DNA of 24,622 nucleotides from a virus. Shown here piece after piece: positions 1 to 24,622 of this stretch. The translations under genes and the position numbers were made by a program. The notes below the pieces were generated by a model that had not been told where the DNA came from, searched no databases, and saw only the letters and a list, made by a program, of their open reading frames with translations. The stretch is from positions 1-24,622 of the IMG/VR virus record IMGVR_UViG_3300022542_000207; one strand, written 5' to 3'. Positions within the stretch are counted from its first letter, which is position 1. Every line of letters begins with the position of its first letter.

Positions 1-2
1 CC

Positions 3-1115
3 AATGCTTCACCATCTAATGATATATTAATTGAATTAGATCAAGTGTTAAGTACGGTTATTTTTAATAATATAACTATTACATACGATGGAAGTAGTAC
101 CGCTGCTGGTATAGAAATATATTTGAATGGGGTAAAAGGTACATATAATATAATTAGAGATAACTTATCAGCTACTATTATAAATAACTCGAATTTTTTA
201 ATTGGTAAACGTGTTGGTGTAAACTATGAAGGTGCAATAGATGAAGTATCTGTATATTATACAGTACTATCACAAACAGAAGTAACAGATATCTATAATT
301 TAGGTAGAACTAATCCAGACCTCACAACAATAGATGCTTATAATACCAATGGTATAAGTCATTGGAGAATGGGTGAGAATGATACGTTTGTTTCTCCTAA
401 TTGGACTATTGTTGATGAACTAAGAAGAGAGTGGACTGAATATGATGGGATTAATGAATATACAACAATGGGTGATGTTTTAGAATTTGATAGAACAGAT
501 AATTTTAGTTATTCGTTTTGGTTAAATTATGATACAAATAATTCTGCTGTAATTTCTAAATTAGATTCAAGCGCTCCAAATAGTGGTTATGAGATATCAT
601 TAACAAGTAGTGATGAAATATTATTTTCACTTATTAATAATGGTTCAACCAATCGTTATAGAAAAAAAACGACCACTATGTTATCAAATGGTGTTTGGTA
701 TAATATAGTTTGTGTATGGGATGGCACAATGAAAATTTATATAGATGGTATATCTGATACTTTGGTGACAATTGCGACAAATTTATCATCATCAATATTA
801 AATAATATACCATTAGAATTAGGTGCAAGGAACGGAACATTTTTATTAGATGGTAATTTAGATGATGTATCTGTTTATAACGTAGCTCTATCACAATTAG
901 AAGTTACTGATATTTATAATAGGAGTAGAAATAGTCCAGACTATTCAAACATCACAGGGATAGTTTCACATTGGAAGTTGGAAGTTTTAAATCCAACAGA
1001 CCAAATAGGTGCAAACGATGGTACATCTGTTAATCAAACATCATCAAATCTATTAAATGATATTAATGATGGAACATCTAATAATATGGATGTGAATAAT
1101 AAAGTTTGTGAATAA
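3..1115 (+). CDS. LamG (concanavalin A-like) domain virion appendage protein, 5' partial
   Basis: The reading frame is open to the left edge of the window, so the N-terminus is missing; the GTG at 45 lies inside the gene. The visible part has two jelly-roll LamG/Laminin_G_3-type domains. The first ends with AIDEVSVYYTVLSQTEVTDIYN and the second with LDDVSVYNVALSQLEVTDIYN, the typical closing signature of these domains (EIYLNG and KIYIDG strands precede them). Each repeat opens with an HWRMGE / HWKLE motif, and a third unit starts near the C-terminus but is not completed. LamG domains bind glycans or surface polymers, so a role as a tail fibre or head-decoration adhesin that contacts the host capsule is likely (inference). 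It is the first visible gene of the rightward late block. The domain call is firm; the exact place in the virion is not. Confidence 0.8.
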   Translation, partial: NASPSNDILIELDQVLSTVIFNNITITYDGSSTAAGIEIYLNGVKGTYNIIRDNLSATIINNSNFLIGKRVGVNYEGAIDEVSVYYTVLSQTEVTDIYNLGRTNPDLTTIDAYNTNGISHWRMGENDTFVSPNWTIVDELRREWTEYDGINEYTTMGDVLEFDRTDNFSYSFWLNYDTNNSAVISKLDSSAPNSGYEISLTSSDEILFSLINNGSTNRYRKKTTTMLSNGVWYNIVCVWDGTMKIYIDGISDTLVTIATNLSSSILNNIPLELGARNGTFLLDGNLDDVSVYNVALSQLEVTDIYNRSRNSPDYSNITGIVSHWKLEVLNPTDQIGANDGTSVNQTSSNLLNDINDGTSNNMDVNNKVCE

Positions 1116-1132
1116 AAAATTAAAATAATAAA

Positions 1133-1429
1133 ATGAATTTAGAAAGAAGATATTTTATAATGGATAAATTACAAGCAGCAGAGGATGATGAAAAACAAGC
1201 ATTACAAATGTGTATAGGAATGATGTATACACAGAGATATAGTTTGGACGGTTCTAAATTATTAATAAAAACTACACAACACACAATTAATCAGATTTTA
1301 TCTATCTATCCAGAATTTACTGAACAAGATATAATGGATAATACATTCAGTAAAGAATATACATTAGAACAAATCAAAGTAATTATGAATAGTTCAGAAT
1401 GGACAGCCCCCTTCGATTTGGATATATAA
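1133..1429 (+). CDS. hypothetical protein in the tail gene block
   Basis: A 98-residue protein that I do not recognise. It is mostly polar and predicted helical, with an acidic stretch (AAEDDEKQ) near the N-terminus and a Met/Tyr-rich segment MCIGMMYTQRY. The ATG at 1133 follows an A-rich leader (AAAATAATAAA), like other starts of this phage; the in-frame ATG at 1160 (MDKLQAAED) is a possible alternative giving 89 residues. It sits 17 bases after the LamG gene and 19 bases before the next gene in the same direction, so it is probably co-transcribed with the tail genes. A small tail or assembly protein is plausible by position only. Confidence 0.6.
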   Translation: MNLERRYFIMDKLQAAEDDEKQALQMCIGMMYTQRYSLDGSKLLIKTTQHTINQILSIYPEFTEQDIMDNTFSKEYTLEQIKVIMNSSEWTAPFDLDI

Positions 1430-1448
1430 TTAAAAGAAAGAAAGAATT

Positions 1449-1799
1449 ATGGCAAGAATCAGTGCAAAGAATAAGAAGAAATTAAAAGTATTAAATAATA
1501 AATTAACTAAGTTATTAAGAAAGTATATAAAAGATAATCATTTTCAAACTGGAAATATGATGCGAAATACTGCTACAAAAATGGAAGTTAAGAGAAATTA
1601 CCAAGTAATTATATATCTTAGATCTACTACAGATTATTGGAAATATGTTGAAGGTGATTTTGATATTATAGACAAAGCATTCATAGGATCTAAATATAAA
1701 AAGATTATGAGTGATGTTGGTGATGTTATAGCAGATTGGATTGGTGATGATATAGCAAATAGTGTTGATGTTGATATTGTAGATAAAACAACAGCATAA
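1449..1799 (+). CDS. putative tail-completion / head-tail joining protein (HK97 gp10-like)
   Basis: A 116-residue protein with a very basic N-terminus (KNKKKLKVLNNKLTKLLRK) followed by a TGNMMRNTATKMEV segment and YWKYVEGDF. This resembles the TG.L..S / Y..yvEyGt pattern of HK97-gp10-like and related neck or tail-completion proteins that sit at the top of the tail tube. Length fits that family (about 110-150 residues). The ATG at 1449 is preceded by the A-rich leader AAAGAAAGAATT. Its neighbours are tail genes. The assignment rests on a short motif and context, so it could equally be another small tail component. Confidence 0.45.
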   Translation: MARISAKNKKKLKVLNNKLTKLLRKYIKDNHFQTGNMMRNTATKMEVKRNYQVIIYLRSTTDYWKYVEGDFDIIDKAFIGSKYKKIMSDVGDVIADWIGDDIANSVDVDIVDKTTA

Positions 1800-1817
1800 A
1801 AACATATAACTTTCAAA

Positions 1818-1825
1818 TATATTTA
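1818..1825 (+). promoter_or_regulatory. candidate late promoter element TATATTTA
   Basis: TATATTTA followed by TTAATAT, 24 bases before the ATG at 1849. The same octamer occurs at 6383, 11928 and 14260, each time 24-28 bases before a gene start and each followed by an AT-rich stretch. No good upstream TTTG box is visible here. Confidence 0.4.
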
Positions 1826-1848
1826 TTAATATAAAATAAATTTAACTT

Positions 1849-3285
1849 ATGGCAATAACAATTCATATCCAACCACAGGAAGTACAACCTGTTTATAATG
1901 AAATAATAACTGTGTTATCATCTGATAATGATGATCAAGATAATTTTCAATATATAATAGACATAAATATAAATGGAACACCAGAAGCAAGATTAAAAAT
2001 TCAAAATAATCCAGAAGGTTTTGGTGTTATTGATTTACATAAACATATAGAACCTTATGTGACTTATGATTTAGATCATGATGAATTGAGTTCATATAGA
2101 AATGTTCCTAATATGTTTACAGAATATGATGTTACATTAAGCGAAGAATATATCCCAACAATTCCTATTACTGATATAACAGACAATGGCGGTGGAACAT
2201 TACAAGTAACAGCAGGTACACATGGTTTTGCTGCAGGAAATGTGGTTAAAATTTCAAATAGTGATGTCACTGTTTATGATGGAACATATAGTATTGTTTC
2301 TGTTAACACTACAACATTTGTAATAACAGGGACATATACATCAGATGCAACATCAGCGGACGTAAGATTGACATCAGCAGTTGCTGAAATATTCACATCA
2401 ACTTCTGTATTTAGTGGAACTAAATATGCTTTTAATGGTGTAGAGAATTGGGTTGATGTTCCTAATTGGGACTTTACTGATTATCAATTCTCTACAAGTG
2501 GTGATGCTTGTTTTTTAACAAGTGTAGCAAACACAGGATTTATAATGACACAAGAAAGTAGAATGTGGTTTAATATGTATAATTTTGATACACCAAGTAA
2601 TAATGAATTTGATGGTATTACAATCGAAAAATTCCAAAATGGTACAAGTGGTGGGAGTGTTGTTATTGCTAATCCAGCTTTAGCTAATCCTTTTATTGGT
2701 ATCGGTGTTGGTGTATGGAATATTAATAATAGTTCCGAAATATCAGGAAGTAATCCTAATTTTTTAGTAGGTGCTGATAGTTATACATTAATAGGAACAT
2801 CTGTATCAGGAAGTAATTATAGTAGTAAAAAATATACATTCTCAATAAAAGATGAATGTTCAAGATACGAAACATTCCAATTTATCTATATGGATAGATT
2901 AGGAAGTTTTGTACCGATTACATTTAATTTATTAAGCAGAGAGAATGTTACTATTGATAAAACATCATTTAAAAAGAATCATGGAAGTTATAATTCAACA
3001 ACAAATAGTTGGGGATATAATAGTTATGATAGAGGTAAGACAAGATTAGATACAAGAGTTAATAGAAGAATCACAGTTAATAGTTCTTGGGTAACTGAAA
3101 CAATGTCTTCTTATATAGATGAAATGTATGCATCACCAGAAGTTTATCATATAGACGAATCTGGTAATATGTTTGGAATTGATATTTTGAAGAGTAATTA
3201 TGATGTTAAAACAAGAATCAATGATCAATTGTTTAATCATACATTTGATTTTGAATATTCATTTAATGATGCTCAACAAAAATAA
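1849..3285 (+). CDS. phage tail/virion structural protein with FCCH-like module
   Basis: A 478-residue protein. Residues about 105-178 (GGTLQVTAGTHGFAAGNVVKI through VYDGTYSIVSVNTTTFVITG) match the pattern of the small beta module known from the FCCH domain of ubiquitin-activating enzymes and often found in phage tail proteins. The N-terminal part (FQYIIDININGTPEARLKIQNN) and the C-terminal part (FSIKDECSRYETFQFIYMDRLGSF, then a Tyr/Asn-rich region) are beta-rich, as in tail-associated proteins of Bacteroidota phages. The ATG at 1849 is followed by AIT, a typical structural protein start. It lies 8 bases before a small membrane protein and just before the large tail/baseplate protein. A structural role is likely; the precise position in the tail is unknown. 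Confidence 0.6.
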   Translation: MAITIHIQPQEVQPVYNEIITVLSSDNDDQDNFQYIIDININGTPEARLKIQNNPEGFGVIDLHKHIEPYVTYDLDHDELSSYRNVPNMFTEYDVTLSEEYIPTIPITDITDNGGGTLQVTAGTHGFAAGNVVKISNSDVTVYDGTYSIVSVNTTTFVITGTYTSDATSADVRLTSAVAEIFTSTSVFSGTKYAFNGVENWVDVPNWDFTDYQFSTSGDACFLTSVANTGFIMTQESRMWFNMYNFDTPSNNEFDGITIEKFQNGTSGGSVVIANPALANPFIGIGVGVWNINNSSEISGSNPNFLVGADSYTLIGTSVSGSNYSSKKYTFSIKDECSRYETFQFIYMDRLGSFVPITFNLLSRENVTIDKTSFKKNHGSYNSTTNSWGYNSYDRGKTRLDTRVNRRITVNSSWVTETMSSYIDEMYASPEVYHIDESGNMFGIDILKSNYDVKTRINDQLFNHTFDFEYSFNDAQQK

Positions 3286-3293
3286 TAATAATT

Positions 3294-3524
3294 ATGGGAA
3301 AGATAGAAGAATTAAAACACGAACATAGTGAAATAAAAAATATAGTTAGAGATTTGTGGAATGAATTTAAGGTAATGAATTGGTTTTATAAAATATTAAC
3401 AATAATATCAATGTCATTTTCATTTCCAATAGTTTTAACTTATATGATATTTAAATCATTAATTAATAGATTAATAAAAAACCCAATAGTTTGGTTATAT
3501 AAAAAATTATTTAGAAAAGAATAA
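3294..3524 (+). CDS. small membrane protein in tail operon
   Basis: A 76-residue protein with a charged N-terminal helix (residues 1-25, EELKHEHSEIKNIVRDLWNEF), a hydrophobic segment at about 30-55 (WFYKILTIISMSFSFPIVL then TYMIF) that fits one membrane span, and a basic C-terminus (LYKKLFRKE). The stop codon TAA overlaps the next ATG (TAATG at 3522-3526), which suggests translational coupling with the 946-residue tail protein. I do not recognise a family. A lysis accessory protein is conceivable from size and topology, but the better holin candidate is at 16689. Confidence 0.65.
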   Translation: MGKIEELKHEHSEIKNIVRDLWNEFKVMNWFYKILTIISMSFSFPIVLTYMIFKSLINRLIKNPIVWLYKKLFRKE

Positions 3525-6364
3525 TGGAAGATAGAATAGAAATAATATTAGCAGATGGAAATACTTTAGATATTAGTAATAATATACCATTTCCTTTAAA
3601 TTATCAAATTGATGATATTCGAAACCCATCTACAACAAATGGAAATTATTCAAAGACTATAAAAATACCTGGGACAAAAAATAACAATATTAGATTAGGA
3701 AATCTATTTGATATTAATTCAGATTTTACATATTTTAATCCTAATATAAAATCATATGCTAAAATTATAGTAAATTCAATTACTATGATGGATGGGTTTT
3801 TTCAATTAAGAAATATTGAAAAATTGATAAATGTAGATTCCCAAGGAAATGAAATTCAATATGATATAATTTTTTATGAGAATGTTTCTGATTTATTTAA
3901 TATTATAGATAATAAATTTTTAAATGAATTAGATTTATCAGATTTAGATCATACACTTTCAAGAACAGAAATAGAAACTACTTGGACAGAAGATTACACA
4001 TACGGATATTTATATCCATTAAACCCACCAACTAATAAAGAATTAATTTATAGTAGTGATAATTTCAAACCTGCTTTATATCATAGAACTATTTTAGAAA
4101 AGATAGTAGAAGATGCTGGTTATAAATTATCAGGATCTTTTTTCACAGATGGTAATGAGCAATATTACAATAAAGAGGTTATACCATTTACGGATACAGG
4201 ATATAAATTTGATAAAGAAATATTAGAAGCTAAACAATTTAGAGCTGGTACACTAACAGGATATAATGAAACTATCGTTGATATTGACCAATATGAAGCA
4301 TATGCTGATAGAAATCAACCATTAGCAGTACCAGGTGTATTAATATTAGATGATGATACGACAGATCCTAATTTTGATAATGGTTCAAATTGGGATACAA
4401 CATTACAAATATGGACAATCCCAAGTTCTGGTGCTTACGATTTAACAGTCCACGCAGATTTAGAGATTATATTATCTATGGATGACCAACATCATTCGTC
4501 TGCAATTTCTACTCCTTATGATCCACATCCATATGTTGATGATCCTTATTTGTTTTATGTTGGTGTCCAACCTATTATAAACGGTGTGAATGTAGCAACA
4601 AACATAATTTATAAAGAAGGTTTTGATATATTCCCATGGGCTATTTTTAAAAGCACAGATGTAGTAGAAAATATCACAATAGATTTAGATTTGTTTAATG
4701 GATTAACATTACAAACAGGTGACGAAGTTACTTTTAGATTTGTGTATTTCACAAAAAACGCATATACATATTTGAATGGATATGAAATGGTTGTGAATGT
4801 GAAAAATACTACTTATTTAAAAAACACACCAGTTAGTAATATCACATTAGATGGTGATACAGTTGAAATTAATAAATATTTACCTTCTAAAATAAAACAA
4901 TCTGATATATTTTTAGATTTACAAAGAAGATATAATCTTTTTTTCAGATTAGATCCGAATGCTGTTAATACAATTTTAGTATCAACTCGTGATGAATTTT
5001 ATTCAGATGGTATATCTGTTGATTGGTCTAATAAAAAAGATTTTTCTATCGAATCTATTGTATTATTAAGTGATTTACAAGATAAAAAATTGTTATTTAC
5101 ATACACAGATGATGATGATGATGCTAATAAAAATTACACAGATTCAACGACTGATATTTATGGACAAAAAAGAATAGAATATACAAACGAATTTACTAAT
5201 AGTGAAAAAGAAATCAAAACACCATTTAGCCCAACACCATTAGTTTATGGTGAAACGGATGATTATTCGTTTATAGTCCCCCATATTGAATTGGATAAAA
5301 ATATCAGAGTATTATATTATGGTGGATTAATAAATATGGAAAATGGTAGAACATGGTCATTTAAACACACTGATAGATCCACACAAAATATAACTTATAC
5401 GACATATCCATATATAGGGCATTTTGATAATCCATATAATCCTACAATAGATATGAATTTCGGAAGTAATAATTTCTATTACTATAATTCATTAGTAGCA
5501 ACAACAACAAATACGGCTTATAATAGATATTGGGCAAATTATGTAAATCAAGTTTCAACATCTAAAATGTTGAAATGTAAAATGAATCTTACTATTTCTG
5601 ATATTTCATTAATAAGAGATAATATGAATATGAAGATTTGGATAAATGATTCATATTATACTATAAATAAAATTATAGATTTTAATCCAAGTAACAAATC
5701 TCTAACTGATGTAGAATTAATTAAATTTGTACCATTTATTAAATTTGATCCTTTTGTTATACCAACAGGAACAGATTCGGTTGAAACAACATTACCACTT
5801 CAAGTACTTGATAATCTTCCACGAAAACCAAGACATATAATTTTTGATGGTGAACCTATATTAGTTAATAATTTAGATACTGATTCAGCAAGATTAAAAG
5901 GTATAGGTGATGTATCAGGAAATATCGCAACAGGAACAAATTATAAAAATGAAATCCAATCAACTGATTCTATTGTTTCTGGTGAAGATAATATAATAAA
6001 ACAAGACATTAATAATACAGTTGTGATTGGTGATAATAATTTGGTAAATAATAATTCTAAAAATATAGGTGTGCTTGGTGGTGATAATAATATAATTGAT
6101 ACAGAAGTTACTAACTCTTGGATAATAGGATCGTCTGATAAATATATATCAGAAAATAATGAAATATGGATAGGTGATGCTATCCATATCAAAGGTGGTG
6201 CTGTTTTATCTACATATAATCTAATTGAAGGTGGAAGAGATGAACTAAGAAATGTTTTTGCGACAAGCCCTGAAAATCTAATTGAAGGTGGAAGAGATGA
6301 AATACGAGCAACATTCCAAACAAATGTTATTAATCTAATTGAAGGTGGTGTTGATTCGTTATAA
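3524..6364 (+). CDS. large tail/baseplate-type structural protein with repeated C-terminus
   Basis: A 946-residue protein starting in the TAATG overlap. The N-terminus (NIPFPLNYQIDDIRNPSTTNGNYSKTIKIPGT, then LGNLFDIN) is of a type common in tail proteins of Bacteroidota phages. The middle is beta-rich with no catalytic motif that I recognise. Residues about 805-880 contain irregular NTVVIGDNN / IGVLGGDNN / SWIIGSS repeats, reminiscent of left-handed beta-roll (YadA-head-like) structure, and this theme continues in the next gene. The last 49 residues hold three copies of NLIEGG(R)DE(L/I)R at a 19-residue period. A distal tail or receptor-facing baseplate role is inferred from size, position and repeats. 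Confidence 0.7.
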   Translation: MEDRIEIILADGNTLDISNNIPFPLNYQIDDIRNPSTTNGNYSKTIKIPGTKNNNIRLGNLFDINSDFTYFNPNIKSYAKIIVNSITMMDGFFQLRNIEKLINVDSQGNEIQYDIIFYENVSDLFNIIDNKFLNELDLSDLDHTLSRTEIETTWTEDYTYGYLYPLNPPTNKELIYSSDNFKPALYHRTILEKIVEDAGYKLSGSFFTDGNEQYYNKEVIPFTDTGYKFDKEILEAKQFRAGTLTGYNETIVDIDQYEAYADRNQPLAVPGVLILDDDTTDPNFDNGSNWDTTLQIWTIPSSGAYDLTVHADLEIILSMDDQHHSSAISTPYDPHPYVDDPYLFYVGVQPIINGVNVATNIIYKEGFDIFPWAIFKSTDVVENITIDLDLFNGLTLQTGDEVTFRFVYFTKNAYTYLNGYEMVVNVKNTTYLKNTPVSNITLDGDTVEINKYLPSKIKQSDIFLDLQRRYNLFFRLDPNAVNTILVSTRDEFYSDGISVDWSNKKDFSIESIVLLSDLQDKKLLFTYTDDDDDANKNYTDSTTDIYGQKRIEYTNEFTNSEKEIKTPFSPTPLVYGETDDYSFIVPHIELDKNIRVLYYGGLINMENGRTWSFKHTDRSTQNITYTTYPYIGHFDNPYNPTIDMNFGSNNFYYYNSLVATTTNTAYNRYWANYVNQVSTSKMLKCKMNLTISDISLIRDNMNMKIWINDSYYTINKIIDFNPSNKSLTDVELIKFVPFIKFDPFVIPTGTDSVETTLPLQVLDNLPRKPRHIIFDGEPILVNNLDTDSARLKGIGDVSGNIATGTNYKNEIQSTDSIVSGEDNIIKQDINNTVVIGDNNLVNNNSKNIGVLGGDNNIIDTEVTNSWIIGSSDKYISENNEIWIGDAIHIKGGAVLSTYNLIEGGRDELRNVFATSPENLIEGGRDEIRATFQTNVINLIEGGVDSL
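6218..6361 (+). repeat. 57-bp in-frame tandem repeat (NLIEGGRDEIR)
   Basis: Three copies start at 6218, 6275 and 6332, exactly 57 bases apart. Each begins AATCTAATTGAAGGTGG and encodes NLIEGG; the first two continue RDELRNVFATSPE and RDEIRATFQTNVI, the third stops after VDSL at the end of the protein. Confidence 0.9.
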
Positions 6365-6383
6365 AAACACACAGACACCACCT
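6343..6383 (+). other. hairpin at the end of the 946-residue gene
   Basis: AGGTGGTGT (6343-6351) is perfectly complementary to ACACCACCT (6375-6383) with a 23-base loop that contains the stop codon. An AT-rich but not pure T tract follows, and the stem ends where the candidate promoter TATATTTA begins. It could be a weak terminator or mRNA end structure; the left arm is also part of a coding repeat, so chance is possible. Confidence 0.3.
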
Positions 6384-6390
6384 ATATTTA
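6383..6390 (+). promoter_or_regulatory. candidate late promoter element TATATTTA
   Basis: Second copy of the octamer, 26 bases before the ATG at 6416, in the 51-base gap between two structural genes. It follows a 9-bp hairpin, so this gap could be an end-and-restart point for transcription. Confidence 0.4.
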
Positions 6391-6415
6391 TAAATAAGTA
6401 AAAGATATTACAACT

Positions 6416-7495
6416 ATGGGAGTAAATAAAATAGATGCAAAAACAAGAATAAAGAGAAGTACAGTAACTACAACTGAACCAACAATTGGACCATCAGGTG
6501 ACCATACAGATGGTACATGGTCTTCAACTGATATTTACAGTGGTGAATTATTTTATAATGAACCAGATCAACGCCTATGGATTGGGACTGAAACAGGGAT
6601 AAGAGAATTTGTTTTAGGAAGTACTGCTGGTTCTTCTGCAAGTCCTTTTGTGTATGGAACTACAACAGGGATAACTCCCAAATTAGGAAGTAATACAGCA
6701 AGTGGTGGTTTTTCTGTTGTTTCAGGTGGAGAAGGCAATATAGCAAGTACTAATCACTCTACTGTAAGTGGTGGTAATGACAACACAGCAAATGGTGGTG
6801 TTGCCCCAACCGTTGGTGGTGGTGAAAACAACACAGCAAGTGGTAATCAACATCCAACAGTAAGTGGTGGAGCTATTAATACAGCAAGTGGTAATTATTC
6901 AACGGTTTGTGGTGGACTAATAAATACTGCAAGTACTATTTATTCATCAATAGCTGGTGGACATCATAATAGTACAAGTGTATATACTAATGTACATATA
7001 TCAGGGTCAAATTTGACAGCAACTTCAAGTAATGCAACTTTTGTTGAAAATTTAATCTCAACTGGTGTTGTTAATTCAGCAGGATCTATGACAAGTGGTA
7101 GTATTTCAACTGGTGCTATAACAGCGACTAGTATTTCAGCATTTTCAGCGACAGGAATTATAACAGCTGATTCAGGAATCACACAAAATGGTGTTAATTT
7201 AAAAACCAAAATACTTGATATTGGAGATTGGAATATGGATACAACAAATAGTATTAATGTTGCACACGGATTAACATTGGCTAATATAAGAAATATAACA
7301 TGGATAATTAGAGATGATGCTAATACTACATATTATTCCCCACATGATAATGTATTAGGATATTCTGCAAATATTAATACTATCGGAGCTACAAATATAA
7401 ATTTAGTTACAAACCTATCATCTTTATTTTCAACAACTGCATTCGATTCAACCTCTTACAACAGAGGTTGGATTACAATAACATATGTAGCATAA
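6416..7495 (+). CDS. tail fibre with YadA-head-like repeats
   Basis: A 359-residue protein. Residues about 98-190 carry repeated units of the form STVSGGNDNTANG / PTVGGGENNTASG / STVCGGLINTAS, with a period near 14-16 residues. This is the signature of the left-handed parallel beta-roll found in trimeric autotransporter heads (YadA/Hep_Hag type). Before it (residues 45-65, GELFYNEPDQRLWIGTETGI) is a motif common near the start of phage fibre proteins, and after it are Ser/Thr-rich repeats (TSGSISTGAITATSISAFS). The C-terminal 110 residues probably form the tip, ending in RGWITITYVA. A trimeric receptor-binding or linking fibre is the likely role. It follows the large tail protein, whose own C-terminal region has similar IGDNN repeats. 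Confidence 0.7.
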   Translation: MGVNKIDAKTRIKRSTVTTTEPTIGPSGDHTDGTWSSTDIYSGELFYNEPDQRLWIGTETGIREFVLGSTAGSSASPFVYGTTTGITPKLGSNTASGGFSVVSGGEGNIASTNHSTVSGGNDNTANGGVAPTVGGGENNTASGNQHPTVSGGAINTASGNYSTVCGGLINTASTIYSSIAGGHHNSTSVYTNVHISGSNLTATSSNATFVENLISTGVVNSAGSMTSGSISTGAITATSISAFSATGIITADSGITQNGVNLKTKILDIGDWNMDTTNSINVAHGLTLANIRNITWIIRDDANTTYYSPHDNVLGYSANINTIGATNINLVTNLSSLFSTTAFDSTSYNRGWITITYVA

Positions 7496-7521
7496 TAAAA
7501 ATAAAACAAATTTAAAATATT

Positions 7522-7668
7522 ATGGCACAACTTAACATTAACTTAAAATCACAAATAAAAATAATACCATCATATAGTGGTGTTTATAAAAAATATCCAA
7601 CCAAGAAAAATAAATTACAATTTACTTTGTGGTTTTTATTCTTTGAAATAGAATTTAAAAACAGATAA
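7522..7668 (+). CDS. small hypothetical protein (48 aa)
   Basis: A short ORF beginning MAQLNINLKSQIKII and ending WFLFFEIEFKNR. It fills the otherwise empty gap between the fibre gene and the next structural gene, has the house-style A-rich leader (TTTAAAATATT before the ATG) and ends in TAA 7 bases before the next start, all as expected of a real gene here. It is basic in the middle (YKKYPTKKNK) and has an aromatic, hydrophobic patch (FTLWFLFFEIEF) too short to be a confident membrane span. Function unknown. Confidence 0.55.
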   Translation: MAQLNINLKSQIKIIPSYSGVYKKYPTKKNKLQFTLWFLFFEIEFKNR

Positions 7669-7675
7669 TAATAAA

Positions 7676-8752
7676 ATGAGCGAAATAATATATAATACAC
7701 ATGACGACGACCATGGAATCACAAGAGCTATTGTGACCGCAACAGGTTGTGTATCAATAACAGACCCACAAATGCAAGTAGCAATAGCTGGTGGGACAGG
7801 TGTGTCTGTGTTAAATAAATATGGTAAGAATCCTGATATTGATACAGGTACAGTACCAGAAGATGTTATTGATACGGGTGGATTAGTCCAATTCCCAACA
7901 CAAGATAGAATCCATCAAATAGTATCAACATCAGCACAAGATGTTGGTATATTGAGAAGTACAGGAACAATTGAATCAAATACAGGAACAACTTTATATG
8001 ACTCTACTGCTACATTTGTATCTGATGGTGTTGTAGTTGGAGATCAAGTTTTAGATGATTCTGACCAAGACCATTCAATAGTTACTGCTGTTACTGAACA
8101 AACATTAACAGTTGAATTATGGCATCATGGTGGAGATGAAGATAAAACTGGTGATAGTTATAGAATTGTAAATCCAAGTGGAACAGGTACTGCTGTATTA
8201 CATATAAAATCAGCTTATAAGAAAGGTGATGAAACACCTTATACGGAATTTGTTATTATGAATGGTACTACAAACGTTCCAACAGTTAATGCTTTATTTA
8301 GAATTAATAGAATGCATGGTCATGGAGCAGGAAGTAGTAATTCAAATGTTGGTACTATTTCAGCAACTGCTGATACAGATGGTACAGTATCAGCACAAAT
8401 AAACCCTACAAATGGACAAACCCAAATGGCTGTTGCTTATGTGCCAGCAGGACATATAGGAGTAATAACAAATTATTATGGTTCTATATTTAGAGCAGGA
8501 GTAGCATCAGAAGCTATGGCTGAATTAGAAATGAGAAGTAATTTATGGAGTACTGATAGTAATAATCTTGAACATTCGATGGGTATATCAGTTAGTGGTG
8601 GTCCGTCAACTAAAAATTTTAATCCTTATAAAACAATAGGATCAGAAACAGATGTTTGGTTGCGAGTAAATAATGTGTCTGATAATAATACTATCTTTTT
8701 TGGTGGATTTGATATCATATTGGTTAAAAAATCACAGATAATTAAAAAATAA
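7676..8752 (+). CDS. phage virion structural protein (KYGKNPDIDT family)
   Basis: A 358-residue protein. The segment VLNKYGKNPDIDTGTVPEDVIDTGG (about residues 45-70) followed by IVSTSAQDVG and later MNGTTNVPTVNALFRINRMH and NVGTISATADTDGTV matches a widely distributed family of virion proteins from tailed phages of marine and other bacteria. These are usually annotated only as structural proteins and are mostly beta-rich. The family may decorate the head or form part of the tail; which is unknown here. The gene sits directly before the tape measure gene (8-base gap). The protein has no signal peptide or membrane segment. Confidence 0.65.
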   Translation: MSEIIYNTHDDDHGITRAIVTATGCVSITDPQMQVAIAGGTGVSVLNKYGKNPDIDTGTVPEDVIDTGGLVQFPTQDRIHQIVSTSAQDVGILRSTGTIESNTGTTLYDSTATFVSDGVVVGDQVLDDSDQDHSIVTAVTEQTLTVELWHHGGDEDKTGDSYRIVNPSGTGTAVLHIKSAYKKGDETPYTEFVIMNGTTNVPTVNALFRINRMHGHGAGSSNSNVGTISATADTDGTVSAQINPTNGQTQMAVAYVPAGHIGVITNYYGSIFRAGVASEAMAELEMRSNLWSTDSNNLEHSMGISVSGGPSTKNFNPYKTIGSETDVWLRVNNVSDNNTIFFGGFDIILVKKSQIIKK

Positions 8753-8760
8753 TAATAACA

Positions 8761-11169
8761 ATGGCAAAAGAGGTAATTATAAATGTAAAAACAAAAGGAA
8801 CAAAAGCAGCAGTAAAAGATATTGATAATTTAAATGATTCGATAGGAGAAACTAACGATGAATTGAAAGAAGTTGAATCTAACGCAGATGCTATTGGTGA
8901 TAGTTTAGGTAAAGCTGGAAAGGATGGGCAGAAAGGATTAGGACTTTTAGGTAAAGGCTTCAAAGGTGTAGGAGGTGCGATTAAAGGAATGGGTATTGGT
9001 GTGTTGATTGGTCTATTTGTAATATTGAAAGAAACATTAGAAAGACAACAACCTGTTTTAGATTTGATTGACACGACATTTAATGCTATTGGTATAGCTG
9101 TATCAACTGTATCAGATACATTTAAAACTATTTTTGATAGAGTAACAGAAACAACAGAAAATTTTGATGCTCTTGGTAAAGTTTTTTCAAGTGTAGGTAC
9201 AATTATAAAGAATTTGGTGATGTTAGCATTTACACCTTTGAGGTTGATGTTGTTAGCATTACAAACAGATTTTGCTGTATTGAAAGTGGCATATGAATCA
9301 GCATTTGGAGATGAAAAATCATTACAATTAGCAAAAGATAATCTTGCTGGGATGAAAGACGAAGCAATTAAACTGAAAGATAGTTTGGTGGAAAGTGGAA
9401 AAGCTATTTTAGATGCTGGGAAGACTATTGCTGAAAATGCGGTTGAAGCAATGGAAGAAACTAAAAACATAGCTAAAGTAGTAGAAGAAGAGTTTGATAA
9501 AATAGATACAAAAAAGATATTACGAGATGCAGAAGAAACTACGAGATTGAAGAATATGGCAATATTGAAGAAAGCTGAAAATGAATTAGCTTTAATTACT
9601 GCTGCAAGAGATGCTGAAATTCAAAGAGAAATTAGAGACGATGTTACAAAAACATTTGAAGAAAGAAAATTAGCAAGTGAGAAATTAAAAGTTATAATTG
9701 ACGAACAAGAGAAATTAACAATGGCTAATGCTAAGTTAGTAGTAGATGCAGCAGAAGCAGAATTGACTACTAATAGGTCAAGTATTGAATTGCAAGAGAA
9801 ATTAATTCTTGCTAAAAAAGAATTAATTGATGCAGAAGAAACAGCTATTGGTTTTAGAACAGAACAAAGAGAACAATTAAGAGCTTTAAATCAAGAAGAA
9901 ATTGATTCTATTAATAATATAATTGATAGACAAACAGAATCTGCTTTAAAATTCGAAGAATCAGAATTGAAGAAAGTTCAAATAGTTGTTGATGCTAATA
10001 AGATGAAAGTGCAATCATATATCGATGCTGGTGATGAAGAATCGGAAGCATATAACCAAGCTGTTCAAGATTTAGAAGCAGCAGAAGATGATAAATTAGT
10101 TGCTATTGAAAAAGCTAATAAAGAAGCAATCAAAATAGTTCAAGAATTACAACAAGATTCAATGGCTAAACAAATCCAAGCTATTAAAGATAACGAAGCT
10201 TTGAAATTAAAAATTTTAAAAGATAGTAAAAAATTAAGTGCTGAAGAATTAGCCGATTTAGAAGAACAATTAGCTAAAGATACACAGAAAAAAATAGATA
10301 AAGTTGTTAAAGATGCTAATAAAGAACGAATCCAAGCTACATTGGATGCTGTTGCATCTGCTGTAAATAAAGCAGGTCAATTAGCTAATGCTATAACAGA
10401 TATTTTCCAACAAATCCAAGATCAACAAACACAAGCAATGGAAGAACAAATTGCTGAAAGAAATGAGTTAATAACAGAAGATTTTGATAACCAAAGAATA
10501 AATTTAGAAGAAAGTCATATTAATGCTATTGGATCTTTAGAAGCAAAAGCCGCAAGAGAATTAGCAATCACTGGTGCTGTTAGTATAGCTACTCAAAATC
10601 AAATCATTGATGAAAATAATAATAAATTAAAAGCAGATTTCACATTAGCGCAAGCAGAATTTGAAATACAGAAAAAAGCTGAAAAAGATGCTAATGATTT
10701 AAGAGAAGAAGCTTTTAATAAACAAAAGACATTATCTTTAGCGCAAGCAGCAATTTCAACAGCATTAGCAGTTGTGAATGCTTTAGCTACTACACCATAT
10801 CCATTAGGTGTGGGGTTAGCAATTGCTGCAGGTGTTGCAGGTGGAATACAAATTGCAGCAATTAGTTCTACACAATTTTCACCAGAATCTACTTCATTAT
10901 CAGCACCTACAATGCCGAAATTAGCAGCGAATATTCAACCTGCTGATCAAACAAATTCATTAGGGTTGTCAGGTGCAGGATCAACAGGTGCTTTATCAGC
11001 AGATGCACAATTTAATAAACAAGAATTGTTTGGAGTTGGATCTGAAAGTGTTGGTGGTGGCGCAGGATCAAGACAAGGATCTTTGAAAGTTTCTGTATTA
11101 GAAAGTGATATAACATCAACACAAGCAACAGTTTCTACAATAGAAAGTGGTGCTGAATTTGGTGGATAA
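8761..11169 (+). CDS. tail tape measure protein
   Basis: An 802-residue, strongly helical protein with the expected plan of a tape measure. It has a charged N-terminus, a Gly-rich hydrophobic segment at about 60-90 (GKGFKGVGGAIKGMGIGVLIG), another hydrophobic helix near 155-170, and long coiled-coil stretches rich in Ala, Glu and Lys (about 215-480 and 555-655). Near the end is a Gly/Ala-rich hydrophobic region (AISTALAVVNALATTPYPLG then VGLAIAAGVAGGIQIAAISS). Tape measures set tail length during assembly and are ejected with the DNA. With about 0.15 nm per residue, 802 residues would give a tail of roughly 120 nm (inference). It implies a long-tailed phage, most simply a siphovirus since no sheath gene is seen. 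Confidence 0.9.
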   Translation: MAKEVIINVKTKGTKAAVKDIDNLNDSIGETNDELKEVESNADAIGDSLGKAGKDGQKGLGLLGKGFKGVGGAIKGMGIGVLIGLFVILKETLERQQPVLDLIDTTFNAIGIAVSTVSDTFKTIFDRVTETTENFDALGKVFSSVGTIIKNLVMLAFTPLRLMLLALQTDFAVLKVAYESAFGDEKSLQLAKDNLAGMKDEAIKLKDSLVESGKAILDAGKTIAENAVEAMEETKNIAKVVEEEFDKIDTKKILRDAEETTRLKNMAILKKAENELALITAARDAEIQREIRDDVTKTFEERKLASEKLKVIIDEQEKLTMANAKLVVDAAEAELTTNRSSIELQEKLILAKKELIDAEETAIGFRTEQREQLRALNQEEIDSINNIIDRQTESALKFEESELKKVQIVVDANKMKVQSYIDAGDEESEAYNQAVQDLEAAEDDKLVAIEKANKEAIKIVQELQQDSMAKQIQAIKDNEALKLKILKDSKKLSAEELADLEEQLAKDTQKKIDKVVKDANKERIQATLDAVASAVNKAGQLANAITDIFQQIQDQQTQAMEEQIAERNELITEDFDNQRINLEESHINAIGSLEAKAARELAITGAVSIATQNQIIDENNNKLKADFTLAQAEFEIQKKAEKDANDLREEAFNKQKTLSLAQAAISTALAVVNALATTPYPLGVGLAIAAGVAGGIQIAAISSTQFSPESTSLSAPTMPKLAANIQPADQTNSLGLSGAGSTGALSADAQFNKQELFGVGSESVGGGAGSRQGSLKVSVLESDITSTQATVSTIESGAEFGG

Positions 11170-11194
11170 GATAATAAAAAATAAATAAACAATT

Positions 11195-11911
11195 ATGAAA
11201 AATAAAGAAGAAAAATTACAATTATTTGAATTGGTATTAGGTGACGATGAAATGAATGATGGTGTATCAACTATATCTTTTGTTGAACATCCTGCACATG
11301 AATCTAATTTTATGCATTTTTCAAAAGATAAACAAATAGAATATAAATTCACAGAAGAAGGAGAAAAGAAGATAGTAACAGGAGCAGCTATTATCCCAAA
11401 TATTCCTATTTATCGTTATGATAAACAAAATGATTTTGAATATGAAGTGGTATTTAAAGAAGATACTATTGCGAAATGTCAAGAATTATTTTTCAAAAGA
11501 GCACATCAAAAAAATTCAAATGTTGAACATATGTTTGCTTTGGATGGTGTTACCGTTGTAGAATCTTGGTTGGTTGAAGATCCTAAGAATGATAAATCAA
11601 ATGCTTTGGGTTTTTCTGATATAAAAAAAGGTAGCTGGTTTATTTCATATAAAATAGATAATGATAGTTTATGGAATAGTATTAAATCTGGTGATGTTAA
11701 AGGATTTTCAATTGAAGGAATATTTATAAATGAAGAAATAACAGCATCTATGTTTTCTAAAGAAACTATTGAAACAGAAGAGGAAGTTGTTGTAGATAGA
11801 CAAGAACAAATCAAAGAGATAATTAATAGTGATAAATCATATGATGAAATGTATGATTTAATAGCTGATATAATTAAAGATGAAATAGATTTCGAAGAAG
11901 AGGAAAATTAA
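11195..11911 (+). CDS. prohead maturation protease, XkdF-like
   Basis: A 238-residue protein. The order ISFVEHPAHESNFMHF, VTGAAIIPNIPIYRY, EYEVVFKEDTI, NVEHMF, VVESWLVED, KKGSWFISYKID and SGDVKGFSIEGIF is that of the phage XkdF-type serine protease family, which is related to the herpesvirus/HK97 prohead protease fold. By analogy His112 and Ser124 are the likely catalytic pair. The C-terminus is very acidic. The enzyme would cleave scaffold and capsid during head maturation. It is followed by the scaffold-like gene and the major capsid gene, the usual protease-scaffold-capsid order. Confidence 0.8.
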   Translation: MKNKEEKLQLFELVLGDDEMNDGVSTISFVEHPAHESNFMHFSKDKQIEYKFTEEGEKKIVTGAAIIPNIPIYRYDKQNDFEYEVVFKEDTIAKCQELFFKRAHQKNSNVEHMFALDGVTVVESWLVEDPKNDKSNALGFSDIKKGSWFISYKIDNDSLWNSIKSGDVKGFSIEGIFINEEITASMFSKETIETEEEVVVDRQEQIKEIINSDKSYDEMYDLIADIIKDEIDFEEEEN

Positions 11912-11934
11912 ACACTTTCTCTTCATTTATATTT
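11897..11934 (+). terminator. weak terminator-like hairpin after the protease gene
   Basis: GAAGAG-G-AAA (11897-11906) pairs with TTT-CTCTTC (11916-11924) with one bulged G, followed by ATTTATATTT. It overlaps the end of the protease gene and precedes a candidate promoter. The T tract is interrupted, so termination would be partial at best. Confidence 0.3.
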
Positions 11935-11935
11935 A
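11928..11935 (+). promoter_or_regulatory. candidate late promoter element TATATTTA
   Basis: Third copy of the octamer, 28 bases before the ATG at 11963. It would give the scaffold, major capsid and tail tube genes their own promoter, which suits the high demand for capsid protein. Confidence 0.45.
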
Positions 11936-11962
11936 ATAATATAGGAAAAATAAATAATTACT

Positions 11963-12658
11963 ATGGATAAAAATAAAATAATTGACAAAGTTAAAGAATT
12001 GTTTTCAACAGAAGAAGTTAAAATGGCTTCTTTAGATGCTGTTGTTTCTAAACCTGTTACTATTGAAATCCCAGATGGGACGGAATTAGCAGATGGTATG
12101 GAAATAGAAGCAGAAAACGGTACATATGTTTTAGCTGATGGAACTTCTTTTGAAGTATCAGAAGGTGTAGTTTCTAATTTAGTAGCAGAAGAAACTTCAA
12201 CAGAAGAAATGAAATCTCATCGTTTTGCTCTAATAACAGCTGTTAGTAAATATGAAGTTGAAGTAGATGCTGAAACTTTTGAAGTTGGTAGCCAATTAAG
12301 ACAAGTAGACACAGAAGGAAATTCTTGGAGTTTAGATGACGGTGAATATGAATTAGAAGATGGGAGATCTATTCAAGTTGATTCAGAAGGAATCGTTGTA
12401 TTAATCGGAGACGGAGAAACGGAAGAAACATCAGAAGAAACTTTAATGTCAGAAGAAACAAAAAAAGAAATCGAAGAATTAAAATCTAAGATTACTGAAA
12501 TGGAAGCTAAAGAAGTGGAAATGAATTCTCAAATTGAGAAATTAAACAACGAACCAGCAGAAGTGGAAACAAAAATAGAGAAAGCAACTTTCTCAAAAAA
12601 AGAAATCGCTAATGATAGACTTATGGCTATCAGAAACGCAATGAAAAAAATAAAATAA
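11963..12658 (+). CDS. putative head scaffolding protein
   Basis: A 231-residue, very acidic protein lying between the protease and the major capsid gene, 6 bases before the latter. Two beta-type repeats come first: VTIEIPDGTELADGMEIEAE with NGTYVLADGTSFEVSEGVV (about 31-72), then DDGEYELEDGRSIQVDSEGI (about 125-145). After them comes a long helical, coiled-coil C-terminal region from about 155 (KKEIEELKSKITEMEAKEVE) that ends with a basic tail (RNAMKKIK). A coiled coil with a basic end that contacts capsid is the usual scaffold design, and the position is right. No sequence family is recognised with certainty. Confidence 0.65.
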   Translation: MDKNKIIDKVKELFSTEEVKMASLDAVVSKPVTIEIPDGTELADGMEIEAENGTYVLADGTSFEVSEGVVSNLVAEETSTEEMKSHRFALITAVSKYEVEVDAETFEVGSQLRQVDTEGNSWSLDDGEYELEDGRSIQVDSEGIVVLIGDGETEETSEETLMSEETKKEIEELKSKITEMEAKEVEMNSQIEKLNNEPAEVETKIEKATFSKKEIANDRLMAIRNAMKKIK

Positions 12659-12664
12659 AAAATT

Positions 12665-13573
12665 ATGAGTTTAAATGTAAGTGCCTTAACGGCTTGGACT
12701 GACGAGAACAAATTGGATTTGATCGCTAAGTCAATTTTAAAAGGTAGAACAATCGATATAATCAACGTTCAACCAGGAATTACAAATTCTGCAACTATTA
12801 ATACTTTAAATAGTAACCCAACATTCGCAGCAGGTGGATGTGGATGGTCTGCAGCAGGAACAACTGTATTGTCTCAAAGAGCAATCACTGTATGTCCTAT
12901 TAAATTAAACGAAGCTATCTGTTTAGATAATTTGGAGACGTATTTCACGTCAGTACAAATGAGACCAGGTTCTTATAACGAAGAAATTCCTTTCGAGCAA
13001 TTATTCGCAGAAGAAAAGGCTAATCAAGTTTCATCATTAGTAGATCAATTGATCTGGGTTGGTGATACAAACACATCTGGTAACTTAGGTTTATGTGATG
13101 GTCTATTGAAATTAATGCAAAATGATGCATCTGTAGTAGATGTAACTTCATTAGGTTTTGTAGCTTCTACAATCGTAGCATCTGTTGATGCAATGGTAGC
13201 TGCTACTCCAACTGATATTTTAGATCATGATGATTTAACATTGTTTATGGGATACGATTTATATAGAATCTATTCAGCAGCTTTAAGAGATGCTAACTTA
13301 TTCCACTATTCAGGTGCAGAAGATCAAGGACAAGAGTTTTCTCAAATGATCCCTGGTACTAATGTAAGAGCAATCGCTGTTAAAGGATTAAATGGAAGAT
13401 CTAATTTCGTATTAACTTCTGCTAAAAACCTTTATGTTGGAGTAGATATGTTAAGTGAGATGGAAGATTTCAGAATTTTCTTCTCAGAAGATAACGATGA
13501 AGTTAGAACAAGAATTAAATTCAAGATTGGTGTAAATTACGCATTCTCTGACTTTATAGTATTAGGAGCATAA
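12665..13573 (+). CDS. major capsid protein
   Basis: A 302-residue protein of the type found as major capsid in Bacteroidota siphoviruses (HK97-fold group). It starts MSLNVSALTAWTDENKLDLI and has GGCGWSAAGTTVLSQRAITVCPIKLNEAICLDNLE at 57-91, then EIPFEQLFAEEKANQVSSLVDQLIWVGD and a C-terminal DNDEVRTRIKFKIGVNYAFSDFIVLGA beta end. The gene uses more C-ending codons (AAC, ATC, TTC, GAC) than its neighbours, a common mark of high expression. It follows protease and scaffold and is separated from the tail tube gene by 80 bases with a stable hairpin. Confidence 0.9.
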   Translation: MSLNVSALTAWTDENKLDLIAKSILKGRTIDIINVQPGITNSATINTLNSNPTFAAGGCGWSAAGTTVLSQRAITVCPIKLNEAICLDNLETYFTSVQMRPGSYNEEIPFEQLFAEEKANQVSSLVDQLIWVGDTNTSGNLGLCDGLLKLMQNDASVVDVTSLGFVASTIVASVDAMVAATPTDILDHDDLTLFMGYDLYRIYSAALRDANLFHYSGAEDQGQEFSQMIPGTNVRAIAVKGLNGRSNFVLTSAKNLYVGVDMLSEMEDFRIFFSEDNDEVRTRIKFKIGVNYAFSDFIVLGA

Positions 13574-13594
13574 TCTTAATCTAAAACTAAAAAA

Positions 13595-13632
13595 TTATAA
13601 TGGGATAGTCAGATAGGCTATCCTGATTATAA
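13595..13632 (+). other. intergenic stem-loop after the major capsid gene
   Basis: TTATAATGGGATAG (13595-13608) pairs with CTATCCT-G-ATTATAA (13618-13632) over about 14 bp with one G:T pair and one bulged G; the loop is 9 bases. The sequence after it on the + strand is A-rich, not T-rich, so it is not a normal terminator. It may stabilise or process the capsid mRNA, or attenuate the downstream gene. Confidence 0.6.
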
Positions 13633-13653
13633 AAAAAAATAAATTATAAAATT

Positions 13654-14178
13654 ATGGCATGTATATTAAACGCTGGATATAGTCTGGGATGCAAGGATAA
13701 TATTGGAGGAATTAGAAGGGTCTTCATAAGTAACTTCGCTGATGATAATATCTATGTAGAAGACGCAGATAACGTGATAACTTCAATGTTAAATTCAACT
13801 TCTGGGAATATTGTGTATTACACTTATGAACAAAGACAGGAATCAGGAGAATTCAATCAAACAGGGAATCATTCCGTTGAGAACGGAAGTACATATTACG
13901 AGCAAGTTCTTTCATTGATATTTACCAAAAATTCTTCGGAATTACGAGACACATTATTCTTGATGGCAAAAGCGACACTAAGTGTGATTGTAGAAACGCA
14001 GAATGGTAGATATATCCTTATGGGTAAAATAAATGCAGTTAATATGACTGCTTCTACTGTAGCAACAGGTAAAGGATATGGTGATTTAAATGGTACTTCT
14101 GTTACACTAACAGGTAAAGAGCCTGAATCAGCACAAGAATTGAGTTCAGTTGCTTTCGGATTATTAAATATTGTATAA
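13654..14178 (+). CDS. putative major tail tube protein
   Basis: A 174-residue protein directly after the capsid gene. The start ACILNAGYSLGCKDNIGGIRRVFISN, the central YYTYEQRQESGEFNQTGNHS and YYEQVLSLIFTKNSSELRD, and the end NGRYILMGKINAVNMTAS...GDLNGTSVTLTGKEPE match a family that follows the capsid gene in many Bacteroidota phages and is thought to be the tail tube (major tail) protein. Beta-rich composition and length agree with that. It shares the transcript with the capsid and ends just before a terminator. A head-linked structural protein is the alternative. Confidence 0.6.
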   Translation: MACILNAGYSLGCKDNIGGIRRVFISNFADDNIYVEDADNVITSMLNSTSGNIVYYTYEQRQESGEFNQTGNHSVENGSTYYEQVLSLIFTKNSSELRDTLFLMAKATLSVIVETQNGRYILMGKINAVNMTASTVATGKGYGDLNGTSVTLTGKEPESAQELSSVAFGLLNIV

Positions 14179-14207
14179 ATATTAGATAATAATAGATAAA
14201 ACACATT

Positions 14208-14235
14208 AAAAGCTACCTATATGGTGGCTTTTTTT
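14208..14235 (+). terminator. rho-independent terminator after the capsid/tail tube genes
   Basis: AAAAGCTACC (14208-14217), loop TATAT, GGTGGCTTTT, then a T run to 14235; one G:T pair in a 10-bp stem. It ends the capsid-tail tube transcript 30 bases after the stop codon. Confidence 0.85.
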
Positions 14236-14259
14236 GGTTATAAACAGATAGGTATTAGT

Positions 14260-14267
14260 TATATTTA
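14260..14267 (+). promoter_or_regulatory. candidate promoter TATATTTA before the tRNA and portal genes
   Basis: Fourth copy of the octamer, 25 bases before the tRNA start. A TTTG at 14233-14236 lies 23 bases upstream and could serve as a -33 box. Lying between a terminator and the tRNA, a promoter is expected here. Confidence 0.5.
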
Positions 14268-14291
14268 GATATATAACAATAGAAACAGATA

Positions 14292-14363
14292 GCGGGGTAG
14301 GACAAATGGCTAAGTCGCTGGTCTCATAAGCCAGAGGATTCGGTTCAACTCCGAAGCATCGCA
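14292..14363 (+). tRNA. tRNA with CAT anticodon (Met, or Ile2 if modified)
   Basis: A complete cloverleaf of 72 bases can be folded. It has an acceptor GCGGGGT/GCATCGC with one G-A mismatch and two wobble pairs, a short D stem GAC/GTC with a loop containing TGG, an anticodon stem CTGGT/GCCAG with loop CTCATAA (anticodon CAT at 14325-14327), a 4-base variable loop, and a T stem TTCGG/CCGAA with loop TTCAACT. The discriminator base is A and CCA is not encoded. The T and anticodon arms are convincing; the acceptor stem is imperfect. The C1:A72 mismatch of initiator tRNA is absent, so elongator Met or lysidine-type Ile2 are the options. Confidence 0.85.
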
Positions 14364-14377
14364 ACAAAATAGAAATT

Positions 14378-14803
14378 ATGATAGAATTAACAGGAAGTAC
14401 ATCAGGAAGCACAGTAGCTTTAACATTAAACGAAGATACAACTCTTAACGGAACAAGTGGAGTAGATTTCTTCTATTTGTTTGAATTTATTGGGACGGAT
14501 ACAAATGTAAGTTATACATTTTTAGCTACTGATACATCTACAAATAAAGTAAGATATAATAAATTTCAAATCTATGTGGTAAATACTGTCGATGAAGACA
14601 GAACCATTGGCAAAATAGACCTTTCTGGGGGAAGATACAAGTATAACATTTACCAACAATACAGTTCGTCAAATCTTGATACTTCCCTCGCCAATGGAAT
14701 AGTTGAAATAGGATTTGTTGATATAAATGTTCCTATCATTCAAACTATTTATACAGACACAGACACTGGATCTGATAGTGAATATATAGTCTATCAAGGA
14801 TAA
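14378..14803 (+). CDS. small virion-associated protein, hypothetical
   Basis: A 141-residue, beta-rich protein starting 14 bases after the tRNA. It opens with a Ser/Thr/Gly-rich stretch (MIELTGSTSGSTVALTLNED) and contains GGRYKYNIYQQYSSSNLDTS and VEIGFVDINVP, with an end rich in Asp, Tyr and Ser. The YKYNIYQQ...NLD...VEIGF pattern resembles small structural proteins next to portal genes in phages of Bacteroidota, of unknown function. It has no signal peptide. It is probably co-transcribed with the portal gene 14 bases downstream. Confidence 0.6.
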   Translation: MIELTGSTSGSTVALTLNEDTTLNGTSGVDFFYLFEFIGTDTNVSYTFLATDTSTNKVRYNKFQIYVVNTVDEDRTIGKIDLSGGRYKYNIYQQYSSSNLDTSLANGIVEIGFVDINVPIIQTIYTDTDTGSDSEYIVYQG

Positions 14804-14817
14804 AATAATAAATAATT

Positions 14818-16053
14818 ATGGCAAAAAAAGAACAAGAAAAAAGACAAATGGATTTAGGTTTTTTAACCTTTAGTGTAGATGTTAATAACACACCAATATT
14901 TACCGAAGCAGGTAGAAAAGAGTGGGTGAATTATGGAGATAATAATATGTATCCTGATTATTTAATTGAGTTATTAAATAAAAGCTCGAAACACAATAGT
15001 ATTGTAAAGAGAAAAGCAGATATGATTGCTGGTCGAGGATGGGAAGGTGATGAAACATTTATTATGAATGAACATGGTTCAGAAAACTTAAACAAAATAG
15101 CATATAAGAATGCTTATGATCTAGAAGTTTATGGTGCTTATTCATTATTGGTTACTTGGTCAAAAGATAAAAAATCTATTGCTAGAATTACATATCTTGA
15201 TTTATCTAAAGTTAGAATTGCTAAAGACGTTGATCAAAAAGATGATCCTGAAATGTACAAAAGGCAACAAGATGGTATTGAATTCTATTATGTTTCTGGT
15301 GATTGGTCACAAGTTAGAAAAGATAAATATAAACCAGAATTATTCCAAGGATTCTCAACAAAATATAATGACACAGCAACACAAGTTGTATATGTTAAGG
15401 ATTATAGACCAGGTGTTAATTTTTATACATTACCTGACTATATTGCATCGGTTGATTGGATTGAATTAGATAAAGAGATTGCCAACTTTCATTTAAATGG
15501 CGCAAAGAATGGTTTTACGCCATCAATGGCAATTAGTTTTAAGAGTGGCATACCATCAAAAGAAGAACAAAATAGATTTCATAGACAGATACAAGAAAAA
15601 TTTAGTGGTACAGATAATGCATCAAAAGTATTTATTACTTATTCAGAAGGTGCTGACACTACACCAGAATTTACAACATTGGGTGCTAATGATAACGATC
15701 AAAGATTCTTACAATTAGAAGAAACTATATCTCAAAATATGGCTATTGCTCATAGAATACCACCTGTTGTTGTTGGGATTCAAACAGCAGGAAAATTAGC
15801 AGGAAACACAGAAATAATTGAAGCAGAATCTTTATTCCAAAGAAATGTAATAGATCAAAAACAATTTATGATTGAAGAAACATATAACGAATTAGCATCT
15901 ATTAATGGTGTTGAAAAATTAGAATTAATTAAAACTGAACCTTTAATGCCTTTTATTTTAGAAGATGTTGTTATTGAAGAACAAATTGAAGATGCTCTTA
16001 AAAATAGAGAGAATGGTGATACACCAGAAGAAGAAACAAAAATAAACGAATAA
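14818..16053 (+). CDS. portal protein
   Basis: A 411-residue protein. NYGDNNMYPDYLIELLNKSSKHNSIVKRKADMIAGRGW (about 39-76), FHLNGAKNGFTPSMAISF, RFLQLEETISQNMAIAHRIPPVVVGI and the LAGNTEIIEAESLFQRNVIDQKQ stretch are the pattern of portal proteins: membrane-free, dodecameric ring proteins at the head vertex through which DNA passes. Length is within the 400-500 typical of the family. The C-terminus is acidic and probably flexible. The head-tail connector gene follows after 4 bases. That the portal lies downstream of capsid and tail genes is unusual (see findings). Confidence 0.85.
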   Translation: MAKKEQEKRQMDLGFLTFSVDVNNTPIFTEAGRKEWVNYGDNNMYPDYLIELLNKSSKHNSIVKRKADMIAGRGWEGDETFIMNEHGSENLNKIAYKNAYDLEVYGAYSLLVTWSKDKKSIARITYLDLSKVRIAKDVDQKDDPEMYKRQQDGIEFYYVSGDWSQVRKDKYKPELFQGFSTKYNDTATQVVYVKDYRPGVNFYTLPDYIASVDWIELDKEIANFHLNGAKNGFTPSMAISFKSGIPSKEEQNRFHRQIQEKFSGTDNASKVFITYSEGADTTPEFTTLGANDNDQRFLQLEETISQNMAIAHRIPPVVVGIQTAGKLAGNTEIIEAESLFQRNVIDQKQFMIEETYNELASINGVEKLELIKTEPLMPFILEDVVIEEQIEDALKNRENGDTPEEETKINE

Positions 16054-16057
16054 GATT

Positions 16058-16603
16058 ATGGCAATTGATGTATTAATGATAAGCGCAAAATATTTGACAC
16101 AAAATAGTATTATTAACGATAATGTTGATACGAAATTATTGCTTCCAAGTATAGTAAAAGCACAAGACCTTTATATAGAGAGAATATTGGGGACAGATTT
16201 GATGCAGAAACTAAAAGCGGATATAAATGCTGGTACATTATCAGGTAATTATAAAATATTAAATGATGATTATGTACAGAAAACAGTTAGAGAATGGGCT
16301 ACATATATAGCTACGATTGATTTGAATTACAAATATACTAACAAATCAGTTACACAAAAAAGTTCTGATAACTCTACACCATCTCCGCTTGAAGATATTA
16401 TTTATCTAAGAGGACAAATAAGAGATACTGCAGAGTATTATGGACAAAGAATAACTGATTACTTATGCGCTAACGAAGATTTGTTTCCTGAATATAGAAG
16501 CAATAACGATCAAGATGATATTAGACCAAGCTCTGATAACTTCTTCAACGGTATGTATATACCAGGTGGAGGATGTAATCATTCAGGAAACTGTGATTCA
16601 TAA
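16058..16603 (+). CDS. head-tail connector/adaptor protein
   Basis: A 181-residue, mostly helical protein right after the portal gene. The pattern DVLMISAKYLTQNSIINDNVD, LLPSIVKAQDLYIERILGTDLMQKL, NDDYVQKTVREWATYIATI, NYKYTNKSVTQKSS and ITDYLCANEDLFPEY is that of the Bacteroidota-phage adaptor family (DUF6712-like, similar in role to gp6-type head completion proteins), which docks below the portal. The C-terminal tail PGGGCNHSGNCDS has two Cys and a His and may be disordered. Position and pattern agree, so confidence in the role is good. Confidence 0.7.
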   Translation: MAIDVLMISAKYLTQNSIINDNVDTKLLLPSIVKAQDLYIERILGTDLMQKLKADINAGTLSGNYKILNDDYVQKTVREWATYIATIDLNYKYTNKSVTQKSSDNSTPSPLEDIIYLRGQIRDTAEYYGQRITDYLCANEDLFPEYRSNNDQDDIRPSSDNFFNGMYIPGGGCNHSGNCDS

Positions 16604-16688
16604 TATAAAAAAAATAGCACTTTAGATGATACGACATTTACATCATCAATCTATTTTGATGAATGATAATAAAAATAATAGCACAATA

Positions 16689-17096
16689 ATGGGAAAAATA
16701 ATAACATTTTTAGGACATCTTTTAAGTTTGTTTTTAACTTTTATTGCACCAATGCAGGTGTATTTAATAGTGACTTTTGTCAACATCTTTATTGATTTTG
16801 GTTTAGGTGTTTATAAAGCAATTATTTATGACAAGAAAAAATGGAGTAGAGAAAAATTAATGCTTACTTTTCAAAGTCTAATATTGTTTTTTGTAGCTTT
16901 TTCAATGGGGTTGATTATGGAAACTTTTTTAGTTCCTTCTTTACCAATTGTTGTAACGATTGCGATAACAATCAATACATTCTTCTTTTTTAGAAGTTTA
17001 AAAAAAATAAGTTTAATGACAGGTACAGACGTACTATCAAATATTGTTAAATTGTTTAAAAAATCATATGACAATAATAATGGAAAAGACAAATAA
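16689..17096 (+). CDS. phage holin-like membrane protein
   Basis: A 135-residue protein with three or four hydrophobic segments: about 3-22 (ITFLGHLLSLFLTFIAP), 23-42 (VYLIVTFVNIFIDFGLGVY), 58-76 (LTFQSLILFFVAFSMGLIM) and 80-103 (PSLPIVVTIAITINTFFFF). The central VNIFIDFGLGVYKAIIYDKKKWSREK resembles the iDf.TGi...k....+S.k pattern of holins found in Bacteroidota phages. Holins open the inner membrane at lysis. I chose the ATG at 16689 (MGKIIT) because of the A-rich leader; in-frame ATGs at 16659 and 16626 would add 10 or 21 polar residues, and 16626 also has an A-rich leader. No endolysin is seen in the window. Confidence 0.65.
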   Translation: MGKIITFLGHLLSLFLTFIAPMQVYLIVTFVNIFIDFGLGVYKAIIYDKKKWSREKLMLTFQSLILFFVAFSMGLIMETFLVPSLPIVVTIAITINTFFFFRSLKKISLMTGTDVLSNIVKLFKKSYDNNNGKDK

Positions 17097-17460
17097 AATA
17101 TACGCAATTAGGAGATATATGACATTAGAAGAAATGTTAGATGATGAATTTGGTGAAATATATTATATCGGGAAAACGAATAAAGATGAATTATATGAGA
17201 GATTAAATCAACATAGAGTTGATAAAACATTTACAGTTAAGACTGAATGGTTGAAAAATAATAAACATGAAATTATTTTGATTGAAGATGATTTAGAAGA
17301 TTGGGAGGTAGTAGAAAGAGAGCAGTACTGGATAACATATTTTGGAACTCATTTAAAACTGAATAGGATACGAGCCAAGAAAGTAAATGTTAAAGATGGT
17401 ATAGATGCTATGAAAAGAGCCAAACAAATAATAAAAGATATGAAAAAAGCTAACAATTAA
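17080..17460 (+). CDS. GIY-YIG nuclease domain protein
   Basis: A 126-residue protein. KIYAI (6-10) and YYIG (28-31) form the GIY-YIG pair, with Arg41 in LYERLNQH, a Glu in VVEREQYWITYF (79-88) and Asn95 in HLKLN at the other conserved places. The whole core is present, so it may be an active single-domain endonuclease; no DNA-binding module follows except a basic helical tail (MKRAKQIIKDMKKANN). It overlaps the end of the holin-like gene by 17 bases; ATGs at 17044 and 17068 would overlap more. It may be a free-standing homing-type enzyme or take part in phage DNA processing. Confidence 0.75.
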   Translation: MEKTNKIYAIRRYMTLEEMLDDEFGEIYYIGKTNKDELYERLNQHRVDKTFTVKTEWLKNNKHEIILIEDDLEDWEVVEREQYWITYFGTHLKLNRIRAKKVNVKDGIDAMKRAKQIIKDMKKANN

Positions 17461-17473
17461 TTGTTAGCTTTTT
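17444..17473. terminator. bidirectional terminator between converging gene blocks
   Basis: A perfect palindrome: AAAAAGCTAACAA (17444-17456), loop TTAA, TTGTTAGCTTTTT (17461-17473). Each strand ends in a T tract. The stop codons of both the GIY-YIG gene (17458-17460) and the acetyltransferase gene (17464-17466 on the - strand) lie inside it, so it closes both the late rightward and early leftward transcripts. Confidence 0.9.
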
Positions 17474-17799
17474 CTTTTTAACCAATGATATATTTCATCA
17501 TCATCATCATCATAAAATTCAAAACCAGTTTTTTTCAAAGTTTCGTTGTGTGGATTATCCTTTTTTAATTTTGTAAATAAAGGTTTATCAATATCATTAC
17601 AAACTTTTAATCTTATATCAACTAATATCTTTCCATAACCAAGACCCCGATATTTAGGAATAACCCAACCTCCAACTAATGTTAATTCTTCATCTAATTC
17701 TTCAACAGCTCCTGATGCTACTATTATATTATCTTCCATTATTATAAATTTGAATGATTTATGATAATCCCATTGTTCTACCCAATTATATATTTTCAT
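17464..17799 (-). CDS. GNAT family N-acetyltransferase
   Basis: A 111-residue protein with the acetyl-CoA binding motif A of the GNAT family: LTLVGGWVIPKYRGLGYGKILV, with the R-G-x-G-x-G loop at residues 51-56. It is followed by a DNPHNETLKKTGFEFY segment, the usual helix-and-turn before the last strand. The protein is short for the family (usually 140-180) but has the core. The substrate cannot be told; phage GNATs may modify host proteins, toxins or the phage's own products. Its ATG overlaps the end of the upstream gene by 14 bases. It is the last gene of the leftward block and ends in the bidirectional terminator. Confidence 0.75.
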   Translation of the reverse strand: MKIYNWVEQWDYHKSFKFIIMEDNIIVASGAVEELDEELTLVGGWVIPKYRGLGYGKILVDIRLKVCNDIDKPLFTKLKKDNPHNETLKKTGFEFYDDDDDEIYHWLKRKS

Positions 17800-18019
17800 C
17801 TAAGAATTTTTTGATTTTTTCTTTTCTTTCTCTGATTAATCTTTCAGAATAATAATCTGATAAACCAGATCTATTTAAATTACCAAAATAAAAAGCCATA
17901 TCTGTTATTTCATCATCATAGTTTATAAATCTTTTCACTTGTTCTATTGTTAGTTTATCCATATTCTCAATAGTTACTATTATACCTCGTAAATCATCAT
18001 CTATATATTTATTCATCAT
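17786..18019 (-). CDS. hypothetical early protein with RKEKIKKFLDEN tail
   Basis: A 77-residue protein of unknown function, starting MMNKYIDDDLRG. The middle (YFGNLNRSGLSDYYSERLI) is polar and aromatic. The C-terminus ERLIRERKEKIKKFLDENI resembles the ends of three other small leftward proteins in this window (genes at 18077, 19109 and 20419). It overlaps the acetyltransferase start by 14 bases, so the two are probably translated from one mRNA. The first two codons are both ATG; either may be used. Confidence 0.6.
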   Translation of the reverse strand: MMNKYIDDDLRGIIVTIENMDKLTIEQVKRFINYDDEITDMAFYFGNLNRSGLSDYYSERLIRERKEKIKKFLDENI

Positions 18020-18076
18020 ATGTTTCTATCTTTATTTTTCTCTTTTTTCTTTAACTTCTCAATTTCTTTATTATTA

Positions 18077-18271
18077 TTATAAATTATTTTCATTAAACTT
18101 AGTTATCTTGTCTTGAATCTCTTTTCTCAACATTTCTTTAGACTTAGGTATCTCTTGTTCAATAGTCTCTGAGAACTCTTCCCAGTTATCTTTCTGAGCA
18201 TCTGAGAACTCTTCCCATTCTAATTCAAATTGATACATTGTTTCGTCTCTTTCGTTTTGTGGTGTTTTCAT
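18077..18271 (-). CDS. hypothetical acidic early protein with WEEFS repeat
   Basis: A 64-residue, strongly acidic, helical protein. It contains two copies of an 11-residue unit, WEEFSDAQKDN and WEEFSETIEQE, encoded by a 17-base direct repeat (18168-18184 and 18201-18217). The C-terminus LRKEIQDKITKFNEN is a looser version of the K-I-x-K-F-x-E-N tail of nearby genes. The start has the full house context AAACAATTATGAAAAC and is preceded by a promoter-like element at 18290. Small acidic phage proteins sometimes mimic DNA or bind host enzymes, but nothing here shows that. Confidence 0.65.
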   Translation of the reverse strand: MKTPQNERDETMYQFELEWEEFSDAQKDNWEEFSETIEQEIPKSKEMLRKEIQDKITKFNENNL

Positions 18272-18289
18272 AATTGTTTCTTTCTTTTG

Positions 18290-18304
18290 TAGTATATATT
18301 AAAT
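18290..18304 (-). promoter_or_regulatory. early promoter-like element (A)
   Basis: On the - strand ATTTAATATATACTA, identical over 15 bases to part of the element at 20382, 19 bases before the start codon at 18271. The upstream half of the family motif (GAGAACTATAAG) is not conserved here. Confidence 0.45.
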
Positions 18305-18322
18305 CCTAAATATGGGGTTTTT

Positions 18323-18688
18323 TTACTTTTTATTATTTCTTTCTAATAATAATAAAGTAACTTTAAATTTTTCTTCTGGTGTTAATTCATCATATGATCT
18401 ACCTTTCAAATCAAGTGGTTCAGCTAAAAACTCAACTCTTTCTTTTTTAGCTTTCTGTTCAGCTTTTATTTTTTTCTTATTAGCTTTTCTTTTAGGTTTT
18501 GTAACATCATAATAATAATTTCTTAAATATTGTTTTTTATCTACCCTTTCTTCTATATTAAGATTGTTTTTTCTACATACTTTACACTTATTTAGATAAC
18601 CATCAGTATATCTTGCTTCCCTATGGAAATCAGAAAACACTTTTTCTTCTTTACAAATCTTACATATTTTTTTATCTACCTTTTCCAT
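18323..18688 (-). CDS. zinc-ribbon type protein (two CxxC pairs), hypothetical
   Basis: A 121-residue protein with C9-x2-C12 and C35-x2-C38 in ICKICKEEKVFSDFHREARY...GYLNKCKVCRK. This zinc-binding pattern often precedes HNH nuclease domains in phage proteins. No HNH domain follows; instead there is a highly basic stretch (KPKRKANKKKIKAEQKAKKE) and a helical end with EPLDLKGRSYDELTPEEK. DNA or RNA binding is likely (inference). The longer frame from 18754 would translate through a terminator hairpin, so the ATG at 18688 (MEKVDKK) is chosen. Confidence 0.65.
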   Translation of the reverse strand: MEKVDKKICKICKEEKVFSDFHREARYTDGYLNKCKVCRKNNLNIEERVDKKQYLRNYYYDVTKPKRKANKKKIKAEQKAKKERVEFLAEPLDLKGRSYDELTPEEKFKVTLLLLERNNKK

Positions 18689-18700
18689 AAAATTATCTAT

Positions 18701-18734
18701 AAAAAAAGGGTGACTCTCCGAAAGAAAGTCACCC
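18701..18734 (-). terminator. leftward rho-independent terminator
   Basis: On the - strand GGGTGACT (18734-18727), an 11-base loop, AGTCACCC (18715-18708), then seven T (18707-18701). It lies after the lipoprotein gene and only 13 bases before the start of the zinc-ribbon gene. Confidence 0.85.
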
Positions 18735-18774
18735 CATAAAACATACAATAGCACAAAGATGTTTTGTTAATTGT

Positions 18775-19104
18775 TTACCATTCATTAATATTTTCTAAAC
18801 ATAAAGTATCACCATTATCAAGATAATAGAAATATTCTTCACCGTTTATATCCCTTGTTGGGAATGATTCTTCATAATTCCTTCTATATATTTTTATTGG
18901 ATTGTTAGTTGTATGGTTTTCTAACACTACCCAATAATCCGCAATATGGTTATTATCAACCAATAAGGTATCTAAACCAGAATCTATTACTACTCCACAA
19001 TTATTTATTTCTATAACATCGTTATTATAAATTGGTTGAATTTCTTCTTTCTTACAGGAGAACATTACTGCTACTATCCCGATTATTAATAATATTTTCT
19101 TCAT
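18775..19104 (-). CDS. phage-encoded lipoprotein
   Basis: A 109-residue protein with a clear lipoprotein signal: basic start MKK, hydrophobic core ILLIIGIVAVMF and lipobox ending in Cys17 (VMFSC) followed by KKEE. The mature part is acidic and beta-rich (DVIEINNCGVVIDSGLDTLL, EEYFYYLDNGDTLCLENINEW) with two more Cys. It would be exported and anchored in a membrane. Being in the early block, a superinfection-exclusion role is one possibility; an outer-membrane spanin is less likely because it is far from the holin. Neither is shown by sequence. It starts 4 bases after the stop of the 43-residue gene and ends before a terminator. Confidence 0.75.
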   Translation of the reverse strand: MKKILLIIGIVAVMFSCKKEEIQPIYNNDVIEINNCGVVIDSGLDTLLVDNNHIADYWVVLENHTTNNPIKIYRRNYEESFPTRDINGEEYFYYLDNGDTLCLENINEW

Positions 19105-19108
19105 AATT

Positions 19109-19240
19109 TTATTTATTTTCTTTTAAAAAATTTTCTATTTTATCTTTTCTTCTTAAAATCTTTCCATATTCTAAAGATTCTTTTAATTCTTGTTGAATTT
19201 CTTTCAATTCTTCTTTCGCTTTTTTTAATTCTTCACTCAT
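19109..19240 (-). CDS. small helical protein (43 aa), hypothetical
   Basis: A short ORF, MSEELKKAKEELKEIQQELK to the end ILRRKDKIENFLKENK, predicted to be one long charged helix with coiled-coil spacing. It sits directly after a Bacteroidota-type promoter (19271-19302) and 4 bases before the lipoprotein start, and ends in TAA, so it is likely the first gene of a two-gene unit. Its C-terminus shares the KI..FL.EN tail with the genes at 17786 and 20419. Function unknown. Confidence 0.6.
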   Translation of the reverse strand: MSEELKKAKEELKEIQQELKESLEYGKILRRKDKIENFLKENK

Positions 19241-19270
19241 TATACTATTGTTATTTGTTTATATATACGA

Positions 19271-19302
19271 CAAATATAATGAAAAGTTTCATTTTCACCA
19301 AA
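19271..19302 (-). promoter_or_regulatory. host-type (Bacteroidota) promoter
   Basis: On the - strand TTTG (19302-19299), 20 bases, then TATATTTG (19278-19271). This fits the known -33 TTTG / -7 TANNTTTG pattern read by the Bacteroidota housekeeping sigma factor. It lies 31 bases before the start of the 43-residue gene and would express it and the lipoprotein. Confidence 0.65.
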
Positions 19303-19306
19303 TATT

Positions 19307-19561
19307 TTATAATAAATTTTTATTTTTTTTCACACACCAAGTATGGCAGCCTTCTTCATGATTTACTACATATCTTGCTTCTGTTTCATCAATATATGTC
19401 ATTGTTTGTGGTGATAATGGTGATATTGTATTATCATGTGGATAAAAATATTCATCATCTTGACATTGTGATTCTGCCCAATTAATATAAAAAGAATTAT
19501 AATCAAATTCTTTTTTATTTTTAAATATCTTCTTTATTAATGTTGTTATTATTCCTATCAT
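19307..19561 (-). CDS. hypothetical early protein (84 aa)
   Basis: An 84-residue protein I do not recognise. The N-terminus MIGIITTLIKKIFKNKKEF is an amphipathic, basic helix that could sit on a membrane surface. The rest is acidic and aromatic (YINWAESQCQDDEYFYPHDN) and ends with HEEGCHTWCVKKNKN, where Cys/His residues (H-x3-C-H-x2-C) might bind a metal. Its start lies within the end of the upstream gene (41-base overlap), so expression is probably coupled. Confidence 0.55.
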   Translation of the reverse strand: MIGIITTLIKKIFKNKKEFDYNSFYINWAESQCQDDEYFYPHDNTISPLSPQTMTYIDETEARYVVNHEEGCHTWCVKKNKNLL

Positions 19562-19793
19562 TCTTATCTAATTTATTTTTAAATTTCTCAATCGTTGTTA
19601 ATAAATCAATCGTTTTTTTATATTGTACATCATTACTATCACATAATAAATAAATATAAGTAGCAAGTTTCTGTATATTAGTAGCTTCTGATTTAAATAT
19701 AGCTTCTTCTACTTCTGTTAATGATCTTTCAAAAGAACCATTTAATTCATTATCTATTATATCATTATCTTGTATAGTTTTCTTATTTTTCAT
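19521..19793 (-). CDS. hypothetical early protein (90 aa)
   Basis: A 90-residue, helical protein of unknown function: NGSFERSLTEVEEAIFKSEA, then IQKLATYIYLLCDSNDVQYKKTIDLLTTIEKF and an Asn/Lys-rich tail. The ATG at 19793 has the strong context AAACAATTATGAAAAA; an upstream ATG at 19829 lies within the previous gene and has no such leader. It overlaps the preceding 56-residue gene by 11 bases and the following gene by 41 bases, a tightly packed early cluster. Confidence 0.6.
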   Translation of the reverse strand: MKNKKTIQDNDIIDNELNGSFERSLTEVEEAIFKSEATNIQKLATYIYLLCDSNDVQYKKTIDLLTTIEKFKNKLDKNDRNNNNINKEDI

Positions 19794-19953
19794 AATTGTT
19801 TTTTTGTTTTTTTGTTTCACATTTATCATCTTCTAAATGGATTAATGTTTCTATTTTAGAATCTAATGAATCTAATTTTTTTTCTATTGTGTATTGGTTT
19901 AATTGTATTAAAATACACATAAAATATATACTTATTATTATTATTCCTTTCAT
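19783..19953 (-). CDS. small membrane-anchored coiled-coil protein (56 aa)
   Basis: A short ORF starting MKGIIIISIYFMCILIQLNQ, a single hydrophobic segment of about 15-17 residues that could be a membrane anchor. A heptad-like stretch IEKKLDSLDSKIETLIHLED and a polar, Lys-rich end follow. The start has the house context AAACAATTATGAAAG, and the gene begins 7 bases after the stop side of the previous one and overlaps the next start by 11 bases. It therefore fits the packed early cluster well. Function unknown; i-spanin-like topology is noted, but lysis genes are elsewhere. Confidence 0.6.
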   Translation of the reverse strand: MKGIIIISIYFMCILIQLNQYTIEKKLDSLDSKIETLIHLEDDKCETKKQKNNYEK

Positions 19954-19959
19954 AATTGT

Positions 19960-20361
19960 TTATTTCTTTTCAAATTTTTTTGTTTCTAAATTAAAAACTT
20001 CAAGACCATCTTTAAGTATTCTTAATTCTGATTTATAAAAGTTCTCCATCGTTTCAGAACTTTCTTGTAATTTCTTTTCAGCTTCTTCAATTCTTTTTTG
20101 ATCGTTATATTGTTTCTGTTGAACCTTCATATATTCTTTATTCTTCTGATAATACTCTTGAAGATAAGCTTTACGTTTTTCTTTATGTTTCTCATTCGAA
20201 CGATATTGAGTGTCTCGAAACATCTCTTTATTCTCAGCATAATATTCTGGATCATAATCCGTTAAACCCGCTTTCTTTCTATTCTCGTAATACTCTTTCT
20301 TTTTACCAGGATTAAACAACAACCATTGTTTGTTGTATTCATATCTTTGTTTTTTTGTCAT
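19960..20361 (-). CDS. basic Tyr/Lys-rich hypothetical protein
   Basis: A 133-residue, highly charged helical protein. The first 85 residues repeat a loose Y-x-x-N-K theme (RYEYNKQWLLFNPGKKKEYY, YYAENKEMFRDTQYRSNEKH, YYQKNKEYMKVQQKQY), of a kind seen in phage proteins next to or fused to HNH nucleases and often proposed to bind DNA. Residues about 90-120 look like a coiled coil (IEEAEKKLQESSETMENFYK). It follows the promoter-like element B at 20382 and is the first gene of the cluster that runs to 19307. Function unknown. Confidence 0.6.
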   Translation of the reverse strand: MTKKQRYEYNKQWLLFNPGKKKEYYENRKKAGLTDYDPEYYAENKEMFRDTQYRSNEKHKEKRKAYLQEYYQKNKEYMKVQQKQYNDQKRIEEAEKKLQESSETMENFYKSELRILKDGLEVFNLETKKFEKK

Positions 20362-20381
20362 AATCTTAGTTTGTTTTATAG

Positions 20382-20422
20382 TATATATTAAATACTTATA
20401 GTTCTCTTTAGAAATATATTAA
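20382..20422 (-). promoter_or_regulatory. early promoter-like element (B), 41-bp repeat copy 1
   Basis: Identical over 41 bases to 20822-20862. On the - strand it begins with the stop codon of the upstream gene (TTAATATATTTC), then AAAGAGAACTATAAGTATTT and AATATATA, and lies 21 bases before the ATG at 20361. Its position before gene starts and its likeness to elements A, D, E and F argue for a promoter. Confidence 0.6.
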
Positions 20423-20805
20423 TTTTCTTTTAAGAATTTAGCTATTTTTCTTTTTCTAATTTCTGAACATACACCATTATATAATTGTATTATATAATCT
20501 TCGTGACCATCTTTATATTCTATTTCCAATTCCAATTCTCTCATATATTCTATTCCTAATCTTTCGCTATTATAATCCACTCTCAATAACTCTAATTCAT
20601 CTCTCAATAATTCACTAAGATCATATCCACTAAATATTTTCTCATAGTAAGGTAATTCTTCATAGAGTATATTATACGCTCTATGTTTCTCTGTGTTGAT
20701 ATTCTTATAAATATCTTTCTTCTTATTTAAGAATCTATACTTTTCTAAATCATTAAAGTTTTTTATTTCACCTTTATATTTTATATACCATTTTTTATAA
20801 TTCAT
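20419..20805 (-). CDS. hypothetical early protein (128 aa)
   Basis: A 128-residue helical protein not recognised. It begins MNYKKWYIKYKGEIKNFNDL with many Tyr and Lys, and has an acidic central part (GYDLSELLRDELELLRVDYN, YMRELELEIEYKDGHEDYII). It ends CSEIRKRKIAKFLKEN, the tail shared with the genes at 17786 and 19109. Its stop codon lies inside the 41-bp repeat at 20382, and its start follows the second copy at 20822. So it forms a single-gene unit with a near-identical control element on each side. Confidence 0.65.
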   Translation of the reverse strand: MNYKKWYIKYKGEIKNFNDLEKYRFLNKKKDIYKNINTEKHRAYNILYEELPYYEKIFSGYDLSELLRDELELLRVDYNSERLGIEYMRELELEIEYKDGHEDYIIQLYNGVCSEIRKRKIAKFLKEN

Positions 20806-20821
20806 AATTATTATTTTATTT

Positions 20822-20862
20822 TATATATTAAATACTTATAGTTCTCTTTAGAAATATATTAA
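20822..20862 (-). promoter_or_regulatory. early promoter-like element (C), 41-bp repeat copy 2
   Basis: Second copy of the 41-bp repeat, 17 bases before the ATG at 20805. On the - strand its first TAA is the stop codon of the helicase gene, as copy 1 supplies the stop of the 128-residue gene. Confidence 0.6.
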
Positions 20863-22337
20863 GGATGTTTTATTTTTTTACTTTCTAATATTTCTAAAAT
20901 AGATACCCCACCATTTGATATATTACTTGTTGCGTAATTATCATATACTTCTTGTTTGATTTTAACTAAGCTTCTATTTGAATGAGCATTAGTATAATAG
21001 ACATCTCTTTTATATTCTATTGTTGGAATATTTAAAACTGTTTTACATTTCTTTCTTTTAGATTGTGTTGAAGATTTAATCAACGCTTTTGTAACACCGT
21101 CTTGATCATTCTTATTAAATTCCATATCAACATCAACACTATCTTTCAACATAGTTAATACATCAGCAGATGATAACCAACATTCTACTCCATTATAATC
21201 TAATATTTCTGTTTCTAAAAGATTGATAGCTAATACATCTTTAGTTTTAAAGTTAGTCTTAACAACATACTCTCTGTTCTCCATTTCTAAATGATCCCAC
21301 AATTCTAAGAATAATACATTACCACCTGTTATTAATAAATGATATTGTTCTGACCATATCTTATCATAATCTATACCAGCGAATACTGAATCAAAATTAT
21401 TTTTCTCTTCATTATAGTTTCTTAATTTTTTATCTTGTAAATCAAATACTAAAAATCTTCTATTCTTAACATCATTACCATATATGAATTGATTATCATT
21501 AGTAGAGAATATCATTATTGATCTTGATAGTTTCTTTATATCATTGTTCCCACCTTTTGGTTTGATTTTAAAATCTTCTAATGATGTCATGTTCTTAAAT
21601 TGATTATGAGCTTTCTCTCCGATTCCAGATTCTTCGATAAATGTAACACAATAATCTGCTAACTTATCTTTGAATTTCCATTCGTCTTCATCTAACTTTG
21701 CATTCTCATTCATTAGATTAGCTTTCTTGAAACTACCAAATAATTCTTTTGTAATAAACTCAGTCTTACCTGTTCCTTCTAAACTTTTAAACACTGCTAC
21801 ATTCTCAGCTTTACCACCCAATCCTTTCTTCACTACACTAAACAATAAAGTTTTCATTTTCTTTTCATTCATATTAGTATCACCTTTACAATACTTAACA
21901 AATTGTTTTACAAATTTATCAGTTTCGCTCATAGCTTCTAAATCTTTTTTATCATAATTAAAATATAAACTATTAAAGAAATCTTTACTTGTATCAATTT
22001 CATTAGGTCTTCCTATTAGATTTAATGCGCTCTTCCAAGAAGTTTTATTAATTCCAAAACCTGCGCAATGTTTTGTTGGTACATTAGCTTTAACTATTGT
22101 AACCATACCAGATGATGAATGTTTATCTTCTTTGTTATATTCAAAATTAATTTCCCAATCACTATAATTAACATATTCATCAGAAACCTTTTCATCTCCT
22201 TTCTCCCATAAATCTCCTGGTATCTTATTATAAAAGCTATTTGAATATTTACAAAATCCTACTTGTATCTCTTTTTCTTCTAAGAAGTCTTTAATAATAT
22301 TTGTTGTCTTTGTGCTGTTTTTGTTATAAGTTTTCAT
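20859..22337 (-). CDS. replicative helicase, SF3/VapE-type ATPase
   Basis: A 492-residue protein. The ATPase core shows Walker A SLEGTGKT (185-192), Walker B DYCVTFIEESG (228-238), a sensor/motif C segment SIMIFSTND (273-281, Asn280) and an arginine-finger-like KNRRFLVFDL (291-300). This is the arrangement of virulence-associated-E and related phage/plasmid superfamily 3 helicases. The N-terminal 150 residues are of unknown role and may contact primase or origin. The C-terminal 130 residues may be a winged-helix type region. It would unwind DNA at the phage origin as a hexamer. The upstream gene encodes the primase, and the origin-like repeats lie 1.5 kb away. Confidence 0.8.
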   Translation of the reverse strand: MKTYNKNSTKTTNIIKDFLEEKEIQVGFCKYSNSFYNKIPGDLWEKGDEKVSDEYVNYSDWEINFEYNKEDKHSSSGMVTIVKANVPTKHCAGFGINKTSWKSALNLIGRPNEIDTSKDFFNSLYFNYDKKDLEAMSETDKFVKQFVKYCKGDTNMNEKKMKTLLFSVVKKGLGGKAENVAVFKSLEGTGKTEFITKELFGSFKKANLMNENAKLDEDEWKFKDKLADYCVTFIEESGIGEKAHNQFKNMTSLEDFKIKPKGGNNDIKKLSRSIMIFSTNDNQFIYGNDVKNRRFLVFDLQDKKLRNYNEEKNNFDSVFAGIDYDKIWSEQYHLLITGGNVLFLELWDHLEMENREYVVKTNFKTKDVLAINLLETEILDYNGVECWLSSADVLTMLKDSVDVDMEFNKNDQDGVTKALIKSSTQSKRKKCKTVLNIPTIEYKRDVYYTNAHSNRSLVKIKQEVYDNYATSNISNGGVSILEILESKKIKHP

Positions 22338-22352
22338 ATTGTTTTATTTGTT

Positions 22353-22394
22353 TTTGTTTTATAAGTTATATATCTTAAAGTATATCTTCCCTCT
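22353..22394 (-). promoter_or_regulatory. early promoter-like element (D)
   Basis: On the - strand GAGGGAAGATATACTTTAAG, then ATATATAACTTATAAAACAAA, ending 16 bases before the helicase start at 22337. The second half is nearly the same as element E and the rightward element F. Confidence 0.55.
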
Positions 22395-22403
22395 GTGTTT
22401 ATT

Positions 22404-23432
22404 TTAATAATTTTGGATAATTCTTTTATATCCAGTTACTCCTTTTTCTTTACACATATGGAAAAAGCTTCCTATGGTTGTTCTTGCACACATTCCATTA
22501 CCTCCCCATTGTCCAATCAAAGTTTTAAATTCAACATCTAATTGGTATTTATTATTGTTACCAGATTTCGTAACCCAAATTTCATCAGTCTTATTAACCT
22601 CTCCTAATTTCATAAATCTTTTAAATAGCTGATATGCTTCTTGTTGAGAAATCTTCTCGTCTTTAAGAATACTCGCAAACCCAAATCCATATCTCATTAG
22701 ATCATATCTCTCTAAAGCTATTGGTAAATCCAACACTTCTAAACTTTTTAATGAGTTGTCTATTCTTTCATAAGTATTATCATAAGTCTTATTCTCTCCA
22801 TCATTAGAGAAATGTGGTTTAGATGATGCTCGTAATTCATCCATAGTATAATAATCAGAAGGTATGAATCTTAGGTATTCATTCTCTTCGTGGATTTTAA
22901 TTAACCCAATGAAACATAATCTATTTAAATCATTTGATGATAAATCTAATTTAATATCAATGTTTAATGTATTATTAATTTTAGATAACATCCTCGATCC
23001 GAAATTCTTATATAATAGTTTTAGATTAGATTGTGTGATACTATCTTCTTCGAACCTAAAGAATAACTTTACACCTCTTCTACTTGGAGAGATCATTACG
23101 ATATTACATATCTCAGCCGAAAATCTTACGATCTTTTTTAAGTCTTCTAAAGATAAAGAATCTATATCATATACTAAATATCCAGAACTGATGAACTCAC
23201 CCTCTAAATGATTCCCAATATTATGAGTGTTTATACAATTTAACTTATCTTTGCGACTCTTATATAATGAAGAAGCTTCGGGGTTACCCCCCAATTCTTC
23301 TAATTTTAATCTTGCGCATATATCTAAGTCATCTTTCTTTGGTTTAATATCCTTGATATTTACCATCTCCCAATTATCTATACCTCTCTTTAAACTTCTT
23401 TGATACATATTGGTGTAGTATTTAAAATTCAT
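22404..23432 (-). CDS. DNA primase, VirE-N/BT4734-like (AEP-type)
   Basis: A 342-residue protein. The N-terminal half has GYLVYDIDS (84-92) with a D-x-D type pair, ISPSRRGVKLFFRF (114-127) and LDLSSNDLNRLCFIGL (162-177), the pattern of the BT4734-like VirE N-terminal domain, related to archaeo-eukaryotic primases. The C-terminal half (IALERYDLMRYGFGFASILK, EAYQLFKRFMKLGE, then ARTTIGSFFHMCKEKGV) resembles primase C-terminal (PriCT-2-like) regions that join primase to helicase. It would make primers for replication. It lies directly before the SF3-type helicase on the same strand, forming a split primase-helicase pair. Confidence 0.75.
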   Translation of the reverse strand: MNFKYYTNMYQRSLKRGIDNWEMVNIKDIKPKKDDLDICARLKLEELGGNPEASSLYKSRKDKLNCINTHNIGNHLEGEFISSGYLVYDIDSLSLEDLKKIVRFSAEICNIVMISPSRRGVKLFFRFEEDSITQSNLKLLYKNFGSRMLSKINNTLNIDIKLDLSSNDLNRLCFIGLIKIHEENEYLRFIPSDYYTMDELRASSKPHFSNDGENKTYDNTYERIDNSLKSLEVLDLPIALERYDLMRYGFGFASILKDEKISQQEAYQLFKRFMKLGEVNKTDEIWVTKSGNNNKYQLDVEFKTLIGQWGGNGMCARTTIGSFFHMCKEKGVTGYKRIIQNY

Positions 23433-23437
23433 AATAA

Positions 23438-23626
23438 TTAATCTATTTTCTTAATTGCTTCTTTCCAGTCAATACCATTCTTCTCAAAATGTTCTACTAT
23501 TAAGTCTTGTAAAATATTATTATAACTTACATGTTTATAATCTTCTTCTTTTACCAAAAGTTTTTTAAGCTTCAAAAGTTTTAAAACATGTTTGGTTGTT
23601 TTCATAATTGTTTCTTCTTGTTTCAT
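23438..23626 (-). CDS. small protein, possible ribbon-helix-helix regulator
   Basis: A 62-residue basic protein, first gene of the leftward block. KHVLKLLKLKKLLVKEEDYK and then HVSYNNILQDLIVEHFEKNG resemble the strand-helix-helix layout of small ribbon-helix-helix proteins (SY..IL..LI in the second helix), so a DNA-binding regulator is possible. Two in-frame ATGs, at 23626 and 23605, both have the context GAAACAATTATGAAA or CAAACAATTATGAAA; the second would give 55 residues. It starts next to the origin-like region and 5 bases before the primase gene, so it may control replication or early transcription (inference). Confidence 0.55.
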   Translation of the reverse strand: MKQEETIMKTTKHVLKLLKLKKLLVKEEDYKHVSYNNILQDLIVEHFEKNGIDWKEAIKKID

Positions 23627-23635
23627 AATTGTTTG

Positions 23636-23675
23636 TTTGTTTTTATAAGTTATATATAAGAAGTTATACTCTCCC
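23636..23675 (-). promoter_or_regulatory. early promoter-like element (E)
   Basis: On the - strand GGGAGAGTATAACTTCTTAT then ATATAACTTATAAAAACAAA, ending about 10 bases before the ATG at 23626. AAGTTATA occurs twice (23647 and 23661 on the + strand, 14 bases apart), which may also be an operator. Confidence 0.55.
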
Positions 23676-23788
23676 TTATACTATTATATAAAAATATATT
23701 AATTATGTCCTCGTCTTCCGTGTCTATTTTGGACATGGACACAAGGAAATCGATGTCTCTGATCAATGGGCTGAGAAAAAAAAGAGAA

Positions 23789-24005
23789 ATGTCCTTATGT
23801 CCTTATGTCCTTGTCTAAAGCAAACCCCTATAGAGATATAGTATGTATAGTCTTATACCCTTTTTGTACTATATAATATAAAATATATAAATATATAAGG
23901 ACATAAGGACATACCCTTTAAAAGCTTTGATTGGATACAAACAAACAAGAAAATTTGATGTCCTTGTCTCAGAGACATACGGATAAGATAAGGACATAAG
24001 GACAT
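23789..24005. repeat. iteron-like array of ATGTCCTT
   Basis: Eight exact copies: three tandem forward (23789, 23797, 23805), two tandem reverse (23897, 23905), one forward (23958), two tandem reverse (23990, 23998). Partial copies lie at 23705 (ATGTCC) and 23731 (GGACAT). The copy at 23958 is followed by the small palindrome GTCTC-A-GAGAC (23966-23976). Confidence 0.9.
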
Positions 24006-24145
24006 AATCAATACAACTCTCCCTTTTTTGATTATATGTTAATTATATTTTAAGATAATAACAAACAAACAGTATATTATAGATATATACTTTAAGTGTC
24101 AATTAATACTTTATTGATATTTTTGTTTGACAACAAGACACTTCT

Positions 24146-24176
24146 AAAAGCTACTGAACTCTCGGTAGCTTTTTTT
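24146..24176 (+). terminator. rho-independent terminator with no gene upstream
   Basis: AAAAGCTACTGA (24146-24157), loop ACTC, TCGGTAGCTTTT (24162-24173), then further T to 24176; 12 bp with one G:T pair. On the + strand no coding gene precedes it for more than 500 bases. On the other strand the T tract is shorter. Confidence 0.8.
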
Positions 24177-24239
24177 GATTATAAGCTTTTATCTTAAAAA
24201 TATCCAAAGATTTTAAGATAAAAGCTTATAATCAAAAAA
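24171..24239. repeat. perfect 29-bp inverted repeat
   Basis: Arm 1 is 24171-24199 and arm 2 is 24211-24239, fully complementary, with an 11-base loop (ATATCCAAAGA). Arms include TTGATTATAAGC and TTTTATCTTAAAA. Both ends are followed by A-rich, not T-rich, sequence on the transcribed side, so it is not a standard terminator. TATCCAAA of the loop recurs just after arm 2 (24241-24248). Confidence 0.95.
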
Positions 24240-24261
24240 GTATCCAAAACCCATATTTCAT

Positions 24262-24288
24262 ACTTGATATATAAATTATAAAAAACAA
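24262..24288 (+). promoter_or_regulatory. early promoter-like element (F), rightward
   Basis: ACTTGATATATAAATTATAA followed by AAAACAA, closely matching the second half of elements D and E but facing right, 9 bases before the ATG at 24298. It would drive the rightward early gene. Confidence 0.5.
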
Positions 24289-24297
24289 ATAACAATT

Positions 24298-24618
24298 ATG
24301 ATAGCACAAACAAAACACAAAACAAAAAACTCAGAATCATTAACTAACTATAAGAAGTATTTCTATAGTAACAGATCTAAAATTTCTTACAAGAGTTATA
24401 AGATGATAAATGGTGTATGTGTTAAGATCTTAAATGATTTCTTAACATCAAGAGAATTATCTTTACTAATCGATTTAAAAGAACATACTATGTTCATAGG
24501 AGAACTATACAAACAGATCAAAGAGAATTTCAAGGATGAAGAGTATCTAACAGAGATTAAAGATAAGTTCCAATACTATAAGGAATGGATTTTGGACCAA
24601 TCAGATATGAAGGTGTAA
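24298..24618 (+). CDS. hypothetical early protein (106 aa)
   Basis: A 106-residue, basic, helical protein of unknown function. The first 40 residues are rich in Lys, Ser and Tyr (NYKKYFYSNRSKISYKSYKM), then come FLTSRELSLLIDLKEHTMFI and an acidic-basic helix (KQIKENFKDEEYLTEIKDKF). It starts in the house context AAATAACAATTATGATAG after promoter-like element F. It is the only rightward gene of the right part and probably begins another early unit that continues beyond the window. Helical content and position next to the origin would suit a small regulator, but no motif supports this. Confidence 0.6.
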   Translation: MIAQTKHKTKNSESLTNYKKYFYSNRSKISYKSYKMINGVCVKILNDFLTSRELSLLIDLKEHTMFIGELYKQIKENFKDEEYLTEIKDKFQYYKEWILDQSDMKV

Positions 24619-24622
24619 GGTA

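Follow-up and report, generated by a model that had tools for sequence, protein, structure and literature searches.

In PICI origins, two sets of short iterons flank an AT-rich segment and lie beside the genes for a primase and an initiator helicase (PMC6092414). SaPI Rep and Cch2 bind their iterons via a C-terminal domain; SCCmec Cch2, which does not belong to a phage, is a self-loading helicase whose C-terminal domain binds short direct repeats, only three AAGTG iterons being present (PMC7581432). In the annotation of P4, ori and crr carry 8-bp type 1 repeats (GGTGAACA) that are clustered in both orientations and spaced 9-11 bp; P4 has two such sites, with ori in a divergent intergenic region, and its alpha primase-helicase is one fused protein. 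Phage genes annotated as virulence-associated protein E are still taken as virulence factors, e.g., in phi18:1 (PMC11946311).

Here we analyze a window of 24,622 bases, the whole of an IMG/VR phage record. An array of 8-base repeats near its right end is highly likely, on the strength of sequence comparison, to be the phage replication origin, of the iteron type and used by a self-loading VapE/SF3 initiator helicase. The array resembles the PICI/SaPI Rep-ori arrangement in having iteron sets on either side of an AT-rich segment and in its place by the primase and helicase genes, and P4 in its 8-bp repeats in both orientations and its divergent intergenic location. Unlike the PICI origins, which lie 3' of rep, it is found on the 5' side of the operon and has contiguous 8-bp units, and its repeat letters are not those of P4; the genome around it has its own portal, terminase, tail and tape-measure genes and, among the G001 genes tested, no recognized integrase, and is therefore not that of a satellite. 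To our knowledge, hardly any origins have been mapped in Bacteroidota phages.

Layout of the repeat array

An exact search found eight copies of the octamer ATGTCCTT in the window, all inside 23789-24005 (plus strand: 23789, 23797, 23805 and 23958; minus strand: 23897, 23905, 23990 and 23998), and no exact copy in the rest of it, which confirms the order given in the original prediction (forward three times, reverse twice, forward once, reverse twice). The elements are:

23705-24005, no strand: iteron array, proposed replication origin, with 11 TGTCC/GGACA cores, eight of them full ATGTCCTT
23706-23741, no strand: three degenerate cores from the core search (TGTCC at 23706; GGACA at 23731 and 23737)
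23789-23812, plus strand: left set of three adjoining ATGTCCTT with an 8-base step, exact copies in the 8-bp paired plan
23811-23898, no strand: spacer of 88 bp, 78% AT (genome 72%), proposed as the melting segment
23897-23912, minus strand: right set of two adjoining inverted octamers with an 8-base step, exact copies in the paired plan
23958-23965, plus strand: lone octamer, an exact copy, facing the next inverted pair
23990-24005, minus strand: outer set of two adjoining inverted octamers with an 8-base step, exact copies

The lone octamer and the outer inverted pair are able to form a 12-bp stem. The partial copies noticed earlier at 23705 and 23731 are real (ATGTCCTC and GGACA cores, respectively), and a further one, AAGGAAAT, lies at 23743. 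Cores number 11 in 23706-24004 versus 30 across the window. In 60 Markov shuffles, the highest 8-mer count per 301 bases was five, or three for 8-mers with at least three G/C, versus eight observed, and the claim of a density beyond chance stands. A short-repeat scan of G001, a longer (30,474 bases), near-identical record with 25 differences over the 24,622 shared positions, ranks the array first by score; its sequence holds one extra ATGTCCTT, within a gene, and the octamer thus reaches no similar density elsewhere. Most of the differences between the two records (24 of 25) fall in 134 bases, 125-258, of a repeat-bearing tail-like gene, for which recombination, variation and misassembly are the candidate readings.

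The sets of the array have opposite orientations around the 88-bp spacer, whose AT enrichment is modest. The segment 23835-23896, singled out at first as very AT-rich, is indeed 84% AT; it is not outstanding in a genome of 72% AT, where more than ten other 62-base segments exceed it, and AT-richness alone is therefore not diagnostic. No exact DnaA box (TTWTNCACA) occurs in or near the array, which thus lacks the mark of a DnaA-box origin. Cumulative GC skew, suggested as a check, is compatible with an origin and confounded with gene direction: its sign switches where gene direction does, so that it provides no independent evidence. The skew maximum, at 17419, lies close to a 30-base sequence equal to its own reverse complement (17444-17473), where two gene blocks converge.

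Genes beside the array

The array sits in a 671-bp intergenic region between a leftward operon of three genes and a rightward gene:

20859-22337, minus strand: VapE-type SF3 helicase, proposed initiator (PF05272, E 2.8e-13)
22404-23432, minus strand: primase of the BT4734-like/VirE-N kind (PF08800; DID and SPSRRGVK motifs)
23438-23626, minus strand: 62-aa protein encoded at the head of the leftward operon, possible DNA-binding regulator (homologues in L137 and L138)
24298-24618, plus strand: 106-aa protein of unassigned function, divergent neighbour (homologue in G402, 61%)

The two Pfam matches bear out the primase and SF3-type helicase recognized earlier to the left of the array. The helicase contains the SF3 motifs EGTGKT (Walker A), FIEE (Walker B), STND and NRR; its C-terminal region aligns by eye with those of related helicases, and a PDB search returned no match and hence no homology of this region to a known DNA-binding domain. 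The 62-aa protein has no significant Pfam or PDB match. AlphaFold models made without an alignment reached pLDDT values of 30 for the helicase and 56 for the 24298 protein and were not used. Among the G001 genes tested, none was recognized as encoding an integrase, a repressor or a DNA polymerase, which makes the combination of an initiator helicase with the host polymerase plausible.

Two further features touch the operon. NCBIfam NF040562 (CRISPR-associated primase-polymerase type B) matches the primase weakly (E 7e-10), falling far short of the cut-off. A 52-bp direct repeat is 94% identical between its copies at 20371-20422 and 20811-20862, one of which overlaps the helicase gene at its 3' end.

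Conservation in related phages

A primase alignment search of IMG/VR identified two relatives, G402 (L137) and G403 (L138). Single-protein scans returned G001 only or no match, a two-sequence helicase alignment search found no relatives, and a helicase search in 395 genomes of the phylum gave no match, an uninformative result. G402 is broadly collinear with the phage, its helicase and primase being 62 and 56% identical. G403 is more distant (helicase 41%, primase within 41-45% identity), and by tblastn at E<=1e-4 its primase and helicase match G001 and no other gene does. Because G403 has the array nevertheless, the array appears to travel with the replication genes.

Both relatives carry the array upstream of the small gene, primase and helicase, as in the phage, with drifted repeat units, ATATCCTT in L137 and ATGTTTTC in L138. 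The small protein is 62 aa long and 68% identical in L137, and 57 aa long and 40% identical in L138. The L137 array consists of ATATCCTTATATCCTTATATCCTT, 77 bp at 78% AT and then inverted and degenerate copies; the L138 array of ATGTTTTCATGTTTTC, 74 bp at 80% AT and then GAAAACATGAAAAC. All three loci have the 8-base step and an inverted second set beyond 74-88 bp of AT-rich DNA. Absence of the repeats from relatives that keep the genes had been named as grounds for abandoning the origin reading; both relatives keep the array in the same place and with the same step, in changed letters, and the comparison supports that reading. We observe directly the repeats, their spacing and orientation, their conservation with drifted sequence and their co-occurrence with the primase-helicase module; position, step and inversion kept despite the drift of the letters constitute the strongest evidence that the array has a function and goes with the replication genes.

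Two structures adjoin the array in the phage. An inverted repeat, perfect over 29 bp and with a loop of 11 bases, occupies 24171-24239, for which Rfam offers only plant and animal miRNA models, below threshold, and a strong terminator-like hairpin on the plus strand, at 24146-24177 upstream of gene 24298, implies a short untranslated transcript from the array region. In L137, only 66 bp separate the gene from the first octamer and the corresponding region has no such palindrome; the palindrome and the terminator are thus outside the conserved unit.

A model for initiation

The iteron binder is probably the VapE-type helicase. By analogy with SaPI Rep and Cch2 (PMC7581432), its C-terminus is a likelier contact than the N-terminus put forward in the original prediction. 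Two other proteins had been put forward as well. The 62-aa product of gene 23438, kept in both relatives, is still a rival binder, less likely than the helicase; the 24298 protein is a poor candidate, since no match to it was detected in G403 even though the array is kept there; the short right end of G403, on the other hand, leaves little room for such a gene.

Helicase subunits would bind adjacent octamers at 8-bp intervals, probably via the C-terminal region, in opposite orientations on both flanks of the 88-bp AT-rich segment. Two helicase rings would then form, melt this segment and travel apart in opposite directions, with the neighbouring primase making primers and the host polymerase copying the DNA. 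Since the array lies between the leftward operon and the rightward 24298 gene, its binding may also regulate both promoters. Origin function, like the identity of the binder, melting and bidirectionality, is what we infer, and several features count against it: the array is 5' of the operon here versus 3' of the helicase in most relatives, no second array being seen 3' of the phage helicase; the spacer is only modestly AT-richer than the genome; and, as described below, the strict paired plan is degenerate in L137 and nine of 20 other elements have no top-ranked array by the helicase.

Arrays beside other VapE-type helicases

We looked for dense short repeats in 20 other elements with PF05272-type helicases, drawn from tblastn lists; by choice, this set omits Staphylococcus phages and APSE-1, and P4 was added as a known case. 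The top-scoring array lies at most 700 bp 3' of the helicase gene in 11 of them (mumin9-1, lotta8-1, SW6, PLE2, FPSV-D3, phi18:1, Dina, Jacinda, NatCom_6392, NatCom_43249 and, with crr, P4) versus about 1.2 expected, with a P of about 1e-9 that is only indicative, as the 700-bp limit was chosen after the data were seen. The remaining nine have no top-ranked array beside the helicase.

A strict plan, two direct 6-mers and an inverted pair with the same step, 50-130 bp apart, occurs at a single place each in G001, SW6, mumin9-1, lotta8-1 and FPSV-D3, in every case the step is 8 bp and the helicase gene adjoins the place or is close by; the plan is absent from 200 shuffles of G001 and from 200 of lotta8-1. 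G403 has it at the array and, with a 9-bp step, in one coding repeat; it is degenerate in L137, and has steps of 9 and 12 bp in Jacinda and Dina. The Flavobacterium phages lotta8-1, FPSV-D3 and mumin9-1 and the Streptococcus phage SW6 are thus like our phage in having paired cores with a step of exactly 8 bp, the pairs being inverted over 74-123 bp of AT-rich DNA, and unlike it in the letters of the cores (GGAACA, GTTACA, GGTAAC) and in the position of the arrays, 3' of the helicase. In mumin9-1 the array is one gene further on from the helicase, and primase and helicase are a single protein. Cellulophaga phage phi38:2 carries CATACAA pairs with a 9-bp step upstream of a leftward operon (L120 43250-43900), a possible further origin of the VapE-helicase iteron kind.

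The chances appear evenly balanced that the small protein, primase, VapE-type helicase and origin form a portable cassette which moves between otherwise unrelated phages, with an origin set by geometry and not by sequence: paired units with an 8-bp step that face opposite ways across an AT-rich segment of 70-125 bp, the unit drifting with the helicase. If so, the plan seen in PICI origins would not be their hallmark but an origin type general to phages of Bacteroidota and Bacillota. Constant spacing with changing repeat letters would make such start sites findable by geometry, and the comparison gives a testable rule by which they could be located from sequence alone. Natural initiator/iteron pairs with drifted specificity would aid in learning DNA recognition by this helicase family, and replicons for Flavobacterium and Bacteroides relatives are a possible use.

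Alternative functions of the array

Ribbon-helix-helix regulators use contiguous direct and inverted short sites, and the octamers resemble such targets. The array could accordingly be mainly an operator instead of an origin, with the 62-aa protein forming a cooperative filament on contiguous octamers and governing the divergent promoters. We regard this as unlikely: the array does lie in the divergent intergenic region immediately upstream of the 62-aa gene, and that protein is kept alongside it in L137 and L138, but the protein is without a family match, two sets around a spacer are an origin plan, and in other VapE-helicase phages the 8-bp double-pair plan is located 3' of the helicase rather than at a promoter of this sort. 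An operator role and origin function may also coexist.

The proximity of the array to the genome end raises the question of packaging. The window and G001 have the same final base, and the last bases of the window recur at the start of G001:

24616-24622, no strand: TAAGGTA, identical to positions 1-7 of G001, probable cohesive end of a linear genome (end comparison)

Direct repeats are thus found at both ends of G001 (TAAGGTA) and of G403 (CTGTAATAC), with chance probabilities of about 2e-4 and 1e-5, respectively, for terminal matches that long; on this basis, each record is probably a complete linear genome, with cohesive ends of 7 and 9 bases, respectively. The array is 0.3-0.9 kb from the record end in both, as a terminase recognition site near a cohesive end might be. 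Such a packaging site is nonetheless very unlikely, given that G403 keeps the array and the replication genes while its terminase and all others lack a match (tblastn, E<=1e-4), and that in other phages such arrays adjoin the helicase.

It is extremely unlikely that the array is a dispersed intergenic repeat of the host type with no phage function. About 30 of 51 loci with ATAAGGACATAAGGACAT among 84,980 species searched are in Bacteroidales, mostly intergenic on reading, and in one genome the 16-mer is present 17 times and the reversed control is absent; that genome, however, is the only one among 395 sampled from across the phylum to have the 16-mer, and in the phage relatives the unit varies at constant position and step, which fits co-evolution with a binder rather than acquisition of a host repeat. 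Some Bacteroidales chromosomes (L039-L086; G002, G003, G004, G005 and others) contain many dispersed octamer repeats ATAAGGACAT(AAGGACAT), mostly intergenic, with the variants AAGAACAT and AAAGACAT and several as hairpins, which perhaps share the octamer with the phage by coincidence. An attP with integrase arm sites is scarcely credible: short direct and inverted repeats mark such sites too, as in the P4 annotation, but no integrase was recognized among the G001 genes tested.

Scanning IMG/VR for the exact octamer yielded G001; the remaining hits were mainly coding or unrelated 16-mers, apart from the end of L021, a GC-rich (60%) viral contig, where nine tandem copies of ATGTCCTT occupy 9120-9191.
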